DNA from: Gemmatimonadota bacterium
GTDB taxonomy: Bacteria > Gemmatimonadota > Gemmatimonadetes > Gemmatimonadales > GWC2-71-9
Length of the DNA stretch: 64,000 nucleotides
Reading direction: 5' to 3'
Assembly: GCA_040388535.1 (NCBI GenBank)
Contig: JAZKBR010000009.1
Span: forward strand, 7,736 to 71,735
Made by a program: the position numbers and the translations under genes. Of this stretch, positions 1-64,000 are shown piece by piece. Every line of letters starts with the position of its first letter. Position 1 is the stretch's first letter. Under the pieces are notes generated by a model that saw only the letters and a program-made list of their open reading frames with translations, ran no database searches and was not told the DNA's origin.

Positions 1-34
1 CCACCGCCGTCGCCCGGGGTCGCCGAAACCCGGT

Positions 35-56
35 GGTGCCGCGCTCGCGCGGCACC
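35..56. repeat. Perfect 10-bp-stem hairpin, left copy
   Basis: GGTGCCGCGC (35-44) and its exact reverse complement (47-56) are separated by TC. A near-identical hairpin recurs at 834-854 with loop TT. Both are preceded by CCGGT, so this is a repeated module and not a terminator specific to one gene; no T-tract follows. Confidence 0.6.
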
Positions 57-96
57 GGTTTCCGATTCGCGGGGAGTCTGTTCGCGCCGCACCTCC

Positions 97-300
97 GTCG
101 CTCCGGGCCTCACGCCGTGGGCTGCCTCTTCGCAGCTGTGGAGTCCCGACGGCGGTTCGAGCTGGCGACGGTAGAGCTGGTGCGCGGCGCCTCCAATGCT
201 CCTCACGCTTCGCTCAGGACAAGTGCTGCGAGGCACCCACGACGCGAGGCCCGCGAAGATCTGTCGTGAGGGGAGCTGTCGCCCCGGACCGGTGACTTGG
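97..300. repeat. Long direct repeat, copy 1
   Basis: It shares with copies 2 and 3 the string from GGGCCTCACGCCGTGGGCTG through the GGAGTCCCGACGGCGG and GAGCTGGCGAC segments to AGGCACCCACGACGCGA and GTCGCCCCGG. Relative to copy 2 it carries an extra stretch of about 30 bp around 200-228 that contains CGCTCAGGACA, which resembles the CGCTCAGGATGACA end of another repeat family in this window. Confidence 0.75.
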
Positions 301-426
301 CGAAGAGAACCGGGTGCAGAGCCTGGCCCGCGCATCCTGGCCGGAGCGTGATACTAGGACTTCGTCGCGGGCCCTGGGGCCCCCGAAGTCGGATGGGCAG
401 GACCGCAGACGAAGCACGCAGATCGA

Positions 427-592
427 CTCGCTCGGGCCTCACGCCGTGGGCTGCCTCTCCGCAGCTGTGGAGTCCCGACGGCGGTTCGAGCTGGCGACGG
501 TAGAGATGGTGCGCGGCGCCTCCAAGGCTGCTCCGAGGCACCCACGACGCGACGCCCGCGAAACTCCGTCGCCCCGGACCGGTGACTTGGCG
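427..592. repeat. Long direct repeat, copy 2
   Basis: About 165 bp, nearly identical to copy 1 apart from a missing insertion and scattered substitutions. The last 25 bases, through CCGGTGACTTGGCG, match copy 1 exactly, which fixes the right boundary. Confidence 0.75.
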
Positions 593-603
593 GGTGCATC
601 GTG

Positions 604-642
604 ACGCGACGCCTGGGGCCTCCGAAGTCGTGTAGTCCCCGA
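604..642 (+). repeat. Single arm of an inverted-repeat element
   Basis: This stretch matches the reverse complement of 8273-8310 without a visible mismatch over about 37 bases, from GCGACGCCTGGGGCC to GTAGTCCCCGA. At 8199-8310 the same sequence forms the right arm of an inverted repeat; here only one arm is present. A more diverged copy of the CCTGGGGCC..CCGAAGTCG core lies near 374-391. Confidence 0.7.
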
Positions 643-661
643 CACTCGCGTCGCGCAGCCA

Positions 662-815
662 ACTGCTCGGGCGTTACGCCGTGGGCTGCCTCTCCGCAGC
701 TTGTGGAGTCCCGACGGCGGTTCGAGCTGGCGACATTAGGGCTGGTGCGCGGCGCCTCCAAGGCTGCTCCGAGGCACCCACGACGCGACGCCCGCGAAGC
801 TTTGTCGCCCCGGGC
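662..815. repeat. Long direct repeat, copy 3
   Basis: Third copy, with CGTTACGCCGTGGG in place of CCTCACGCCGTGGG and ACATTAGGGCTGG in place of ACGGTAGAGCTGG. It ends in GTCGCCCCGGGC, after which similarity to copies 1 and 2 stops. Confidence 0.7.
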
Positions 816-833
816 TGTCGGCCCCCCCCCGGT

Positions 834-854
834 GGTGCCGCGCTTGCGCGGCAC
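834..854. repeat. 9-bp-stem hairpin, right copy of the edge module
   Basis: GGTGCCGCGC, loop TT, then GCGCGGCAC. It corresponds to the 35-56 hairpin with a different loop and loss of the last pair. It is followed by a segment beginning GGACCGCAGA that also occurs near 400 and, diverged, near 8236. Confidence 0.55.
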
Positions 855-962
855 GCAGGCCGGACCGCAGAGGGAACGCGCTGATCTGAGGTCTCCCCGA
901 GTATTCTCAAGTGTCAGCCAGCGTTCCCAGGCCACTCCCCCAGGTGATCAGGTCCACGAAAC

Positions 963-1430
963 ATGAGGATGATCGCCGACCGCACCGTCGCCGTCGCTGC
1001 ATTCGTCATCTCCGGTTACACCGTGAGCTGGTTCGACCACACCGGCGCCCAGCCGCGTCCGAAGCACACGCCGATGACGGCCATGGAGTTGGAATATCAG
1101 CGACGAGACGAATCAGTCTCCCGCGGTGACGCGATGCTGATGATGCTTTTCCTCGGCGCCGTCCACTTGGCGCTACTGTTGCTGTTCACTCGACGCTGGG
1201 CCGCGGTCGGCTTGTTCCGTCGGTTGGTGGCTTCGGCCGTGGCCGGTGCCGGTGGCTATCTGTTGCTGCTCGGCGCGATTCTTTGCTTCCGGCCGATCTA
1301 TGCTGATCCGCTCCAGTCGATCTACCTCTTTGCCGTCCTGTTGGCGCTGCCGACAGTGGGGATGACGGTGCTGACGGCCGAAGGGCTACGTTGGCGCATG
1401 TGCGGAATAGCCGCGCTGGCCGACGAGTGA
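963..1430 (+). CDS. Small integral membrane protein, unknown function
   Basis: 155 residues. Three clear hydrophobic segments are visible (about 57-77, 87-109 and 117-138) and a weaker one near the N terminus (about 6-26), so it is probably a 3-4 helix inner-membrane protein. A second in-frame ATG lies two codons downstream. No catalytic motif or known family was recognised. It precedes a lipoprotein-like gene in the same direction and may be co-transcribed with it. The repeat-rich block lies immediately upstream. Confidence 0.6.
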   Translation: MRMIADRTVAVAAFVISGYTVSWFDHTGAQPRPKHTPMTAMELEYQRRDESVSRGDAMLMMLFLGAVHLALLLLFTRRWAAVGLFRRLVASAVAGAGGYLLLLGAILCFRPIYADPLQSIYLFAVLLALPTVGMTVLTAEGLRWRMCGIAALADE

Positions 1431-2062
1431 GATGGCAATGGTGTTCCCGATTTCTTGCGCGAAATGAGGCGCCTGCCGTGCTCGCCGCGCTCTGCTGCGC
1501 ATGCGGCGGCGCACGCCCGGTTTCCGTGCCGCATCCAGACGGTGGTGTCCCGGATTCTGTGGCGTTCGAGCTCGCTGTTCGTCGCGTGTGGGAGAGTGCG
1601 GTCACCGATTCCGCCTCCCTCGAGGTCGCGGTGCCCCCGCTCGGTGGTGACTCCAATGCCACCGACCCGTTGCTGGTCGCGTCTACTGATGCCGCGACTG
1701 CCCGCCGGTTTGCCGAGGCAAGGCGACGAGTGCTTCATCGCCTCGGTGTCAGGGAAGGGGTGATCCCCTCCGCGGCGGATTGCCCCAGGATGCCGGTGGA
1801 GGCGGATCGGAAGACCAAGTGCCCGGGGACCGAACTACAATCACTTGTCGTCGGGATTCCTCGGAGCGGCGGGGCGTATTTCCCTTTTGGTGGGTATGAC
1901 GAGCGCGAGAAGGGCCGACTGCTCGGCGAATGGGCCGTCCGCGTGATCATCGTCTATTCGACCCCAGGGGGGTCGCATCTGACTGGTGCTGATGTTGTTA
2001 TCCGGCGTGAGAAGGGCCAGTGGATGTTCCAGCGGGTGATCGTGCTGTTCACCGACTTCTGA
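1391..2062 (+). CDS. Putative lipoprotein, unknown function
   Basis: Up to 223 residues. A hydrophobic run ending LAALCCACGG looks like a lipobox with several possible lipidated cysteines. The start is uncertain: the ATG used here overlaps the previous gene by 40 nt and gives an Arg-rich N-region of about 29 residues, while a GTG at 1478 would begin right at the hydrophobic run but lacks positive charge. The C-terminal half (VRVIIVYSTPGGSHLTGADV and a final MFQRVIVLFTDF) looks like a beta-rich small domain. No family recognised. Confidence 0.55.
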   Translation: MAHVRNSRAGRRVRWQWCSRFLARNEAPAVLAALCCACGGARPVSVPHPDGGVPDSVAFELAVRRVWESAVTDSASLEVAVPPLGGDSNATDPLLVASTDAATARRFAEARRRVLHRLGVREGVIPSAADCPRMPVEADRKTKCPGTELQSLVVGIPRSGGAYFPFGGYDEREKGRLLGEWAVRVIIVYSTPGGSHLTGADVVIRREKGQWMFQRVIVLFTDF

Positions 2063-2151
2063 CCGCGAAACATTCCCGTCGGGTTCGCGGCGACCGATTC
2101 GCTGATGGTCCGGACGGGAGTCGAAGCAGCGGAGGCAGAGCTCTCTACCTG

Positions 2152-2559
2152 CTACTTCGACCCCAGGACTCCACCAATGACGGCACCAACTCCTGCCCCA
2201 ATGAGCCCAAATACAATCATTGCTCGTGCCGCAGAGGCATTCTCGGGCGCCTCTTCGTGCCAGATACGATGTCCCCCATACGCCCCGAGCGCTCCCCCAA
2301 TCACCGCGCCGATGATCCAGCCGTTGTTACGGAATCGACGCACCGGCATCGATGGCGTCGTTGGTTGCCTCACTTCGGCCAGCGGGCGTAGCCCGACCGC
2401 CGCGGTGTGTGCACGGGGACCCGGCATCGATTGAGCGCCGAGCGGTTGGGACAGCACGACCGCGATCAACAGCAGCAGGCTGCTTCCGATGCCTCGGGAG
2501 TTGGTGGCGATACCGAATGACCTGAGCGTGAGCGAAGTCCGACGGAGGGTTGGGCCCAA
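2152..2559 (-). CDS. Exported glycine-zipper-like small protein
   Basis: 135 residues on the minus strand. A signal peptide (LLLLIAVVLSQPLGAQ) is followed by a linker, then two hydrophobic Gly/Ala-rich helices (WIIGAVIGGALGAYGG and MIVFGLIGAGVGAVIGGVLG) with GxxxG spacing, as in glycine-zipper outer-membrane proteins. No ATG lies upstream of the signal peptide; the chosen start is TTG, preceded by AGGGA at a usable distance, and is uncertain. It converges with the lipoprotein gene at 1391-2062. Confidence 0.6.
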   Translation of the reverse strand: MGPTLRRTSLTLRSFGIATNSRGIGSSLLLLIAVVLSQPLGAQSMPGPRAHTAAVGLRPLAEVRQPTTPSMPVRRFRNNGWIIGAVIGGALGAYGGHRIWHEEAPENASAARAMIVFGLIGAGVGAVIGGVLGSK

Positions 2560-2650
2560 TGGTCCCTGCGAGAAGTGGGGGAAGTGTGAACCAAGGTCCG
2601 TCGTGCGGTGGTGTCAAGTGACGGTGATTGTCGCCGGCAAACGAGCGAAG

Positions 2651-2715
2651 GAGCGGAGGTTGAGCTCCGCTCCTTCGACTGCGCAGCCCGGTCGGGCTGC
2701 TGGCTCAGGATGACA
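2651..2715 (+). repeat. CTTCGACT-hairpin-CTCAGGATGAC repeat, copy 1
   Basis: Core TCCTTCGACTGCGCA, then the stem CAGCCCG/CGGGCTG, then CTCAGGATGACA. It is preceded by a second perfect hairpin, GGAGCGGAG / CTCCGCTCC. The same core recurs at 8322-8366 and in reverse orientation at 9613-9657. It lies between two minus-strand genes, so on that strand the hairpins could also act as a transcription stop for the gene at 2725-3426. Confidence 0.7.
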
Positions 2716-2724
2716 GCGCGCTGA

Positions 2725-3426
2725 CTACGCCGCCTTCTCCGCACCAGGCGCCGGCGCGGGAGTAACTGCCTGCGCCTCCTCCTTGCTCTTCTTCACAAAC
2801 GGCCCGAGCACGTTCCGAGCACTCTCCCACGCCGCGAGGTTCTCGGCGTCGCCGTTGTAGCGCGTCGCCATCAGCCCATCGAGCACGCCGACCAGTGCGA
2901 CACACTCTTCGGTGACCGCGGTGAGATCGGCGCGGGCACCAACGTGGCCGACGCGACCGCTGTGCGCCGTGCTGGTCGCGGCATCGAATTGTTCGATGGC
3001 CTTGGTGAGCTCGGGGATGAGGGTATCGCCGAGGCCGAAGGGGAGGAGGAGATCGGTGCGGGCGGTGGCGCCGGCGAGCATCGACTTGGCCGCGGTGAGG
3101 AAGGCGCGGTTGGGGATGTTGGTGCGCGGCATCACGATCTGCCCGGCGAGTTCCGGGTGGGCGCGGGTCGCGAGGCCGGCGACGCGGGCGAGGTGGCGGA
3201 GCAGCCGCTCGTGCATCGTGTGCCGGAGATCGGCGCGGCGGGCGACGGCGGCACTCTCACCACCGACGCCATCGAGCTCCTGGATGGCGAGGGTGTCGGC
3301 GCGAGCGACGCGCTCCTCGAGCCGAGTCACGATGGTGGTGTACCCGGCGTCGGTGGAGGCGTGGGTGCGCGCGAAGTCGAGCGCACGGGCCGCCATCGAC
3401 AGCTTCCTGCGAATCTTGCCTTGCAT
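2725..3426 (-). CDS. Alpha-helical protein of unknown function
   Basis: 233 residues from the ATG chosen by a strong AGGAGG sequence 5 nt upstream; the open frame extends 17 codons further but without such a signal. The sequence is rich in Ala, Arg, Glu and Leu and predicted helical throughout, with no signal peptide or membrane segment, and ends in a Pro/Ala-rich tail. No family was recognised. It is transcribed divergently from the gene starting at 4396, with a 21-bp minisatellite filling the space between them. Confidence 0.65.
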   Translation of the reverse strand: MQGKIRRKLSMAARALDFARTHASTDAGYTTIVTRLEERVARADTLAIQELDGVGGESAAVARRADLRHTMHERLLRHLARVAGLATRAHPELAGQIVMPRTNIPNRAFLTAAKSMLAGATARTDLLLPFGLGDTLIPELTKAIEQFDAATSTAHSGRVGHVGARADLTAVTEECVALVGVLDGLMATRYNGDAENLAAWESARNVLGPFVKKSKEEAQAVTPAPAPGAEKAA

Positions 3427-3431
3427 ACGAT

Positions 3432-3437
3432 CCTCCT
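3432..3437 (-). promoter_or_regulatory. Strong Shine-Dalgarno AGGAGG
   Basis: A perfect anti-SD match 5 nt ahead of the ATG at 3426 on the minus strand. It decides that start over the longer open frame. Confidence 0.8.
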
Positions 3438-3660
3438 GGGGGGATGACACGCTCGTCGGGGGGCGTGGCCACGTCATTGAATTGAGAGGGATGCTGTCGG
3501 CGAAAACCCGACCGTCGTCGACGGCGGGAGGGAGTGCGACGGTCGTGCCACGCGTGCGCGGATGACGGACGGGGGGGCTAAGTCGTTGTGAGTATTGAGC
3601 AATGCGGCGAAATGGTTGGACAGGATGATGGATGGTGGATGATGGATGGTGGAGGGGTGA

Positions 3661-4246
3661 GTGTCCTTGACGAAGGACAGAGTGACCGGAACGATGGACA
3701 GGGTTGCGGTGACGAATGGGTCGAACAGAATGACGGATGACCGATGATGGATGACGGATCGGTCGGATCGGATGACGCGCGGGGTGGATCGCGTGACGGA
3801 ACGCCCGGAATTGTTAGCGCGCGGGGTGGAATTGTTAGCGCGACGGGTGGATCGCGTGACGGACGGGGTGGTCGGCTTGACGCGGGGGCTGGGTTGCGTG
3901 ACGCGCGGGGTGGTCGGCGTGACGAAACGGGTGGAATTGTTAGCGCGAGGGGTGGAATTGTTAGCGCGCGGGGTGGTCGGCTTGACGCGGGGGCTGGATC
4001 GCGTGACGGACGGGGTAGATCGCGTGACGGACGAGAGTGGCGGCGTGACGGACGGGGTGGTTCGCGTGACGAGGGAGGGTGGCAGCGTGACGGAACGGTT
4101 GGATCGCGTGACGAAAGAGGGTGGCGGCGTGACGGACGGGGTGGTCGCGTGACGGGAGAGGGTGGCGGCGTGACGGACGGGGTGGTCGCGATGACGGAAA
4201 AGGGTGGCGGCGTGACGGAGGGGGTGTTCGGCAGACGGAGGGGGTG
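3661..4246. repeat. 21-bp tandem repeat array (minisatellite), about 27 units
   Basis: From 3766 to 4246 about 23 units follow one another with a period of 21 bp (two late units are 20 bp); a more decayed continuation with the same spacing runs back to about 3661. Most units contain GCGTGACGGACGGGGTG; a second type has ATTGTTAGCGCG. The type-B pairs at 3808-3849 and 3934-3975 are 126 bp apart, and units 3871-3891 and 3976-3996 are identical, showing duplication of blocks. As 21 is divisible by three and the unit has no stop in several frames, long frames stay open on both strands; none shows a credible start and they are treated as non-coding. Confidence 0.85.
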
Positions 4247-4395
4247 GGTCTTGGGTTGGTTGGGAGTGTCGCGTTGTAGGGCGGTATAGCAGTATGGCCG
4301 AGGAGATCGAGGAAGGAGCCGTTGAGGTTCGCTCAATCACCGACCAGTCTACCTTTCCCGAGAGCCTCCCGGTCAACCCCACCAGGGACTGTAGA

Positions 4396-5079
4396 ATGTC
4401 ATTGTCCTTCACCGTGCTCCTCTTCCAAGTGATCGCTGCCGCTCCTGTTGCGAGCCCGGCGCGACTCGTTGGTGACACGCTGATCCTGAGCGACATCGGG
4501 GTACGCTTCACCGTCCCTCCACTTTGGATGGGCCGACCACCCGCGGGCGTGACCGGCTTTGCTCCCGGTCCAGGTCGGTGGGGTTGCCAACTCTCGGATC
4601 GGGGCCCGCTAGCTGAGAGAGTTCTAGTTCAGCCATCACGACTGCGCGAGCTCGGACGGGGCCTCTTCGGCCCACTGCAGTCATCCCAGAGCGCACTGGA
4701 CTCGCTTGTTCCTCGATCTGCACTCGTCGCGCACGTTGGCGGATCACCGTTCAACGGTCAGTGTATCGCACCTCAAATTCACTTGTACGTTGTTGACTCG
4801 GCTCGCGTGACTCCGTCGACTTGGCTTGCACGGGCTGGTGCTGCAATCGGGGTCCGGATCAAGTCCGTTGAGCGCAGCCAGGCGGATTCTGCGGGCTGGC
4901 AGATTCTGCGCTTCTCGTGGGTGGAGGACGACACCGACTTCATTCACCCCGAGAGCATGCAAGTATGGATCCGGAGAGTTGGCGCACGCCTGTTGGTGCT
5001 CGGCATGATGGACCCCGAATTGCAAGCGCGTGGTGATGCCTTCGAGTTCGTCTCGTCGATGAGGGTGTCCGGCCCGTAG
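4396..5079 (+). CDS. Exported protein of unknown function
   Basis: 227 residues. The ATG chosen begins a typical signal peptide (SLSFTVLLFQVIAAAPVAS); a longer frame starting at 4294 would add 34 charged residues ahead of it and is unlikely. The mature part is mixed alpha/beta with a conserved-looking end (SMQVWIRR..LLVLGMMDPE). No catalytic motif or family recognised. Its upstream region is the minisatellite array. Directly downstream, in the same frame after the TAG, lies what looks like a beta-propeller gene remnant. Confidence 0.65.
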   Translation: MSLSFTVLLFQVIAAAPVASPARLVGDTLILSDIGVRFTVPPLWMGRPPAGVTGFAPGPGRWGCQLSDRGPLAERVLVQPSRLRELGRGLFGPLQSSQSALDSLVPRSALVAHVGGSPFNGQCIAPQIHLYVVDSARVTPSTWLARAGAAIGVRIKSVERSQADSAGWQILRFSWVEDDTDFIHPESMQVWIRRVGARLLVLGMMDPELQARGDAFEFVSSMRVSGP

Positions 5080-5130
5080 CATCTCACAGGCGCGTACACG
5101 CCGAGGGTAACTAGGGCCGCTCACGCTTGC

Positions 5131-5316
5131 GGTCCTATCGTCCGCTTCGATCTGATTGACCCACCTGGCCGCCTGATCGCGACGGCCATGGCACCCCTAT
5201 GGCAACCATTGCCATACACGCCGATTGTCCTCCGAAATGACCCCATGCACTGGCTCACCGAAAACGAGTGGGGCGAACCAGCGGTGCAGGCCTTCCAAGT
5301 GGCGAAAACCCCATAG
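5131..5316 (+). pseudogene. C-terminal remnant of a six-bladed beta-propeller gene
   Basis: The + frame encodes about 60 residues including VRFDLIDPPGRLIATAM and VQAFQVAKTP before TAG. This matches the layout of the C termini of neighbouring propeller proteins: the one ending at 6515 has WEQFSPTGARLAD and RLFTWRVR at the same spacing. No start codon or N-terminal part is present and the frame merges upstream into unrelated sequence. The rest of 5080-5375 holds nothing recognisable. It could be chance similarity; a protein-profile alignment would decide. Confidence 0.4.
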
Positions 5317-5375
5317 AACCTGTAGTCTGATTGCATCCCGCTGGTGAGGTGCGAGTCCCCCACTCGGAGTGCTGG

Positions 5376-6515
5376 ATGCATTTGCCTGCTCGTCGCCTGC
5401 TCCTCGCGGCTCTCCTGACTGCCTCGCCCGCCGCGCTTCTGGCCCAGGAACTCGTCTGCCACGCCGGCGCGAAGAACGCAGCCGCCCCTACACTCGGCCG
5501 CGTCGAAACGTGGCCGGCGCTCAAGACCGAACTGTTCATCGGCCCCGACGCACGCGCAACGCTCTTCTCCGACGGCAGCGCCGCCATCATCGATCGCGCC
5601 CGGAGCGAACTGGTCCGCATCGACCGCAAGACTGGCCAGGTGAGTGTCCTCGCGCGCAAAGGCGAGGGCCCGCTGGAGATCAAGGCCGCCATCGCGGTGG
5701 TCGCCGGCCGCGGTGATTCCGTCGCCGTCATCGATCTCGGCAATCATCGCATCCTTCGCGCGACTCGCAGCGGTCCGCTCGCCACAACCCAACCTTACAA
5801 GTTTGCGGGCGCGACCGTGCTGCACGGCATACTCGGCACCGATCTCGTCGAAGTGATCCGGGGCCGAGGCACCCGCGGCAAGGCAGAAGCGGTGGAGCTG
5901 AACATTCGGTCGCTGGGAGCCGACAGCGCGCTGGCTCTTCGGACTGTCAAGCTGTCCGATCCGCCGAGCGACGTCGGCATCTTCACGCAAACCGGGATCG
6001 GTGCCCGCATCGGCACGTCGCAGCTCGCACTTGCCACGGGCGCGAGTGGCGATGTCAATCTCTTCGGATTGCGCAGCGGTCCGGACCGAGTGGTCCACCT
6101 CGAGATCGGCGCTCCGATTCCGACGAGCTCGAGCATGGCGACGCGACTGGTGACGCTGGCCTCCTCACAGTTGCCGGTGGCCTCCCGGCAGGCGATGGTT
6201 TCCGGGATCCTGCAGAATGTTCCCACCAACCCTACCTATCCGTTGTTCTCCCGGCTGGTGATCGGCACCGCCGGCAACTTTTGGGTGCAGCGCACCTTCG
6301 TCGGGGACGACGCGGGCACGGTGACACCACCAGTCACCTTCTCGCTCAATGACCTGAGTGGCTTTCGCTGGGAGCAGTTCTCCCCGACCGGAGCGCGGTT
6401 GGCCGACTGCACGATGCCGACGGACTGGCGAGTGCTGGCAGCAGATGCAGGGTGGGTGCTGTTCGCGCAGGACGACGCTGAGAACACGAGGCTCTTTACC
6501 TGGCGCGTGAGGTAG
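5376..6515 (+). CDS. Exported six-bladed beta-propeller protein (paralog 1)
   Basis: 379 residues from the ATG that opens the signal peptide LLLAALLTASPAALLAQE. The body has repeated strand pairs such as SELVRIDRKTGQVSVLARKG and VAVIDLGNHRILRA, typical of NHL-like six-bladed propellers. The family hallmark GRxGxGPxE[FY] is present in a diverged form, RKGEGPLEIK, near residue 95. Such propellers usually bind ligands or mediate contacts in the periplasm; no substrate can be inferred. Its stop codon overlaps the start of the next propeller gene by one base, so the two are translationally coupled. Confidence 0.75.
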   Translation: MHLPARRLLLAALLTASPAALLAQELVCHAGAKNAAAPTLGRVETWPALKTELFIGPDARATLFSDGSAAIIDRARSELVRIDRKTGQVSVLARKGEGPLEIKAAIAVVAGRGDSVAVIDLGNHRILRATRSGPLATTQPYKFAGATVLHGILGTDLVEVIRGRGTRGKAEAVELNIRSLGADSALALRTVKLSDPPSDVGIFTQTGIGARIGTSQLALATGASGDVNLFGLRSGPDRVVHLEIGAPIPTSSSMATRLVTLASSQLPVASRQAMVSGILQNVPTNPTYPLFSRLVIGTAGNFWVQRTFVGDDAGTVTPPVTFSLNDLSGFRWEQFSPTGARLADCTMPTDWRVLAADAGWVLFAQDDAENTRLFTWRVR

Positions 6516-7636
6516 TGGTGCCGGCACGCTGCCAGGGAATTGCCGCTGTTGCGACTCTGCTCGCACTCGCCTCCTGCGGCAGCCCCAAGCTCTCCCCTGA
6601 CGAAACCGTCGAGTGGCAGGCGCACCCTATATATGAGGTAGGCGCGGCGGGTGCCGGGTCGGTGGAGTTCGGTTCGGTCAGCTCGATCCTCCTTGGCCCC
6701 GATGGCGCGTTGTATGTCGTCGACCAATGGAAGTCGGCGATCTCGGTCTTCGATACCACCGGTCGTTTCGTCCGGAACATCGGCCGAGTGGGGGCAGGGC
6801 CGGGCGAGTACCGTGATCCGTATTCGATCGCGTGGATGGGGAAGAGTCTCGCCCTCCTCGATCCGCGCAACGCCCGCCTCGGGCTCTTCGACTCGGCAGG
6901 CAACTGGGTCACGTCGTGGCCGGCGCCGGGGATCTCGGGTGGGCAAGTCATCCGGCTCTACCGGACGCCGCCGACCGCGTGGCTCTTCGCGCCAGGACAC
7001 GACGCCTTCAGCGGCACCTTCGTCCAGTACAGCGCCACGGGCTCCAGGGCCTCAACCCGTGTCCTGACGCTCGATGAGCCGCCGAGCCAGGGACGTCGGT
7101 GCGTACGCCCGGACAGCGGGACGAACTACTTCTCGCAGCCCTTTGGCGCGACACTCCTCCAGATCCCCGCGGGCGGCACCATCCGCGCACTCGCGCTCAC
7201 GTCGGCCTACCGCATCGCCATCGTCGGCGCCCTCGGCGACACCCTCCGGGTGATTTCGCGCGACACGCCGCTCGCGCCGATTACCGATTCGGAGTGGACC
7301 GCAGCGAATAGCGACTGGGTGAAGTTCCGACAGGAGTGGCCGACGGCAACGTGCGATGTCGGGGAGTTCTCGCGACCGAGCGCCAAGCCGCCACTCGTTC
7401 ATCTCTTCATCGACGATGTCGGTCGGCTCTGGGTCGAGCGCGCGACACCCACCGGCCCACGATACGATATCTTCTCGACGACCGGGATCCTGGTGGCCAC
7501 GGTGACCGGGTTGCCGTCGTCAGAAGGGATCGATCCGACGGTGGCTGGTGACAGAATCGCGTTCGTGGGTCACGATTCGACGGACAATCCGATGGTGCGG
7601 GTGTATCGGGTGGCGACAGGAGTTCAGAAGCAATGA
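6515..7636 (+). CDS. Six-bladed beta-propeller lipoprotein (paralog 2)
   Basis: 373 residues, GTG start overlapping the previous stop. The signal ends in LALASCGS, a clear lipobox, so it is likely anchored to the envelope. The hallmark IGRVGAGPGEYRDPYSI follows the first strand pair, and LYVVDQWKSAISVFD and LALLDPRNARLGLFD are classical propeller blades. A final blade (RVYRVATG) closes the fold. It overlaps the next membrane-protein gene by 4 nt (ATGA), so 5376-8127 reads as a three-gene operon. Confidence 0.8.
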   Translation: MVPARCQGIAAVATLLALASCGSPKLSPDETVEWQAHPIYEVGAAGAGSVEFGSVSSILLGPDGALYVVDQWKSAISVFDTTGRFVRNIGRVGAGPGEYRDPYSIAWMGKSLALLDPRNARLGLFDSAGNWVTSWPAPGISGGQVIRLYRTPPTAWLFAPGHDAFSGTFVQYSATGSRASTRVLTLDEPPSQGRRCVRPDSGTNYFSQPFGATLLQIPAGGTIRALALTSAYRIAIVGALGDTLRVISRDTPLAPITDSEWTAANSDWVKFRQEWPTATCDVGEFSRPSAKPPLVHLFIDDVGRLWVERATPTGPRYDIFSTTGILVATVTGLPSSEGIDPTVAGDRIAFVGHDSTDNPMVRVYRVATGVQKQ

Positions 7637-8127
7637 CAAGTCTCACGAAGACGAAGGCCGTTGTTCGCATCAGTCTCGCATCGGGCGGGTTCTGGGCGGT
7701 GGGAGGCGCGTGCCTGGGGCTGGCGCTCGTCGTGGCCACGGGGCGACTCTCTGTAGGGGCGTTGCCGGGGAAGGTGCTGCTCATCGCCGTGTGCGCCCTC
7801 CTCGCTGGCATCGTGGGTACGCTCGGTGGCGCGTTGTTCTCGGTTGCGATCGCGGCACAAGCCCGGCCCGACAAAGGCGTCGTCCTCACGACGTGGCGCG
7901 CGTTGCTCGCCGGCGCCTTCGGCGGCCTCGCGCTGATGCTGCTCCTGCGGCTCGCCATCCGTCCGTTCATCACCATCCCGATCCCGCCTTCCACGGTCAT
8001 CGGCACGCTGCTCTCGAGCGTGTTCTACGTGGGCTGCGGCGCCTTGACCGGTGGGGTGCTCCTCGGCGTCGCCCGGCGGGCCCGGGTGACGGCGGGGGAG
8101 GATGCGCAGGATCAGATAGGGCCGTAA
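7633..8127 (+). CDS. Four-helix membrane protein, unknown function
   Basis: 164 residues with four hydrophobic helices (about 15-35, 47-72, 88-105, 118-143) and short loops. No charged or catalytic residues within the helices suggest a transport or enzyme role. Start ATG lies in an ATGA overlap with the propeller lipoprotein. A stem-loop with a T-rich tail follows 20 nt after the stop, which makes it the last gene of the operon. Confidence 0.65.
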   Translation: MTSLTKTKAVVRISLASGGFWAVGGACLGLALVVATGRLSVGALPGKVLLIAVCALLAGIVGTLGGALFSVAIAAQARPDKGVVLTTWRALLAGAFGGLALMLLLRLAIRPFITIPIPPSTVIGTLLSSVFYVGCGALTGGVLLGVARRARVTAGEDAQDQIGP

Positions 8128-8145
8128 CAACCGGACGGACAGCCG

Positions 8146-8185
8146 GGGGCGACGAAATTCTGTCGCCCCGGGCCTTTCCTTTTCA
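8146..8185 (+). terminator. Probable rho-independent terminator
   Basis: Perfect 8-bp stem GGGGCGAC / GTCGCCCC with loop GAAATTCT, followed by GGGCCTTTCCTTTT. Position just after the membrane-protein stop fits termination. The GTCGCCCCGG part also occurs in the long direct repeats of the first kilobase, so the hairpin may be built from a repeat module. Confidence 0.6.
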
Positions 8186-8198
8186 TCGAGTACCTCAC

Positions 8199-8310
8199 AC
8201 GCGACGCCTGGGGCCTCCGAGCCAGTCCAGTCCCCGACCGCAGACCAAGCACACAGGTGCGCGACACGAGCTTCGGGGACTACACGACTTCGGAGGCCCC
8301 AGGCGTCGCG
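8199..8310. repeat. Inverted-repeat element
   Basis: Left arm 8199-8236 (begins ACGCGACGCCTGGGGCC) and right arm 8273-8310 are imperfect reverse complements: the outer 20 bp are exact, the inner part carries a short mismatch (GCCAGTCCAG against the ACTACACGAC side). The 36-bp centre includes GACCGCAGACCAAGCACACA, also found in diverged form near 402-422. The right arm recurs as a single arm at 604-642. It is immediately followed by a copy of the CTTCGACT repeat family. No open frame lies inside. Confidence 0.75.
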
Positions 8311-8321
8311 TCTGCCAAAGG

Positions 8322-8366
8322 TCCTTCGACTTCGCACCCCTCCGGGGTGCTCCGCTCAGGATGACA
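8322..8366 (+). repeat. CTTCGACT-hairpin-CTCAGGATGAC repeat, copy 2
   Basis: TCCTTCGACTTC, stem GCACCCC / GGGGTGC with loop TCC, then CTCAGGATGACA. It abuts the inverted-repeat element on its left and lies 40 nt ahead of the RDD gene. Confidence 0.75.
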
Positions 8367-8405
8367 ACCCGGGGCGACGATCTTGCGGACAGGCTAGATA
8401 TCAGC

Positions 8406-8897
8406 ATGACAGATCCCGGTCCCGTATCACCCGCCGAGGCCGAGCGCTACTACGCCTCCTTCCCGCGCCGCCTCAATGCGCTCTCGATCGATCTCCTGAT
8501 CCTGATCGCCTACAGCGCGGTGATCTTCGCGATTCTCCCGGCAGGTTCCGCCCAGTCGCCGCTTAGGCCGATTCTCGCCGTGCTCTGGTGGGGAGGAGTC
8601 TTCCTCTACGAGCCACTCACCGTGGCTTTCCTCGGCGGCACCTTCGGCCACCAGCTCCAGAACCTCCGCGTCGTCGATAATCGTACCGGCGGCAACATCG
8701 GCCTGCCCAAGGCCGTGGCGCGGACGCTCGTGAAGATGCTCCTCGGCATCTTCTCCTTCCTCTCGATGTCCTTCTCGAAACGACATCAGGCGATCCACGA
8801 CATCCTGACGCATTCGTCGGTGCAGCTGCGCGATCCCGGCAAGGCACAGCCGACGCACTATGTCGTCGGCCCAAAGGCGGGGAGCAGCAGCACGTGA
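8406..8897 (+). CDS. RDD family membrane protein
   Basis: 163 residues. Features of the RDD family are visible: RRLNALSIDLLIL with the Arg and the Asp of the first helix, TFGHQLQNLRVVD after the second helix, and the closing RHQAIHDIL motif. Three hydrophobic segments are likely (about 24-42, 52-75, 105-122). RDD proteins sit in the inner membrane; some are linked to Na+/H+ exchange or stress, but the role of this one is open. The ATG is chosen because the longer frame upstream runs through repeats and an unrelated gene. It overlaps the next gene by 4 nt (GTGA). Confidence 0.85.
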   Translation: MTDPGPVSPAEAERYYASFPRRLNALSIDLLILIAYSAVIFAILPAGSAQSPLRPILAVLWWGGVFLYEPLTVAFLGGTFGHQLQNLRVVDNRTGGNIGLPKAVARTLVKMLLGIFSFLSMSFSKRHQAIHDILTHSSVQLRDPGKAQPTHYVVGPKAGSSST

Positions 8898-9547
8898 AGC
8901 GAGGGCTCCTCGTGCTGTTGTTCTTTGTGGCTTCAAAGCACCTGGCGGCGCAGCAATGCCCGCGCGGGATCGACTACGTGACAACCTTCGGCAGCGACAC
9001 TATCAGCGTGGAGCACGGCGAATTCCGGAGTGACTCGCTGGTGGGAAGCCTGCTCGGCATGGGCGGCCCGAACCAGTGGAGTTTCGTCCGCTACGAGGCC
9101 GTCTTCGGCGCCGATGGAATGTTCCGCGCCTTCGGCCAGGCGATCTGGCCCATCGCCGGAGACAGCGTCAAGGCGCCGGCGCAGGTGAGCGTGGTCTCCT
9201 TCGGCCCGCGCACCATTACCGCCACCGTCACCGATGTCAGGCGCGGCGCACAGGTGCAGACCGATTCTGTTGCGGCCGGCACGCTCCCATATATGGACAA
9301 CGTGCCGTTCTTTCTCGCTGCAATCGTGCGCAGGGTGGTGCTGCTGCAGCGAGACACGGTGCTGATTCCGACGCTCTGGCTGCACACGGGAGGGCATCAG
9401 GAAGTGTTCACCGTGGTGAAGCGCGGTGCCGATTCGCTCCAGATCACGACGCCACGGGTGAGTTGGCGAGTCGCCGTGAGCGATGGGCGGCTGCTGGGAG
9501 CGTTTCGGAGTGATAGTGTGAGTGTGGCGAGGGGGGCGTGCAGGTAG
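8894..9547 (+). CDS. Exported protein of unknown function
   Basis: 217 residues, GTG start coupled to the RDD gene. A signal peptide (GLLVLLFFVASKHLAAQQ) is followed by a beta-rich body with two cysteines (QCPRGI near the mature N terminus and the penultimate GACR), which could form a disulfide. No family recognised. The stop codon TAG is part of the first unit of the AGACTAG heptamer array that follows. Confidence 0.65.
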   Translation: MKRGLLVLLFFVASKHLAAQQCPRGIDYVTTFGSDTISVEHGEFRSDSLVGSLLGMGGPNQWSFVRYEAVFGADGMFRAFGQAIWPIAGDSVKAPAQVSVVSFGPRTITATVTDVRRGAQVQTDSVAAGTLPYMDNVPFFLAAIVRRVVLLQRDTVLIPTLWLHTGGHQEVFTVVKRGADSLQITTPRVSWRVAVSDGRLLGAFRSDSVSVARGACR

Positions 9548-9610
9548 ACGAGAGACGAGAGACTAGAGATTAGAGACTAGAGACTAGAGACTAGAGACTA
9601 GAGACTAGAG
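9546..9610. repeat. Heptamer array (AGACTAG)n
   Basis: Nine 7-bp units: two AGACGAG, one AGACTAG, one AGATTAG, then five AGACTAG and a partial unit. The first unit overlaps the stop codon of the preceding gene. A second array in the opposite orientation lies at 30886-30925, also across a stop codon. Confidence 0.9.
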
Positions 9611-9612
9611 GT

Positions 9613-9657
9613 TGTCATCCTGAGCGAAGCACCCCGCAGGGGTGCGCAGTCGAAGGA
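9613..9657 (-). repeat. CTTCGACT-hairpin-CTCAGGATGAC repeat, copy 3
   Basis: Reverse-oriented copy: TGTCATCCTGAGCGAAGC, stem GCACCCC / GGGGTGC with loop GCA, then GCAGTCGAAGGA. It directly abuts the heptamer array. Further GGAGCGGAGCGACAGC matches the outer flank of copy 1. Confidence 0.75.
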
Positions 9658-9704
9658 GCGGAGCGACAGCTCAGCCCTAGCGAGCGCGACCTCTTTTTCG
9701 TATC

Positions 9705-10916
9705 GTGAACTGTCCCGTCACATCACGCGAGCCCCCCTGCTCGGAGCTTCGATTGTCCCTCGCTGCGTCCGCCTCATCGCTCCGCGCGAATCTTCTGCGC
9801 CACTCGCTCCTCCCCGCCATCATTGCCTTCGGCCTCCTCCAGCCCGCCTACCCGGTCATCAAGGTCACGGGCGAGCCACCGATCTGGCGCCTTGAGCCGC
9901 TGGCCCGTATCGTCTCCCCCGATGGCGTCGGCTTCACGCAAATCGGCAGCGTGCTGCTCGATCCGCGTGGCGGGCTGTTGATCGTCGATCGCAAGGAGCA
10001 GGTGATCTATCGCTACGATGATGGCGGCAAGATGCTCGGCACCATCGGCCGCGTCGGCTCCGGGCCCTCCGAGTTCAGGGTGCCGTATGCACTCGGCTGG
10101 CTCGGTGACGAATTGATGGTGTTCGACCCGGAGAACGCGCGGATCCTGCGCTGGACGCGCGAGGCGAAGTACCTCGGCCAGATCACGCTGATGAGCAGGG
10201 CGGCCGGGGTGACACCCGTCTTTCCGTCCGCCGATGGTCAAGTCTGGTTGCGGCAAAGCGGGCGCGGACCTTCGGGGAATCGTCAGCAGAATTTCACCCG
10301 GTTCCCGGGGACCGGTCGAGGCGACACGATCTGGCTGCCCTACAATCCTCCCACCAGGAGTCCCAAGGTACCGACGGGCGGGAACGGGTTTGTCGTCTGT
10401 AACATCGGCGGAACGACGACGGAATTCGGCTCGCCGTTCAGAGAGCCGATGGCGCATCGCGTGGTGAGCGGGCAGAGCGAACTCGTGGAAATCAACAGCG
10501 TTGGCTATCAGCTGGCGGTGATGAAGTCATCAGGCGATACCATCCGCGTGCTGGAGCACGTCGTTGCCCCGGTGCCGATCAGCGAGGCGGAGTGGCAGAT
10601 GGGGTTGAAGGACTACAAGGAGTGGTCGGCTGAAAATCCCGCCGCAACGTGCACCGGTCGATTCATACGCCCGGTTGCCAAGCCCGCCATTCGCGATCTC
10701 GCCACTGATGACGGTGGTCGTGTCTGGGTCGAGCGTTACATGCGGACGGGCTTCCAGTGGGAGGCGTGGCAAGGGGACAAGATCGTCGGGGCGTTTGCGA
10801 TGCCCGACAGCGCCAGCAACCTGAACACGGCATTCGGCGGCGATCGGGTGGCGTTCGTGCGGTACCGCGAGGAAGATGGCGGGAGTGAAGTAAGGTTGTA
10901 CCGGATCCGGCGGTAG
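9705..10916 (+). CDS. Six-bladed beta-propeller protein (paralog 3)
   Basis: 403 residues with a GTG start; a later start is possible because the hydrophobic segment (LLPAIIAFGLLQPAYP) begins only around residue 35, giving an unusually long N-region for an exported protein. The hallmark TIGRVGSGPSEFRVPYALG is intact, followed by DELMVFDPENARILRW. The last blade contains VAFVRYREEDGGSEVRLY. It is most like the lipoprotein at 6515-7636 in blade order (both contain ISEAEW/ITDSEW before the penultimate blade), so they are probably recent paralogs. No lipobox is seen. Confidence 0.75.
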   Translation: MNCPVTSREPPCSELRLSLAASASSLRANLLRHSLLPAIIAFGLLQPAYPVIKVTGEPPIWRLEPLARIVSPDGVGFTQIGSVLLDPRGGLLIVDRKEQVIYRYDDGGKMLGTIGRVGSGPSEFRVPYALGWLGDELMVFDPENARILRWTREAKYLGQITLMSRAAGVTPVFPSADGQVWLRQSGRGPSGNRQQNFTRFPGTGRGDTIWLPYNPPTRSPKVPTGGNGFVVCNIGGTTTEFGSPFREPMAHRVVSGQSELVEINSVGYQLAVMKSSGDTIRVLEHVVAPVPISEAEWQMGLKDYKEWSAENPAATCTGRFIRPVAKPAIRDLATDDGGRVWVERYMRTGFQWEAWQGDKIVGAFAMPDSASNLNTAFGGDRVAFVRYREEDGGSEVRLYRIRR

Positions 10917-10919
10917 GCG

Positions 10920-11501
10920 ATGCTGCAGCTTCTGCGTCAGATCAATGGTATCGCCGAGATGCTGTTCGCGGCGGGCATCGTACTCGTGGTGGGGGTCGGG
11001 ATGATTGGCGGGCGACGCGGGCTGCGTAATCCGTGGGTCTACATTCCTTTGTCCTGGTCACTGACCGCGCTTTGCTTTGCCTTCTTCATGGCGTACCGGA
11101 ATGATCTCCCCGACCCGGGTACGACATACCATCGACTCTACGCTTTCCCTGGCCTCTTCACGTTCGTCGTGAGCTCCATCCTGGTTGGGCCGCTTGTTGC
11201 GTTGTGGGCCGGGTTCCGTCGAGGTAGCCAGATCGACAGGTTGATCCACGCCCACGAGTTTCCGGTCGACCGCGAGCAATTCTTCGAAGACGCCGAGCGG
11301 TATCGTGACACCGTGCGAGCACGTGCGATCGGAATGGTCACCCGCGCCGATCTTGAGGCTCTCCTCCCGCTCGTGCGCCAGACCGGCGGTGCTCCAGGCT
11401 ATGACTGGCTCACCGTGGACTGGGTGCAGGAGCAGCTGGCTGCGCTGCCGAGCCCGGATGCCGTCGCGGCGTTAGCGAGCCGCGCGAGGTTCAGCGCCTG
11501 A
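10920..11501 (+). CDS. Membrane protein with soluble C-terminal domain
   Basis: 193 residues. Three hydrophobic helices (about 15-31, 40-58, 75-98) are followed by a charged helical region of roughly 90 residues with DREQFFEDAERYRD and VTRADLEALLPLVR. The gene begins 3 nt after the propeller stop and is likely co-transcribed with it. No family was recognised. TATCTT at 11511-11516, shortly after the stop, may be a -10 box for the following gene. Confidence 0.65.
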   Translation: MLQLLRQINGIAEMLFAAGIVLVVGVGMIGGRRGLRNPWVYIPLSWSLTALCFAFFMAYRNDLPDPGTTYHRLYAFPGLFTFVVSSILVGPLVALWAGFRRGSQIDRLIHAHEFPVDREQFFEDAERYRDTVRARAIGMVTRADLEALLPLVRQTGGAPGYDWLTVDWVQEQLAALPSPDAVAALASRARFSA

Positions 11502-11541
11502 ATCCGAGGCTATCTTCGAAGGCCACTCCCCTGGAGCCCCA

Positions 11542-11937
11542 ATGAGTCGTCGCTTCCTTGTCGCCATGCTGATTTGTGCTGCAGTAAGCGTTGCCTGTTC
11601 CGACACCCCCACCGCGAGCGAGGGAGGCGTTGCGTTCATCCTCGTGACCGGACCGGTCAGCTCCGGGGCAATTGCCAAAGCGAGACTCGTCAACAACAGC
11701 GAAGCCAGAATCGAGGTTGGCGCGATCGGTTGCGAAATCACGACCGATCGTCAGGAAGCCGGAGGGTGGACTGAGGTGCCGCGCGGGGATGGCGTCTGTC
11801 CCCTGCCAGCGATCTTGATTCCGAGTGGACGCTCCTACTCGTTCGAGTTCGCGGCGCCAGCGACTGCGGGCACCTTTCGGCTGCGGACATCGTCGGGGGC
11901 CACGACGATCCTGTCACCACCCTTCCTCGTGAAGTAG
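11542..11937 (+). CDS. Small lipoprotein, beta-rich
   Basis: 131 residues with signal MLICAAVSVACSDT, a good lipobox. The mature part has alternating strands (KARLVNNSEARIEVGAIGC, then YSFEFAAP) and two cysteines (GCEI and VCPL) spaced about 30 apart, resembling an immunoglobulin-like fold with a possible disulfide. No known family assigned. It ends 4 nt before a VOC gene. Confidence 0.65.
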   Translation: MSRRFLVAMLICAAVSVACSDTPTASEGGVAFILVTGPVSSGAIAKARLVNNSEARIEVGAIGCEITTDRQEAGGWTEVPRGDGVCPLPAILIPSGRSYSFEFAAPATAGTFRLRTSSGATTILSPPFLVK

Positions 11938-11941
11938 GAGC

Positions 11942-12331
11942 ATGAAACCCACCTTCGAAAAGGCCTTCGGTTACCAGGGCGACGCTCTGGATCTCCCCGT
12001 CGCCGATGTCGCGGCCGCGCTGCCGTTCTACACGGCGGTGCTCGGATTTAATGTTGCGTCCGAGAGCGACGGGCCGCCGAAGCGGGCCGTGCTTGAGCGA
12101 GATGGGATCCAGATGGCGATAGTCGAGAACGGCGGGGATCCTACGCAGGACGGCTGCGCCTTTCACGTGACGCAACTCGAGCTGCTGTTCGAGGAGTTCA
12201 AGGCGAACGGGCTCGACAAGGTGTCGGCCAACTTCGACTACGAGACGCACGACGGCAACCGCTTCAAGGTGTTCTATGTGGTGGCGCCGGATGGGCTCTG
12301 CTTCTGGTTCGGGGAACGCCAACCGGAGTGA
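11942..12331 (+). CDS. VOC family protein (glyoxalase/bleomycin-resistance fold)
   Basis: 129 residues, the normal size of a single VOC domain pair. LDLPVADVAAALPFYTAVLGF is the first beta-alpha unit characteristic of the family and the C-terminal strand ends VVAPDGLCFWFGE with the Glu usually used as a metal ligand. The usual N-terminal metal His/Gln is not obvious in LDLPV, so metal binding is uncertain. VOC proteins include lyases, dioxygenases and drug-binding proteins; substrate unknown. Confidence 0.8.
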   Translation: MKPTFEKAFGYQGDALDLPVADVAAALPFYTAVLGFNVASESDGPPKRAVLERDGIQMAIVENGGDPTQDGCAFHVTQLELLFEEFKANGLDKVSANFDYETHDGNRFKVFYVVAPDGLCFWFGERQPE

Positions 12332-12446
12332 ATCCTTTGCGGGGGTAGGGTGAGATGCCGCACATGACGACTCGCTCGGGAGCCGAATGTACTGTTCGCG
12401 AGCCACAGGCGATCGCGAGTCGGTGGACGCTGCTGGGGCCGTCCCA

Positions 12447-12920
12447 ATGATGCGAATGAGCCGACTCTTGATTGTGAGCCTCCTGTACGGATGTGCTCGC
12501 AACCCGGCACCGAGCGATATCCAGCCAAGCGAGCGTGCGGCAGCGGGGTGCTACTCGCTTGCGGCCGGTGAGTGGATCGGGTCGAATGAGGCACTACTGC
12601 GCGCGCCGGCATTGAAGTTCCCCTTGCCGCGGCGAATCCGACTCTATGCTCAGGAGAGCGAGGTGCCGCTTCTCGGTCACTTGCGTCTTGAGCCCCAGCC
12701 GCCAAGGGGCAGTGTTTACCAGTCGGCAACGTGGCGCGGGGGGCCGGACAGCCTGGTGCTTGAGTGGTCGATGGAGGGCGGGCTCGGAACCCCGCTATTG
12801 ATTGTCACACTCGTTCCGCACGGAAAAGTGTATGAGGGGCGACAAAATGCCGAGTCCGACTACATCATTCCAGTGCCATACCGAATCGTGACTGCGCGCC
12901 GCACCTCGTGCGGCAGGTGA
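12447..12920 (+). CDS. Putative lipoprotein, unknown function
   Basis: 157 residues from the first of three closely spaced ATGs (12447, 12450, 12456); the longer frame to 12387 adds 20 residues without export features. Signal SRLLIVSLLYGCARN contains a lipobox. A conserved-looking GCYSLAAGEW follows, seen in several short Gemmatimonadota lipoproteins as far as I recall. The mature domain is beta-rich with a C-terminal YRIVTARRTSC. Function unknown. Confidence 0.6.
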   Translation: MMRMSRLLIVSLLYGCARNPAPSDIQPSERAAAGCYSLAAGEWIGSNEALLRAPALKFPLPRRIRLYAQESEVPLLGHLRLEPQPPRGSVYQSATWRGGPDSLVLEWSMEGGLGTPLLIVTLVPHGKVYEGRQNAESDYIIPVPYRIVTARRTSCGR

Positions 12921-12924
12921 GCAG

Positions 12925-13176
12925 TTGAACCAGCCCATCAAGACCTTCCACCAGGACCACGAACAGCACTGGGTCGCCGAGTTGGCGTGTGGCCACAGCC
13001 AGCACGTGCGGCACGAACCGCCGCTGATGACGCGGACCTGGGTGCTCACGCCGGAAGGGCGCGCTTCCCACCTCGGGACGACGCTCGACTGCAGCCGCTG
13101 CGACGAGGAGGATGCCGGTATCCGCGGACTCTGTGAGGAGGGGGCTGAGGAAGTGCGCGTGCGCCCCGCGAAGTGA
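12925..13176 (+). CDS. DUF3565 family protein
   Basis: 83 residues, TTG start. The sequence FHQDHEQHWVAELACGHSQH followed by VRHEPPLMTRTWVLTPEGR and LDCSRCDEE matches the DUF3565 pattern. Conserved His and Cys (CGH, CSRC) suggest a zinc-binding site, but the function of the family is unknown. It may start a few codons off; the TTG follows the lipoprotein stop by 4 nt, so the two are probably co-transcribed. Confidence 0.8.
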   Translation: MNQPIKTFHQDHEQHWVAELACGHSQHVRHEPPLMTRTWVLTPEGRASHLGTTLDCSRCDEEDAGIRGLCEEGAEEVRVRPAK

Positions 13177-13231
13177 CCGCCGTCCCCCGAGCGAGGTCAA
13201 TCCGGATAGTACGACACTCCCTGGGGGGACA

Positions 13232-14371
13232 ATGCGTGTATCAGGTGTGCGGGCGCGGAGCCTCGTGGGGCTCGTGATGTTGCTTCTGTCGGGCGCGGTG
13301 ACGATGGCGCTGATGAGCTGCAGCTCGCCGTCGCAGCCAACGACGCCACCGCCGCCACCCCCGCCGCCACCGCCACCGCCGCCACCTCCACCGCCACCGC
13401 CGCCACCACCTCCGCCGCCACCGCCGCCCGCGCCGGCCGGCACATGGGCGCTGATGCTCGACCGGCCGATCACGTCGAAGTATGAGGGGATCGCGTTTCC
13501 GGATTCACTCAACGGCTGGCTGATCTCGGATCGTGGTGACATCCTGCATACCGCCGATGGCGCGGTCACCTGGAACCTGCAGGCCAGCGGTCGCGGCTTC
13601 CTGCGGAGTCTCGATTTCCTCGATACCAGTCGTGGCTTTGCGGGCACGCTCTCGGGCGTGCTCTATCGCACCACCGATGCCGGCGCGAACTGGGTCGATA
13701 TCACCGCGAGTCTGCCGAAGGCGCCGATCGGCTTCTGCGGCATCGCGCACGTGGGGAACACGGTGCACGTCGTGGGGCGCTACCAGAATGCGACCGACTA
13801 TTTCCGCTCGATGGATGGCGGCGATAGCTGGGTGTACCAGAACCTCAACGCGTTCGCGCAGGGGCTCGTGGATGTTGTCTTCCTCGACGCGCAGACCGGC
13901 TTCATTGGCGGGATGGGGCCGAACGCCGTTGCGGGTCAGGGGATGCCGACCATTCTCAAGACGACCGATGGTGGCGTCACCTGGCGGACGGTGTTCACGG
14001 GCGAAGGCGCGATCGGTTACGCCTGGAAGATCTTCCCCATCACCTCACAAATCCTCTACGCCTCGCTCGAGAATTTCGACGGCACCAACCGGGTGGCGAA
14101 GTCGGTGGATGGTGGCGAGAGCTGGAATGTGCAGATCGTGGCGACGGGACAGGTGCTCGGCACCGCCGGTGGCTTGCAAGGGATCGGCTTCCTCGACGCG
14201 AATACCGGCTGGGTCGGCGGGTTCATCACCGGGATGTTTCGGACCACGGATGGCGGGGCCAGCTGGAGCAAGGTCGACCTGACGAGCGCGCTGATCAATC
14301 GCTTCCGGCGGCAGGGGAGCACGCTGATCACCGCCGGGACGAAGGGTGTGCTCCAGTACCGTGCGCCTTAG
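13232..14371 (+). CDS. Ycf48/BNR-like beta-propeller lipoprotein with polyproline linker
   Basis: 379 residues from the ATG preceded by GGGGGG. Signal and lipobox (LMSCSSPS) are followed by 28 consecutive prolines and then a propeller of repeated DGG.SW units (TDGGVTWRTV, VDGGESWNVQ, TDGGASWSKV) together with NGWLISDRGDILHTADGAV. That pattern is the Ycf48/sialidase-like BNR repeat, found in photosystem assembly factors and in many secreted bacterial proteins without that role. The proline run likely acts as a stiff spacer from the membrane anchor. Its codons are CCN mixtures, so it is not a simple trinucleotide expansion. Confidence 0.8.
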   Translation: MRVSGVRARSLVGLVMLLLSGAVTMALMSCSSPSQPTTPPPPPPPPPPPPPPPPPPPPPPPPPPPPAPAGTWALMLDRPITSKYEGIAFPDSLNGWLISDRGDILHTADGAVTWNLQASGRGFLRSLDFLDTSRGFAGTLSGVLYRTTDAGANWVDITASLPKAPIGFCGIAHVGNTVHVVGRYQNATDYFRSMDGGDSWVYQNLNAFAQGLVDVVFLDAQTGFIGGMGPNAVAGQGMPTILKTTDGGVTWRTVFTGEGAIGYAWKIFPITSQILYASLENFDGTNRVAKSVDGGESWNVQIVATGQVLGTAGGLQGIGFLDANTGWVGGFITGMFRTTDGGASWSKVDLTSALINRFRRQGSTLITAGTKGVLQYRAP

Positions 14372-14451
14372 GCGTTCCTCTGGCGGGAGATAGGGGAAGC
14401 GGGTAACGTGAAGCGGGTCACCCATTCCCCTCTGCCCGCCGAGATCAGACT

Positions 14452-14853
14452 ATGCGCTCCTTCGCTTCCGAACTTCGTATTGGACTCATCGCGGGTGTGG
14501 CGGCCGGTGCGGTCGTCCTCGGTGGACCGCGCCTCGTGACCGCTCTCAACGGCCGGAGCGCGTGGGATGATGTCGCGGCCCCGGCGCTGGGCGATCCGAT
14601 TGCCGCCGCACGCGCCGCCATCGCGAAGGGCGACGCCGAATTCATCGTGGTGCAGTCGCCGACCGAAACCACGATCCCCGGACTCGGCGCCGCGGGAATC
14701 ACGCCCACCACGTTGCGTTCCTACCGGATGTATTCGCCGGCGTCGACTGGTTTGCGGGGTGCGCGGTGGACGGCGTTCGAGGCACGGGTGCTGCCTTATG
14801 CGGCGGCATACAACGCCGTGGTGGAGACGGCGAGGTCGAGCAGGAGCAGCTGA
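14452..14853 (+). CDS. Small membrane-anchored or exported protein, unknown
   Basis: 133 residues. One N-terminal hydrophobic helix (IGLIAGVAAGAVVLGGPRLV) is followed by a short soluble domain with no recognised motif. No signal cleavage site is clear, so it may stay anchored. It stands alone with 80 nt before it and 57 nt after it. Confidence 0.5.
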   Translation: MRSFASELRIGLIAGVAAGAVVLGGPRLVTALNGRSAWDDVAAPALGDPIAAARAAIAKGDAEFIVVQSPTETTIPGLGAAGITPTTLRSYRMYSPASTGLRGARWTAFEARVLPYAAAYNAVVETARSSRSS

Positions 14854-14910
14854 TCACACGCCGCAGCTTCTGCTCTCCGTTGCACGACTTCCCCCACGTC
14901 GGAGCACGCC

Positions 14911-15972
14911 TTGCACTCGATCCGGATTGCCCCGCTCCTCCTTGCGGCAGCTGCGCTCTTCGCGCCTCTCGCGTCGGCGCAGTCGTTGCCGGCGCTGTCG
15001 CTCGATCATCCGAAATGGGTGTCTGCCGAGTCGTTCACCTCCGTCAGTGCTGTCCGCGAGCTCAAGGGCGGCGAGATTGTCGTCGCCGACCAGAGCGACG
15101 TCGGCGTGTACCTCCTCAGCGCGGTGGGGACGAATCGCCGCAAGCTCGGCCGGGCCGGTGCAGGGCCAAATGAATACGCGAGTCCCTCCGAACTGATTCG
15201 ACTACCCGGCGACTCGACCTTACTGCTCGATTTCAATGCGCGGCGCTACCTGATCATCGACCCGGTGGGGCGGCTGGTCGCGACGACGCCATTCCCGGCG
15301 GGCGCCCCTGACGGTCTGTCGATGATGCGAGGTGCCGACCACGAGGGGCGGATCTATTTCCAGGCGACTGGGTTTGCGGAGTCACCCTCTGGGCTGGTGG
15401 CGATCCAGCGGTGGGATCGCCGGAGTGGTCGAGTCGATAGTCTCGCGGTCGTTTTGGTCGCCAACCCGAAACCTTTCGAGCGGACAGTCAACGGGCACAC
15501 GGTGACCATCCGCCAGCTGGCGCCGTATGCACCGGTGGATGACTGGGCGGTCGCGCCGAGCGGGCGGTTGGCGCTGATCCGGGAGTCACCCTACTTGGTA
15601 GAATGGCGCGAGCTCGACGGACGGACAGTTCGCGGGGCCGCGGTGACCGCTGTGCCGGTCGCGGTTACTGATGCGGACAAGAAGGTGCGTGAGCCGCGCG
15701 GGCCGCCATTCACGCTCAACTATCCTGCGACCAAGCCGGTGATGCGTGTGGGCTACGCCGTCATCGACCCGGAGGACCGGGTTTGGGTACGTCGGAGCCA
15801 GAGCGCCACGGCAACGCAATCGGAGTGGGACATCTTCGATCGCACGGGGAAGCGGCTCGGTTCCAGGATGATTCCCTCGAACATGCGCATCGCTGCATTC
15901 ACTGCGCGAACCGTCTATGTGGTTCGTCGCGACAGCGATGATCTCGAGTGGCTCGAGGGGTATGCGCGGTAG
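14911..15972 (+). CDS. Exported six-bladed beta-propeller protein (paralog 4)
   Basis: 353 residues, TTG start directly ahead of a signal peptide (IAPLLLAAAALFAPLASAQS). The hallmark LGRAGAGPNEYASPSELI is clear, followed by LLLDFNARRYLIIDPVGRL. Blade spacing matches the other paralogs; the last blade is TVYVVRRDSDDLEWLEGY. It overlaps the downstream gene by 11 nt and therefore probably forms a two-gene operon with a carboxypeptidase-regulatory-like protein. Confidence 0.75.
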   Translation: MHSIRIAPLLLAAAALFAPLASAQSLPALSLDHPKWVSAESFTSVSAVRELKGGEIVVADQSDVGVYLLSAVGTNRRKLGRAGAGPNEYASPSELIRLPGDSTLLLDFNARRYLIIDPVGRLVATTPFPAGAPDGLSMMRGADHEGRIYFQATGFAESPSGLVAIQRWDRRSGRVDSLAVVLVANPKPFERTVNGHTVTIRQLAPYAPVDDWAVAPSGRLALIRESPYLVEWRELDGRTVRGAAVTAVPVAVTDADKKVREPRGPPFTLNYPATKPVMRVGYAVIDPEDRVWVRRSQSATATQSEWDIFDRTGKRLGSRMIPSNMRIAAFTARTVYVVRRDSDDLEWLEGYAR

Positions 15973-16837
15973 CTTCTTGCTCGCAGGGCTGATCTTCCTG
16001 ACTCCGGCCCTGGTTGCGTCTCAGGCATCGCCCGGGGTGCGCTATCGCTCGGCGACGATCGACCAGCGGGGCGAGCTCGTGATCGTGTCGCGCCAGGGGC
16101 GCGCGATCCGCGTCCCCAAGCGGGGGAAGCAGACCTCTTTCGGCTCGCCGGAACTCTCGGCCGACAGTACTGCCGTTGCGGTGCCGGCACTCTTCGCCAA
16201 CTGTTGCACCTCCTATGACATTCCGCTCGAGCTAGTGGTGTACGCGGCGGGGCGGACGCACCGATTCACCGGGGACGGGTTGCCGATCTTCCAGTGGGGC
16301 TTTGTTGATGGCGGCAGGCGCGTCGCCTTCGGGCAGGAGCCGGTGCATTTCGGTTGTGAGATCCACTACGAGTTGCACGATGTTGCGTCGGAGAAGTTGG
16401 TGGATTCGGCCGATGTGCCGGAGCCGTGCGGGCAGCGGCCGGATCCCGTCATTGGGGAACTCCCGGCGTGGGTGGCGGGGTTGAGGGCGGGGAAGGCGGA
16501 GCCGGATTCATCTGACCCGACCGTCCCGAAAACGATGGCCCTCCTCACTGGCACCGTCCGCGACGACCGGGGCAATGTCATCGCTGGCGCCGCCGTAGTG
16601 CTCGTTTCGGTCCGAGTCGGCACCGTCACTGATGCGCAGGGCCGCTACACGCTACTCACCCCTGGCACGCCGGATTCGCTGCGCGTTTCTGCGGCAGGCT
16701 GGGCGACGGCGACAGGCGCTCTTCCTCGGCTGCAACTGGGGACGCGAACCGAGCTGTCGGTGCGGCTCAAACGACCGACCAGGGTGCCGGTGATCCGCGG
16801 CGCCGCACCGCTAGCGCCCCGGACCGGAAGCCAGTAA
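15962..16837 (+). CDS. Exported protein with carboxypeptidase regulatory-like domain
   Basis: 291 residues from the ATG inside the end of the propeller gene. Signal peptide (SFLLAGLIFLTPALVASQ), then about 170 residues of beta-rich sequence with a CC pair (FANCCTSYD) and further Cys. The C-terminal 80 residues (TGTVRDDRGNVIAGAAVVLV, TVTDAQGRYTLLTPG, LRVSAAGWA) are a carboxypeptidase regulatory-like beta-sandwich, as found in TonB-dependent receptors and surface proteins. This resembles a single-domain carbohydrate/peptide-binding accessory unit; ligand unknown. Confidence 0.75.
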   Translation: MRGSFLLAGLIFLTPALVASQASPGVRYRSATIDQRGELVIVSRQGRAIRVPKRGKQTSFGSPELSADSTAVAVPALFANCCTSYDIPLELVVYAAGRTHRFTGDGLPIFQWGFVDGGRRVAFGQEPVHFGCEIHYELHDVASEKLVDSADVPEPCGQRPDPVIGELPAWVAGLRAGKAEPDSSDPTVPKTMALLTGTVRDDRGNVIAGAAVVLVSVRVGTVTDAQGRYTLLTPGTPDSLRVSAAGWATATGALPRLQLGTRTELSVRLKRPTRVPVIRGAAPLAPRTGSQ

Positions 16838-16972
16838 CGTTCATCCGTGCCACAGGTGTAGTTCGGGCCCCCCTGCTTCGAGCGTACCGTGATCGACACT
16901 CCGGGTCGTCCCTCCAAATCAGTCGCGTCTTCCGCCGTTGATCGGCGTTCTCCCCCCTCACGAGGTTCCGCC

Positions 16973-17377
16973 ATGCGTGCCCTGCTCCTGGTTGCTGTGG
17001 TTGGACTGGCCGCCGTCTCCCTGATGGCCGCGCGTCAGCCGCTGCCGCACGACGGTTTCCAGGTCAGCGTGGAGCGTACGAGCAGCGGCTGGCGCGCGCG
17101 CTGCGGTGCCGGGTGCAGCTGGAAGGAACTCTCCTCCGTCTGCCCCGGCGATTGCCGCACCCTGATCGATGCGAACGGGGTGGTCTCGAATGTGAAAGAG
17201 GAGAAGACCGACGCGGCCTTCGGCTTCGTCATTACCCGGACGCGGAAGGGATGGCAGGCTGAATCGATTGCCGGCACCAGCTGGAAGCAGGTGGGCTGGA
17301 GTTGCTCCGTAGCGTCGTGCCGGGCGAGTCTCGATGCTGCGGGGGTGACGGTAGTGCCGCTCTTCCGGCTCTTCTAA
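16973..17377 (+). CDS. Small exported Cys-rich protein, internal duplication
   Basis: 134 residues with a signal peptide (LLLVAVVGLAAVSLMAARQ). The mature part contains two similar halves: SSGWRARCGAGCSWKELS..C..DCRTLIDANG and KGWQAESIAGTSWKQVGWSC..ASCRASLDAAG. Both have GW..., SWK and C..(C)R.L(I/L)DA, so it appears to be an internal duplication stabilised by disulfides. No family assigned. Its stop overlaps the next start (TAATG). Confidence 0.65.
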   Translation: MRALLLVAVVGLAAVSLMAARQPLPHDGFQVSVERTSSGWRARCGAGCSWKELSSVCPGDCRTLIDANGVVSNVKEEKTDAAFGFVITRTRKGWQAESIAGTSWKQVGWSCSVASCRASLDAAGVTVVPLFRLF

Positions 17378-17811
17378 TGACCAGCAAACCCTCGACTTCG
17401 ATCCGAGGGATGCTCCTCATCGGGGTCGTCTACGGCCTCTTCTTCACGCTCGACAGTTTGGTGAGGAAACTTTTCGGGATCGATTCGATGGCGGGGATGG
17501 TCGCCATCCATCTCGGCGCCGCCATGCTCGCCATCTCGACGATGTTCCTGTTCGGGATGTTAAAGCCGGACAGGCTGCCGGAGGTCGAACCGATCCCGAA
17601 GCGAACCGCTTTTACCATCGTTGTGGTCGGCCTCGCCGTGGTGGTGGTCGCCACCGCGTTCTTCAGGGAATGGTGGCTCGCGATGGAAATGGTGGCGTTC
17701 CTTGCAGTGCTGGTGGGCGTCGTAATGTACATGCAGCTCTTCAAGCCGACCTGGGCGTCGGCCTCTGCCCCGCAACCCTTACCCGCAGATTCCCGTGACC
17801 TCTCCGATTGA
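17377..17811 (+). CDS. Four-helix membrane protein, unknown function
   Basis: 144 residues. Four hydrophobic helices are clear (about 10-32, 40-62, 77-96, 102-120). The short cytosolic tail is Ala/Pro-rich. No motif known to me. Start ATG overlaps the preceding stop and its own end overlaps the next gene by 17 nt, so 16973-18211 is probably one transcription unit. Confidence 0.6.
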   Translation: MTSKPSTSIRGMLLIGVVYGLFFTLDSLVRKLFGIDSMAGMVAIHLGAAMLAISTMFLFGMLKPDRLPEVEPIPKRTAFTIVVVGLAVVVVATAFFREWWLAMEMVAFLAVLVGVVMYMQLFKPTWASASAPQPLPADSRDLSD

Positions 17812-18211
17812 CGCCGCCGACCGTTCTGCCATCGACGCCATTGTCGCAAACCTGCAGCGTGCCTGGAACGCTGGCGATGGCGATGCCTTTGCGGTGCCGT
17901 TCGCCGAAGATGCCGACTTCGTGAACGTGCGCGCGGACCATCATCGCGGGCGCGGCGCGATCGCGGGTGGTCACAACGGGATCTTCCGGTCGATCTATGC
18001 CGGGAGCACGGTGGCGTATCAGGTGAAGAGCGCACGACTGCTCGCTGGTGATATCGCACTCGCCCACGTGCAGGCCGAGTTGAACGTGCCCGCCGGGCCG
18101 CTCGCCGGAAAGATCAACGCGCTCTTTTCCGCCGTGCTGCGGCGCACGGCGAGTGGGTGGGAGATCGTGTCGTTTCACAACACCGCGCTTCCGGCGGAGA
18201 TGTCGCGGTGA
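17795..18211 (+). CDS. SgcJ/EcaC-like NTF2-fold protein
   Basis: 138 residues, GTG start. IDAIVANLQRAWNAGDGDAF, then FAEDADFVNVRADHHRGRGA and the final WEIVSFHNTALP match the SgcJ/EcaC group of the NTF2-like (SnoaL/DUF4440) superfamily. Members form small cone-shaped domains; some act in natural-product tailoring, most have unknown function. No biosynthetic cluster surrounds it here, so a specific reaction should not be assumed. Confidence 0.8.
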   Translation: MTSPIDAADRSAIDAIVANLQRAWNAGDGDAFAVPFAEDADFVNVRADHHRGRGAIAGGHNGIFRSIYAGSTVAYQVKSARLLAGDIALAHVQAELNVPAGPLAGKINALFSAVLRRTASGWEIVSFHNTALPAEMSR

Positions 18212-18326
18212 GGTGAGGCCTGTGCTGTTCGGCACGAGATTGTCATCGTGTTGCAATGAGAGTGCGACGGCCCCGTCAGGGAGTCGGCATAGCTTGATGG
18301 CAACTCGCTGACTCCGAGGTGCCACG

Positions 18327-18767
18327 ATGGACGGCTACAATTTCAGTGCTGCGGCCCGCCGCGTGATCTCGGCGGCCCATCTCGAAGCGGCGGCGCGCGA
18401 CCACGAATACATCGGCACCGAGCACCTGCTTCTCAGCGCGATCCGGAGGCCGGACGAGGGCGCGGCGCTGTTGCTGGGCCGACTCGGCGTCGACATCCAC
18501 GCGCTGCGGATCGCGATTGAGGAGCTGGCACCTTCGGGAAAGAAGCCGCTCGATCCCGACCGCGAGCGCCCCTGGACTTCAGGCGGGCAGAAGGTGCTCG
18601 AGTTTGCGATGATGTACGCGAGGGAAGAGGGTCGAGTCGAAGTAGACCCCGGGCATCTGCTCGTCGCGTTGCTGCGAGTGGAGAAGGGAATTGCGGCGCA
18701 GGTGCTTCGCCGTGCGGGCGTCAGCGCGGAGCACGTCGTGGCCGCCCGCGCGCAGGCCGCCAGCTAG
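18327..18767 (+). CDS. Stand-alone double Clp-N domain protein
   Basis: 146 residues made almost entirely of two Clp N-terminal repeats: FSAAARRVISAAHLEAAARD and YIGTEHLLLSAI (about 6-40) and VLEFAMMYAREEG with VDPGHLLVALLR (about 90-118). In ClpA/B/C these repeats bind substrates or adaptors, but here no AAA+ ATPase domain follows. It could be a free adaptor or competitor for a Clp ATPase, or a remnant; the intact repeat pair and normal stop argue against decay. It is followed 11 nt later by a VOC gene. Confidence 0.85.
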   Translation: MDGYNFSAAARRVISAAHLEAAARDHEYIGTEHLLLSAIRRPDEGAALLLGRLGVDIHALRIAIEELAPSGKKPLDPDRERPWTSGGQKVLEFAMMYAREEGRVEVDPGHLLVALLRVEKGIAAQVLRRAGVSAEHVVAARAQAAS

Positions 18768-18778
18768 CGGAGGGAAGT

Positions 18779-19180
18779 GTGCCGATCCAGACCGGGGGCG
18801 TTGCCCCACTGATTCAGGTCTTCGATATGCCGATCTCGGTCGCATTCTATCGCGACGTCCTCGGTTTCACGATCGTGGGGCAGTCGGCGCCCGGCGACGA
18901 TTTCGACTGGGGCCTCTTCCAGCTCGACGGCGCGGTGCTGATGCTCAACACCGCCTATGAGCGCGACGAGCGGCCCGCGGCGCCCGATCCGGCGCGCATC
19001 GCCGCGCATCAGGATACCGGCCTCTACTTCGGCACACCCGATGTCGACGCCGTCTACGAACATCTGCGCGGGCACGGTGTGAAGCTCGCGCCACCGATCA
19101 TCGCGCCGTACGGCATGAAGCAACTCTACCTGCGCGACCCGGATGGCTATGTGCTCTGCTTTCAGGCACCGGCGACGTGA
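18779..19180 (+). CDS. VOC family protein
   Basis: 133 residues, GTG start. IQVFDMPISVAFYRDVLGF begins the first module; the second includes DTGLYFGTPDVDAVYEHLR and ends LYLRDPDGYVLCFQAP, the usual YxxDPDGxxxxF motif. The final Gln sits where many VOC enzymes have a metal-binding Glu, so enzymatic activity is uncertain. Its end overlaps the next gene by 4 nt. Confidence 0.85.
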   Translation: MPIQTGGVAPLIQVFDMPISVAFYRDVLGFTIVGQSAPGDDFDWGLFQLDGAVLMLNTAYERDERPAAPDPARIAAHQDTGLYFGTPDVDAVYEHLRGHGVKLAPPIIAPYGMKQLYLRDPDGYVLCFQAPAT

Positions 19181-19869
19181 AGCGCGCGCTTGCGGCGCTC
19201 CTGATCGTCGTCACGGTTGCCAACTCTCCGCGGGCCGCTGCGCAGGCAACCACGCCCCTCCGCCCTGGCCGTGATTCACTCACGGTGAGTCTGGTCCGGG
19301 GTGCGGATACGGTGAAGACCGGGTGGATCCGTGACGAACTTCTCCTTCGCAACGAGAGCGGAGTCGCCACCGTCGTGCGGAATTACGAGACTCAGGACCG
19401 GGTACTCGGCAATTCCGTGTACACGGTGCGCGATCGGCTGAGTGATCTTCGCCCCATCAACGCCAGCGCGCACACCTCGCGCGGCGACCTCACGGTCAAA
19501 TTCGGCCCGTTGCTGGCTTCAGGGTGGCTGCGTTCGCCGTCGGGGGATTCGATCCCGCTGACCGTCGTGCTGCCGCCCGATGCCATCAACTCCTCGACCT
19601 TCGACCTGCTGATTCGCGCCGCGCCGCTTCGCGCCGGCTGGGCACTCGACGTCCCCGCCGTGATCGCCGAGTCGGGTGAGGTCGTCCAGCTCACCGCGCA
19701 CGTCGCAGGAGAAGACGTGATCGACGGTGTGACTACCTGGCGCGTCGAGGGCGTCTTCACCGGCATGCTGGTGACCTTCTGGGTCGCCAAAATTGACCGT
19801 CATATGGTGCTCCAACGGATGGCGCCGCCGGGTGGCTTCGTCATCCTGATCCGATCAACGGGGAAGTAG
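19177..19869 (+). CDS. Exported beta-rich protein (DUF3108-like layout)
   Basis: 230 residues, GTG start coupled to the VOC gene. Signal peptide ALAALLIVVTVANSPRAAAQ. The body alternates strands, with a middle PLTVVLPPDAINSSTFDLLI and a C-terminal TFWVAKIDRHMVLQRMAPP. That arrangement resembles DUF3108-type periplasmic beta-barrel proteins, but the match is by layout only. It directly abuts the DinB gene. Confidence 0.6.
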   Translation: MKRALAALLIVVTVANSPRAAAQATTPLRPGRDSLTVSLVRGADTVKTGWIRDELLLRNESGVATVVRNYETQDRVLGNSVYTVRDRLSDLRPINASAHTSRGDLTVKFGPLLASGWLRSPSGDSIPLTVVLPPDAINSSTFDLLIRAAPLRAGWALDVPAVIAESGEVVQLTAHVAGEDVIDGVTTWRVEGVFTGMLVTFWVAKIDRHMVLQRMAPPGGFVILIRSTGK

Positions 19870-20394
19870 ATGGAGTTCGAGCTTGCCGCTGGCATCGCTT
19901 TGCTCGAACGTACTCCTGCCACGCTGCGGGCGATGCTCATCGGGCTGCCCGCGGAGTGGGTCAATGCCACTGAAGGGCCCGAGAGCTGGAGTCCGTATGA
20001 CATCCTCGGGCATCTCGTCCACGGTGAACAGACCGATTGGATCCCCCGGGCAGCCATCATCCTCGCGCAGGGGAGTGACCGTCGCTTCACCGTGTTCGAT
20101 CGCTTCGCGCAGTTCCGAGAGAGTGAGGGGAAGACAACGACCGACCTGCTCGATGAATTCGACGCGCATCGCAAGGCGAGTCTCGCCACGCTCTCTGGTT
20201 GGCAATTGACCGAGGCACAGCTGACGCTCGAAGGGATCCATCCCGAGTTCGGGCCGGTGACCCTGCGCCAGCTCCTTGCGACCTGGGTCGCCCACGACCT
20301 CGGCCACATCGCCCAGATCGCCCGCGTGATGGCGAAGGAGTATCGCGAGGCAGTAGGACCGTGGCGCGCGTATCTGCCGGTGCTTGACCGATGA
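19870..20394 (+). CDS. DinB family protein
   Basis: 174 residues. The DinB four-helix bundle is indicated by WSPYDILGHLVHGEQTDW (metal His of helix 2) and the late VAHDLGHIAQIARV, which supplies the other two His ligands (HDxxH). The family includes metal-dependent thiol transferases and proteins induced by stress, but most members are uncharacterised. The ATG follows the previous stop with no gap. Confidence 0.85.
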   Translation: MEFELAAGIALLERTPATLRAMLIGLPAEWVNATEGPESWSPYDILGHLVHGEQTDWIPRAAIILAQGSDRRFTVFDRFAQFRESEGKTTTDLLDEFDAHRKASLATLSGWQLTEAQLTLEGIHPEFGPVTLRQLLATWVAHDLGHIAQIARVMAKEYREAVGPWRAYLPVLDR

Positions 20395-20438
20395 GCGTCG
20401 TATCACCTTTCGCCGCGACGACGTCGCCGTGAGTCAGA

Positions 20439-20870
20439 ATGAGTAACGGTACACGCGCAGGTCTTTTCCGAATCAATCTCTTGCTGGTGGTGCTGGGTGC
20501 AGTTGCCGGCGCTCTTGCCGGAATCCCGCTCACCTGGCTCGGGAAGATCATCTCGGGCGCGCCGGAGCCGGCCACGCTTGCGACCTATCTCTGGAACGCG
20601 CGGGCGATGGCGGTGATGGGGGCGGTCTTTGCGCCGCTACTCGCCTGGTCGACGATGCGTCGGGTGCCGCTGTGGCGCGCTGCGCTCGAGACCGCCGCTG
20701 GGGGACTGGTTGGCGCAATCATCGGGATGATGCTGGCCTCAGGCGGATTGATGCTCTTCCTCGCCGGGGCGGGCATCTCCCTCTCCGCGTGGCGCCTCAA
20801 TCGGGCGTATCCGGAGCGCATGCGTGTCGGCGACGGGAATGCCGATGAGACACCGGCAATCGGAGCATGA
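20439..20870 (+). CDS. Four-helix membrane protein, unknown function
   Basis: 143 residues. Hydrophobic helices at about 10-33, 53-68, 84-100 and 102-118, with Gly/Ala-rich packing faces. Short polar N and C termini are probably cytosolic. No recognised family. It stands 45 nt after the DinB gene and 39 nt before a lipoprotein gene in the same direction. Confidence 0.6.
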   Translation: MSNGTRAGLFRINLLLVVLGAVAGALAGIPLTWLGKIISGAPEPATLATYLWNARAMAVMGAVFAPLLAWSTMRRVPLWRAALETAAGGLVGAIIGMMLASGGLMLFLAGAGISLSAWRLNRAYPERMRVGDGNADETPAIGA

Positions 20871-20909
20871 CATCGTGTTCAACGACTCGTACGTAACGGT
20901 ACTCGACCG

Positions 20910-21299
20910 ATGACCGCGCCTCGCGCGGCCGCGGCGCTTGCCTTGACGACCCTCGCCGGTGCCTGTCACCAGACTCCGCCGGTGATGTGCACGATGGAGT
21001 TCCGGATGGTGCAGGTCGTCGCGGTGACCGAGGCGGGAGTGCCGGTGAGCGGCCTCACCGTGCGCGACAGCGTCTTGCGCACCCGGCACGGTTTCGGGGT
21101 TGAGCAGGGGAGCGGCCTTGCGCCCGGCGGCTACCTCGTCTTCAGCGACAACGAGCGTCGGGAACTCGGCGGCAAGCGGGAGAGTGTCCGAGTCATCGGG
21201 AGCGACGGCGGGCGCGGATTCGCGGCCGACTTCGTCTTCGAGGCCGATGCCTGTCATATCAGCAAGCGGAGCGGGCCGGACACGGTAATCGTGAGGTAA
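20910..21299 (+). CDS. Small lipoprotein, possible carboxypeptidase-regulatory-like fold
   Basis: 129 residues. Signal ALALTTLAGACHQ is a convincing lipobox. The mature part includes VVAVTEAGVPVSGLTVRDSV, a strand pattern like a transthyretin/carboxypeptidase regulatory beta-sandwich, and a late ACHISKRSGPDTVIV. Three Cys remain after the lipidated one. Function unknown. Confidence 0.6.
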   Translation: MTAPRAAAALALTTLAGACHQTPPVMCTMEFRMVQVVAVTEAGVPVSGLTVRDSVLRTRHGFGVEQGSGLAPGGYLVFSDNERRELGGKRESVRVIGSDGGRGFAADFVFEADACHISKRSGPDTVIVR

Positions 21300-21403
21300 T
21301 TCCAGCTGGGGCAGAGCAGGCTCGATGGGACTGTGTGGGCATCGCCGTGGGGAGCGTCAATGGGAGCACAACCCTGCCGACTGTGCGATTCCCTCACCAT
21401 CGA

Positions 21404-21417
21404 GGCCTCGCGAGGCC
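21404..21417. promoter_or_regulatory. 14-bp perfect palindrome ahead of the HPF-like gene
   Basis: GGCCTCGCGAGGCC is self-complementary and sits 18 nt upstream of the ATG at 21436. It may be an operator or a small RNA stem close to the ribosome-binding site. High GC makes chance palindromes fairly likely. Confidence 0.3.
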
Positions 21418-21435
21418 CTCGTGGAGCACCCCGCC

Positions 21436-21753
21436 ATGCATATCCAGCTCAATACCGATCACAACATCAAGGGCACCGAGGCACTCACCGAACAGATTGA
21501 TGCGTCGGTGTCGGAAATTCTCAACCATGTCGGCTCGCAGGTTACCCGGGTCGAGATTCACCTCAGCGACCTCAACGGCGACACCAAGACCGGCCCGAAC
21601 GAGATCCGTTGTCTGATGGAGGCTCGCCTCGCCGGTCACCAGCCGATGGTGGTGAGTTACGAGTCGGAGAGTGTGATGCAAGCCGTCGATGGCGCGGCCC
21701 ACAAGCTCAAGACCGTCCTCGAGAGCACCCTCGCCCGGCTGGCGAGCCGCTAG
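21436..21753 (+). CDS. HPF/RaiA-like ribosome-associated protein
   Basis: 105 residues from the ATG that begins MHIQLNTDHNIKG; the longer frame to 21325 adds unrelated sequence. The beta-alpha-beta-beta-beta-alpha pattern (VTRVEIHLSDLNGDTKTG, CLMEARLAGHQPMVVSYES, MQAVDGAAHKLKTVLEST) fits the S30AE/HPF fold, which binds the 30S decoding region and silences ribosomes in stationary phase. The protein is short, like E. coli HPF, lacking the C-terminal dimerisation tail of long HPF. Some members of this subgroup are annotated only as ribosome-associated. Confidence 0.8.
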   Translation: MHIQLNTDHNIKGTEALTEQIDASVSEILNHVGSQVTRVEIHLSDLNGDTKTGPNEIRCLMEARLAGHQPMVVSYESESVMQAVDGAAHKLKTVLESTLARLASR

Positions 21754-21777
21754 CTTTCGGACCGAGTATTCACCTGC

Positions 21778-21781
21778 GAGG
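21778..21781 (+). promoter_or_regulatory. GAGG ribosome-binding site pointing to a CTG start
   Basis: GAGG ends 5 nt before CTG at 21787. No ATG, GTG or TTG occurs in this frame between the previous stop and 21862, yet the intervening codons encode a convincing membrane helix. Confidence 0.4.
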
Positions 21782-21786
21782 TCGCC

Positions 21787-22161
21787 CTGCCGCTCAGCAA
21801 CACTCAGATCAGTGCGCTCGCCTGGCTGGCCCTCGGGATCCACCTCATCGTCGGGACGTCGGTGCTGCGCCATCGCAGCCCGGCGTCGCAGCTCGCGTGG
21901 GTGAACCTCGCCATGGGCTTCGCGGTCCTCGGCTACTGGGGACGCAACTGGTTCAGCTACCTCTTCCGCGGCATCACCTGGTATCTCAGTGATCAATGGC
22001 TGCCGGCGTATGCGCTGGTGGTCTGCGTCGTCGCCGGCCTCACGCTCCTGGGGCGCTATCAGGCAACGGCGTTCCACTGGATCGTCTTCGGTGTCAATAC
22101 GGTCGTGCTGCTCGGTGCAGCGCTCTTCCTGACCTTCTTCCGGATGACGAGGTTGATCTAG
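21787..22161 (+). CDS. Four-helix membrane protein, probable CTG start
   Basis: 124 residues if translation begins at CTG, or 99 from the first conventional start (GTG 21862). The upstream version adds ISALAWLALGIHLIVGTSVL, a well-formed first helix, before ASQLAWVNLAMGFAVLGYWG, WLPAYALVVCVVAGLTLLG and FHWIVFGVNTVVLLGAALFL. A GAGG sequence supports the CTG. No family recognised. It lies between an HPF-like gene and a propeller lipoprotein in the same direction. Confidence 0.55.
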   Translation: MPLSNTQISALAWLALGIHLIVGTSVLRHRSPASQLAWVNLAMGFAVLGYWGRNWFSYLFRGITWYLSDQWLPAYALVVCVVAGLTLLGRYQATAFHWIVFGVNTVVLLGAALFLTFFRMTRLI

Positions 22162-22162
22162 G

Positions 22163-23347
22163 GTGAATCAGTCGCGCCTGCTCCTCTCCTTTGCCCTCTG
22201 TCTCGGGGCCTGCAACTCAACGCCCGCCGCCCGCACCGATAGTGCGCGGTCAGGCCGGGTGATTCGTCTCGCACCACTCGACAGCACCACCGCTCCCCAA
22301 TGGACCACCGAGCCAGTGTTCACGACCCTCGGTCGCAACGCGCTCCTCGCGGGAGTCGGCTATAGCGTGCGGGCGGTCTTCGCGCCCGATTCCACGCTCT
22401 GGGTTGCCAACGCCAGTGAAATTGTCGTGCTGCATCGCGATGGCGCACTCGCACGCACGGTAGGCCGCGCGGGCGACGGACCGGGTGAGTTCCGCGGGAT
22501 CCTCTCCCTCGGCCTCGGCGGTGATGGCACCATCTACGCGAGCGAACTTGGGAGCGGGCGATTCACGCGACTGCGGACGTCAGGGGGCGTCGCTCAGTTC
22601 ATTCCGCGTATTACCAACGCCTCAGCGGGGCGCGAGAACGAGCCGGTGACCGCGCTCGACGACGGCCGTTCCCTCGGCATAACGTGGCAGTCGCGTCCGA
22701 ATGTGAATGTGTCGGATGGGATCGTCGACGGACCGTATCACCGGGAGCGGGTCACCCTCATGGCATACGATTCCACCGGTGCGGTCGGCGACACGCTCGG
22801 CGTATGGCCTGGCCTGCAGCGGAGTGCAGGGCTGCCGATCCGATTCGCGCGCGGAGTGGTCTATGATGGCCGAGGGAATCGAACGGCGATTGGTGTGAGT
22901 GACTCGGTTGACATCACCTTGTTTGATGGGGCGTCACTCGTGCGGCGGCTGGTAGGGCCTGCATCACTCAGAGCGGTCACGCCAGCCGATCTCTTGGCAT
23001 GGCGCGAAGGGGTCAAGGCTGAGATGCAGGATCTCGCGGCCTTTCTCATCAAGGCGAACGACGAGGGGCCCGCGGTGGCGACGCTGCCGACGGTCGGTGG
23101 TGTGGTGATCGATGACGAGGGAAATCTCTGGATCGGAGAGTTCGCGGTGCCGAAGCAGGCTTCGCGACGGTGGCATATCTACTCTGCCGAAGGAAAGGCG
23201 CTGGGTGTGGTGGAACTGCCCGCGCTCGCGCCGGCCTTCCTGACGACCCATACCGAGCTGCTCGACGTCGCCCAGGGTCGTCTCGCGCTGTTGCGCGAGA
23301 TGCCCGATGGCGAGCTGGTCGTGGAAGTCAGGAATATCCGGCGTTAG
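22163..23347 (+). CDS. Six-bladed beta-propeller lipoprotein (paralog 5)
   Basis: 394 residues, GTG start one base after the previous stop. Signal LLLSFALCLGACNST contains a lipobox. The hallmark VGRAGDGPGEFRGILSLGLG is present, followed by TIYASELGSGRFTRL. Additional blades include LWVANASEIVVLHRDGAL and NLWIGEFAVPKQ. Compared with the other paralogs it has an insertion of about 40 residues around the DGRSLGITWQ region. Likely outer-membrane or periplasmic; ligand unknown. Confidence 0.8.
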   Translation: MNQSRLLLSFALCLGACNSTPAARTDSARSGRVIRLAPLDSTTAPQWTTEPVFTTLGRNALLAGVGYSVRAVFAPDSTLWVANASEIVVLHRDGALARTVGRAGDGPGEFRGILSLGLGGDGTIYASELGSGRFTRLRTSGGVAQFIPRITNASAGRENEPVTALDDGRSLGITWQSRPNVNVSDGIVDGPYHRERVTLMAYDSTGAVGDTLGVWPGLQRSAGLPIRFARGVVYDGRGNRTAIGVSDSVDITLFDGASLVRRLVGPASLRAVTPADLLAWREGVKAEMQDLAAFLIKANDEGPAVATLPTVGGVVIDDEGNLWIGEFAVPKQASRRWHIYSAEGKALGVVELPALAPAFLTTHTELLDVAQGRLALLREMPDGELVVEVRNIRR

Positions 23348-23356
23348 CATTACTGA

Positions 23357-23872
23357 ATGATCGACGAAGCCAGTGTAACCCTCGATGTCGCCACCCCCAG
23401 CGACCAGCTCCTCCTCGCAAACCTGCTCGAGCTCTACATCCACGATTTGAGTGCGGCCTTCCCCGACGTGGTGCAGGGTCCTGATGGCCGCTTCGGCTAC
23501 AAGTGGCTGCCGCTGTACTGGTCGGAGCCGGATCGCCGGATGCCTTTCATCATTCGACATAGGGGTACGGTGGCGGGTTTCGTACTGGCGACGCGCGGGT
23601 CACCTTCGTTCGACGACGCGGCAGTGCTCGATGTTGCCGAATTCTTCGTCTTGCGGCGCTTTCGGCGCGCTGGCGTGGGGCGCGCGGCGGCTCGTCTCCT
23701 CTGGCAGCGGATGCCGGGGCACTGGGTGGTCCGGGTCTCCGAGGGGTCGCCTGGGGCGTTGCCGTTCTGGCGAGAAGTCATCGGCGAGTTCAGCGGTGGG
23801 AGCGCCATGGTATCGGTCCGACCAGGCGATCCCCATCCCCAGCACGTCTTCGATTTCGTGAGTGCAGGCTAG
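23357..23872 (+). CDS. GNAT family acetyltransferase
   Basis: 171 residues. The GNAT core is visible: FIIRHRGTVAGFVLATRGS (beta strands 2-4) then DVAEFFVLRRFRRAGVGRAA, containing the acetyl-CoA pyrophosphate loop (RRxGxG/A), and a final HVFDFVSAG. The family acetylates amines of small molecules, peptides or proteins; the substrate cannot be told. It ends in a 4-nt overlap with the convergent DUF1203 gene. Confidence 0.85.
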   Translation: MIDEASVTLDVATPSDQLLLANLLELYIHDLSAAFPDVVQGPDGRFGYKWLPLYWSEPDRRMPFIIRHRGTVAGFVLATRGSPSFDDAAVLDVAEFFVLRRFRRAGVGRAAARLLWQRMPGHWVVRVSEGSPGALPFWREVIGEFSGGSAMVSVRPGDPHPQHVFDFVSAG

Positions 23873-24345
23873 CTCGCAACGGCGGGCCCGCGATTGACTC
23901 GCGCGATGTGACACCCGGCTTCGCCGTGCCGCAGATAGAGGTGGTCGACATCGGGCTGATCCAAGAGCCGCTCGATGACGGTTTCGATTCCGTCACCAGT
24001 CGCTCGTTCCGTTGCTACGACCCGACTCCTCGGGGCGCGCGCCTCGAGAAAGAGTGGCAGCGAGCGGAGACCCGGCGGGAAGCCCGCGCCGGTGTAGCGG
24101 GTGCAATCGTGGGCGTGGATGAAGACGGGGCCCGGCGCGCCGAGGCCACCGGCTTCTGCGGGGCGGTAGGTGAAGAGCAGCCGCTCGTCGAGGCCGACCT
24201 GGAAGAGATCGAGGCAGGCGCGGCAGGGTCCGGTCCCCTTGGCCACTTCGCGCACGGCAGGGTGGCCGTACTCGGGCGAGCGGAGGGTGGATCGGACTTC
24301 GCGGGTGAGGTCATCGGGGAGGCCGGTCAGGTGGAACGCCATCAT
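23869..24345 (-). CDS. DUF1203 family protein
   Basis: 158 residues on the minus strand. The start is one of two adjacent ATGs (24345, 24342) with AGGA about 9 nt upstream; a longer frame to 24375 lacks support. FHLTGLP at the N terminus, then GTGPCRACLDLFQVGLDERL and PVFIHAHDCTRYTG match DUF1203: a conserved CRxCL pair and an HxxxC region that may bind metal. The family has no established function. Confidence 0.75.
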   Translation of the reverse strand: MMAFHLTGLPDDLTREVRSTLRSPEYGHPAVREVAKGTGPCRACLDLFQVGLDERLLFTYRPAEAGGLGAPGPVFIHAHDCTRYTGAGFPPGLRSLPLFLEARAPRSRVVATERATGDGIETVIERLLDQPDVDHLYLRHGEAGCHIARVNRGPAVAS

Positions 24346-24452
24346 TGCATCGGATCCTGAAAGAGTGTGCCCCAAGTATTCTTCGAGTGCGCGGGTGCGG
24401 CCACCGCGGAATGGACGGGTAATTTCTCCCTAGCCTGAGAGCTCCCCATATC

Positions 24453-25967
24453 GTGACCGTCCTCATCGTCGGCGCCGGCCCTACCGGCCTCGCCCTCGCG
24501 CTCTGGCTCACGCGCTTGGGCGTCGCGGTGCGCATTATCGACAAGACGGCGGAGCCAGGGACCACATCGCGGGCACTCGCGGTGCAAGCGCGCACACTCG
24601 AGTTCTATCAGCAACTCGGCTTCGCCGACCAGGTCGTCGATGCAGGACTCGAAATCGCCGGGATCAACCTCTGGAGCCGCGGGAAGCAGGTCACTCACGT
24701 GCCGCTCACCGGCCTCGGCGCCGGACTCTCCAGGTTCTCGTTTCCGCTGATCTATCCGCAGGACGCCCACGAAAAGCTGCTGATCGCCCAGCTCGCCTCA
24801 CTCGGTGTGCACGTCGAGCGCGAGACCACGCTGCTGCGATTCCGTGAGCACGCAACGGGTGTCAGTGCGACGATCGGGCACGCCGACGGCCGCGAGGAGG
24901 AGATGGAAGCGGCGTACATCGCCGGTTGCGACGGGGCACACTCCACCGTGCGCGAGGCGCTCGGGATCGGCTTTCCCGGCGGCACCTACTCGGGATACTT
25001 CTACGTCGCCGACGTCGAGGCTGGCAACCAGGCGTATCCCAACCAGATCTCGGTGGACATCGACGATGGGACATTCCTCGCCATCTTTCCGCTCACGTCC
25101 AGCGGGCACCTGCGGCTCATCGGCACGGCTCCGGAACAGCACGGCCGCGCACTGACATTCGATGACGTGAAGGGGCGCGCCGTCGACTCGATGCAACTCG
25201 ATATCGCGGCGGTCAACTGGTTCTCGACCTATCGCGTGCATCATCGCGTTGCCGACCACTTCCGGAGCGGTCGCGCCTTCCTCCTCGGCGACGCCGCGCA
25301 CGTCCACTCGCCGGTGGGCGGGCAGGGGATGAACACCGGTATCGGTGACGCTGTGAACCTCTCGTGGAAACTTGCGAGTGTGCTCAACGGCAAGGCGGCC
25401 AGCTCACTGCTCGCCAGTTACGAGCCGGAACGCATCGCCTTCGCACGTTTGCTGGTGGCAACGACCGATCGTGCCTTCACGGTGGTCACCGATCCGAGCG
25501 GCTGGGCGAACTTCGTCCGGCTGCGGCTCTTTCCATTGGTGGCGCCGTGGATCACGCGGATTCCGGCCGTACGCCGGCGTCTCTTCCGCACCGTCTCGCA
25601 GCTGATCGTCAGCTACCGCGACAGCGCGCTGAGTGCCGGTGCAGCAGGCGAGGTACACGGCGGTGATCGCTTGCCCTGGGTCGACCTCGGTGGCGGACGG
25701 GACAACTTTGCCCCGCTGCAGTCGCTGGGCTGGCAGGTACATATATATGGACATGTTCCAGATGCGCTCCGGGCCGAGTGCGGCGCGCTTGGGCTGAATG
25801 TGCACGGCTTCGATTGGGAGCCGAAGATGGCGGAAGCCGGCCTGAAGCAGGCGGCACTCTATCTGGTGCGCCCGGATGGCTACGTAGGACTTGCCGACGA
25901 GCAGGCCGATCCAGCAACACTCCGGCAGTATGTCGAAACTGTCCGCAACATCAGGAGTCACTCGTGA
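24453..25967 (+). CDS. FAD-dependent aromatic monooxygenase (PF01494 type)
   Basis: 504 residues, GTG start. The Rossmann GAGPTG at 7-12, the DG motif (AGCDGAHSTVREALG, around 157) and the GD motif (GDAAHVHSPVGGQGMNTG, around 279-296) together define class A flavoprotein hydroxylases of the PheA/TfdB/MHPCH type. The C-terminal thioredoxin-like domain common to this subgroup is present (WQVHIYGHVPDALRAECGAL to VRPDGYVGLADEQAD), with no cysteines. Such enzymes hydroxylate phenolic rings using NAD(P)H and O2. It is joined by a 4-nt overlap to a GH43 glycosidase gene. Confidence 0.85.
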   Translation: MTVLIVGAGPTGLALALWLTRLGVAVRIIDKTAEPGTTSRALAVQARTLEFYQQLGFADQVVDAGLEIAGINLWSRGKQVTHVPLTGLGAGLSRFSFPLIYPQDAHEKLLIAQLASLGVHVERETTLLRFREHATGVSATIGHADGREEEMEAAYIAGCDGAHSTVREALGIGFPGGTYSGYFYVADVEAGNQAYPNQISVDIDDGTFLAIFPLTSSGHLRLIGTAPEQHGRALTFDDVKGRAVDSMQLDIAAVNWFSTYRVHHRVADHFRSGRAFLLGDAAHVHSPVGGQGMNTGIGDAVNLSWKLASVLNGKAASSLLASYEPERIAFARLLVATTDRAFTVVTDPSGWANFVRLRLFPLVAPWITRIPAVRRRLFRTVSQLIVSYRDSALSAGAAGEVHGGDRLPWVDLGGGRDNFAPLQSLGWQVHIYGHVPDALRAECGALGLNVHGFDWEPKMAEAGLKQAALYLVRPDGYVGLADEQADPATLRQYVETVRNIRSHS

Positions 25968-26992
25968 GCCGTCGTCATCTCGTTCTGTTTGCCGCGCTCC
26001 TGCTGCCTGGCACCCGGGCCGAGGCGCAGCAGCCACTCCGCTCGGGGAATCCCATCCTGAAGGGGTGGTACGCCGATCCTGAAGCGCATCTCTTCGAAGG
26101 GCAGTACTGGATCTACCCGACATATTCGGCGCGCTACGGGCAGCAGACCTTTCTCGATGCCTTCTCATCGAACGATCTGGTGACCTGGACGCGGCACGAG
26201 CACGTGCTCGATACCGCGAATGTGAAATGGGCCCACAAGGCGGTGTGGGCGCCATCGATCATCGAGAAGGAGGGTTGGTACTACCTCTTCTTCGGCGCCA
26301 ACGACATCCAGAGTGACAGTGCCCTTGGTGGCATCGGCGTGGCGCGATCGCGCTCTCCATCCGGTCCCTTCATCGACTATCTCGGCAAGCCGCTCATCGA
26401 CAAGTTCCACAACGGCGCGCAACCGATCGACCAGAACGTCTTCCGCGACAAGGATGGCGCCTACTACATCCTCTATGGCGGCTGGGGGCACTGCAACATC
26501 GCCCGGCTCAACAACACCTTCACTGGTTTCATCCCCTTCGCCGATGGCACGGTCTTCAAGGAGATTACACCGAAGGGGTACGTCGAAGGGGCGTACATGC
26601 TGCTCAAGGACGGCAAGTACTACCTGATGTGGTCGGAAGGGGGGTGGACCGGGCCGGACTATGCGGTGGCGTATGCCATCGGCACTTCACCTTTCGGGCC
26701 GTTCGAGCGGGTCGCGAAGATCCTGCAGCAGGATTCGACTGTGGCACGCGGGGCAGGGCACCACTCGGTGCTGCACGTACCGGGATCGCCGAAGTGGTAC
26801 ATCGTCTATCACCGGCGCCCGCTCGAGGAGACCGACCGCGATCACCGGGTGGTGAGCATCGAGGAACTCCACTTCGATGCGAAGGGGATGATCGAGCCGG
26901 TCATTATTACCCGCGCCGGAGTCAGCGCGGACCCGATTTCGATCGGTGGAAGGCGAAATGCAGCCGCGGGTAAGGCTCGCCCTCAGGACTGA
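25964..26992 (+). CDS. Secreted glycoside hydrolase family 43 protein
   Basis: 342 residues, GTG start. Signal peptide (HLVLFAALLLPGTRAEAQ). The GH43 five-bladed propeller is indicated by the three acidic residues in the expected context: Asp38 in GWYADPEAHL (general base), Asp156 in PIDQNVFRDKDG (pKa modulator) and Glu208 in KGYVEGAYMLL (general acid), plus KAVWAPSII. GH43 enzymes act on arabinan, arabinoxylan or xylo-oligosaccharides by inversion; the exact substrate cannot be read here. The 3' end overlaps the convergent esterase gene by 71 nt. Confidence 0.9.
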   Translation: MSRRHLVLFAALLLPGTRAEAQQPLRSGNPILKGWYADPEAHLFEGQYWIYPTYSARYGQQTFLDAFSSNDLVTWTRHEHVLDTANVKWAHKAVWAPSIIEKEGWYYLFFGANDIQSDSALGGIGVARSRSPSGPFIDYLGKPLIDKFHNGAQPIDQNVFRDKDGAYYILYGGWGHCNIARLNNTFTGFIPFADGTVFKEITPKGYVEGAYMLLKDGKYYLMWSEGGWTGPDYAVAYAIGTSPFGPFERVAKILQQDSTVARGAGHHSVLHVPGSPKWYIVYHRRPLEETDRDHRVVSIEELHFDAKGMIEPVIITRAGVSADPISIGGRRNAAAGKARPQD

Positions 26993-28421
26993 TGTTGCCA
27001 ATTCCCCCGAAGCGTTGCTCACCCCGAAGGCCTTCACCCAGGGCCTTCGCCTCGAACAGGACGACGGCACGGGGGCGCATTCCATTCATGAAGCCGTAAG
27101 TGAAGCCGCCAGGGGTCATCTTGAGATAGGTCCAGCGCTGGACGAGCTCTCGACCACTGGCATCGTGATTGATCGTTTCCCCGACCAGGCGCCCGTCCTT
27201 GACGCTGATGCGGAGGCGCTCCCGACCGTCGTGGGTCTCTTCCTCACCCATCCAGAGGTCGCCCTCCCATTCGCCGAGATATGGCTTCATTGCTTCAATC
27301 GGCGGGAAGGGCGTGGCGAGCAAGCCCTCGATGGTTTCGGCCGGTGCTGTCCGCTGCGAGAGGGCGGCGATCCGCGCACGCTGCGCCTGGTCATCAGCGG
27401 GAACGCCGTACCCACGTGAGTACAACTCGTAGGCCGCTTTGCTCTCGTTCGCACGACCCTCGGCGAGCAAGTCGTGGTACACATCGTTCAGCAGCTTCTT
27501 CGGGGGGATGATGGCGGCACCGAAGTGCGAGGCCAGGGTGGCATAGTATGGGAGCGCCCGGGTCGCCGGCGAAGTCGGAGCGGCGATCATGGAGTAGTCC
27601 GCAAAGAGTTCGCGCAGGCCGAGGTAGGCGGCCGGCATCACCACGGACTCGTGCGACTCGTGGACCAGATGCTCACGGTGTAGTAGCCAGTTCGCGGGTG
27701 CGGCCCTGGTCAGCGCGCTCCAGGTGGCAGCAGACCAACCGTAGCGCGCTTCGAACGAGGCATAGCGGAGCGCAGGGCCCTTGGCGGCGGCCCGGGCGGT
27801 GAGACGCTTTGCAATCCAGTTGTCGCCGAGCGCAACCGGTGTATCGATCGCAAGCACACAGAGAAAGGTTGACCTCGTCGCGGCAAGCCAGGTGGCAAGA
27901 ATTCCCCCGGACGAATGCCCGATGAAAGTGCGAGGCAATCCCCCGCGAAATTGACGATCGACGGCCGGCAGCAATTCGCGTTCGATGAAGTCCAGGAAGC
28001 GGTCACCGCCTTCATGCGTCGTGCTGCCACTCACCGAGAGACCGGGTGGCGTCAGGTCACGGAGCCGGTTGGAGTTCTCGATGCCGATCAGGACCATCTC
28101 CGGTATCTGGCCGGTCAGGGCCAGTTGGGAGCTGACTGCCATCACCGGGGCCAGATTGAGTTCGCCGTCTACGACGACTGCCACCGGGTACCTGCGGCTT
28201 GCGCCGGTCTTCTCGTATGACGCTGGAAGCGCGACGAAAATGCGTCGGGTCTCCTTGAGTATTGCGGAATTGATCAGGAATGCCCGAGCCGCAGGCGGCT
28301 GGCTGCCGGGGATGGCGCCGCGAGGGTCGACAATCAGGGCTGGCCCCTGTTGGGCTGTTGCCGACCCCAGGATGGTGGGGCCGACGGTCACCAGGAACGC
28401 GATCAACAGGGTCAAGCGCAT
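26922..28421 (-). CDS. Exported esterase of the Esterase D/antigen 85 superfamily
   Basis: 499 residues on the minus strand; the ATG preceding the signal peptide (RLTLLIAFLVTVGPTILGSA) is preferred to the longer frame. The alpha/beta-hydrolase domain (about 50-310) has the nucleophile elbow GHSSGG with Ser170, and YPVAVVVDGELN as in feruloyl/acyl esterases (PF00756). A further domain of about 120 residues (from LGEWEGDLWMG) forms a beta-rich unit. Proximity to a GH43 suggests plant-polysaccharide side-chain removal, but that is inference. The terminal 71 nt are shared with the GH43 gene on the other strand. Confidence 0.8.
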   Translation of the reverse strand: MRLTLLIAFLVTVGPTILGSATAQQGPALIVDPRGAIPGSQPPAARAFLINSAILKETRRIFVALPASYEKTGASRRYPVAVVVDGELNLAPVMAVSSQLALTGQIPEMVLIGIENSNRLRDLTPPGLSVSGSTTHEGGDRFLDFIERELLPAVDRQFRGGLPRTFIGHSSGGILATWLAATRSTFLCVLAIDTPVALGDNWIAKRLTARAAAKGPALRYASFEARYGWSAATWSALTRAAPANWLLHREHLVHESHESVVMPAAYLGLRELFADYSMIAAPTSPATRALPYYATLASHFGAAIIPPKKLLNDVYHDLLAEGRANESKAAYELYSRGYGVPADDQAQRARIAALSQRTAPAETIEGLLATPFPPIEAMKPYLGEWEGDLWMGEEETHDGRERLRISVKDGRLVGETINHDASGRELVQRWTYLKMTPGGFTYGFMNGMRPRAVVLFEAKALGEGLRGEQRFGGIGNISPEGEPYPRLHFAFHRSKSGPR

Positions 28422-28527
28422 GCGTCGTCCTCGAAGTGGGTGAGGAAGGGACGCGCCTCGGCCGGCCGGAGGGCAATGGTGGGGTGACGAATGCGCGGAA
28501 TTCGGGGGTGAAAGGAGTCGAGGTGCG

Positions 28528-29691
28528 CTACGACGACAGCTGGTTCGCGTAGGCCTCGACGATCTCGACCCGGTTCTTGCCCGCCGCTTTGGCAGAGTAC
28601 ATCGCACTGTCGGCCCGCTGGAGGATGGCGTCGGGATTCAGGTCGGCTCCGTCGAACAGGGTCCCGCCGATCGAGCAGCTGCAGACGTCGATTTCGAGAA
28701 CCCCGTCATCGGCCGAGCCTGTCGTGCCGAGGTGATACGGTTGGGAGAGCACTGCGCTGAGGTTCTGGCTTACGGACCGCAGGTTGACCAGCGCTTCGTC
28801 CCGGTTGCGGCCGAGGTGACTCAGGACCACCACGAACTCATCGCCGCCGAGTCGCGCGGCCATCTCCATCGCACGAATCGAGGCCAGCAGGCGCTGGGCA
28901 ACTTCCTGGAGCACGAAGTCGCCGCACTCGTGTCCGTGGACATCATTGATCGTCTTCAGGTTGTCGACATCGAGGAACAGCACGCCGCCGTACTCCCCCA
29001 GGCGTCGGCTCGCGAGGAGCCGTTCAGCCAGCCTTTGCATGATGCGCCGCCGGTTGGGGAGCTGAGTGAGCGGGTCGATGCCTGACAGGCTCTCGAGTTC
29101 GTGTTCGTTCTGATGTGTGGCGAACTCGCCGAGCCATGCGACGAAGAGCACGGTGAAGATCATCGTGCCGAGGTAGCCGGCCTTGAACGCCGCAATAGTC
29201 TGTCGGGGCAGGACGAAGAGTGACGCCTCGGGATCGACGCCGACATAAGCCGACCAGGCGAAGGCACCGATGTTGAGGACGACCAGGAAGGCGGTGCTGC
29301 GCCAGTCGCGCAACGGAAAGATCGCGATGGCGATCATCGCGATCACGATGAAGATGTAGTGGAGGCCGAGGAAGGAGCCGCTCACCAACGCGACCGTGGC
29401 GCCGACCATGCCGGTCAGGGTGAGCGCGATCGCCCAGCGAGCGATGGTGTACTCCCCTCGCCGGTTGAGCCAGGGTGTTCCGCCGGCGATGACGAATGCC
29501 GGGAGGTGAATCGCCGTGGACCGGATCAGGGCGGCATTGCCGCTCACCAGATAGGCGATGTCAAAGCCGAGCATGAAGAGGATCGCGAGGAGGGCGACCG
29601 TATTGACGTAGAGGATCTTGCGGCGGAGTGAAAAACTCTGGGTCCGATCGGCGCCCCAGTAGAGCCAGGCCATCAGCCGATATCCCAACAT
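28528..29691 (-). CDS. Membrane diguanylate cyclase (GGDEF)
   Basis: 387 residues from ATG 29691. Six hydrophobic helices occupy 30-190, followed by a complete GGDEF domain: DPLTQLPNRRRI, FLDVDNLKTINDVHGHECGD (metal Asp241) and the active-site GGDEF at 282-286. It should make c-di-GMP at the inner membrane in response to a signal sensed through the helices. The inhibitory RxxD site, normally five residues before GGDEF, reads RAME, so product inhibition may be weak. No effector or phosphodiesterase is nearby. Confidence 0.9.
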   Translation of the reverse strand: MLGYRLMAWLYWGADRTQSFSLRRKILYVNTVALLAILFMLGFDIAYLVSGNAALIRSTAIHLPAFVIAGGTPWLNRRGEYTIARWAIALTLTGMVGATVALVSGSFLGLHYIFIVIAMIAIAIFPLRDWRSTAFLVVLNIGAFAWSAYVGVDPEASLFVLPRQTIAAFKAGYLGTMIFTVLFVAWLGEFATHQNEHELESLSGIDPLTQLPNRRRIMQRLAERLLASRRLGEYGGVLFLDVDNLKTINDVHGHECGDFVLQEVAQRLLASIRAMEMAARLGGDEFVVVLSHLGRNRDEALVNLRSVSQNLSAVLSQPYHLGTTGSADDGVLEIDVCSCSIGGTLFDGADLNPDAILQRADSAMYSAKAAGKNRVEIVEAYANQLSS

Positions 29692-29819
29692 GAGCGCGTC
29701 GTTCCGGGGTAGGAGTGTACAGAATCTACACGCCTGCGGGGCCGCTGTGCGCCCGCCGCACCGCATTCTCGTCCCCCGGGAAATCGCCGACAGGCCCCAC
29801 TCCCGAGCCGAGACCTGCC

Positions 29820-30647
29820 ATGATCCCAGCGATCACTGATGCCGACCCGATGGCTGCGCTCAAGGCGCGCCTCAAGACGATGTGGGAATCGGGCGACTAC
29901 AGTCACTTCGCCCGATTCATGGATCCTGGTGCCCAGGAATTTCTGGAGCGGCTTCAGGTCGCGCCGGGCACCCGGATGCTCGATGTGGCGTGCGGCGCGG
30001 GGCATCTCGCGATCGCGGCTGCCGAGGGTCGCGCGGAGGTCACCGGAATCGACTTCGCCTCGAACCTGATCGGCCGGGCACGGAGCCATGCAGCAAGTGC
30101 CGGCGTGCAAGTACGGTTCGACGAGGGCGACGCCGAGCACTTGCCGTACGCCGATGGCGAGTTTGACCTGGTCGTGAGCCTCATTGGGGCCATCTTTGCC
30201 CCGCAGCCCGACCGGGTCGCGGCCGAGATGCTGAGGGTCTGCCGTCCTGGCGGCAGGATCGTGATGGCGAACTGGACGCCGGAGGGCCACATCGGTCAGA
30301 TGTTCCGGATCCTGGGCGCATATCTGCCGCTGTCCCCGTTGATGCCATCGCCGATGAAATGGGGTGACGAGTCGACGCTCCGCTGGCGGTTGAGTCGGGG
30401 GACGACCTCCCTCAAGGTGACCCGTCGGATGTATCCGATGCATTTTCCGTTTCCGCCGGCCGAGGTGGTCGAGTTCTATCGCGAGCACTACGGCCCGGTC
30501 AACCGCGCATTTGTCTCACTCGACAGCATCGACCAGCAGGACCTGCGATACGATCTCGAAGAACTCTGGACGCGTCACAATCGTGCAATCGACGGGAGCA
30601 CCGAGGTGCAGGCGGAGTATCTTGAGGCGGTGGCGGTGCAGGGGTGA
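29820..30647 (+). CDS. Class I SAM-dependent methyltransferase
   Basis: 275 residues. Motif I MLDVACGAGHLAIAAAEG (53-70), the acidic loop VTGIDFASNLIGRA, motif II/III GDAEHLPYADGEFDLVVS and CRPGGRIVMANW are those of UbiE/type 11 methyltransferases. The acceptor substrate is unknown. The ATG is supported by the start of the family-typical domain; a longer frame begins inside the divergent promoter region shared with the GGDEF gene. Its stop overlaps a possible GTG of the next gene. Confidence 0.85.
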   Translation: MIPAITDADPMAALKARLKTMWESGDYSHFARFMDPGAQEFLERLQVAPGTRMLDVACGAGHLAIAAAEGRAEVTGIDFASNLIGRARSHAASAGVQVRFDEGDAEHLPYADGEFDLVVSLIGAIFAPQPDRVAAEMLRVCRPGGRIVMANWTPEGHIGQMFRILGAYLPLSPLMPSPMKWGDESTLRWRLSRGTTSLKVTRRMYPMHFPFPPAEVVEFYREHYGPVNRAFVSLDSIDQQDLRYDLEELWTRHNRAIDGSTEVQAEYLEAVAVQG

Positions 30648-30661
30648 ACTGTGGTCTTCAT

Positions 30662-30666
30662 GGAGG
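30662..30666 (+). promoter_or_regulatory. Shine-Dalgarno GGAGG
   Basis: GGAGG lies 4 nt before the ATG at 30671 and favours that start over the GTG at 30644, which lacks such a signal. Confidence 0.6.
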
Positions 30667-30670
30667 ACCC

Positions 30671-30901
30671 ATGCCTTCTAGAGCAGCAACCCATCCCAAC
30701 GCGGCGGCTTTTCCGCGCGGCGTCTCCGGCCCCGCGCTGCGTGCACTGCACAACGCCGAGATCGCCTCCATGGCGCAGCTCACGCAATGGCGCGAAGCCG
30801 ACCTCACCAGACTGCATGGGATGGGCCCCAAGGTGATGGGAATCCTCAAGGCGGCGCTGGCGGAGCAGGGGAAGTCGTTGAAGGGAGTCTCTAGTCTCTA
30901 G
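30671..30901 (+). CDS. Small helix-hairpin-helix-like protein
   Basis: 76 residues. FPRGVSGPALRALHNAEIAS, MAQLTQWREADLTRLHGMGP and KVMGILKAALAEQ reproduce the helix-hairpin-helix pattern seen in the C-terminal domain of RNA polymerase alpha and related small DNA-binding proteins. Function unknown; non-specific nucleic acid binding is plausible. The last codons and the TAG come from a heptamer repeat array, so the C terminus (VSSL) has probably been altered by repeat insertion. Confidence 0.7.
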   Translation: MPSRAATHPNAAAFPRGVSGPALRALHNAEIASMAQLTQWREADLTRLHGMGPKVMGILKAALAEQGKSLKGVSSL

Positions 30902-30925
30902 TCTCTAGTCTCTAGTCTCTAGTCT
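30886..30925. repeat. Heptamer array (AGACTAG)n, reverse orientation
   Basis: Five full 7-bp units read AGTCTCT on the + strand, that is AGAGACT / AGACTAG on the minus strand, followed by a partial unit. The array begins four codons before the end of the preceding gene and supplies its stop codon. Same heptamer as at 9546-9610, inverted. Confidence 0.9.
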
Positions 30926-30976
30926 TCCTTCCCCCTTTTCCCTTCTCCTATGCTCCCCTTCATTGCAGATTGAGAC

Positions 30977-31252
30977 ATGCCCTCACCGGAGTCAGTGCCG
31001 ATGCTTTCTCTCGTCGTCTGGGCGATGCTGACCGGAATGGTCACCGGCGGCGTCTGGGTGGCGATCGTACTCAAGCAGCATCAGAAGAAGCTCGAGGGGT
31101 ATCAGCCGGAACTGCTCTCCAGGATGGAGGAGCGGCTCGAGATGCTCGAGAGCGTGGAAGGCAGGCTCGCCGAGATGGAGGAGCGCCTCGATTTCACCGA
31201 GCGCGTCATCAAGTCCGACCCGGAGCCACCGAGGCTCCCGCCGCAATCCTGA
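30977..31252 (+). CDS. Single-span membrane protein with coiled coil
   Basis: 91 residues. One hydrophobic helix (LSLVVWAMLTGMVTGGVWVAI, about 10-31) is followed by a charged heptad-like region (QPELLSRMEERLEMLESV, LAEMEERLDF) that should form a coiled coil. A Pro-rich tail ends it. The layout recalls phage-shock-protein B-like or small scaffold proteins, but no family match is claimed. Confidence 0.6.
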   Translation: MPSPESVPMLSLVVWAMLTGMVTGGVWVAIVLKQHQKKLEGYQPELLSRMEERLEMLESVEGRLAEMEERLDFTERVIKSDPEPPRLPPQS

Positions 31253-31301
31253 TTGTTGCCTCAGCTGCTGACGTCCTGTCTTTCCCTCTGGAGCAGTCCT
31301 G

Positions 31302-32138
31302 ATGCCCCATCGCTTTCTCCTGAACTTCACTCCGACGGGGATGATCCCGACCAAGGCGATGACGCCGCACGTGCCGATCCTGCCGCACGAGATCGTGACC
31401 CAGGTCGATGAAGCCGTCGCGCTTGGCGCGAACATGGTGCACCTGCACGCGCGCGATGCGACGACCGGCAAACCGACCTACCAGAAGGAGATCTATGCCG
31501 AGATCGTGGGCGGGGTGCGCGAGCGTCATCCGGAGCTGGTGATCTGTCTGTCGACCAGCGGTCGCGATTTCCCGGGCTTCAATGAGCGCTCCGAGTGCCT
31601 CGATCTCACCGGCGACCTGCGCCCCGACATGGGCTCGCTCACGCTGAGTTCGCTCAACTTCAATGCACAGGCGAGCATGAACTCGCCCGACATGATCCAG
31701 TCGCTCGCGAAGAAGATGCAGGACAACGGGATCAAGCCCGAACTTGAGGTCTTCGATCTCGGGATGATCAACTACGCCCACTACCTGATCAAGAAAGGGT
31801 TGATCACGCCGCCGTACTACTTCAATCTCATCCTCGGCAACATCGCGTGCGCCCAGGCGAACCTCCTCTCGCTCGGATTGATGATCAAGGAGCTGCCGGC
31901 CGAGTCCTTCTGGAGTGTCGGCGGCATTGGTGACTCGCAGCTGCGGATGAATGCGATCGGTATCGTCGACGGCGGCGGCGTGCGTGTCGGGCTCGAGGAC
32001 AATATCTATCTCGACGACGCGCGAACGAAGCTCGCGACGAATGCCCAGCTGGTGCGTCGTGTCATCGACATCGCCACGGTGATGGGCCGCACGCCCTACT
32101 CGCACGGCGAGGCGAGGGCCGAGCTGGGGTTGCAGTAG
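31302..32138 (+). CDS. BKACE (DUF849) beta-keto acid cleavage enzyme
   Basis: 278 residues, the usual size. The Zn site motif VHLHARD (His47, His49) on the second strand, the N-terminal NFTPTGMIPT, and the late VGGIGDSQLRMNAIGI and RVGLEDNIYLD with the second metal-binding Glu are diagnostic for the 3-keto-5-aminohexanoate cleavage enzyme family. BKACEs condense a beta-keto acid with acetyl-CoA to give acetoacetate and a new CoA ester; the accepted beta-keto acid varies widely. No other lysine-fermentation gene is present, so that particular pathway should not be assumed. GGAG lies ahead of the ATG. Confidence 0.9.
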   Translation: MPHRFLLNFTPTGMIPTKAMTPHVPILPHEIVTQVDEAVALGANMVHLHARDATTGKPTYQKEIYAEIVGGVRERHPELVICLSTSGRDFPGFNERSECLDLTGDLRPDMGSLTLSSLNFNAQASMNSPDMIQSLAKKMQDNGIKPELEVFDLGMINYAHYLIKKGLITPPYYFNLILGNIACAQANLLSLGLMIKELPAESFWSVGGIGDSQLRMNAIGIVDGGGVRVGLEDNIYLDDARTKLATNAQLVRRVIDIATVMGRTPYSHGEARAELGLQ

Positions 32139-32139
32139 G

Positions 32140-32784
32140 GTGGCGTCGCGGATCGGACAACTCGTCCGGAGCGCTCGCGAGCAGGGCGTGGTCATCACCC
32201 TGCGACATCTGCGCCGGAAGGCGGGGATGCGCTTCGAGCAGTTCTACTGGGTGCGGGAGCTGTTGCCCGAGGCGATCCCTGAGGCGTACCGCCAGATTCC
32301 GGAGGGCTACGAGCTCGTCACGCTTGACGACCGCGACTTTGAATCGCTTGGTCGCTGGCAGGGCAGTGGCGAGAATGCCTCCCCGGAGCTGATGCGCGAG
32401 CGCGCCGGTCAGGGACACACCTGCCTCGGGATGAAACGGGGCGGGGAAATCGTCGCCTTCACGTGGTTTGCGCTCGACCGTACCCAGACAGTACTCTATC
32501 CGAAGGAGATGGCGCCCAACGAGGCGTATCTCTTCAACTCCTATGTGTTGCCGGCCGAACGTGGGAAGAACCTCGCCGTGATCATGCGGTATCAGAGCTA
32601 CCAGGTGCTTCGCACACTGGGTCGCGATACCCTCTACAGCATTACGGTGAAAGCGAACACGGCGTCGTGGCGGTTCAAGCAGAAACTCGGGGCGCAAAAG
32701 GTGTTCTTCATGGTCTACCTCTGTCCGTTCAGGGGCGTGGAATTCCGATGGACCCTGAAGCGATATTCGCTCGCGACGTCTTGA
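32140..32784 (+). CDS. GNAT-like acetyltransferase, partner of the BKACE gene
   Basis: 214 residues, GTG start one base after the BKACE stop. A helical N-terminal part of about 75 residues precedes a GNAT-like core: EIVAFTWFALDRTQ, YLFNSYVLPAERGKNLAVIM and LYSITVKANTASWRFKQKLG, where NxxSxxFxxKLG is the usual late GNAT motif. The acetyl-CoA loop is less typical (ERGKN rather than RGxGxG). Close spacing suggests a shared pathway with the BKACE enzyme, but the substrate is unknown. Confidence 0.7.
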   Translation: MASRIGQLVRSAREQGVVITLRHLRRKAGMRFEQFYWVRELLPEAIPEAYRQIPEGYELVTLDDRDFESLGRWQGSGENASPELMRERAGQGHTCLGMKRGGEIVAFTWFALDRTQTVLYPKEMAPNEAYLFNSYVLPAERGKNLAVIMRYQSYQVLRTLGRDTLYSITVKANTASWRFKQKLGAQKVFFMVYLCPFRGVEFRWTLKRYSLATS

Positions 32785-32886
32785 TCTGCATCGCGATCGA
32801 CCGATACGTGCAGTGAGGGCGCCGCGAAGCGTCTCCCTTTTTCTGGACTGATACCGCGCAGTACCCTCCGACAGGAGCAGTGCCCC

Positions 32887-33366
32887 ATGCCGATCTGGAA
32901 GGAACAGACCCCTACTCGCAAGGAGCCGACCCCGATGCCACCAGAAGCCGCACCGGCGCGTCCCGTGGCGCCGACCGCCGACCTTTCGATGCCATCCTCG
33001 GCGCCCGCGCGGCCGATCGGTCGCGAGGCGAAGGAGTCGATCATTGCCGCCGACCTGACGATTGAAGGGAAGATTGAAGGGAGTGGCCACGTTCGCATCG
33101 CGGGCAAGTTCAAGGGCGACGTGAACGTGCAGGGCAACGTCACCATCGAACATGGCGCCAAACTCACCGGCGGCGTGCGCGCGAACACCGTCATCATCGC
33201 TGGAGAACTCGAAGGCAATATCGAGGCGGCCTCGCGAGTGGAGCTCGTCGAGAGCGGCATCCTCAATGGCGACCTGAAGGCGGGCTCGCTCACCGTCGCC
33301 GCTGGCTCGCGGATGCGCGGACAGGTGGAGTTCGGCTGGGATGAGAAGGGCACTTCCCACTCATGA
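32887..33366 (+). CDS. Bactofilin (polymer-forming cytoskeletal protein)
   Basis: 159 residues. A Pro-rich N-terminal tail (1-45) is followed by a beta-helix domain with regularly spaced short strands: SIIAADLTIEGKIEGSGHVR, GKFKGDVNVQGNVTIEHGAK and GELEGNIEAASRVELVES. Bactofilins polymerise without nucleotide on the inner membrane and position cell-wall enzymes or other proteins. The Pro-rich tail and the absence of a membrane segment are typical. It overlaps the next gene by 4 nt. Confidence 0.9.
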   Translation: MPIWKEQTPTRKEPTPMPPEAAPARPVAPTADLSMPSSAPARPIGREAKESIIAADLTIEGKIEGSGHVRIAGKFKGDVNVQGNVTIEHGAKLTGGVRANTVIIAGELEGNIEAASRVELVESGILNGDLKAGSLTVAAGSRMRGQVEFGWDEKGTSHS

Positions 33367-33710
33367 GCACCGCGCGCCCGGGCGCACCGGGGGCAACCCG
33401 TACCTGTCCACACTGTCGCGCCACCATTCTCGAGAGTGCGGCAGTCTGTCCCTCGTGCAAGCATCATCTGCGCTTCGACCCCAAGGCAGCGGCCCGTGCC
33501 GCTGCCGCGGCCACCTCGACACCACTCAAGGTGGTGGGGACGATCACCCATCCCGCCGGGGCGGACCCGGCGGAGTATTCGGTTGTGGTATCCATCAGCA
33601 ATGAGAAGGGCGAGGAGATTGCGCGGCAGGTCGTCGGCGTCGGCGCGTTGCACCCTCAGGACAAGCGTACCTTCACCCTCGCCGTCGAGTTGTTCGGCAC
33701 CAATTCCTGA
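33363..33710 (+). CDS. Zinc-ribbon protein coupled to bactofilin
   Basis: 115 residues, ATG in a 4-nt overlap with the bactofilin gene. A four-cysteine zinc ribbon (TCPHCRATILESAAVCPSCK) is followed by HHLRFDP, an Ala-rich linker and a beta-rich C-terminal domain of about 60 residues (LKVVGTITHPAGADPAEYSV). Translational coupling suggests partnership with bactofilin, but no function is known. It converges with the acetyltransferase gene 5 nt away. Confidence 0.75.
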   Translation: MSTARPGAPGATRTCPHCRATILESAAVCPSCKHHLRFDPKAAARAAAAATSTPLKVVGTITHPAGADPAEYSVVVSISNEKGEEIARQVVGVGALHPQDKRTFTLAVELFGTNS

Positions 33711-33715
33711 GTGCG

Positions 33716-33994
33716 CTAGCTGGCCGCCACGAGGTCGAGTTCCTCCGGGTGGCGCTTGAGCCAGCTCTGGACGAACGGACAGGTCGGAATCACCCGCAGT
33801 CCCTGCGCTCGCGCATGGTCGAGGGCGGCGCGGGCAAGGTCATTCGCGACCCCGCGACCGCGCAGTGCAGGATCGACCTCGGTGTGGAGCAGATCGATGA
33901 CTCCGGGGCCAGCTTCCCGATAGGCCAGCAATCCTCTCGCTTCCCCCTCCGTCACCACGAACCGATGCCGGGCCTCGTCGTGAACGACTTCCAT
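33716..33994 (-). CDS. Small GNAT-type acetyltransferase (COG2388-like)
   Basis: 92 residues on the minus strand, start set by AGGAGG 6 nt upstream. FVVTEGEARGLLAYREAGPG, LLHTEVDPALRGRGVANDLA and HARAQGLRVIPTCPFVQSWL match the short GNAT subgroup (YjdJ type, COG2388), including the RGRGVA cofactor loop. This group is widespread and has unknown substrates. Confidence 0.85.
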   Translation of the reverse strand: MEVVHDEARHRFVVTEGEARGLLAYREAGPGVIDLLHTEVDPALRGRGVANDLARAALDHARAQGLRVIPTCPFVQSWLKRHPEELDLVAAS

Positions 33995-34000
33995 CGTGCA

Positions 34001-34006
34001 CCTCCT
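34001..34006 (-). promoter_or_regulatory. Strong Shine-Dalgarno AGGAGG
   Basis: It lies 6 nt ahead of ATG 33994 on the minus strand and rules out the much longer open frame that extends to 34306. Confidence 0.75.
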
Positions 34007-34121
34007 CGATTCGAGTCTTCCCCAGAACGATAGCCTCCCCGCCGCGCTTGCCCGCAGGGACCGAAGGGCGATAGGATGCCGGAAGAGACGCTGCCATCCC
34101 CCGGGGTCGAGGTCGCACCTG

Positions 34122-34490
34122 ATGCCGTTTACGCACGAGATGACGCCGACCCTGATCCGGCTCGACTTCACGGGGACGGTCACCAATGAAGATCTCCTCA
34201 GGGTAGGCGCCGTCGCGGCGGAGCTGGAAGCGGGGCTTGCCGTGATCCCCGGCCGGATTGTGGACTTCACATCGTCCGAGGGGCTCGCGATCTCCTTCAA
34301 CGGCATCCTGGCCCTGGCCGAGACGCGGCGAGCCCGGCGCTACCCCAATGCCTTCAGGACTGCGATCCTGGTCAAGAACGATGGCCAGCGCGGCTTCGCG
34401 AGGATGTTCCAGACCCTGATGAGTCACTCCCAGGTTACCGTGGAGATCTTCGACACCGCCGAGGCCGCCTTGGCCTGGCTCGCCGAGTAA
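34122..34490 (+). CDS. STAS/SpoIIAA-like domain protein
   Basis: 122 residues from ATG 34122. The alternating pattern (LIRLDFTGTVTNEDLLRV, LAVIPGRIVDFTSSEGLAIS, FRTAILVKNDGQRGFARMFQ, VTVEIFDTAEAALAWL) fits a STAS or SpoIIAA-like fold. No phosphorylated Ser context typical of anti-anti-sigma factors is clear, so a regulatory role is not established. It sits upstream of an ECF sigma gene but is separated from it by a likely ECF promoter. Confidence 0.6.
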   Translation: MPFTHEMTPTLIRLDFTGTVTNEDLLRVGAVAAELEAGLAVIPGRIVDFTSSEGLAISFNGILALAETRRARRYPNAFRTAILVKNDGQRGFARMFQTLMSHSQVTVEIFDTAEAALAWLAE

Positions 34491-34522
34491 GCGGACGCCG
34501 CTCCTGTCCCGCCTGGGCGCCC

Positions 34523-34550
34523 GAACCCTTTTGGGGAAGCCGGTGTCCAA
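34523..34550 (+). promoter_or_regulatory. Probable ECF-type promoter (autoregulation)
   Basis: GAACCC, 14 nt later GTGTCCAA: a GGAAC-like -35 and a GTC-type -10 as used by many ECF sigma factors. It lies 13-40 nt ahead of the sigma gene, which would let the sigma factor drive its own operon. Confidence 0.5.
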
Positions 34551-34562
34551 CCCCTCCAGAGC

Positions 34563-35141
34563 ATGCTCACTCCCGTGATGGCGCCCAGTCCGCAGGTGGG
34601 CGACGACGAACGGTCGGTCATCGCCCGCACTATCGGGGGCGACCGCGCCGCGGCCCGCGCCCTCTATGACGCGCACGCCACGCGTGTCCACTGGCTGGCC
34701 TACCGGATCTGTCGTGACCGCGACCTTGCGGCGGATCTGACCCAGGACGTCTTCGTCCAGGTGTTTCGGAAGCTGGAGAGTTTCCGGGGCGAGTCGGCCT
34801 TCAGCACCTGGCTGCATCGGGTGACGGTGACGACCTGTCTCAACACGCTGCGGAAGGTCAACCGGCAGCGGTCACGGGAAGCGGAGCTCGACGACACGGT
34901 GCAGCAGATGCCTGCCCGGGTCGAGGGACTCGGACATGATGTTCGTGAGGCGCTCGCCCGGGCGATCGACGCCTTGCCGGAAACGTTGCGAGTCGCGCTG
35001 GTGATGCACGCGATCGAGGGCTTCACGCACACCGAGATCGGGGCGACCCTCGGCATCGCGGAAGGCACCAGCAAGCGAAGAGTGTTTGATGCACGGGCCA
35101 GGCTGCGCGAAGCTCTGGCAGATCATCAGGAGGAGTTGTGA
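34563..35141 (+). CDS. ECF (sigma-70 family) RNA polymerase sigma factor
   Basis: 192 residues. Region 2 is seen in ARALYDAHATRVHWLAYRIC, LAADLTQDVFVQVFRKLESF and FSTWLHRVTVTTCLN; region 4 in LPETLRVALVMHAIEGFTHT, EIGATLGIAEGTSKRRVFDA. ECF sigmas redirect RNA polymerase to stress or envelope genes and are usually held by a membrane anti-sigma; the next gene, overlapping by 4 nt, has that topology. A second in-frame ATG lies five codons downstream. Confidence 0.9.
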   Translation: MLTPVMAPSPQVGDDERSVIARTIGGDRAAARALYDAHATRVHWLAYRICRDRDLAADLTQDVFVQVFRKLESFRGESAFSTWLHRVTVTTCLNTLRKVNRQRSREAELDDTVQQMPARVEGLGHDVREALARAIDALPETLRVALVMHAIEGFTHTEIGATLGIAEGTSKRRVFDARARLREALADHQEEL

Positions 35142-35782
35142 CGATGGACGAACGACGGCTCGATGAATTGCTCACGGAAGCGAAGGGGACCTATCGGGTG
35201 CCACCCGCGCCACCGCTCGACGAAATCTGGCAACGCGTCGAGGCCGAGGCGTTCGCGGACGCGCCGGTACGATCGATCCGGAGCGCTGCGGGCTGGCGCC
35301 GGACGCAGTGGGCCGGGTTCAGCGGGGCCATCGCGGCGGCCCTCCTGATCGGTGTCTTCATCGGCCGGAAGAGTGCGCCCAGTGCGGTGACGCCGCAGGT
35401 GGCTGTGCTGGCGCCCACCACGCCGCGTGCGGCCTCGACCGATCCGTATCAGCGCGCCACGGATGAGCTGCTCGGCCAGTCGGCGGTGTTGCTCGCTTCG
35501 TTGCCGCAGGAAGGTGGCCGTTCGGATGCCGATGTCCGCTTCGCCGACCAGGGTGCCCAGTTGCTGACCACGACTCGCCTGCTACTGGACTCGCCGGTGG
35601 GCGGCGACAGCAGGATGCGAACACTGCTCGAGGATCTCGAACTCGTGCTGGTGCAGGTGACGCGGATCCGCTCGCAGCACCACCAGGACGACCTGTTGCT
35701 GATTCACGACGCTCTCGACCAACACGATATCGTGCCGCGGATCCGTTCCGCCGTGGCGCGCAACGCTCAGCGCTTCAACTAG
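35138..35782 (+). CDS. Membrane anti-sigma factor candidate
   Basis: 214 residues, GTG start in a 4-nt overlap with the sigma gene (ATG 35144 is an alternative). A cytosolic part of about 50 residues (LDELLTEAKGTYRVPPAPPL, DEIWQRVEAEAF) precedes one membrane helix (WAGFSGAIAAALLIGVFIG) and a periplasmic helical domain of about 130 residues. No HxxxCxxC zinc motif is present, so this is not a ZAS-type anti-sigma; assignment rests on gene order and topology. Confidence 0.65.
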   Translation: MTMDERRLDELLTEAKGTYRVPPAPPLDEIWQRVEAEAFADAPVRSIRSAAGWRRTQWAGFSGAIAAALLIGVFIGRKSAPSAVTPQVAVLAPTTPRAASTDPYQRATDELLGQSAVLLASLPQEGGRSDADVRFADQGAQLLTTTRLLLDSPVGGDSRMRTLLEDLELVLVQVTRIRSQHHQDDLLLIHDALDQHDIVPRIRSAVARNAQRFN

Positions 35783-35793
35783 AGGACTCGACG

Positions 35794-37428
35794 ATGCATC
35801 GCTCCCTGTACCCGCTGTCGTTGCTGCTCGCGACCGCTCTGCACGCTCAGACGCCGGTGCGTCCGACCCGGCCAGCGCCGACCCCGGCCCCGGCGCCGCG
35901 TGCCGCAACGGTGATTTCCACCGAACCGTTCACGCTGCGCTACGAGCTCGATCACGCCCTTGCGCTGTCGAGCGATGCATACACCTCGATCGAGGGGCTG
36001 CGGAGCTACTCGCTCTCCAACAGCATCAGCAGCGCGCTTGCGTATGCCGACGCGAGGTATTCGTTCAACGATCTCGCGCCGATCTCGTACAGCTACTCGT
36101 TCGATTCCTTTCGTGAATCGCCGCGCGCGTCGTGGGCGCCGGATGATCCGGCCGACTCGGTGTACCGGGCAGCACGCGAACAGCTCAATCGCGGTGACTA
36201 CCGGCGGGCGGCCGCGTCCTTCGCCGAGATCACCCGGAAGTTCCCGTCGTCGGTCTATGCGGTGGATGCACCGTACTACCAGGCCTTTGCGCTGTACCGG
36301 ATTGGCGGCACCCCGGAGCTGCAGGAAGCGCTGAGCGTTCTGGCGAATTTCCAGCCGCAGGAGAATCAGCGGAAGGCACCCGTCAACTACAGCGGCAACG
36401 GGCCGAATCCAGTGACCACCGTGAACTGGCGTTCCTCCACCTCGCGCGGTGATGCCGATGCACTTGCCGCGCGCATTGCTGGCGTACTGCAGAGCCGCGG
36501 CATGGGTGACAACGCGGCGGTCAAGAAGGCCCTCAGCGCTCGCGGCGATGCCTGCGATCGCGAGGAGCAGTCGGTCCGGGCCGAGGCATTGAGCGCCCTG
36601 ATGCAGAGCGATGCCGCCGCCGCGCGGCAGATGGCGACGAAGATTCTCGCGCGCCGTGATGAATGTTCGGTACAGATCCGCCGGTCGGCGCTCTTCCTCG
36701 TGGGTAACCAGAACGATGAAGCTGCCACCGCGACGATCGTGGGTGTTGCCCGCAACGACCCCTCGATGGATATCCGCACCGAGGCGGTGACCTGGCTCGG
36801 CCGGTTGCCTGGCGATGCGGCGCTCACGGCGCTTGAAGAGATGGTGCGCAGCGATACCGGTCGGATCCAGCGCGTCGCGGCGAGTGTGCTTGCCTCCAGT
36901 TCCAATCCGCGGGCGCGAAACGCGATGCGCGGCCTGATCGAAAAGAATGACGCGCCGGAGTCGCTCCGGATGGCGGCCATCGACGGGTTGCGTGGAGACC
37001 GGATGACGACCGAGGATGCTGCGTGGCTGCGGTCCATCTACCCGAAGATGACCAGCGCTCGGGTCAAGGAACGGATCGTGTATTCGCTGAGCCGGGTTGG
37101 CGGCGACGCCAACGTGACCTGGCTCACGAACATCAGCCGCAATGAGGACGAACCGATCGATGCCCGGCGCCGGATCATCGCGGTGCTCGGCGAAACGATG
37201 GATATCGCAGCGCTCGCCAGGCTCTATGATGCCTCGGCGCAGGGCGGGGTCCGCGAGACGCTGATCCAGGCGCTCGCCAACCGCAAAGAGCCGGCGGCGG
37301 TGGACAAGCTCATCGACATCGCCCGGAACGGGACCGATCCGGGGATGCGCCGGATGGCGATCTCGGTGCTCGCCCGCAGCAAGGATCCCCGCGCCAACAA
37401 ACTCCTGCTGGAGCTCCTCGACAAGTGA
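35794..37428 (+). CDS. Exported HEAT-repeat protein with TPR-like segment
   Basis: 544 residues. Short signal (LYPLSLLLATALHAQ), a Pro-rich linker and a Ser/Tyr-rich region (SLSNSISSALAYADARYSF), then one TPR-like helix pair (YRAAREQLNRGDYRRAAASF) and at least eight HEAT-type repeats from about 240 to the end (RRSALFLVGNQNDEAATATI, MRRMAISVLARSKDPRANKL). HEAT arrays bind partner proteins; here it would act in the periplasm. Cys residues near GDACDREEQ may pair. It ends in a GTGA overlap with a second HEAT protein. Confidence 0.8.
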   Translation: MHRSLYPLSLLLATALHAQTPVRPTRPAPTPAPAPRAATVISTEPFTLRYELDHALALSSDAYTSIEGLRSYSLSNSISSALAYADARYSFNDLAPISYSYSFDSFRESPRASWAPDDPADSVYRAAREQLNRGDYRRAAASFAEITRKFPSSVYAVDAPYYQAFALYRIGGTPELQEALSVLANFQPQENQRKAPVNYSGNGPNPVTTVNWRSSTSRGDADALAARIAGVLQSRGMGDNAAVKKALSARGDACDREEQSVRAEALSALMQSDAAAARQMATKILARRDECSVQIRRSALFLVGNQNDEAATATIVGVARNDPSMDIRTEAVTWLGRLPGDAALTALEEMVRSDTGRIQRVAASVLASSSNPRARNAMRGLIEKNDAPESLRMAAIDGLRGDRMTTEDAAWLRSIYPKMTSARVKERIVYSLSRVGGDANVTWLTNISRNEDEPIDARRRIIAVLGETMDIAALARLYDASAQGGVRETLIQALANRKEPAAVDKLIDIARNGTDPGMRRMAISVLARSKDPRANKLLLELLDK

Positions 37429-38522
37429 ACACTTCTCTCCGCTTCCTGGGGCTGGCCGCGATCGCTGCGGCCATTGCCCCTGCCGCAGGCGCGCAGACGC
37501 TCGAGCGTCGCGTCGCCGGTGCGGCCGACGGGCCGGTCCAGTTTCACTTCGCAGCGCGTGACGGTGTCTGTGGCAACGGCCGGAACTTCATGCGCGCCGA
37601 AGATGGCGGCTACTACATGTCGTACAACAACGACGGCAATGGCCGCGATGCCTGCGCCGTGGGGCCAGTCCGCGTAGTCGTGGCGCGGGCTGGCAAGGAA
37701 ATCGTCAAGATCGAGACCTACGCTGGCCCGCTGGCAAACGACCCGGAGGGCGGCGCCGACCTGGGCGCCGTTTCCACGCGCGAAGCGGCGGCATATCTGC
37801 TCGGCCTGGCTGGAACACTGGAAGGGCGGCCGGCGCGCGACGCGATGCTCCCGGCGATGCTCGCCGACAGTACCCAGGTCACCAGTACGCTCCTGGCGCT
37901 GGCCAAGGACCAGTCACGGCCCCGCGATGTGCGTCGCAGCGCAATCTCCTGGCTGTCGCGCCGGCGGGAGGAGTCTGGCGGTGTCGGTGCAGCTGGTGTG
38001 GCGCGGGCGCTCGATCAGCTGGTCCGCGACCGGAACGAAAACGAATCGATCCGCACCGCGGCACTCACCACCGTGTCAGGTCTCGATCGTGGTGAAGGAA
38101 TCCCGACGCTTGTGACCTACGCCGGCGATGCGGACAGCTGGCTTGCCAAGCAGGCCTTCAGCTCGCTCGCGCGGAGTGGCGATCCGCGAGCCCGGCAGTT
38201 CGTCCGTGCGGCGATCAAGCGGACGGACCTGACGGAGGAGAGCAGGGTCACGGCGATCCAGGGGATCGGCGGCGAGCAGGCCACTGGCTCGGATATCAGG
38301 CTGCTGCGCGACCTCTATCCATCGCTCAACAGCGACCGGGAGCGGGACGCCGTGCTCTCGTCGGTGGCCAATGCTGGCGGCAACGACAATGCGACGTGGC
38401 TGCTGGCGATCGCGAAGTCGCCCACCGAGCCGGCCAATCGACGGAAGCGGGCGGTGTCCTTGCTCTCGCGCTCGGACGACCCGCGGGTCAAGGACGCGCT
38501 CAAGGAGCTGATCGAGCGCTGA
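37425..38522 (+). CDS. Exported HEAT-repeat protein, second of pair
   Basis: 365 residues, GTG start. Signal SLRFLGLAAIAAAIAPAAGA (first residues read from GTG as Met-Asn-Thr). A Cys-containing N-terminal domain (VCGNGRNFM, RDACAVGPVRVVVA) precedes HEAT repeats from about 120 (RRSAISWLSRRREESGG, KRAVSLLSRSDDPRVKDALK). The last repeat is clearly paralogous to that of the preceding protein (SVLARSKDPRANKLLLELL against SLLSRSDDPRVKDALKELI), so the pair arose by duplication. A terminator follows. Confidence 0.8.
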   Translation: MNTSLRFLGLAAIAAAIAPAAGAQTLERRVAGAADGPVQFHFAARDGVCGNGRNFMRAEDGGYYMSYNNDGNGRDACAVGPVRVVVARAGKEIVKIETYAGPLANDPEGGADLGAVSTREAAAYLLGLAGTLEGRPARDAMLPAMLADSTQVTSTLLALAKDQSRPRDVRRSAISWLSRRREESGGVGAAGVARALDQLVRDRNENESIRTAALTTVSGLDRGEGIPTLVTYAGDADSWLAKQAFSSLARSGDPRARQFVRAAIKRTDLTEESRVTAIQGIGGEQATGSDIRLLRDLYPSLNSDRERDAVLSSVANAGGNDNATWLLAIAKSPTEPANRRKRAVSLLSRSDDPRVKDALKELIER

Positions 38523-38550
38523 TGCGGCCGTGGTTGTGGCGAACCAGGCG

Positions 38551-38588
38551 GGGGCTGTAGCGAAAGCTGCGGCCCCTGTTTCCTGTTG
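38551..38588 (+). terminator. Rho-independent terminator with GAAA tetraloop
   Basis: GGGGCTGTAGC, loop GAAA, GCTGCGGCCCC: 11 pairs including two G-T wobbles, followed by TGTTTCCTGTT. It closes the ECF-HEAT operon 29 nt after the last stop. Confidence 0.65.
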
Positions 38589-38637
38589 CAACCAAATCCC
38601 CAGCTCGTGCGTCAGAGCATGAGGACCTCGAAAGGAC

Positions 38638-41136
38638 ATGTCTGTGGGAAACCTGAAGCTCGCCTTCCGCCTGCTGTTCAAGACCCCATTTGTCACTGCC
38701 GTGGCGATTGCCTCTCTCGCCCTCGGGATCGGGGCCAACGCCGCGATCTTCTCGCTCATCGACCAGATGCTGCTGCGGCCGCTTCCGGTGGTCGAGCCGG
38801 ACCGGCTGGTGAACTTCAAGTCGCCGGGGCCGAATCCGGGCTCGCAATCGTGCAGCCAGATCGGTGATTGCGATGAGGTCTTCTCGTGGCCGATGTACCT
38901 CGACCTCCAGCGAGAACAGAAGGTCTTCACGGGCATCGCCGCGCACGTCAACTTCGGCGCGAACTTCGCCGCCCACGGCCAGACGGTGAATGGCGACGGG
39001 ATGCTGGTGTCGGGTTCCTACTTCCCGGTGCTCGGCCTTGTCCCGACGCTCGGTCGGTTGATCGGCCCGGACGACGCCAAAAACCCGGGTGATGGCCAGG
39101 TCGCCGTCCTCAGCTACGACTACTGGCGCGGCGCCTTCGGTGGCGACGCCAACGTGCTCGACCAGAACGTCACGGTCAATGGGCAGTCGCTCCGGATCAT
39201 CGGCGTCGCTCCCCGCGGGTTCAGCAGCACGTCCCTCGGCGTTCTCCCCAAGGTATTCGTGCCGATCACCATGCGCGGATCGATGAACCCGGGATGGAAG
39301 GGGTTCGACAATCGTCGCAGCTACTGGGTGTATCTCTTCGGCCGACTGAAGCCGGGCGTTGCGCGTGAGCAGGCGGCAGCGTCGATCAACACGCAGTACA
39401 GCGCCCTGCTGAACAATGTCGAGGCTTCGTTGCAGCAGGGGATGAGCGAGGCCACGCTGGTGAAGTTCAAGGCCAAGAAGATCCTGCTCGACCCGGGCTC
39501 GCTCGGGCAGAGCTCGGTGCGCAAGCAGACCACCACGCCCCTCTCGATGCTCTTCGGCATCACCGGGCTGGTGCTGCTGATCGCCTGCGCGAATATCGCG
39601 AATCTGTTGCTCGCGCGTGGTGCTTCCCGCTCGGGTGAGATGGCGGTGCGCCTTGCCATCGGCGGAACGCGGGCGCAGCTGCTCAAGCAGTTGCTGACCG
39701 AGTCGCTGCTGCTGGGCGTGATCGGCGGCATCGTCGGCCTGGGCGTCGCGGTACTCACACTGCGTGGCATGACGGCGATCCTGCCCCAGCAGGCGACGTC
39801 GACCTTCGAGCCGCACCTCGATGTCACTGTGATCGCCTTCACCGGCATCCTGGCCGTGGTTACCGGATTGCTCTTCGGACTCTTCCCGGCGCTCCACGCG
39901 ACCCGCCCCGATCTGATCTCGACCATTCGTGAGCAGGGTGGCCAGCCCTCTGGCGGTCGCGCGGCCACTCGCTGGCGCACGACGCTCGCGACGGCACAGG
40001 TCGCCCTCGCGATGGCGCTGCTCGGCTCGGCCGGACTCTTCGCCAAGAGCCTCGCCAATGTCACCAGGCTCGATCTGGGCGTGAAGGTGGATCAGGTGGT
40101 CACCTTCGGCATCTCGCCCGAACTCAACGGCTATACCCCCGAACGGTCGCTGGCCTTTTTCCAGCGGCTCGAAGATGGACTCGCCCAGACGCCGGGCATC
40201 TCCGGCGTGGCCGCAGCGATGGTTCCCTTGATGGCCGGGAGCAACTGGGGGAACGACGCGCACGTTGAAGGTTTCCCGAAGGGGCCTGACGTCGACAATA
40301 ACTCGCGCTACAACGAGGTTGGCCCGGGGTACTTCAACACCGTCGGGATGAAGATCCTGAGTGGTCGTGAGTTCACGCGCAGCGATGTGCTCGGTGCCCC
40401 GAAGGTCGCCATCATCAATCAGGCCTTCGCGCGCAAGTTCAAGCTTGGTGCGAACCCGATCGGCAAGCGGATGGATCAGGGCAATGACAGTCTCGATATT
40501 GAAATCATCGGACTGATTCAGGATGCGAAATACAGCGACGTCAAGGCAGAGGTCCCGCCGGTCTTCTTCATTCCGTACATGCAGGACAAGCGGGTGGGGT
40601 CGCTCAATTTCTACGTGAAGGGCGGGGCCGACCCGAAGGCGATGATGCCGGTCATCAACCGGGTCGTGCGACAGCTCGACCAGAACCTGCCGGTCGAGCA
40701 ACTCAAGACGATGCCGCAGCAGATCCAGGACAACATCTTCCTTGATCGTTTCATCTCGATCTTCTCGGCGACGTTCGCGCTGCTCGCCACAATCCTGGCC
40801 GCCGTCGGCCTCTATGGCGTGCTTTCGTACACGGTGTCGCAACGGACTCGCGAGTTTGGTGTCCGGATGGCGCTCGGTGCCGATCCGGGCAGGGTCCGGA
40901 TGCTGGTGCTGCGTCAGGTCGGGATGATGACGCTGATCGGTGCCGTAATCGGCCTGGTGGCTGCGATTGGCCTGGGCCGCGTGGCGCAGTCAATTCTGTA
41001 CAAGATGGAAGGTGCCGATCCCGTGGTCCTGGTCGGTGCCGTGGGAGTGCTGGCGGTCGTTGCGCTCGGGGCGGGACTCGTCCCGGCGTATCGGGCCTCC
41101 CGGCTCGATCCCGTGAAAGCCCTGCGGTACGACTGA
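38638..41136 (+). CDS. ADOP-type MacB/FtsX double permease
   Basis: 832 residues. Two tandem MacB-like halves: N-terminal helix (about 20-41) with the family start LGIGANAAIFSLID, periplasmic domain, then FtsX helices at about 305-420 (LLIACANIANLLLARGASR, GEMAVRLAIGGTR); a fifth helix near 445-465 begins the second half, which ends with FtsX helices at about 716-828 (REFGVRMALGADPGRVR, YRASRLDPVKALRYD). That duplicated layout defines the acidobacterial duplicated orphan permease family. No ATP-binding subunit is encoded nearby, as is usual for the family. Probably exports or moves an envelope substrate, unknown. Confidence 0.9.
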   Translation: MSVGNLKLAFRLLFKTPFVTAVAIASLALGIGANAAIFSLIDQMLLRPLPVVEPDRLVNFKSPGPNPGSQSCSQIGDCDEVFSWPMYLDLQREQKVFTGIAAHVNFGANFAAHGQTVNGDGMLVSGSYFPVLGLVPTLGRLIGPDDAKNPGDGQVAVLSYDYWRGAFGGDANVLDQNVTVNGQSLRIIGVAPRGFSSTSLGVLPKVFVPITMRGSMNPGWKGFDNRRSYWVYLFGRLKPGVAREQAAASINTQYSALLNNVEASLQQGMSEATLVKFKAKKILLDPGSLGQSSVRKQTTTPLSMLFGITGLVLLIACANIANLLLARGASRSGEMAVRLAIGGTRAQLLKQLLTESLLLGVIGGIVGLGVAVLTLRGMTAILPQQATSTFEPHLDVTVIAFTGILAVVTGLLFGLFPALHATRPDLISTIREQGGQPSGGRAATRWRTTLATAQVALAMALLGSAGLFAKSLANVTRLDLGVKVDQVVTFGISPELNGYTPERSLAFFQRLEDGLAQTPGISGVAAAMVPLMAGSNWGNDAHVEGFPKGPDVDNNSRYNEVGPGYFNTVGMKILSGREFTRSDVLGAPKVAIINQAFARKFKLGANPIGKRMDQGNDSLDIEIIGLIQDAKYSDVKAEVPPVFFIPYMQDKRVGSLNFYVKGGADPKAMMPVINRVVRQLDQNLPVEQLKTMPQQIQDNIFLDRFISIFSATFALLATILAAVGLYGVLSYTVSQRTREFGVRMALGADPGRVRMLVLRQVGMMTLIGAVIGLVAAIGLGRVAQSILYKMEGADPVVLVGAVGVLAVVALGAGLVPAYRASRLDPVKALRYD

Positions 41137-41177
41137 ACGGGGTGAAACTCCGGAGTGTATTGGAGTCGTCAGGAAGG

Positions 41178-41219
41178 ACGGGCGGGGGTGCGAAAAGGCG
41201 CCTCCGCCCGTACCCTTGA
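41178..41219 (+). terminator. Stem-loop after the permease gene
   Basis: ACGGGCGGGGGTGC, loop GAAAAG, GCGCCTCCGCCCGT: a 14-pair stem with two wobbles, then ACCCTTGAT. Strong stem but weak T-tract; it may be a terminator for the permease gene or a leader structure for the next gene. Confidence 0.5.
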
Positions 41220-41268
41220 TAGTCCGGGCTCGTCCCCACTCCTCTTCCTGTCTGAGGGTCTCCGCATC

Positions 41269-41868
41269 ATGTACCAATCGCACAGCGCCCGCCTCGTCTC
41301 CGCTCTGGCCAGCGCGACCTTGTTTGCTGCAGTCGCCGTGCTTCCGGTGGCAGGGCAGGATGTCGGGGCGAATGCATCGCCCGCGATGCTCCGGAGCGAA
41401 TACCTGAGCAACATGAAGGATGTGGAGGAGAAGGTCGTCGGATTGGCCGAGGCGTTTCCGGAAGAGAAGTACGCGTGGCGGCCGGCGCCCGGAGTGCGCT
41501 CTGTCTCCGAGGTCCTGATGCACATTGCCTCGGAGCACTACGTCTACATGCCGATGACGGTGGGGGCGGCGCCACCGGCAGACCTCAATATGGGGACCGG
41601 CAAGGCCGCTCTCACTGCGCTCGAGAAAGTCACTGCCAAGGCCGAGGTGATCCGCCACCTGAAGGCGTCTTTCGCGTACCAGCGGACGGTGCTTGAGACG
41701 GCGGACGCGAAGATCGCCTCCGGGAAGATTGTCTCGTTTGGTCAGGAGCACAGTGTCGCCAACCTGTTCAACGAATACATCGCCGACCAGCACGAGCATC
41801 TGGGCCAGCTGATCGCCTATGCCCGGATGAACGGGGTGGTGCCGCCCTGGTCGAAGAAGTCGAACTAG
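41269..41868 (+). CDS. Exported DinB-fold protein
   Basis: 199 residues from the ATG ahead of a signal peptide (LVSALASATLFAAVAVLPVA). The mature protein has a DinB-like four-helix pattern: YAWRPAPGVRSVSEVLMHIA with a metal-type His in the second helix, and the late YIADQHEHLGQLIAYARMNG with HxxH. Most DinB proteins are cytosolic, so an exported copy is notable. The longer frame from 41155 is rejected because it lacks a start signal and adds charged residues. Confidence 0.8.
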   Translation: MYQSHSARLVSALASATLFAAVAVLPVAGQDVGANASPAMLRSEYLSNMKDVEEKVVGLAEAFPEEKYAWRPAPGVRSVSEVLMHIASEHYVYMPMTVGAAPPADLNMGTGKAALTALEKVTAKAEVIRHLKASFAYQRTVLETADAKIASGKIVSFGQEHSVANLFNEYIADQHEHLGQLIAYARMNGVVPPWSKKSN

Positions 41869-41884
41869 ATCTGCACAACAATCC

Positions 41885-41928
41885 GGCCCGGGCAGGCGTA
41901 GTACTCCTGTCCGGGCCATCTCTATTCC
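41885..41928 (+). terminator. Rho-independent terminator
   Basis: GGCCCGGGCAGG, loop CGTAGTACT, CCTGTCCGGGCC (12 pairs, one G-T), followed by ATCTCTATT. It separates the DinB-fold gene from the large downstream operon. Confidence 0.65.
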
Positions 41929-41962
41929 GGCCCACGCCTCGGGGTCGTTTCTGGCACAATTC

Positions 41963-44236
41963 GTGGAATCCATCGCAACGGCGCTGTTCAAGTATTCCCC
42001 CAGGCAATTCTCCCAGGGGGAAGTGACCTTCTCGCCCGTCGTCCCGCCGGTACTGCTGGCGGTGCTGTTGCTGGTGGCGCTCGTCATCGTGGTGCGCTCG
42101 GCCGGTGGGCTTGCTCTCCAGACGCGAGATCGGGTCGTGCTCGGCGGACTTCGCGCTGTTGCCTTCATCGTGCTGGCCCTCTGCCTGCTCCGACCTTCGC
42201 TGGTGCTCTCGCGGGCGGTGCCACAGCGCAACGTCCTCGCGGTGGTGCTCGACGACTCGCGCAGCATGCGGCTACCCGATGTGGCCGGGGTATCGCGCCT
42301 TGCGGCCGTACGGCGAACCTTCGCTGATTCTACGGCCCTCGTCCGGCAACTCGCCGACAAGTTCGTCCTCCGCTTCTTCCGATTTGCCGGAAATAGCGGG
42401 CCGATTGTCGGCGCATCCGCGCTCACGGCGACGGGAACACGGACCGACCTTGGGACAGCGGTTGGAAGCGTCCGTGCGGAGTTGGCCGACCTCCCACTCG
42501 CCGGCGTGGTGGTGGTGTCCGATGGGGCCGACAACGCCGCTGGTGATCTCGAAGCACCGCTGCTCGCGTACCGCGCCCGTAAGGTGCCGATCTACACGGT
42601 CGGGGTCGGAAGTGAGCGCTTTACTCACGATGTCGGTGTCGAACGCTTTTCGCTCCCCTCTTCGACGTTGCTCGGCGGTGGTGTGCAGGCAGAGGTCCTC
42701 CTCAGTGCCCGTGACATCGCCGGAGACACAGTTCGCCTGGCGGTGGAAGCCGACGGCCGGATGGTGGCAAGCGAGGTGGCGGTCGTGCCCGCTGGCCGAG
42801 ACGTCTTCCCGGTCGCATTGAGGGTACCGCCGCTCCCGGCGGGGCTGCACCGGATTTCGGTGCGCGCACTGCCGATGCGCGGCGAGGTGATCACCGAAAA
42901 CAATTCCGCCGACGCGATGCTCCGCGTCCGGCCGGCGATGGAAAAGGTCCTCTACGTCGAAGGCGAGCCCCGACCAGAGTTCGCCTTCCTGCGACGCGCC
43001 ATCTCCGGTGACAGCGGCATCCAGCTCGTGGGGCTCCTGCAGAGCGCGAAGGGGAAGTATCTCCGCCTCGGCGTCGACGACTCCCTCGAACTGCGCGACG
43101 GTTTCCCGTCGCGACGCGAAGATCTCTTCCGCTATAAGGCGATCGTACTTGGCAGCGTGGAAGCCTCGTTCTTTACGGGAGATCAGCTGCGCATGCTCGG
43201 CGACTTTGTTTCGCGTCGGGGTGGGACGATCATCGCGCTCGGCGGTCGCGGGTCGTTTGCCGAGGGGGGATGGAGCGGTACCCCGCTCGCCGACGTGCTC
43301 CCGATCGCCCTGGATGCTCGTGCCGCCCGCGCGTCCGATACAGCAGTCGTCGAACTCACGGTTCATCCGACGGCGGCCGGGTCCGTGCATCCGGCGCTCC
43401 GCCTGGGCGCCACATCTGCTTCGCTGCGACGCTGGGACTCGCTGCCACAACTCTCGGCCGTCAACCGCTTTGGTCCGCTGCGAGAAGGTGCGACGGTGTT
43501 GCTGACGGGGAAGCCCGCCAACGGCGCGGACGTTCCCGTGCTGGTGGTGGAGCGCTACGGCCGCGGCATGGCAGCGGTGCTCGGTGTGCAGGATTCGTGG
43601 CGGTGGCAGATGTCGCCGCGGCTCCCGGTCGAAGACCAGAGTCATCAAGTGCTGTGGCGGCAGTTGCTGCGCTGGTCGCTCGACCAGGTGCCCGAGCGCG
43701 TGGAAGTGACGGTGACCCCGGATCACGCCGACCCGGGCCAGGCAGTATCGATTCGAGCGCGGGTCAGTGATGCCGGATACTTCGACGTCAACGATGCGGT
43801 GGTCTCCGCTCAGGTCACTACGCCTGGTGGCGTGCAGCGCGATGTTCCTCTCGAGTGGACCCTTCACGATGACGGGTCGTACGCGGGGCAGTTCGTCGCC
43901 GAACAGCTCGGCCAGTACGAGCTCACGGTCATGGCACATCGCGGAGCTGATACGATGCGCTCGACGGTATCGGCGCTAGTCGCTGATACGACTGCAGCTG
44001 ATGTAGGCCGGGCGGAGTTGCGCACCGGGCTGCTCACGCGCCTCGCCGAGGCCACCGGCGGGCGCTACTACCCGCTCAGCGACGTCTCCCGGCTGGTTCG
44101 GGATGTTGAGTTCACTTCGGCCGGTATCGCAGCGCGCGATGCGCACGACCTCTGGGACATGCCGATCGTGCTGATCGTGCTGGTGTTGTTGCTCGGTGCC
44201 GAGTGGGGCTTCCGCCGCTATCGGGGACTCGCGTGA
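41963..44236 (+). CDS. VWA / GATase-like membrane protein
   Basis: 757 residues, GTG start. Two N-terminal helices (about 28-46 and 60-80), a von Willebrand A domain with an intact MIDAS start (VVLDDSRSMRLPD: Asp97, Ser99, Ser101) and VVVVSDGADN, beta-sandwich segments, then a class I glutamine amidotransferase-like domain (KVLYVEGEPRPEFAFLRRAI, IVLGSVEASFFTGDQLRML, VSRRGGTIIALGG) lacking a nucleophile Cys, more beta domains and a C-terminal helix (PIVLIVLVLLLGAEWGF). This is the layout of membrane proteins in Bat/MoxR-type clusters. First gene of the operon. Confidence 0.85.
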   Translation: MESIATALFKYSPRQFSQGEVTFSPVVPPVLLAVLLLVALVIVVRSAGGLALQTRDRVVLGGLRAVAFIVLALCLLRPSLVLSRAVPQRNVLAVVLDDSRSMRLPDVAGVSRLAAVRRTFADSTALVRQLADKFVLRFFRFAGNSGPIVGASALTATGTRTDLGTAVGSVRAELADLPLAGVVVVSDGADNAAGDLEAPLLAYRARKVPIYTVGVGSERFTHDVGVERFSLPSSTLLGGGVQAEVLLSARDIAGDTVRLAVEADGRMVASEVAVVPAGRDVFPVALRVPPLPAGLHRISVRALPMRGEVITENNSADAMLRVRPAMEKVLYVEGEPRPEFAFLRRAISGDSGIQLVGLLQSAKGKYLRLGVDDSLELRDGFPSRREDLFRYKAIVLGSVEASFFTGDQLRMLGDFVSRRGGTIIALGGRGSFAEGGWSGTPLADVLPIALDARAARASDTAVVELTVHPTAAGSVHPALRLGATSASLRRWDSLPQLSAVNRFGPLREGATVLLTGKPANGADVPVLVVERYGRGMAAVLGVQDSWRWQMSPRLPVEDQSHQVLWRQLLRWSLDQVPERVEVTVTPDHADPGQAVSIRARVSDAGYFDVNDAVVSAQVTTPGGVQRDVPLEWTLHDDGSYAGQFVAEQLGQYELTVMAHRGADTMRSTVSALVADTTAADVGRAELRTGLLTRLAEATGGRYYPLSDVSRLVRDVEFTSAGIAARDAHDLWDMPIVLIVLVLLLGAEWGFRRYRGLA

Positions 44237-45219
44237 AGTCCGGCGTGCTCGCTGGTGCGCTGCTGGCGCTGATGACTGGGCCACTCGCGGCCCAGGCGAC
44301 TCACTTGCTGGTGGTGACCGGCCTCAGTGGTGAGCCAGGGTATGCCGCACAGTTCCAGGCCGCGGCCGATCGGATCGTCGAGGCGGCCCACACGTCCTGG
44401 AAGCTGGCGGACTCATCGATCTGGCTGCTCACCGAAGCAGGGCCGGCGCAGCCTATTGCGATGCGGGGGCGCTCGACGCGTGAGGGTGTGACTGCAGCGG
44501 TCTCGGCGCTGGCTCGTCGTGCCGCGCCAGGCGATATCGTGCTCATCGTGCTGATCGGTCACGGTAGCGGCGAGGGGACGACGTCACGCGTCGACTTGCC
44601 GGGGCCTGATGTCACCGCAGCGGAATATTCCCGCCTGCTCGAGAATTTCGCGAAGCAGAAGGTCGTGTTCGTCGTGGCCGCGAGTGCGAGTGGCGACTTC
44701 GTCCCGGTGGTCGCCGGGGCCCAGCGGGTCATCATCACGGCGACGAAGGTGTCCTCCGAACGGAATGAATCACGCTTCGCGGAGGAGTTTGCCCGCGGAC
44801 TGGGAACCGGCGAAGCCGATGCCGACAAGGACGGCCGGATCACGGTGCTCGAGGCCTTCTCGTTCGCTCGATCCACCGTCCGCGCTTACTACGACACCAA
44901 GCAACGTTTGCTGAGTGAGCACGCGCAGCTGGACGATGACGGTGACGGGAAGGGAAGCGATAATCCGGCCGCAGCATCGAGTGGGGACGGCGGGCTCTCA
45001 CGCCAGATCAGTTTTGGTCCGCCACGCGGTAGCAGTGACCCTCGCCTTGCCGCACTGGCGGGGGAACGGCAGCGGATCGAGAGTGATGTTGCCGCTCTCC
45101 GGGCGCGCAAGGCAACGACCGATTCGCTCGTCTACGACGGGGAACTCGAGCGACTCCTCCTCCTGCTCGCCGAGAAGACGCGCGAGCTCCGCGCCCTTGA
45201 ACGGAGTGGTCCGCCGTGA
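44233..45219 (+). CDS. Exported caspase-like (C13-type) protein, catalytic Cys replaced
   Basis: 328 residues, GTG coupled to the previous gene. Signal peptide (GVLAGALLALMTGPLAAQ). The caspase-hemoglobinase fold is indicated by THLLVVTGLSGEPGYAAQF, the His motif DIVLIVLIGHGSGEG (His110) and the second strand KVVFVVAASASGDFVPV, where the family has a Cys followed by xSG; here that position is Ser151. A canonical EF-hand loop follows (DADKDGRITVLE, 196-207). The C terminus is coiled coil. So the fold is kept, peptidase activity probably not. Confidence 0.75.
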   Translation: MKSGVLAGALLALMTGPLAAQATHLLVVTGLSGEPGYAAQFQAAADRIVEAAHTSWKLADSSIWLLTEAGPAQPIAMRGRSTREGVTAAVSALARRAAPGDIVLIVLIGHGSGEGTTSRVDLPGPDVTAAEYSRLLENFAKQKVVFVVAASASGDFVPVVAGAQRVIITATKVSSERNESRFAEEFARGLGTGEADADKDGRITVLEAFSFARSTVRAYYDTKQRLLSEHAQLDDDGDGKGSDNPAAASSGDGGLSRQISFGPPRGSSDPRLAALAGERQRIESDVAALRARKATTDSLVYDGELERLLLLLAEKTRELRALERSGPP

Positions 45220-47612
45220 GGGCGTGGGTAACGGCGCTATCGGCCGGCGCCGCCCTGGCCTCGAGTGCGAGCGCGCAAGCGCCAACCCTCGCAGCGGCCG
45301 ATTCGCTCTGGGCTCGGGGTCGACTCGCCGCCGCAGACTCCGCGTTCAGCGCAGTGGCGAAGAGCGATGGCCCGGCCCACCGGGTCGCAACGGTGTCGCT
45401 CGCGGAGATCGCCGAGCAGACCGGGCGGCGAGATCGCGCGCAACTACTGGCGACGACCATCACGACCGAATACGAACGCAATGGTGGCAACGGCTGGAGC
45501 GCGAACGATCTCGTGGCCCTCGGCCGCGCCTGGGTGCTCCTGAGCGCGGCGCGACCTGATGCGGTGCGCCAGGCACTCGCGGCGTTTGACGCGGCGGCGG
45601 CACGGGATGCAGGCAACACTGATGCACCGCTCAGGGCCGCGGACCTCCTGCTCGACAAGTTCAACGCACCGGATGCCAAGGAAGGCTTCACCGCCGTGGC
45701 GCGGCGCAATCCCGCGAACGCCCGGGCACAGTTGGGCCTCGCGCGCGTGATGGTGTTCGAAGGAAAACCCGAAGCGACCAACGCGACCGAAAAGGCGCTG
45801 GCGCTCGATTCGACCCTGGTGCCTGCAGCGCTTCTGCTCTCCCGATTGCACCTGGAAGCCGAGCGCTACGATACGGCCGCGGCCCTCGCTCGGCGCGCGG
45901 TGGCATGGGATGCCTCGGCGGTCGGTGGCTGGGCGCTGCTCGGCACCATCGCCTGGCTGCACGGCGACACGGCAGCGTTCAACCGTGCGCAAGCCGCCGC
46001 CCAGGCAATCAACCCGAATTCGGCCGAATTTCTGGCCGAGGTGGCCGAGGCCGCGGCCCGACACCGACGATACGGCGATGCTGCGCGGTTCGGGGCGATG
46101 GCGGTGGCCCGCGATTCGAATTCGACCCGGGCCCTCGCCGTGCTCGCGACCAACGAACTGCGGCTGGGGCAGATGCCAAGCGGGCGTCGCCACGCCGAGC
46201 GCGCCTTTGCCCTCGACCCGTACAATCTCTGGCAGAAGAACACGCTCGATCTGCTTGATGCGATGCAGACGTTTGTGACCATCGAGTCGCCTCGCTTCCG
46301 GGTGATCGCGCCGCCGCAGGATGCGGAGTTCCTGCGACTCTATCTGGTGCCACTGCTGGAGCAGGCGTACGACACGCTCGCATTACGCTACGACTACCGC
46401 CCACCGACACCGGTGCGACTGGAAGTATTCCGGCGCCACGCCGACTTCTCTGTGAGAACGGTTGGTCTCACCGGGCTTGGTGCGCTCGGCGTGTCGTTCG
46501 GGGGCGTGCTCGTGATGGACGCGCCGGCGTCTCGGCCGCCGGGCGAATTCAACTATGCCTCGACGGCCTGGCACGAGTTGACCCACACCTTCACGCTGGG
46601 GCTGTCGGACAATCGAGTCCCGCGCTGGATCTCAGAAGGACTTTCCGTGCTCGAGGAGCGTCGGACCCATCGTGGCTGGGGAGCCGATGTGAGTCCCGAG
46701 TTCCTTGCGACCTTCAAGGCGGGGCGACTGCGGCCGGTGAGCGAGATCAACGAAGGGCTGGTGCGTCCGCGCCACTCGGCGGAGATCGGCTTTAGCTATT
46801 ACGAGGCTTCGCTCGTCTGCGAAATGATCGAGACGGAGTTCGGAGCGGAGGCACTACGGGCCTTGCTACGTGCGTTCCGCGACGGCCGTGACACTCCTGT
46901 AGCGTTCCTGCAGGTGTTGAAGCTGACGCCAGCCGCGCTGGAGCAGCGCTTCTCCAGCTATGTGAAGACCAAATTTTCGGTCGCGCTCGCCAGTATTGAC
47001 CCGTGGGATGGTAGCGGCCCGCCGACCGGCGAATTCGTGACGACGCTTGCGGCTGCGCACCAGGCGGCCGGGGCGGGGCAAATCGTAGTGGCGCGTCAAC
47101 TCTTCGAGCGCGCCGACAAGCTCTTTCCGGGGTATGCCGGGCCCGATGCACCGGCGATCGCCCTCGCAGTTCTCGACAGCAGCAACGCCCTCGCGGCAGC
47201 CGCGCGACTCGCGACGGTGACTTCGCGCAATGAGACCGCACTCGAAGCGAACCAGCTTGAAGCGCGTCTGCGACTTCGCGGCGGAGATGTGGCGGGGAGT
47301 GCTGCGGCGCTGGAACGGCTGATCTACATCGATCCGCTCAATCCGACCGTGCACCAGGAACTCGCCGAGCTGGCTGAACGTCTGATCGACTGGCCCCGTG
47401 CGGCGCGCGAGCGGCGCGCGATCCTGGCGCTGGGGCCCGCCGATCGTGCCGAGGCGCGGTATCAGCTGGCACGGGTGCTCGCGAAGTCCGGCGATCGGCC
47501 GGGTGCCCGTCGGGAAGTGCTGCAGTTGCTGGAACAGGCGCCGGGATTCGAAAAGGCACAGGAGCTCCTGCTCGAGCTGCGTGGAGCCACACCATCGGGA
47601 GGGGCGCAATGA
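45216..47612 (+). CDS. Exported TPR protein with gluzincin (peptidase MA-like) domain
   Basis: 798 residues, GTG start. Signal SAGAALASSASAQA. TPR-like helix pairs fill about 25-340 (LAAADSLWARGRLAAADSAF, RRYGDAARFGAMAVARDSNS). A zinc peptidase domain follows with HELTH at 453-457 and the third ligand in RWISEGLSVLEER (Glu474), as in the peptidase MA family. More TPRs run from about 610 to the end. It would act in the periplasm, with TPRs probably selecting substrates. All zinc ligands are present, so it should be active. Confidence 0.85.
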   Translation: MRAWVTALSAGAALASSASAQAPTLAAADSLWARGRLAAADSAFSAVAKSDGPAHRVATVSLAEIAEQTGRRDRAQLLATTITTEYERNGGNGWSANDLVALGRAWVLLSAARPDAVRQALAAFDAAAARDAGNTDAPLRAADLLLDKFNAPDAKEGFTAVARRNPANARAQLGLARVMVFEGKPEATNATEKALALDSTLVPAALLLSRLHLEAERYDTAAALARRAVAWDASAVGGWALLGTIAWLHGDTAAFNRAQAAAQAINPNSAEFLAEVAEAAARHRRYGDAARFGAMAVARDSNSTRALAVLATNELRLGQMPSGRRHAERAFALDPYNLWQKNTLDLLDAMQTFVTIESPRFRVIAPPQDAEFLRLYLVPLLEQAYDTLALRYDYRPPTPVRLEVFRRHADFSVRTVGLTGLGALGVSFGGVLVMDAPASRPPGEFNYASTAWHELTHTFTLGLSDNRVPRWISEGLSVLEERRTHRGWGADVSPEFLATFKAGRLRPVSEINEGLVRPRHSAEIGFSYYEASLVCEMIETEFGAEALRALLRAFRDGRDTPVAFLQVLKLTPAALEQRFSSYVKTKFSVALASIDPWDGSGPPTGEFVTTLAAAHQAAGAGQIVVARQLFERADKLFPGYAGPDAPAIALAVLDSSNALAAAARLATVTSRNETALEANQLEARLRLRGGDVAGSAAALERLIYIDPLNPTVHQELAELAERLIDWPRAARERRAILALGPADRAEARYQLARVLAKSGDRPGARREVLQLLEQAPGFEKAQELLLELRGATPSGGAQ

Positions 47613-48373
47613 TTCGGGGAGCGTTTGTCGGGATGCTGGCGGCCTTGGCCGTGGCGTCAACCGCGTCAGCGCAGGGGCGCGGTCGCAACCCACCGGTCAC
47701 CATCGAGGACAATGCGCCGTACGATGGCCAGTTCACGTTCGCGCGGATTCGCTACACCCAGGCACTGAGCGGCGGCTTCGGATTCGGGGGCGGGCGAGGG
47801 CCCACCTGGCTGCACGACTATCCTCGGGGCGAGCGACACTTCGCGAAGATCCTCAGCGAACTGGGCACCATCCGGGCCCGGATCGGTGGCAGCGTGATCC
47901 TCGCTCTCGATGACCCGACGATTTTCAAGTACCCGGTGATCTACATGTGCGAGCCGGGGTACTGGAGTCCCAACGACGCCGAGATCAAGGGGCTTCGGAG
48001 CTATCTGCTCAAGGGTGGCTTCATGATCTTCGATGACTTCCGGGGCAGGGACTGGGACAACTTCGAAGAGCAGATGCGCGCGGTCCTCCCCAAGGCCCGG
48101 TTGATTCCCGTGCCGGAGTCGCATCCGATCTACGATTCGTTCTATCGCATCAATCCGAAGCTGGTCGTGCCGCCGTACGGCAACTTTCCACCAGAGTTCT
48201 ACGGGATTTTCGAGAACAACGATCCGAATGGCCGCCTGATGGTGATGGTGAACTACAACAACGACATCTCCGAATACTGGGAATGGTCCGATGAAGGGCT
48301 CTTTCCGATCGGTCCGTCCAATGAAGCGTACAAACTCGGCGTGAACTACGTAGTCTATGCTCTCACCCACTGA
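47609..48373 (+). CDS. DUF4159 exported protein
   Basis: 254 residues, ATG coupled to the TPR gene. Signal FVGMLAALAVASTASAQG. QFTFARIRYTQ near the mature start and the flavodoxin/GATase-like run YMCEPGYWSPNDAEIKGLRS, YLLKGGFMIFDDFRG, HPIYDSFYRI are DUF4159 landmarks. The fold is believed to be GATase-like without a catalytic triad. In many genomes DUF4159 genes occur with MoxR and DUF58, as here. Molecular function unknown. Confidence 0.85.
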   Translation: MIRGAFVGMLAALAVASTASAQGRGRNPPVTIEDNAPYDGQFTFARIRYTQALSGGFGFGGGRGPTWLHDYPRGERHFAKILSELGTIRARIGGSVILALDDPTIFKYPVIYMCEPGYWSPNDAEIKGLRSYLLKGGFMIFDDFRGRDWDNFEEQMRAVLPKARLIPVPESHPIYDSFYRINPKLVVPPYGNFPPEFYGIFENNDPNGRLMVMVNYNNDISEYWEWSDEGLFPIGPSNEAYKLGVNYVVYALTH

Positions 48374-48388
48374 CCCAAAGGACCACGC

Positions 48389-49423
48389 GTGACCACCACT
48401 CCTTCACCGACCGGACTCGATCGCCTCGATGATGCGGCCCTCGCCGAGCGACTTCACGCTGCGAGTGGACGGATCGCCTCCGAGCTCCGCAAGGTCATCG
48501 TCGGTCAGGATGCTGTCGTCGAGCAGGCGTTGATTGCACTCTATGCCGGCGGTAACTGTCTGCTGGTCGGCGTCCCGGGTCTGGCCAAGACTTTGCTGGT
48601 GCATTCCCTGGCCCGCGCGCTCGACTTGCGCTTCAACCGGATCCAGTTCACGCCCGACCTGATGCCCTCCGACGTCACAGGCACCGACGTCATTCAGGAT
48701 GATCCGGCAACCGGGAAGCGTGGCCTCGCGTTTCTCCCCGGTCCGATCTTCGCGAACGTGCTCCTCGCCGACGAAATCAACCGGACGCCACCCAAGACGC
48801 AGGCCGCACTGCTGGAGGCGATGCAGGAGCGACGGGTGACGGTGCAGGGGCGGACTTATGATCTCGAGCCGCCGTTCTTCGTCTTCGCCACGCAGAACCC
48901 GATCGAGCTCGAGGGGACCTATCCGCTTCCGGAAGCGCAGCTCGATCGCTTCATGTTCGAGGTGTTGCTCGACTATCTCCCCGAGGAGGATGAGGTGGAG
49001 GTGGTCCGGGCCACGACGTCCATTCCGCCCGAGGCGATCACGCCGGTCGTTTCTCGCGAGGAGATTCTTGCCTTCCAGCGCGTGGTGCGACGCGTACCGG
49101 TTGCCGATGTCGTAGTGCGGTACGCCGTCAAGCTGGTGCGGATGACACGACCGACCTCCGAGGGTTCGCCTGATTTCATCCGGCAGTGGCTCGCCTACGG
49201 CGCGTCGGTGCGTGCCGCGCAGGCGCTCATTCTTGGCGGCAAGGCGCGCGCGCTGGTGCAGGGGAGGACCCATGTGGAGTTCGAGGACGTGCGAGCGCTG
49301 GCGCGGCCGGTCTTCCGTCATCGCATTCTTCGGAATTTCCAGGCCCAATCCGAACGGGTGACGCCGGATGATCTTGTCGAACGCTTGCTGAAGGTTGTCC
49401 CGGTGCCTTCGTCGGGATTGTGA
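48389..49423 (+). CDS. MoxR-type AAA+ ATPase
   Basis: 344 residues, GTG with AAGGA 8 nt upstream. Walker A GVPGLAKT (61-68), Walker B LLADEINRTPPKTQAALLEA (125-144), sensor 1 region FFVFATQNPIELEGTYPLPE and arginine-finger region FDRFMFEVLLDYLP-like sequence are all MoxR hallmarks. MoxR ATPases act as chaperones that remodel or insert metal into VWA-domain partners; three VWA-type proteins are encoded in this operon. Cytosolic. Confidence 0.95.
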   Translation: MTTTPSPTGLDRLDDAALAERLHAASGRIASELRKVIVGQDAVVEQALIALYAGGNCLLVGVPGLAKTLLVHSLARALDLRFNRIQFTPDLMPSDVTGTDVIQDDPATGKRGLAFLPGPIFANVLLADEINRTPPKTQAALLEAMQERRVTVQGRTYDLEPPFFVFATQNPIELEGTYPLPEAQLDRFMFEVLLDYLPEEDEVEVVRATTSIPPEAITPVVSREEILAFQRVVRRVPVADVVVRYAVKLVRMTRPTSEGSPDFIRQWLAYGASVRAAQALILGGKARALVQGRTHVEFEDVRALARPVFRHRILRNFQAQSERVTPDDLVERLLKVVPVPSSGL

Positions 49424-49430
49424 GCCTCAG

Positions 49431-50333
49431 GTGACCGGGATCGCCCCAGCCACCCTCCTCGACCCTGGTGTGCTAGCGCGCATCGGCGACTTGTCGCTGC
49501 TCGCGCGCACGGTCGTCGATGGTTTCCTGCACGGGCTGCATCGCTCGATGCGGATCGGATCCTCTTTCGACTTCGCCGAGCATCGTTCGTATCAGCCTGG
49601 CGACGACCTCAGGCGGATCGACTGGCGCCTTTTCGGGCGAACGGACAAGTACTTCCTGAAGACCTATGAAGCCGACACCAATGCAGACGTGCTCTTCGTG
49701 GTCGATGTCTCCGCCTCGATGGACTACGGCAGCGGGCCGGTCACCAAGTTTGCCTACGCCCGCTTCCTCGCCGCGTCACTCGCCTGGCTAGCGCAGCGGC
49801 AGGGCGATCGCGTCGGCCTCGCGACAATCGGTGGCGACCTGGTCGACGTGGTGCCTTCGTCGACGCGACATCTGCAACTGATTCTGCATACCCTTGCGCG
49901 CACTGTGCCGGGCGGGGCCGGGCAGTTGCCCAGGGGGCTGGAGCGGGTCGCCCGATTCCGGGGGCGATCCGGGGTCGTGGTCGTCATCTCCGATTGTTAC
50001 GAAGAACCTCCGGTGCTGGAGAAGACTCTCGGCGCCTTGCGCGCGCGGGGACACGATGTCGTGGTGTTCCATATTCTCGATCCGGCCGAGCGCGACCTGC
50101 CGTGGGAAACAGCTGTGACCTTCGAGGACGCGGAGAGTGGCGAGCGACTGCCGCTGCTTCCCGAGGAGTTGCGGCCGAAGTATCACGCGCTGATGGCGGC
50201 GCACCAGCAGGCGCTGCGCGATGGTCTTGCGCGCAACCGGGTTGACTATGTCCCGGTCACGACCGATCAGCCGCTCGATGCGGCATTGCACAGTTACCTC
50301 GACCGGCGGATGCTCGCCGCGCGGCTCCGCTGA
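49431..50333 (+). CDS. DUF58 (VWA-like) protein
   Basis: 300 residues from GTG 49431, 7 nt after the MoxR stop. The DUF58 signature FAEHRSYQPGDDLRRIDWRL, then GRTDKYFLKTYE, is complete, and a MIDAS motif VVDVSASMDYG (Asp92, Ser94, Ser96) opens a VWA fold, with VVVVISDCYEEPP as the later metal-binding strand. DUF58 proteins are regular partners of MoxR. No membrane segment, so cytosolic or peripheral. Stop and next start overlap. Confidence 0.9.
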   Translation: MTGIAPATLLDPGVLARIGDLSLLARTVVDGFLHGLHRSMRIGSSFDFAEHRSYQPGDDLRRIDWRLFGRTDKYFLKTYEADTNADVLFVVDVSASMDYGSGPVTKFAYARFLAASLAWLAQRQGDRVGLATIGGDLVDVVPSSTRHLQLILHTLARTVPGGAGQLPRGLERVARFRGRSGVVVVISDCYEEPPVLEKTLGALRARGHDVVVFHILDPAERDLPWETAVTFEDAESGERLPLLPEELRPKYHALMAAHQQALRDGLARNRVDYVPVTTDQPLDAALHSYLDRRMLAARLR

Positions 50334-52393
50334 TGCCATTCGGCTTTCTGCTGCCGGCATTCCTCGCGGGGCTCGCGGCGCTTGCCGTTCCGATTGTCCT
50401 GCACTTGCGGCAGCGGGAGCGGGAGAAGCCGCAACCCTTTCCCTCACTGATGTTCCTCTCGCGCATTCCGATCCGGACGGCGCAACGGCGGCGAATCACC
50501 GATTGGCCACTCTTGCTGTTGCGGGCCCTGGCGCTGGCGCTCCTGATCGCGGCATTCGCGAGGCCCCTGCTGCGGGGCGGCGCGACTGCGACAGGCGCGC
50601 CGGGACGCAACGTCGTCATCCTGCTCGACCGGTCGCTCAGCATGGGGCACCGTGAGAGTTGGAACCCCGCCCGGGATTCGGCACATCGGGTGATTGCGGC
50701 GTTGTCGCCACGAGATCGAGTTGCGCTGGTGACTTTCGACGAAGAGGCTTCAGTCCCCCAGCCCTTCACGACAGATCACGCTGCCGCGGCGGCGGCGCTC
50801 GATCGACTCGTACCAGGTGCCCGTGGGACGCACTACGCCGCCGCATGGCGTGCCGCGCGACAGTTGCTCGGCAGCGATTCGACCGCCGCGGCAGAACTGG
50901 TGATGATCACTGATCTGCAACTGGCTGGTGGCGGCGCACCTGAAGGGGTCGCGCTGCCGGCTGGTGTGACGCTCCGTACCATCGCTGTCGGCCCGGCGAC
51001 GGCGGCCAATAGTGCCGTTGCAAGTGTTGAAATCGAGCAACGTGCGGGTGATGGGCGCGGGAGTGTCGTTGTTGCGGCGCGGATTCGTAGCTTCTCCCTG
51101 CCATCGCCGCGGAAGGTCAAGGTGACGCTCACGCTTGGTGGCCGGATCTCCGGCACGCGCGACGTGACCCTTCCGGTAAACGGCAGCACTCGCGTTGCCT
51201 TTGATCCGGTGCCGCTACCGGCCGGCGATCTGCCAGTGAGTGTCGCCACCGAGCCGGACGCACTCGCTGCGGACGACGTGCTCAATGCGGTCATTCCAGC
51301 CGAAGCGGCACGGCGAGTCATTCTGGTGACGTCACCGGATGCGGCAGCGGAGGAAACAGCGTTCCTCGAGCGAGCGCTGACCATCGGCACCGACCCGAGG
51401 ATCGCGATCGAACGCCGGATCTCCGGCACGATCGATCCCGTCGGATTGCGCGGTGCAGCCGCCGTGATTCTCTACGATGTCGCCCCGCCCTCCGGAGCGG
51501 GAGGCGCGGCGCTCAGTGCCTGGGTCGCGGCCGGCGGTGGCGTGGTGATCGCAACCGGGCCTCGACTCGCAGCGCGCGGCATCGACGGTGCCTTCTCACC
51601 CGGCCGGCTGCGAGGCATTGCTGATCGTAGCGCCGAGCGAGGTGGTTCGCTGGGTGAACTGGTGGAGGAGCATCCGATCTTCAGCGCCTTCCGCGGTGGC
51701 GCAACCGCAGCGCTCGGAAGCGCCCGGTATCTTCGCTACGCACGGGTCGAAGCGCAGTCGGGGGCCCGGGTGCTCGCGCGCTTTGATGACGGACTCCCGG
51801 CACTCCTCGAGCGCCGGGAGCAGTCGGGAAGGGTCTTGCTGGTGGCGGCACCACTCGACGATCGCGCCGGCGACTTCCCTCGTCAGCCTGCCTTCCTCCC
51901 CTTCGTGCGCCGGCTGGTGCTCTATGCGGCGGGCGGCGACGGCGCACCACTCTGGCATACCACCGGCGCGGCCTGGCGACCTGGCCTCGCCATTCCCGAC
52001 ATGGTGGTCGCGTCCCCTTCGGGTGAACTGCTGCGTCCGGATAGCGCCCACGGTGGCGCGATTGTCCTGACCGAAGCTGGTGTCTATTCGGCCTATCGCG
52101 AACGCGCGGTCGGGGCACCCGCGGCAATCGTCGCCGCGAACGCGCCAGCCGGAGAGTCCGACCTTACGCGGCTGAAGGCAACGGATCTGCTCCTTGGTGT
52201 TGCGGACAGCAACGCCACGGCTGCCACGCGCGGACCACCGACATCGGCCGAGCTGGAACAGCGCCAGCAACTCTGGCGAATCTTTCTGATGGTTGTCGCA
52301 CTATTGCTGCTGGTCGAAACGTGGCTGGTGGGTCGTGGCTGGCGCGCGAGCGCCGGTCGCATCGTTACCGTGCCTGATGGAGGTGCCGAGTGA
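50333..52393 (+). CDS. BatA-like N-terminal membrane domain + VWA protein
   Basis: 686 residues. The BatA N-terminal domain (FLLPAFLAGLAALAVPIVLH, FPSLMFLSRIPIRTAQRRR) with a second helix (LLLLRALALALLIAAFARP) is followed by a VWA domain with MIDAS VVILLDRSLSMGH (Asp99, Ser101, Ser103) and LVMITDLQLA, beta-sandwich domains, a GATase-like segment (AVILYDVAPPSGAGGAAL) and a C-terminal helix (LWRIFLMVVALLLLVETWLV). This parallels the first gene of the operon and both probably face the periplasm. It overlaps the last gene by 4 nt. Confidence 0.85.
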   Translation: MPFGFLLPAFLAGLAALAVPIVLHLRQREREKPQPFPSLMFLSRIPIRTAQRRRITDWPLLLLRALALALLIAAFARPLLRGGATATGAPGRNVVILLDRSLSMGHRESWNPARDSAHRVIAALSPRDRVALVTFDEEASVPQPFTTDHAAAAAALDRLVPGARGTHYAAAWRAARQLLGSDSTAAAELVMITDLQLAGGGAPEGVALPAGVTLRTIAVGPATAANSAVASVEIEQRAGDGRGSVVVAARIRSFSLPSPRKVKVTLTLGGRISGTRDVTLPVNGSTRVAFDPVPLPAGDLPVSVATEPDALAADDVLNAVIPAEAARRVILVTSPDAAAEETAFLERALTIGTDPRIAIERRISGTIDPVGLRGAAAVILYDVAPPSGAGGAALSAWVAAGGGVVIATGPRLAARGIDGAFSPGRLRGIADRSAERGGSLGELVEEHPIFSAFRGGATAALGSARYLRYARVEAQSGARVLARFDDGLPALLERREQSGRVLLVAAPLDDRAGDFPRQPAFLPFVRRLVLYAAGGDGAPLWHTTGAAWRPGLAIPDMVVASPSGELLRPDSAHGGAIVLTEAGVYSAYRERAVGAPAAIVAANAPAGESDLTRLKATDLLLGVADSNATAATRGPPTSAELEQRQQLWRIFLMVVALLLLVETWLVGRGWRASAGRIVTVPDGGAE

Positions 52394-55300
52394 GCAACAT
52401 CGACGCTGGAGCGCTGCGCCAAGCCCTCGCTCATCTGCGCGGGCATCGTCGACGTCGACTCCTGCTCGAAGGGGCAGTGGCCGTCGCGGTTGCTGTGCTG
52501 CTGGCATTGGGTGCGGGGCTCCTGTTGAGTGAGTTGCTGGGTGGTGGTCCTGCTGCCACGCTCGCGGTGCGAGTCGTGGGCTGGCTCCTCCTCGCGGCCG
52601 CTGTGATTCGTTTCGTGATGTTGCCGGTGGGCCGACGGGTCGACGATGACCGCCTCGCGCTCTACGTCGAAGAACACGCCCCCGAGGTGCGCCAGCTGCT
52701 GGTGAGTGCGGTGCACGTGGCCCACGACACGTCCGGGCAACCGGCTTCTGCGCTCGATGGTCGCGTCGTGGCGCGGGCTCTCGCCGAAGTCGATCGCCTC
52801 GAGCAGGGCGCCGCGATCGAGCGGCCGCGGGTGCGGCGCGCCGCCGGCGCTTTCGGCGCAGTGATCGCGGTTGCGGCCCTGCTTGTCTGGCTCGGCCCTG
52901 CCGCGCTGCGCGACGTGGCGCGCACACTGTTCGTGCCCTGGTCGGCGGCGGCCGAGGTGCCAGTGCGGGCCGTGAGCGTCACCCCCGGCAATGTGAAGGT
53001 CGCAAGGGGCGCCGCACTCGATCTCAAGGCGGAGAGCCGCGGCTTCATTGCCGACGCAGCCGAGCTCGTGCTGACAGCCGACAGCGCTGTCGAGCCGGTG
53101 CGGATGGCAATGCTCCGGGACTCGGCCAACTCCCGCTTCGGGGTGCGGATCTTCGACGTCACCAGGGATGGCAGCTATTACGTCGAAGCCGATGGCATCC
53201 GGTCGCCGACGTTCCGCATCACCGTCACCGATCTTCCGGCCGTCAAGCGGCTCGGCGTGGAACTTCATTTTCCGGCGTATACCGGGCTCAAGGTCGACAA
53301 GGTCGAGGATGGTGGAGATATCGCGGCAGTGAAGGGGACCAACGCAATCCTCAAGGTCGACGTCTCGCTGCCGGTGAAGAGTGGCGCACTCCATTTCGAT
53401 GACGGCCGAACGCTGCCGTTGAATGTGGCGTCCGATGGCTCCGTCACGGGGTCCTTCCGGGTCGAGCGGTCGGGTTTCTACCGTGTCGACCTGGTCGCCC
53501 CGGATGGCAGCGAGGTCACCGGCACGGTGCAGTACGCCGTCGAGGTTCTGGAGGACCACGCGCCGTTGGTGCGGGTCAGCGATCCCGGTCGCGATACCAA
53601 GGCCACTGCCACCGAGGAAGTCTCGCTCGGTGTCAGTGCCACGGATGACTTCGGCGTCACCGGTGTCGAACTGAAGTACAGCGTCAACGGCGGGCCCGAA
53701 CAGCGGGTCCTGCTGGCCGACAGCACCCGGGCGCGTGGGGCGGAGTTCCGCGCTTCGCACACGCTCTTCCTCGAGGAACTCGGACTCAAGCCGGGTGATC
53801 TGGTCGCGTATCACGCCGAGGCACGGGACGGCGCCGGGAACAAGGCGTCGAGCGACATCTACTTCATCGAAATCCGACGCTTCGCCCGCGACTACAAGCA
53901 GGCGGAGCAAGGCGGCGGTGGCGGCGGTGGTGGCGGGGGCGGAGGTGAAGGCCAGCGCGCGGGGGCGCTGCCGGGGCGCCAGCGAGACATCACGGCCGGC
54001 ACGTTCAACCTGTTGCGCGACAGCAGCAAGACCTCGGACCAGGTGCGGAAGGAAAACCTCCGGACGCTTGCGATCGCCCAGGAAAAACTCAAGGACGAGG
54101 TCACCGATCTCGCTGAGCAGGTCAGGACACGCAACGTGGCCTCGCTCGACTCGACTTTCGCGACAATCCAGAAGGAGCTCGAAGCCGCGGCGAAGGAAAT
54201 GGGCGAATCGGAGAAGGCGTTGAAGGCCGGCACTCCGCGCGAAGCGCTCGGTGCGCAGCAGCGTGGCTTGCAGCACACGCAGCGTGCTGATGCCGCTTAC
54301 CGCGAAGTCCAGGTGCAGATGGCGCAACAGGGTGGTGGCGGCGGCGGAGGCGGTGGTGGTGCCGAGGCCAAGGATCTCGCCGATCTCTTCCAGCTCGAGA
54401 CCGACCGGCTGCAGAATCAGTATGAGGCAGTGCAGAGCCAGAGTTCCACCGCTGCGGCGCAGCAGGTCGACAGCATCGCCGAGCGCCTGAAGCAGCTGGC
54501 GGCCCGGGCGCAGCAGGAAAATCAGCGGATGGAGCAGCAGGCGCAGCAGATGCGTGAACGCCTCGGTCGCGAAAGCGGCAGCGGTGGCGGCGGTGGGTCA
54601 CAGCGCGAGTTGGCGCGACAGGTGGAAGAAGAGGCGCGTCGCCTGGAACGGCTCGCGCGGGAACAGAAGTCGGAGCCGCTGGCACAGACCGCGCAGCAGC
54701 TGCAGCAGGCGGCCGATGCGATGCGTCAGTCGGGAAGTGGTTCTTCGGCAGCCGGAGCCGCGGCAGCCGAACGACTGCGTGCCGCCTCGCGTTCGCTCCA
54801 GAATGCGCGGAGCAGTGGCAGCGAGGATCAGGTGCGGTCGCTCGCCGACAAGGCCCGCGAGCTGAGTGCGCGGCAGCGTGACATCGCCAAGGACGTAGGG
54901 GCGTTGCCTGGCGCCTCGCCCGCCGACAAGGCCGCGCAAACCAAGGCGCTCGAGGAGCGGAAGGACGCGCTCCAGTCCGCGGTCGAAGGACTGCAGCGCG
55001 ATGCCGAACGACTGGCCCGTGATACCCGGCGGGAGCAGCCTGCGTCGGCCGCGGGACTGAGCGAAGCCGCGGGCGTGATTCATGACGAGCAGATCCCCGA
55101 ACGGATCAACTACAGCAAGGGCCTCATGCGGAATGGCGCACCCGACCAGACCCGAGCGTTCGAAGAGGCCATCGGCCAGAAGCTGGACAGTGTGGCGAGT
55201 CGCCTGAGCGCGGCGGCAGGAGCGATCGGAAGTTCGCCGGGGCGCAAGCAGGACAAGGCGCTGGAGCAGGCGCGCGAACTGGTGCGAGGGTTGGAGTCGC

Positions 55301-56034
55301 TGCGCGACCGACGCGGCGACGGCGCCAAGCCCGGGAGTGAGGGGGAGGGGCGGCCGGGTGAACAAGGCCAGGGGCAGGCTCAGGGGAAGGGTCAAGGAGA
55401 ACAGGGCCAGGGCAAAGGCCAGGGGCAGGGCCAAGGGCAGGGACAACAGGGTCAGGGTAAAGGCCAGGGTCAAGGGCAGGGTCAGGGCCAAGGGCAGGGT
55501 CAGGGTCAGGGCCAGGGTCAGGGCCAAGGGCAGGGCCAGGGTCAGGGTCAGGGCCAAGGCCAGGGTGGTGAGGGAGAGGCGGGCTCAGGTCGCGGTCGGG
55601 GGCAGGGCGGTCGCGCCGGCGACAACCGGGGTATGCCGGGTGGGGCGGTTGACGGCACCCCGGGCGGCGACGCGTCGCCCCGTGGCGGATCTCAGGGCGA
55701 GCCGCGCCAGCTATCGCGCGAGGCCGGGGTGCGTCGTGAGCAGGCCGAGGCATTGCGGCGCGAGGTGGCCGGACTGGGTGTCGAAACAGGAGATCTCGAC
55801 CGAGCGATCGCCCAGCTGCGGGAGTTCGAGCGGACCTCCGGCAATGGCAATCCTCAGGGTCTCGACAAGTTGCAGGAAGCAATCATCGCGGGGCTCAAGA
55901 ATTTCGAATTCGGGCTCTGGCGTAAATTCTCGACGGCCGACCACCCCGCACTTGGGGCTCCCGGAGCGGTTCCTCCGGGGTATCGCGCGCAGGTCGATGA
56001 GTACTATCGGGCGCTGGGGCGCCGCCCGCGCTGA
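52390..56034 (+). CDS. Large DUF4175-like membrane protein with Gly-Gln tail
   Basis: 1214 residues, GTG start. Three N-terminal helices (about 28-50, 58-78, 152-175) precede a beta-sandwich region (about 190-500), matching DUF4175-type proteins. Two poly-Gly runs (about 508-520 and 648-657) flank long coiled coils rich in Gln, Ala, Arg and Glu. A Gly-Gln dipeptide tract of about 65 residues (about 994-1058) and a Gly/Arg-rich part follow, then a folded C-terminal end (GLDKLQEAIIAGLKNFEFGL, RKFSTADHPALG). Probably a large envelope scaffold spanning from inner membrane into the periplasm. Last gene of the operon. Confidence 0.8.
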   Translation: MSNIDAGALRQALAHLRGHRRRRLLLEGAVAVAVAVLLALGAGLLLSELLGGGPAATLAVRVVGWLLLAAAVIRFVMLPVGRRVDDDRLALYVEEHAPEVRQLLVSAVHVAHDTSGQPASALDGRVVARALAEVDRLEQGAAIERPRVRRAAGAFGAVIAVAALLVWLGPAALRDVARTLFVPWSAAAEVPVRAVSVTPGNVKVARGAALDLKAESRGFIADAAELVLTADSAVEPVRMAMLRDSANSRFGVRIFDVTRDGSYYVEADGIRSPTFRITVTDLPAVKRLGVELHFPAYTGLKVDKVEDGGDIAAVKGTNAILKVDVSLPVKSGALHFDDGRTLPLNVASDGSVTGSFRVERSGFYRVDLVAPDGSEVTGTVQYAVEVLEDHAPLVRVSDPGRDTKATATEEVSLGVSATDDFGVTGVELKYSVNGGPEQRVLLADSTRARGAEFRASHTLFLEELGLKPGDLVAYHAEARDGAGNKASSDIYFIEIRRFARDYKQAEQGGGGGGGGGGGGEGQRAGALPGRQRDITAGTFNLLRDSSKTSDQVRKENLRTLAIAQEKLKDEVTDLAEQVRTRNVASLDSTFATIQKELEAAAKEMGESEKALKAGTPREALGAQQRGLQHTQRADAAYREVQVQMAQQGGGGGGGGGGAEAKDLADLFQLETDRLQNQYEAVQSQSSTAAAQQVDSIAERLKQLAARAQQENQRMEQQAQQMRERLGRESGSGGGGGSQRELARQVEEEARRLERLAREQKSEPLAQTAQQLQQAADAMRQSGSGSSAAGAAAAERLRAASRSLQNARSSGSEDQVRSLADKARELSARQRDIAKDVGALPGASPADKAAQTKALEERKDALQSAVEGLQRDAERLARDTRREQPASAAGLSEAAGVIHDEQIPERINYSKGLMRNGAPDQTRAFEEAIGQKLDSVASRLSAAAGAIGSSPGRKQDKALEQARELVRGLESLRDRRGDGAKPGSEGEGRPGEQGQGQAQGKGQGEQGQGKGQGQGQGQGQQGQGKGQGQGQGQGQGQGQGQGQGQGQGQGQGQGQGQGQGGEGEAGSGRGRGQGGRAGDNRGMPGGAVDGTPGGDASPRGGSQGEPRQLSREAGVRREQAEALRREVAGLGVETGDLDRAIAQLREFERTSGNGNPQGLDKLQEAIIAGLKNFEFGLWRKFSTADHPALGAPGAVPPGYRAQVDEYYRALGRRPR
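55369..55566 (+). repeat. In-frame GGNCAG hexanucleotide tract (Gly-Gln codons)
   Basis: Reiterated GGNCAG (mostly GGTCAG, GGCCAG, GGGCAG) inside the DUF4175-like gene, broken by a few AAG, GAA and GCT codons. Third-base variation shows the dipeptide is being preserved beyond recent slippage. The opposite strand reads Leu-Ala/Leu-Thr repeats, a shadow. Confidence 0.9.
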
Positions 56035-56152
56035 ATCCGGGCGAAGGCGCATCACATCTGGCTTCCGGGGCGGTGTAGGGCGGGCGCAACGTCGCAAAGA
56101 TTGGCAGTTTGGTGGTGTGCGGCGTGGTGCATCTCTTGCGTGACTTTCGAGC

Positions 56153-56929
56153 ATGCCACCACTCCAGCCTCGCGCACAAACTCAGACGACAACGGACGCA
56201 CTCTGGCGCCGTTGGCGCGACGCCGGGGATGTCGACGCCCGGCGTGAACTGCTCGGCCGCTACCTCGGGCTGGTACATCACGCCGCCCGGGAAGTCGCTC
56301 CTCGCGTTCGAGATGCGGTCTCGCTTGAAGAGCTCGTCTCGGCCGGCTCTCTCGGACTGCTCCAGTCGATGGAAGGCTTCGACATCGACCGCGGCCTCGC
56401 CTTCTCGACGTTCGCCATGCGACGCATCCGGGGAGCGATTCTGGATGAACTCCGCGCCCGCGACCCGCTTTCGCGGACCGATCGCGCCCACGCCCGGCAG
56501 CTGGATGCCGCCTCGGCCGAGCTTGAGCAGCGGTTCGGGCGCCCCGCCACCGCCGGTGAACTCGCGCTCCACATCGGCGTCGACGACGGCACCATCCACC
56601 GCTGGCGCGAGCGCACCTCAAGCGCGGGGCCGGTCTCCCTCGAAGGGGAACCGGGTGGCCGAGTGCTCGCGGACCGGCTGGGAGACGATGGCGGCGAGCT
56701 GATGCACGGTCTGGTGGAGCTCGACGAACGCAATGGTGAGCTGCGCGCGGCACTCGACGCGCTCCCGCGTCGCGAACGTCTGGTGCTCTGCCGCTCCTAC
56801 CTCGAAGAGCGCCCGCTCCGGGAAATCGCCGAGGAGCTCGGCGTGACGGAATCGCGGGTCTGCCAGCTTCGGTCGCAGGGCCTGGCCCGGCTCCGTCGCA
56901 TCCCGCGACTCGAGCTCGTCAACGAATGA
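56153..56929 (+). CDS. FliA/WhiG-type sigma factor
   Basis: 258 residues. Regions 2, 3 and 4 are all present: YLGLVHHAAREVAPRV, LEELVSAGSLGLLQSMEGFD, FSTFAMRRIRGAILDELRAR (the FliA/WhiG-specific RIRGAxxDELR), then LEQRFGRPATAGELALHIGV and LPRRERLVLCRSYLEERPLR with a final helix-turn-helix. In most bacteria this class drives flagellar or developmental genes. No flagellar gene is in the window, so its regulon is unknown. It follows the VWA/MoxR operon by 118 nt and may have its own promoter. Confidence 0.85.
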   Translation: MPPLQPRAQTQTTTDALWRRWRDAGDVDARRELLGRYLGLVHHAAREVAPRVRDAVSLEELVSAGSLGLLQSMEGFDIDRGLAFSTFAMRRIRGAILDELRARDPLSRTDRAHARQLDAASAELEQRFGRPATAGELALHIGVDDGTIHRWRERTSSAGPVSLEGEPGGRVLADRLGDDGGELMHGLVELDERNGELRAALDALPRRERLVLCRSYLEERPLREIAEELGVTESRVCQLRSQGLARLRRIPRLELVNE

Positions 56930-56952
56930 CCCGGCGGTATTTGCCGCACGGT

Positions 56953-56984
56953 TGAGCCGCCGTTGATGATCCGCGCTTAGATTC
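56953..56984 (+). promoter_or_regulatory. Possible sigma-70-like promoter for the fahA operon
   Basis: TTGAGC and TAGATT with a 19-20 nt gap lie 35-60 nt ahead of the ATG at 57018. The -10 resembles a sigma-70 box; spacing is slightly long. Weak evidence in GC-rich DNA. Confidence 0.3.
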
Positions 56985-57008
56985 CCGCCTCATCCTGTTT
57001 CGGGTTGT

Positions 57009-57015
57009 GGAGGGG
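57009..57015 (+). promoter_or_regulatory. Shine-Dalgarno GGAGGGG
   Basis: A strong ribosome-binding site two to five bases ahead of ATG 57018; it sets the start of the unknown gene that heads the fahA operon. Confidence 0.65.
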
Positions 57016-57017
57016 GT

Positions 57018-57899
57018 ATGCGCACGGTATTCCGGGGGATCGTCGACTACGCCGGCCTCTTCCCGCCCGCCAGCCTGGGAATGGCCGAGTCAATCCTCCA
57101 GTTCGAGCAATACCGTCGCTCCCCCGATCGTGCAATGCTCGGGCGGTTCGTTGTCGCGGCCAGTCGACTCGAAGAGTTTGGGGGGGAGTTCCTCCGCCTC
57201 GCGCTCACCGCCGACCCGGCCGATCCATGGCGCCTCTCCGCGGTGACGGGCGCCCTCCTCCCCACGGAAATGGATCGTGTCAACGCCTTCAAGGCGGTCT
57301 GGGATGCGCGTGGTGTCATCGTCGATGCGATCGAGCACCGGGTGGCCAATGCTGGTCAGGTGATCGTGGTGAACGAGATTGTGCCGCCAAGCTTCGTGCG
57401 CTTTCTGGAGGTCCCGGCCGAGGGTCCGTACGGCCCGTTGGTGAAGGCGATCGGAGGGATCGGCGCGTTCGGCAAGATCCGCACGGGCGGAACCTCGCCG
57501 GAGCTCTTTCCGTCGCCGGAATCGCTCACGCAGTTTCTGATCGCATGCACCGTGCAGCGAGTTCCTTTCAAGGCGACTGCCGGACTGCACCATCCGTTGC
57601 GCGGCTCATTCCCGCTCACCTACGACGCGCACTCCGAGCGATTCGTGATGTACGGTTTCGTCAATGTCCTGCTGGCCACAGCGGAACTGATGCGCGGCGG
57701 TGAGGGTGAAACCGCGCAGCAGATTCTCGAAGAGGATGAGCCGTCGGCCTTCGCGAGTTCCGCCGACGCCATCGCCTGGCGTGATTCGCGCTACTCGGGC
57801 GACGAACTCGCACGCGTCCGGCGTGAACTCTTTCTCGGCTTCGGCTCCTGTTCCTTCCGCGAGCCGGTCGACGAACTGCGCGCACTGGCGGTCGCATGA
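57018..57899 (+). CDS. Conserved unknown protein preceding fumarylacetoacetase
   Basis: 293 residues, cytosolic by composition. Conserved-looking segments are RGIVDYAGLFPPASLGMAES at the start, VKAIGGIGAFGKIRTGG, LTQFLIACTVQRVPFKATAG followed by LHHPLRGSFPL, and a C-terminal GFGSCSFREPVDEL. Repeated strand-helix units could make a TIM-barrel-like enzyme, with the KATAGLHH patch as a candidate active site; this is inference. It overlaps fahA by 4 nt, so a role in tyrosine or phenylacetate breakdown is plausible but untested. Confidence 0.7.
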   Translation: MRTVFRGIVDYAGLFPPASLGMAESILQFEQYRRSPDRAMLGRFVVAASRLEEFGGEFLRLALTADPADPWRLSAVTGALLPTEMDRVNAFKAVWDARGVIVDAIEHRVANAGQVIVVNEIVPPSFVRFLEVPAEGPYGPLVKAIGGIGAFGKIRTGGTSPELFPSPESLTQFLIACTVQRVPFKATAGLHHPLRGSFPLTYDAHSERFVMYGFVNVLLATAELMRGGEGETAQQILEEDEPSAFASSADAIAWRDSRYSGDELARVRRELFLGFGSCSFREPVDELRALAVA

Positions 57900-59191
57900 G
57901 CGAGCTTGATGTCACGCACGACGCATCACGCCGCAGCTGGGTGCCGAGTGCTGCCGGTCACGCGGAATTCCCAGTTCAGAATCTTCCGTTCGGTGTGAGT
58001 GCGACCGATGCGGCTTCCGGGCATCTGCTGGTCGCCATCGGTGATGAGGCGCTCGACCTCCCGGCGGCGCTTGCCGCGGGTTGGGGTGCGGATCTGCCAG
58101 GGCATTTGCAAGCCGCGTTACAGGCGAGCGATGTCAACCCGCTGGCGACCCTCACGCCAGTGGACTGGCGCGCAGTGCGCCGTGCACTCTCCGACGCGCT
58201 CAGCGACGAGCACTGGGCACCCAGGCTCACGCAGGCGCTTCGGCCGCAACGATCGCTCGCGATGCAGTTGCCCATGACTGTCCGCAACTACACCGACTTC
58301 TATGCGTCGATCCATCACGCCACCAATGTCGGCTCGATGTTTCGCCCCGATAGCCCGTTGCTACCCAACTACAAGTGGGTGCCGATCGGCTATCACGGCC
58401 GGGCGTCCTCGATCGTCATCGACGGCACGCCAGTACGTCGGCCCAGTGGTCAGCTCAAGGGCCCCGATGCCGAGCGTCCGGTCTTCGCCCCGAGCCGATC
58501 ACTCGACTACGAACTCGAGCTGGGCCTGGTCATCGGCGGCAACAATGCCATCGGCTCCGCAGTCACCGCTGCCGATGCGGCCGCGAGACTGTTCGGAGTG
58601 GTCCTGCTGAATGACTGGTCGGCGCGCGACATCCAGTCGTGGGAGTACCAGCCGCTGGGACCCTTTCTCGCGAAGAACTTTGCCTCAACGATCTCCCCAT
58701 GGATCGTCACGGTGGATGCCTTGCGTCCGTTCCGCGTGGTGATGCCCGAGCGTACCGGCAATGATCCGTCGGTGCTCGACTATCTCGTGATCCGTGACGA
58801 CGCCACCTGGGCGATCACCCTCGACGTGGAACTCCGCAGCGCCGCGATGCGCGAGCGCCGGGATCCCGCGTTCCGGGTGAGCCGCGGCGAGTTCGCGGAC
58901 GCGATGTACTGGACTCCCTCGCAATTGGTCGTGCACCACGGCAGCAACGGCTGCAACCTGCTGGCTGGCGACCTGCTCGGGACGGGCACGATTTCCGGAC
59001 GCGTTCCGGAGTCTCGCGGGTGTCTGCTCGAACGCACCTGGCGCGGTGCCGAGCCACTGACACTTCCCGACGGCACGCAACGCCGCTTTCTCGAGGATGG
59101 CGACGAGCTCTCGCTCCACGCGCACGCCGAGCGTGCCGGAGCAGTGTCCATCGGCTTTGGCAGTTGCGGTGGTGTGGTGCTGCCCGCGTGA
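57896..59191 (+). CDS. fahA: Fumarylacetoacetase
   Basis: 431 residues, the normal length. The N-terminal SH3-like domain (about 1-125) is followed by the catalytic domain: DFYASIHHATNVGSMFRP carries the metal Asp134 and the catalytic His141; SLDYELELGLVIGG supplies Glu206 and Glu208; LLNDWSARDIQSWEYQPLGP contains the next metal Asp. It hydrolyses 4-fumarylacetoacetate to fumarate and acetoacetate, the last step of tyrosine catabolism, in the cytosol. Homogentisate dioxygenase and maleylacetoacetate isomerase are not in this window. ATG overlaps the preceding stop by 4 nt. Confidence 0.95.
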   Translation: MSELDVTHDASRRSWVPSAAGHAEFPVQNLPFGVSATDAASGHLLVAIGDEALDLPAALAAGWGADLPGHLQAALQASDVNPLATLTPVDWRAVRRALSDALSDEHWAPRLTQALRPQRSLAMQLPMTVRNYTDFYASIHHATNVGSMFRPDSPLLPNYKWVPIGYHGRASSIVIDGTPVRRPSGQLKGPDAERPVFAPSRSLDYELELGLVIGGNNAIGSAVTAADAAARLFGVVLLNDWSARDIQSWEYQPLGPFLAKNFASTISPWIVTVDALRPFRVVMPERTGNDPSVLDYLVIRDDATWAITLDVELRSAAMRERRDPAFRVSRGEFADAMYWTPSQLVVHHGSNGCNLLAGDLLGTGTISGRVPESRGCLLERTWRGAEPLTLPDGTQRRFLEDGDELSLHAHAERAGAVSIGFGSCGGVVLPA

Positions 59192-59706
59192 CTGCCCGCG
59201 TGCCAGTGACGGTGAGTCATCTCGAACTTGTCGGTCCGACGGCCCTGCGACCCAGTACCGCGAGCAGTGACGGCGCCGTCTTGCGGCGGATGCAACCGCC
59301 CGAGGCGGCAGCAGTGGCCGCCTCGATGTATCGCTCGGTCGGTGGTGACTGGCATTGGCAGGACCGTTTGCCGTGGACCGCCGAAGACTGGGCCAGCGAG
59401 ATCCACCGTGATGGTGTGGAGATCTGGCTGTTGTCCGACGGCGCTGCTGACGTGGGCTACTGCGAACTTGAATTGCTTGGTGATGTGGTCGAGATCAAGT
59501 ATTTCGGCCTCACTGCCGCGGGGATGGGGCGCGGGCTCGGAGGCTGGCTGCTCACCCGCTCGGTTCAGCGCGCGTGGGAGCTCGGGGCCGCGCGCGTCAT
59601 CCTGAATACCTGCACCCTCGACGGCCCCGCTGCCTTGCCAAACTATCTCGCGCGCGGGTTCCGGCTGGTGCGAGTGGAACACCAGCTCCGGGAGCTCCGC
59701 CAGTGA
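59188..59706 (+). CDS. GNAT family acetyltransferase
   Basis: 172 residues from GTG 59188 in a 4-nt overlap with fahA. DVGYCELELLGDVVEIKYFG, LTAAGMGRGLGGWLLTRSVQ (acetyl-CoA loop GMGRGLG) and VILNTCTLDGPAALPNYLAR match the GNAT subgroup often seen next to amino-acid catabolic genes. The motif WHWQDRLPW near residue 60 is typical of that subgroup. Substrate unknown. It is coupled on both sides. Confidence 0.85.
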   Translation: MTARVPVTVSHLELVGPTALRPSTASSDGAVLRRMQPPEAAAVAASMYRSVGGDWHWQDRLPWTAEDWASEIHRDGVEIWLLSDGAADVGYCELELLGDVVEIKYFGLTAAGMGRGLGGWLLTRSVQRAWELGAARVILNTCTLDGPAALPNYLARGFRLVRVEHQLRELRQ

Positions 59707-60341
59707 AGATCAGCGAACTCCGCCGTGACTACGCGCGTGCCGCGCTAGATGAGGTCAGCACCTCCCTCGACCCGCTCGAGCAGTTCAGCCGCTGGTTCGC
59801 TGAAGCGCGACAGGCGGATCTGCTCGAAGTGAACGCCATGACGCTCGCGACGTCCGATGCCACGGGTCGCCCGAGCGCGCGCATCGTGCTGCTGAAAGGT
59901 GTGGATGCTCGTGGCTTCCTCTTTTTCACCGATTACCGGTCGCGGAAAGGCGAGGAGCTGGCGCAGAATCCGCGCGCGGCGCTGGTGTTCCACTGGGCCG
60001 AACTCGAACGGCAGGTCCGGATCGGTGGCGCGGTGGAGCGATTGAGCGGTGAGGAATCGGCGAGCTACTTCCATAGCAGGCCCGAAGGGTCGCGCATCGG
60101 CGCCTGGGCCTCGCATCAGAGCGCGCCGCTCAAGGACCGTCGCGAACTCGAATCGAAGGTCGAGGAACTCACCGCAGCGTTCGCGAACGGCGAGATCCCG
60201 CTGCCCCCGTACTGGGGCGGCTTCCGTGTTGTGCCGGAGGAGATGGAGTTCTGGCAGGGGCGGCCGAGTCGCCTGCACGACCGAATCACCTATCAGCGGA
60301 TCGGCGATGGTGACTGGGTCCGCGGACGACTCTCACCATGA
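59703..60341 (+). CDS. pdxH: Pyridoxamine 5'-phosphate oxidase
   Basis: 212 residues, GTG start overlapping the previous stop. FMN-binding segment ARIVLLKGVDARGFLFFTDY, SRKGEELAQNPRAALVFHW, then RIGAWASHQS and the C-terminal signature EFWQGRPSRLHDR define PdxH. The enzyme oxidises pyridoxine or pyridoxamine 5'-phosphate to PLP with O2 and FMN. Length is close to the E. coli enzyme. The C terminus RGRLSP corresponds to the usual RLxP ending. Confidence 0.95.
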   Translation: MKISELRRDYARAALDEVSTSLDPLEQFSRWFAEARQADLLEVNAMTLATSDATGRPSARIVLLKGVDARGFLFFTDYRSRKGEELAQNPRAALVFHWAELERQVRIGGAVERLSGEESASYFHSRPEGSRIGAWASHQSAPLKDRRELESKVEELTAAFANGEIPLPPYWGGFRVVPEEMEFWQGRPSRLHDRITYQRIGDGDWVRGRLSP

Positions 60342-60351
60342 TGGCATCTCG

Positions 60352-61242
60352 GTGGTGACGCGTTCGGCGCCGAAGCTCGCCGATGGCGCCCGCCTCGCGG
60401 CCGCGGGCGTGCTCGTCAACGCGCTGCTGGCGATCGTCAAGGGCGTCGCCGGCATCCTCGGCAATTCGTACGCGCTCATCGCCGATGCGGTCGAGTCAGT
60501 CGCGGACATTGCCGGTTCGCTGGTGGTGTGGGGTTCACTCCGTCTCTCCGCGAGATCCGCAGATGACGATCACCCGTACGGCCACGGCAAGGCCGAGCCA
60601 CTCGCTGCGGCCGCCGTCGGGTTGATGCTCTGTGGTGCGGCGCTCGGCATCGCGGTGAAGGCGGTCGATCAGATCCGGGATCCGCACCACGCGCCGAAGC
60701 CCTACACCCTGCTCGTGCTCATCGGGGTGATGGTTGTGAAGGAGTTGCTCGCGCGCCGGGTTTTCCGTGTCGCAAGCGACGTCGAGTCCCAGGCAGTGCA
60801 CGCCGATGCCTGGCACCATCGCGCCGACGCGATCACTTCCGGCGCGGCGTTCATCGGCATCTCGGCGGCGTTGATTGGCGGCGTGGGCTACGAGTGGTGC
60901 GATGCGGCCGCGGCGATGCTTGCTTCGGCAGTGATCGGTGTCAACGCCGCGTTCATCCTGCGCCCGGCCGTACACGAACTGATGGATGGCGCCCCCGACA
61001 CCTCCCTGCTGCATCGGGTGGCCGAGGCCGCCGAAACGGTCGATGGCGTCCAGATGATCGAGAAGTTGAAAGCACGCAAAGTCGGAACGCGTTACTTCGT
61101 CGATCTGCATGTCCAGGCCGATCCGGCAATGTCGCTCCACGATTCGCACATCCTCAGCGGTTGCGTCAAGACGGCAATCCGCCGGGCGGTGCCGTCGGTC
61201 GAGAACGTGCTGGTCCATATGGAGCCGTTCGAACCAGTATGA
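60352..61242 (+). CDS. Cation diffusion facilitator family transporter
   Basis: 296 residues from GTG 60352; GTG 60355 or ATG 60307 (35-nt overlap with pdxH) are alternatives. Six helices are visible, with the two metal motifs: ALIADAVESVADIAGS in helix 2 and HADAWHHRADAITSGA (HxxxD) in helix 5. DHPYGHGKAEPLAAA follows helix 2 as usual. The C-terminal cytosolic domain (FVDLHVQADPAMSLHDSHIL, VLVHMEPFEP) forms the metal-binding dimer. These proteins export Zn2+, Fe2+ or Mn2+ against protons; which metal is not clear from sequence. Confidence 0.9.
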   Translation: MVTRSAPKLADGARLAAAGVLVNALLAIVKGVAGILGNSYALIADAVESVADIAGSLVVWGSLRLSARSADDDHPYGHGKAEPLAAAAVGLMLCGAALGIAVKAVDQIRDPHHAPKPYTLLVLIGVMVVKELLARRVFRVASDVESQAVHADAWHHRADAITSGAAFIGISAALIGGVGYEWCDAAAAMLASAVIGVNAAFILRPAVHELMDGAPDTSLLHRVAEAAETVDGVQMIEKLKARKVGTRYFVDLHVQADPAMSLHDSHILSGCVKTAIRRAVPSVENVLVHMEPFEPV

Positions 61243-62552
61243 CACTTGTCACGCGAGTCGGCGCGGCCCTCGATCGACTCTCGCCGCCCGGGGCGACCTG
61301 TCTGGTCGCGGTTTCGGGTGGCCCCGATTCGCTTGCGTTGCTCGACCTGCTTCACCTCTCGCATGAACAGCACGGTCGCCCTCTTGTTGTCGGTCATATC
61401 GACCACGGCATCGCCCAGGGAAGCGCCACGGTGGCCGATTCCGTCGAACGGGCCGCAGCGGAGCGTGGTATTCCGTTCCATCGCGTCCGACTCGAACTCG
61501 GGCCCTTGGCATCGGAAACCCGCGCCCGGGTGGCTCGTCGAGCTGCACTGGAGGAGATGGCAACCAATTGCGGGGCGGGCGTGGTCGTGCTCGGCCACCA
61601 CGCCGACGATCAGGCCGAGACGGTGCTGCTGCGGGTACTGCGCGGCAGCGGTCCGGCCGGACTGGCAGGAATGGCGGGCCGCTCGGGTATCTGGGTCCGG
61701 CCGCTGCTTGGTGTTACCCGGCGCGAATTGACCCACCATCTCCGGCATCGAGGCTTGACCGGATGGACCGACCCCGCCAATAGCGACCCACGGCACCTCC
61801 GTTCCTGGCTTCGGGGGAGTGTCCTGCCGCTGCTGCGCGACCGGCTCCCCGACCTTGAGGCGAGGCTCCTCGAGACCGCTCGGCAAGCTGCGGCCGCCAG
61901 AGCCGGCTGGGATGACATTCCGGCGCTCCTTCCAGCGCTCGACCTCCGGGCAGATTCTGACGCGATTTCCGTTGCCGCTCCCCCCCTGTCGGACTATCGT
62001 TCAGGCGTGCGTCACGCCGTCCTGGCAGCCCTGGGGCGGCGGTTCGGCGTCCCCATCGGCCGGCGTCGTCTCGCGGCGATCGACCAGCTGCTGCAGGGAG
62101 GTCAGGGGAGCGTGTCGCTCGCTGCCCGTTTCGAGGCGGAACTGTTCGATGGGCGCCTGACGTTCAGGATTTCAGCGAGGCCGATGCGGCAAGCGGTTCA
62201 GCTGGAGGCGGGGCGCCTGATTCGCGTGGGTTCGGCCGAGTTCAAGGTGAATGAAGGAATGGCGACGCCCAGCGACCGTGGTGGCTGGAGTGCCGAGTTG
62301 GTCAGCGGGAAATATTTCGCCCGCGCGTGGCAACGAGGCGACCGGATTCGTCCCCTCAAAGGACAGGGCAGCCGCGCGGTCTCGGTCTTGCTTCGAGAAG
62401 CACGAGTACCGGCAGGGCGTCGGCCAGAATGGCCGATCGTTGCCGAAGTGGCCAGCGCGACGATCGTGTGGGTACCGGGCATCTGCCGAGCGGATGCGTG
62501 CATTCCAGAACCAGGAACCAAGGCCCTGCATGTCGACTGTGCTCTCGCCTGA
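61239..62552 (+). CDS. tilS: tRNA(Ile)-lysidine synthetase
   Basis: 437 residues, ATG in an ATGA overlap. The N-type ATP pyrophosphatase loop LVAVSGGPDSLALLDLL (26-31 SGGPDS), VGHIDHGIA and VVLGHHADDQAETVLLRVLR followed by LRGSG are diagnostic. The TilS C-terminal domain is present (FARAWQRGDRIRPLKGQGSR, VSVLLREARVPAGRRPEWP). TilS converts cytidine 34 of tRNA-Ile(CAU) to lysidine so that it reads AUA; it is essential in most bacteria. The last 23 nt overlap hpt. Confidence 0.95.
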   Translation: MTLVTRVGAALDRLSPPGATCLVAVSGGPDSLALLDLLHLSHEQHGRPLVVGHIDHGIAQGSATVADSVERAAAERGIPFHRVRLELGPLASETRARVARRAALEEMATNCGAGVVVLGHHADDQAETVLLRVLRGSGPAGLAGMAGRSGIWVRPLLGVTRRELTHHLRHRGLTGWTDPANSDPRHLRSWLRGSVLPLLRDRLPDLEARLLETARQAAAARAGWDDIPALLPALDLRADSDAISVAAPPLSDYRSGVRHAVLAALGRRFGVPIGRRRLAAIDQLLQGGQGSVSLAARFEAELFDGRLTFRISARPMRQAVQLEAGRLIRVGSAEFKVNEGMATPSDRGGWSAELVSGKYFARAWQRGDRIRPLKGQGSRAVSVLLREARVPAGRRPEWPIVAEVASATIVWVPGICRADACIPEPGTKALHVDCALA

Positions 62553-63087
62553 AATGAAGCGCCGCGCAGGCGGCCGTGAACTGCGGATCGTCCTCGATGA
62601 GGCCACGATCGCCGATCGGGTGCGTCAGCTCGGCTCCGAAATCACGGCGGCATATCCGGATGGTGACCTGCTGGTGCTCGGGCTGCTCAAGGGAAGCTTC
62701 ATCTTCCTGAGCGACCTGGTGCGACAGATCGACCGTCCGCTGCATCTGGATTTTCTGGTGGCGAGTTCATACGGCAGCGGCACGGTGTCGAGCGGCACGG
62801 TGCGCCTGCTTTACGACCCGGAGACGCCGCTCGAAGGGAAGCACATCCTCATTGTCGAGGATATCATCGACAGTGGGCGGACGATGATCCACCTGTTGAA
62901 GTTGCTTGAAGCGCGCAACCCGGCCTCGGTGGCGGTGTGCGCTCTGCTCGACAAGAATCTGTTGCCGGAGCCGATCCCCCAGATGCGCTGGGTGGGCTTC
63001 CCGGCACCGCCCGCCTTCCTGGTCGGCTACGGCCTGGATCACGCGGAAGACTTTCGCCATCTCCCGTTTATCGGTGACCTGATCTGA
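62530..63087 (+). CDS. hpt: Hypoxanthine phosphoribosyltransferase
   Basis: 185 residues from ATG 62530 (ATG 62554 is the other option). [20 protein letters not shown] and the PRPP-binding [20 protein letters not shown], with [16 protein letters not shown] as the flexible loop and [20 protein letters not shown] at the end, match bacterial HPRT. It salvages hypoxanthine (and usually guanine) with PRPP. The tilS-hpt-ftsH order is widespread in bacteria and supports the call. Confidence 0.95.
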
Positions 63088-64000
63088 TGCCAGACCGCAA
63101 TGTGCCTCGCCCGCCGTCCAACAACCTGGGTGCCATGAGCAAGACGCTTGCTCTCTGGGCGCTCGGGGTGCTCATCGTGCTGGCGTTGTTCCAGTACATG
63201 CAGAAGCAGCGCTCGCCCAGCGAGTTCACCTACACCGAATTCTCGCGCCAGCTCGACGGCGGCAACGTCAGCGCGGTCGAGATCGTCGATGGCAAGGTGC
63301 TCAAGGGCGAGTTCCGCACGCCCGTCCTGCAGCAGACACGTCAGGTGAAGGTCTTCACCGTGCTGCTGCCGGTGGCGAATTCCTACGAGTTCATGCAGCG
63401 CCTCGAACAGGCTGGCGTGAATATCACGGCGAAAGAGGCCAAGGGCGGCCTCACGCTGCTGTTGCTGCAGGCGTTGCCGTGGGTGGTCATCATCGTGATC
63501 TGGTGGTTCCTCTTCCGGCAGATGCAGGCCGGCGGCAACCGCGCTTTCGCCTTCGGGAAGTCCAAGGCGAAGCTCCTGACCGGCGATACGCCCAAACTGA
63601 CATTCGCCGATGTCGCGGGCGCCGACGAGGCGAAGGTCGAGCTGCAGGAAGTGATCGAGTTCCTCAAGGATCCGCAGAAGTTCACCCGCCTCGGCGGACG
63701 CCTCCCCAAGGGCGCCTTGCTGGTGGGGCCTCCGGGCACCGGCAAGACGCTGCTCGCGAAGGCCGTCGCCGGTGAGGCCGGGCGTCCCTTCTTCTCGATG
63801 TCGGGCTCCGACTTCGTGGAAATGTTCGTGGGTGTCGGTGCCTCGCGGGTGCGTGACCTGTTCGAGCAGGGGAAGGCGCACGCCCCGTGCATCATCTTCA
63901 TCGACGAAATCGACGCAGTCGGGCGGCATCGCGGCGCAGGCCTCGGTGGCGGTCACGACGAGCGCGAGCAGACGCTCAATCAGCTGCTGGTCGAGATGGA
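63087..64000 (+). CDS. ftsH: ATP-dependent zinc metalloprotease FtsH (5' part)
   Basis: The first 304 codons; the gene runs past the right edge. ATG overlaps the hpt stop by one base. Helix 1 ([18 protein letters not shown], about 21-38), a periplasmic domain, helix 2 ([20 protein letters not shown], about 122-141), then the AAA+ domain: [20 protein letters not shown], Walker A GPPGTGKT (214-221), pore loop MFVGVG, Walker [13 protein letters not shown] (268-279). The HExxH protease domain lies beyond the window. FtsH degrades membrane and regulatory proteins. Confidence 0.97.

Follow-up and report, generated by a model that had tools for sequence, protein, structure and literature searches.

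We asked what could account for a tandem array with a 21-bp period that lies between two divergently transcribed genes of a Gemmatimonadota bacterium, and to which of these genes it belongs. The stretch of DNA analysed, here called the window, comprised 64,000 nucleotides, with the array spanning approximately 3660-4247 and proceeding in steps of 21 bp with one exception of 20 bp, using two types of words (Table 1). Tandem Repeats Finder gave periods of 21, 42, 63, 83-84, 105 and 126 bp at 3773-4247, and identity at a lag of 21 was 0.62, far above chance, compared with 0.29-0.32 at lags of 7, 14, 20 and 22. Together with the flanking genes, these results bear out a preliminary description of the locus as a 21-bp array of two unit types in a divergent promoter region. 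An origin of the array from 7-bp repeats was rejected, as lags of 7 and 14 were at background.

Table 1. Features of the array locus, with positions in the window, and the two sister arrays of the same genome (columns: feature, positions, strand, remarks)
Array-associated gene	2725..3426	-	233-aa all-helical protein of a multi-copy family in the phylum; without Pfam match
Sigma-54-like -24/-12 element TGGCAC-N5-TCGC	3536..3550	-	~123 bp ahead of start codon; consensus match only
Palindrome TGTCC-N8-GGACA, possible upstream activator site	3662..3679	-	Consensus match only; similar place in homologous loci
Degenerate array edge	3623..3750	.	21-bp phase persists (TGACG/TGACC), merging into GGATGAT/GGATGGT heptamers
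Core 21-bp array, ~24 units	3751..4247	.	Two words, CGTGACG (A) and ATTGTTAGCGCG (B); blocks copied at distances of 105 and 126 bp; a single step of 20 bp
Divergent neighbour gene	4294..5079	+	Start 4294 or 4396; without Pfam match; G006 homologue likewise divergent to a family member
Sister array 1			Between amidohydrolase gene and argF, own genome
Sister array 2			Between DUF1801 gene and ArsR gene, own genome

When the same word was followed from 4213 down to 3731, all steps were 21 bp save that from 4130 to 4150, which was 20 bp, and other apparent steps of 20 or 22 bp reflected a change between A and B words. The type B word ATTGTTAGCGCG occurred at 3810, 3831, 3936 and 3957, giving B pairs 126 bp apart, while a 22-bp stretch, GTCGGCTTGACGCGGGGGCTGG, was the same at 3871 and 3976, 105 bp apart; these positions confirmed the block copying that had been proposed earlier from the B pairs and from identical units at the latter two sites. 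The units had about 60% of their bases in common, with strictness found in length only. Of the earlier count of about 27 strict units, the 21-bp length thus held, whereas the tally had taken in the degenerate edge at 3660-3750 and strictness extended neither to the sequence nor to the one 20-bp step.

With 21 bp equalling seven codons, and several frames open across the array, it could be imagined that the array encodes, or once encoded, a heptad-repeat segment, and translation as a heptad-repeat protein had been named in the preliminary description as an outcome that would speak against its regulatory reading. Comparing the block copies, we found non-synonymous differences far in excess of synonymous ones in all six frames, so that no frame had a synonymous excess; the variability of unit columns was not centred on any codon position, with no third-position excess, and each of the three arrays described below for this genome contains a single 20-bp step, which shifts the frame. 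Judged from these patterns of substitution and spacing, the window array is non-coding, and a coding origin appears exceedingly improbable.

The predicted structure of the protein encoded by the minus-strand gene displayed helices at residues 27-89 and 136-189 (pLDDT 87). We found no match of weight for it in Pfam, NCBIfam, PADLOC or PHROG, and no significant fold match in the PDB. A phage origin was considered and rejected, as phages gave no match and PHROGs nothing solid. Profile searching identified approximately 70 homologues in 32 of 395 genomes of the phylum, often several per genome, and proteins of the class are built of a short helix, a helix of 50-63 residues and another short helix, a set that is either present twice or joined to a following fn3-like domain. 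Since the homologue of the plus-strand gene in genome G006 is divergent to a family member that has no array, the array is linked to the minus-strand gene. At that locus (L376, G006:C28) the divergent gene pair of the window is retained with no array between the genes. In the same genome, an N-acetylmuramidase gene (PF11860) directly follows two of seven family members (L379, L380), about 850 bp past the gene start.

For analysis of the family as a whole, 1.5 kb before each of 65 members was scanned at lags of 12 to 60, with sample stretches of the window's own genome and of seven relatives serving as controls; most of the genomes are probably metagenome assemblies. The best lag was 21 or 42 in 44 of the 65 members. 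At a fixed threshold, the density of lag-21 arrays was 206 bp/kb upstream of the family, compared with 9.1 bp/kb in the seven relatives (400 kb) and 4.9 bp/kb in the own genome (396 kb), and the other lags tested upstream of the family, except 41/42, were at or below about 4 bp/kb. An array was present in 42 of the 61 upstream regions and in 27 of the 597 control chunks (Fisher p ~3e-33, with paralogues not being independent). Lag-21 segments were found in 44 of 67 members; they covered 15,840 bp on the upstream side of the genes versus 1,764 bp on the downstream side, and array-bearing members spanned 14 genera as given by genome labels. Before unrelated genes of the same genus, arrays were seen in 3 of 38 cases, all three being the known arrays of the window's genome, and as these three had been chosen for their arrays, a fair comparison is with 0 of 35. 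At the threshold used, about one-third of the members lacked an array, in some cases because the contig stopped short. In order-level relatives, arrays extended to within 60-100 bp of the gene, with gene starts taken as the starts of the profile matches. Seven loci of these relatives (L354, L365, L356, L368 in G116, L364, L369 and L327) carry an inverted repeat in the leader, immediately behind the array and a short way ahead of the ribosome site, either GGGACGC...GCGTCCC or GGACGCA...TGCGTCC.

The sequences of the arrays differed from homologue to homologue while the period stayed at 21. Co-divergence of array and protein was rejected (Mantel r 0.03), with array similarity being independent of protein identity, which indicates that period and not sequence has been kept; array composition ranged from 36 to 79% G+C, and this range together with the lacking link to protein identity again identifies length as that which is kept. 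Two further regularities did not hold up. A spacing of conserved columns by one helical turn was seen in the window array and was not general, and a strand bias was inconsistent, with C-rich strands in 32 of 43 Gemmatimonadota-type arrays versus 2 of 17 Verrucomicrobial ones.

Promoter-like elements were found between array and gene. In consensus matching within the window family, TGGCAC-N5-TYGC, which contains the GG-N10-GC core of sigma-54 promoters, was located approximately 121-137 bp ahead of the start in 20 members, with 3.0 expected upon shuffling, and a GTCC-N6..9-GGAC palindrome was found upstream of this sigma-54-like element in 18 members, with 3.4 expected. The sigma-54 gene (rpoN) is present in the window's genome, and in the Verrucomicrobial set described below the sigma-54-like motif was seen once only. 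The order of array, palindrome, sigma-54-like promoter and gene suggests that the array may modulate an activator-dependent promoter.

Searching the own genome of the window (3.72 Mb, 11 contigs) with the words of the array, we found two further arrays having the same words plus a third word, GTTTTACAA (Table 1). All three arrays begin with CACCCCCTCCGTCACGC, have about 22-25 units with one 20-bp step near the start, and are placed between divergent genes. Across their 62 units C7 and G8 were invariant and C18 nearly so, and CG..A plus the three words were common to these units; at L270, a second paralogue of this genome, the array has a different sequence. A three-unit profile gave strong matches at only these three loci. 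Arrays with the same words were found neither in nine genomes of the same genus nor elsewhere among the 395 genomes of the phylum, and in the same-genus genome G001 the pair of amidohydrolase and argF genes is present with a short intergenic region that holds no array. Among the genomes searched, the same-word arrays are thus confined to this one, which makes the array sequence lineage-specific. The family gene is absent beside two of the three arrays, and the two sister arrays could be copies that have been displaced, or else sites with a binding protein in common.

Other repeats are also found in this genome. A REP-like element, GTCACCCTGAGCGAAGCGAGGG, forms tandem arrays with periods of 42-86 bp (L014 1255-1371, 6059-6306 and 8398-8564) and adjoins genes that include the amidohydrolase gene beside the argF array. 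Two copies of a dispersed element, GACTTCGGAGGCCCCAGGCGTCGCG, lie between argF and the array next to it (L002 1975-2040 and 2220-2285), with a similar sequence seemingly found again at 350-970 in the window. Heptanucleotide satellites (GGATGAT, AGACTAG, AGTCTCT, CCCTTCC) are dispersed in the genome (window 3623-3653, 9546-9610 and 30886-30925; L016, L017 and L277-L296), and in a 396-kb sample, 23 of the 51 tandem arrays had period 7.

Before the link to the gene class was discovered, 85,000 species genomes had been scanned for GTCACG at 21-bp spacing. As an operator conserved across bacteria this motif was rejected; the blind scan gave many unrelated coding and intergenic arrays, a backward control of the phylum scan gave similar counts elsewhere, and the three arrays are specific to this species within the phylum. 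Among the matches listed in the scan, L072, L140, L065 and L124 have a class gene directly downstream of the array, with a clear family member right behind the array in L072 (labelled Deltaproteobacteria) and a weak gene match in L124 (E 0.008). The gene in L140 (Spartobacteria) encodes 208 aa with a predicted short helix, a helix of 51 residues and an fn3-like domain, the latter having fn3 matches in the PDB. Twenty homologues of this protein were collected from four Verrucomicrobial genomes, 19 of them with enough upstream DNA. Lag-21 arrays, all different, were found upstream in 17 of the 19, compared with 10 of 204 control chunks, which were taken within the same genomes as these had been found through array matches and may have a high general content of arrays. 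In one further member the array has a period of 22 bp, and L435, one of the four long arrays among the controls, lies before a class member that the homologue search had missed. The all-helical and the fn3 families have the same layout of short helix, long helix and short helix, although their alignment (hhalign E 0.0019, probability 14%) is only suggestive of homology. Many 21-bp arrays in other bacteria, such as Nostoc and Tannerella, adjoin unrelated genes. In Nostoc, Brasilonema and Tolypothrix (L094, L115, L131, L154) the arrays beside unrelated genes have CGTCACGAG words, and rumen Prevotella genomes (L051, L064, L089, L102, L138, L145, L157) contain short CGTCACGACGTGATTTCATG-type elements of 21 bp that are dispersed and vary in their words.

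Genes for small helical proteins, present in multiple copies and in at least two phyla, are hence usually preceded by arrays of 21-bp period and free sequence. We consider it about an even chance that the array of the window is a helically phased cis element controlling the minus-strand gene, with spacing being read rather than sequence. It would then make up the distant upstream portion of that gene's control region and would probably act in cis as DNA, not as message. Repeats of two helical turns would set each repeated feature on one face of the DNA, and the phased series could be bound or wrapped by the encoded protein, by a nucleoid protein or by an activator; in the window family, the wrapped array may modulate the activator-dependent promoter. 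Selection would act on spacing and not on sequence, with sequence turnover through unequal exchange being tolerated while the unit length remains 21. With the units kept the same, a standard bend model gave a greater net bend for a spacing of 21 bp than for one of 18-20 or 22-24 bp, the effect being modest; as proof, curvature was rejected, the predicted increase being small and automatic from the period. The earlier proposal of a cis-regulatory array was strengthened in that arrays precede most homologues of the minus-strand gene, and its equation of the period with two helical turns was upheld at 21 bp, while the TGACG core on which it was built is not general, as the arrays of the homologues differ in sequence. 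A broader form of this explanation, which we put forward tentatively and with somewhat less than even confidence, would be that a widespread class of multi-copy helical proteins, with or without fn3, has in several phyla an obligate control or binding element in 21-bp arrays of fixed period and free sequence, acting through spacing alone, and that this explains a large share of the bacterial satellites of 20-21 nt that have so far had no explanation.

Several other explanations were weighed against such a spacing-dependent cis element. The array could be a neutral minisatellite that arose by slippage and unequal exchange, with the gene-class link reflecting only tolerant, long upstream regions. 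Species-specific arrays with block duplications, the argF intergenic region of the same-genus genome that has no array and the richness of the own genome in heptamer satellites would all agree with this. Neutrality would lead one to expect many periods, yet only 21/42 was found upstream of class genes, there is one odd step per array in the three arrays despite about 40% divergence among units, and arrays are missing from upstream regions of other genes in the genus, which makes this explanation rather unlikely. We also regard it as unlikely, slightly more so, that the array is transcribed and that the long-helix protein of the adjoining gene binds its repeat RNA (21 nt to each unit), which would serve as a scaffold or sponge. 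Such transcription was proposed for repeats of this kind by Subirana and Messeguer (PMC8161180), and it would be in line with the long helices of 51-63 residues in class proteins, with the folding of the window array on the gene strand, which slightly surpassed that of shuffles (z -2.6), and with the close approach of arrays to the gene in order-level relatives; against it, the likely promoter of the window family sits between array and gene, the strand bias is inconsistent, and an RNA has no obvious need for a fixed length of 21 nt.

The preliminary description had instead taken TGACG for a specific operator, the number of units tuning both divergent genes. The invariant C7 and G8 and the nearly invariant C18, as well as the position of all three arrays between divergent genes, would fit with that, but homologous genes retain the period and not the motif, and the homologue of the plus-strand gene in G006 has no array, so that we find such an operator improbable.

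Certain features of the arrays are shared with known systems. Iterons of plasmid origins are direct repeats approximately 21-22 bp apart, equalling two helical turns, that are bound on one face of the DNA. The arrays studied here differ in being chromosomal, at three loci, with no origin, with a place upstream of genes unrelated in function and with a sequence that is not conserved among relatives, and proteins adjoining the arrays gave no Rep match. Promoter VNTRs and MLVA loci are tandem repeats near promoters with many unit lengths; likeness is found in the promoter-near position and in the possible variation in copy number, whereas the length is here fixed across phyla. Short tandem repeats upstream of bacterial genes are also known as the intergenic TAACTGA heptamers of Beggiatoaceae (PMC4679880), and heptamers are plentiful in the window's genome, too. 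Those repeats have a 7-bp unit and one conserved sequence at many unrelated genes, in contrast to the 21-bp unit, free sequence and single gene class found here.

The closest likeness is to the satellites of Subirana and Messeguer (2021; PMC8161180), who described non-coding bacterial repeats of a constant 20-21 nt with variable, species-specific sequence, a short shared motif and 'no obvious function', noted the two helical turns and suggested nucleoid proteins or small RNAs. The present arrays are alike in having a non-coding 20-21 bp unit and species-specific sequence; short words are common to the three same-word arrays of the window's genome, but not to that of L270, and in both cases there are several repeat families per genome. 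Their definition of at least four repeats, of which at least 60% are of equal length (±1), applies to all three arrays, each with one step off 21, as do the features of being non-coding and of constant size with variable, species-specific sequence. The class of array is already known. The difference is that the present arrays are tied to the region upstream of a single gene class and, in one family, are separated from the gene by a promoter-like element; neighbouring genes, promoters and upstream position are unmentioned in the text of PMC8161180. Nothing on mechanism was found in the limited open-access literature, within which, the earlier survey by the same authors not included, the link to a gene class that we add is apparently unpublished. 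This link makes the enigmatic satellites open to ordinary experiments, and a DNA element selected for period and not for sequence would, if true, constitute an unusual regulatory code.
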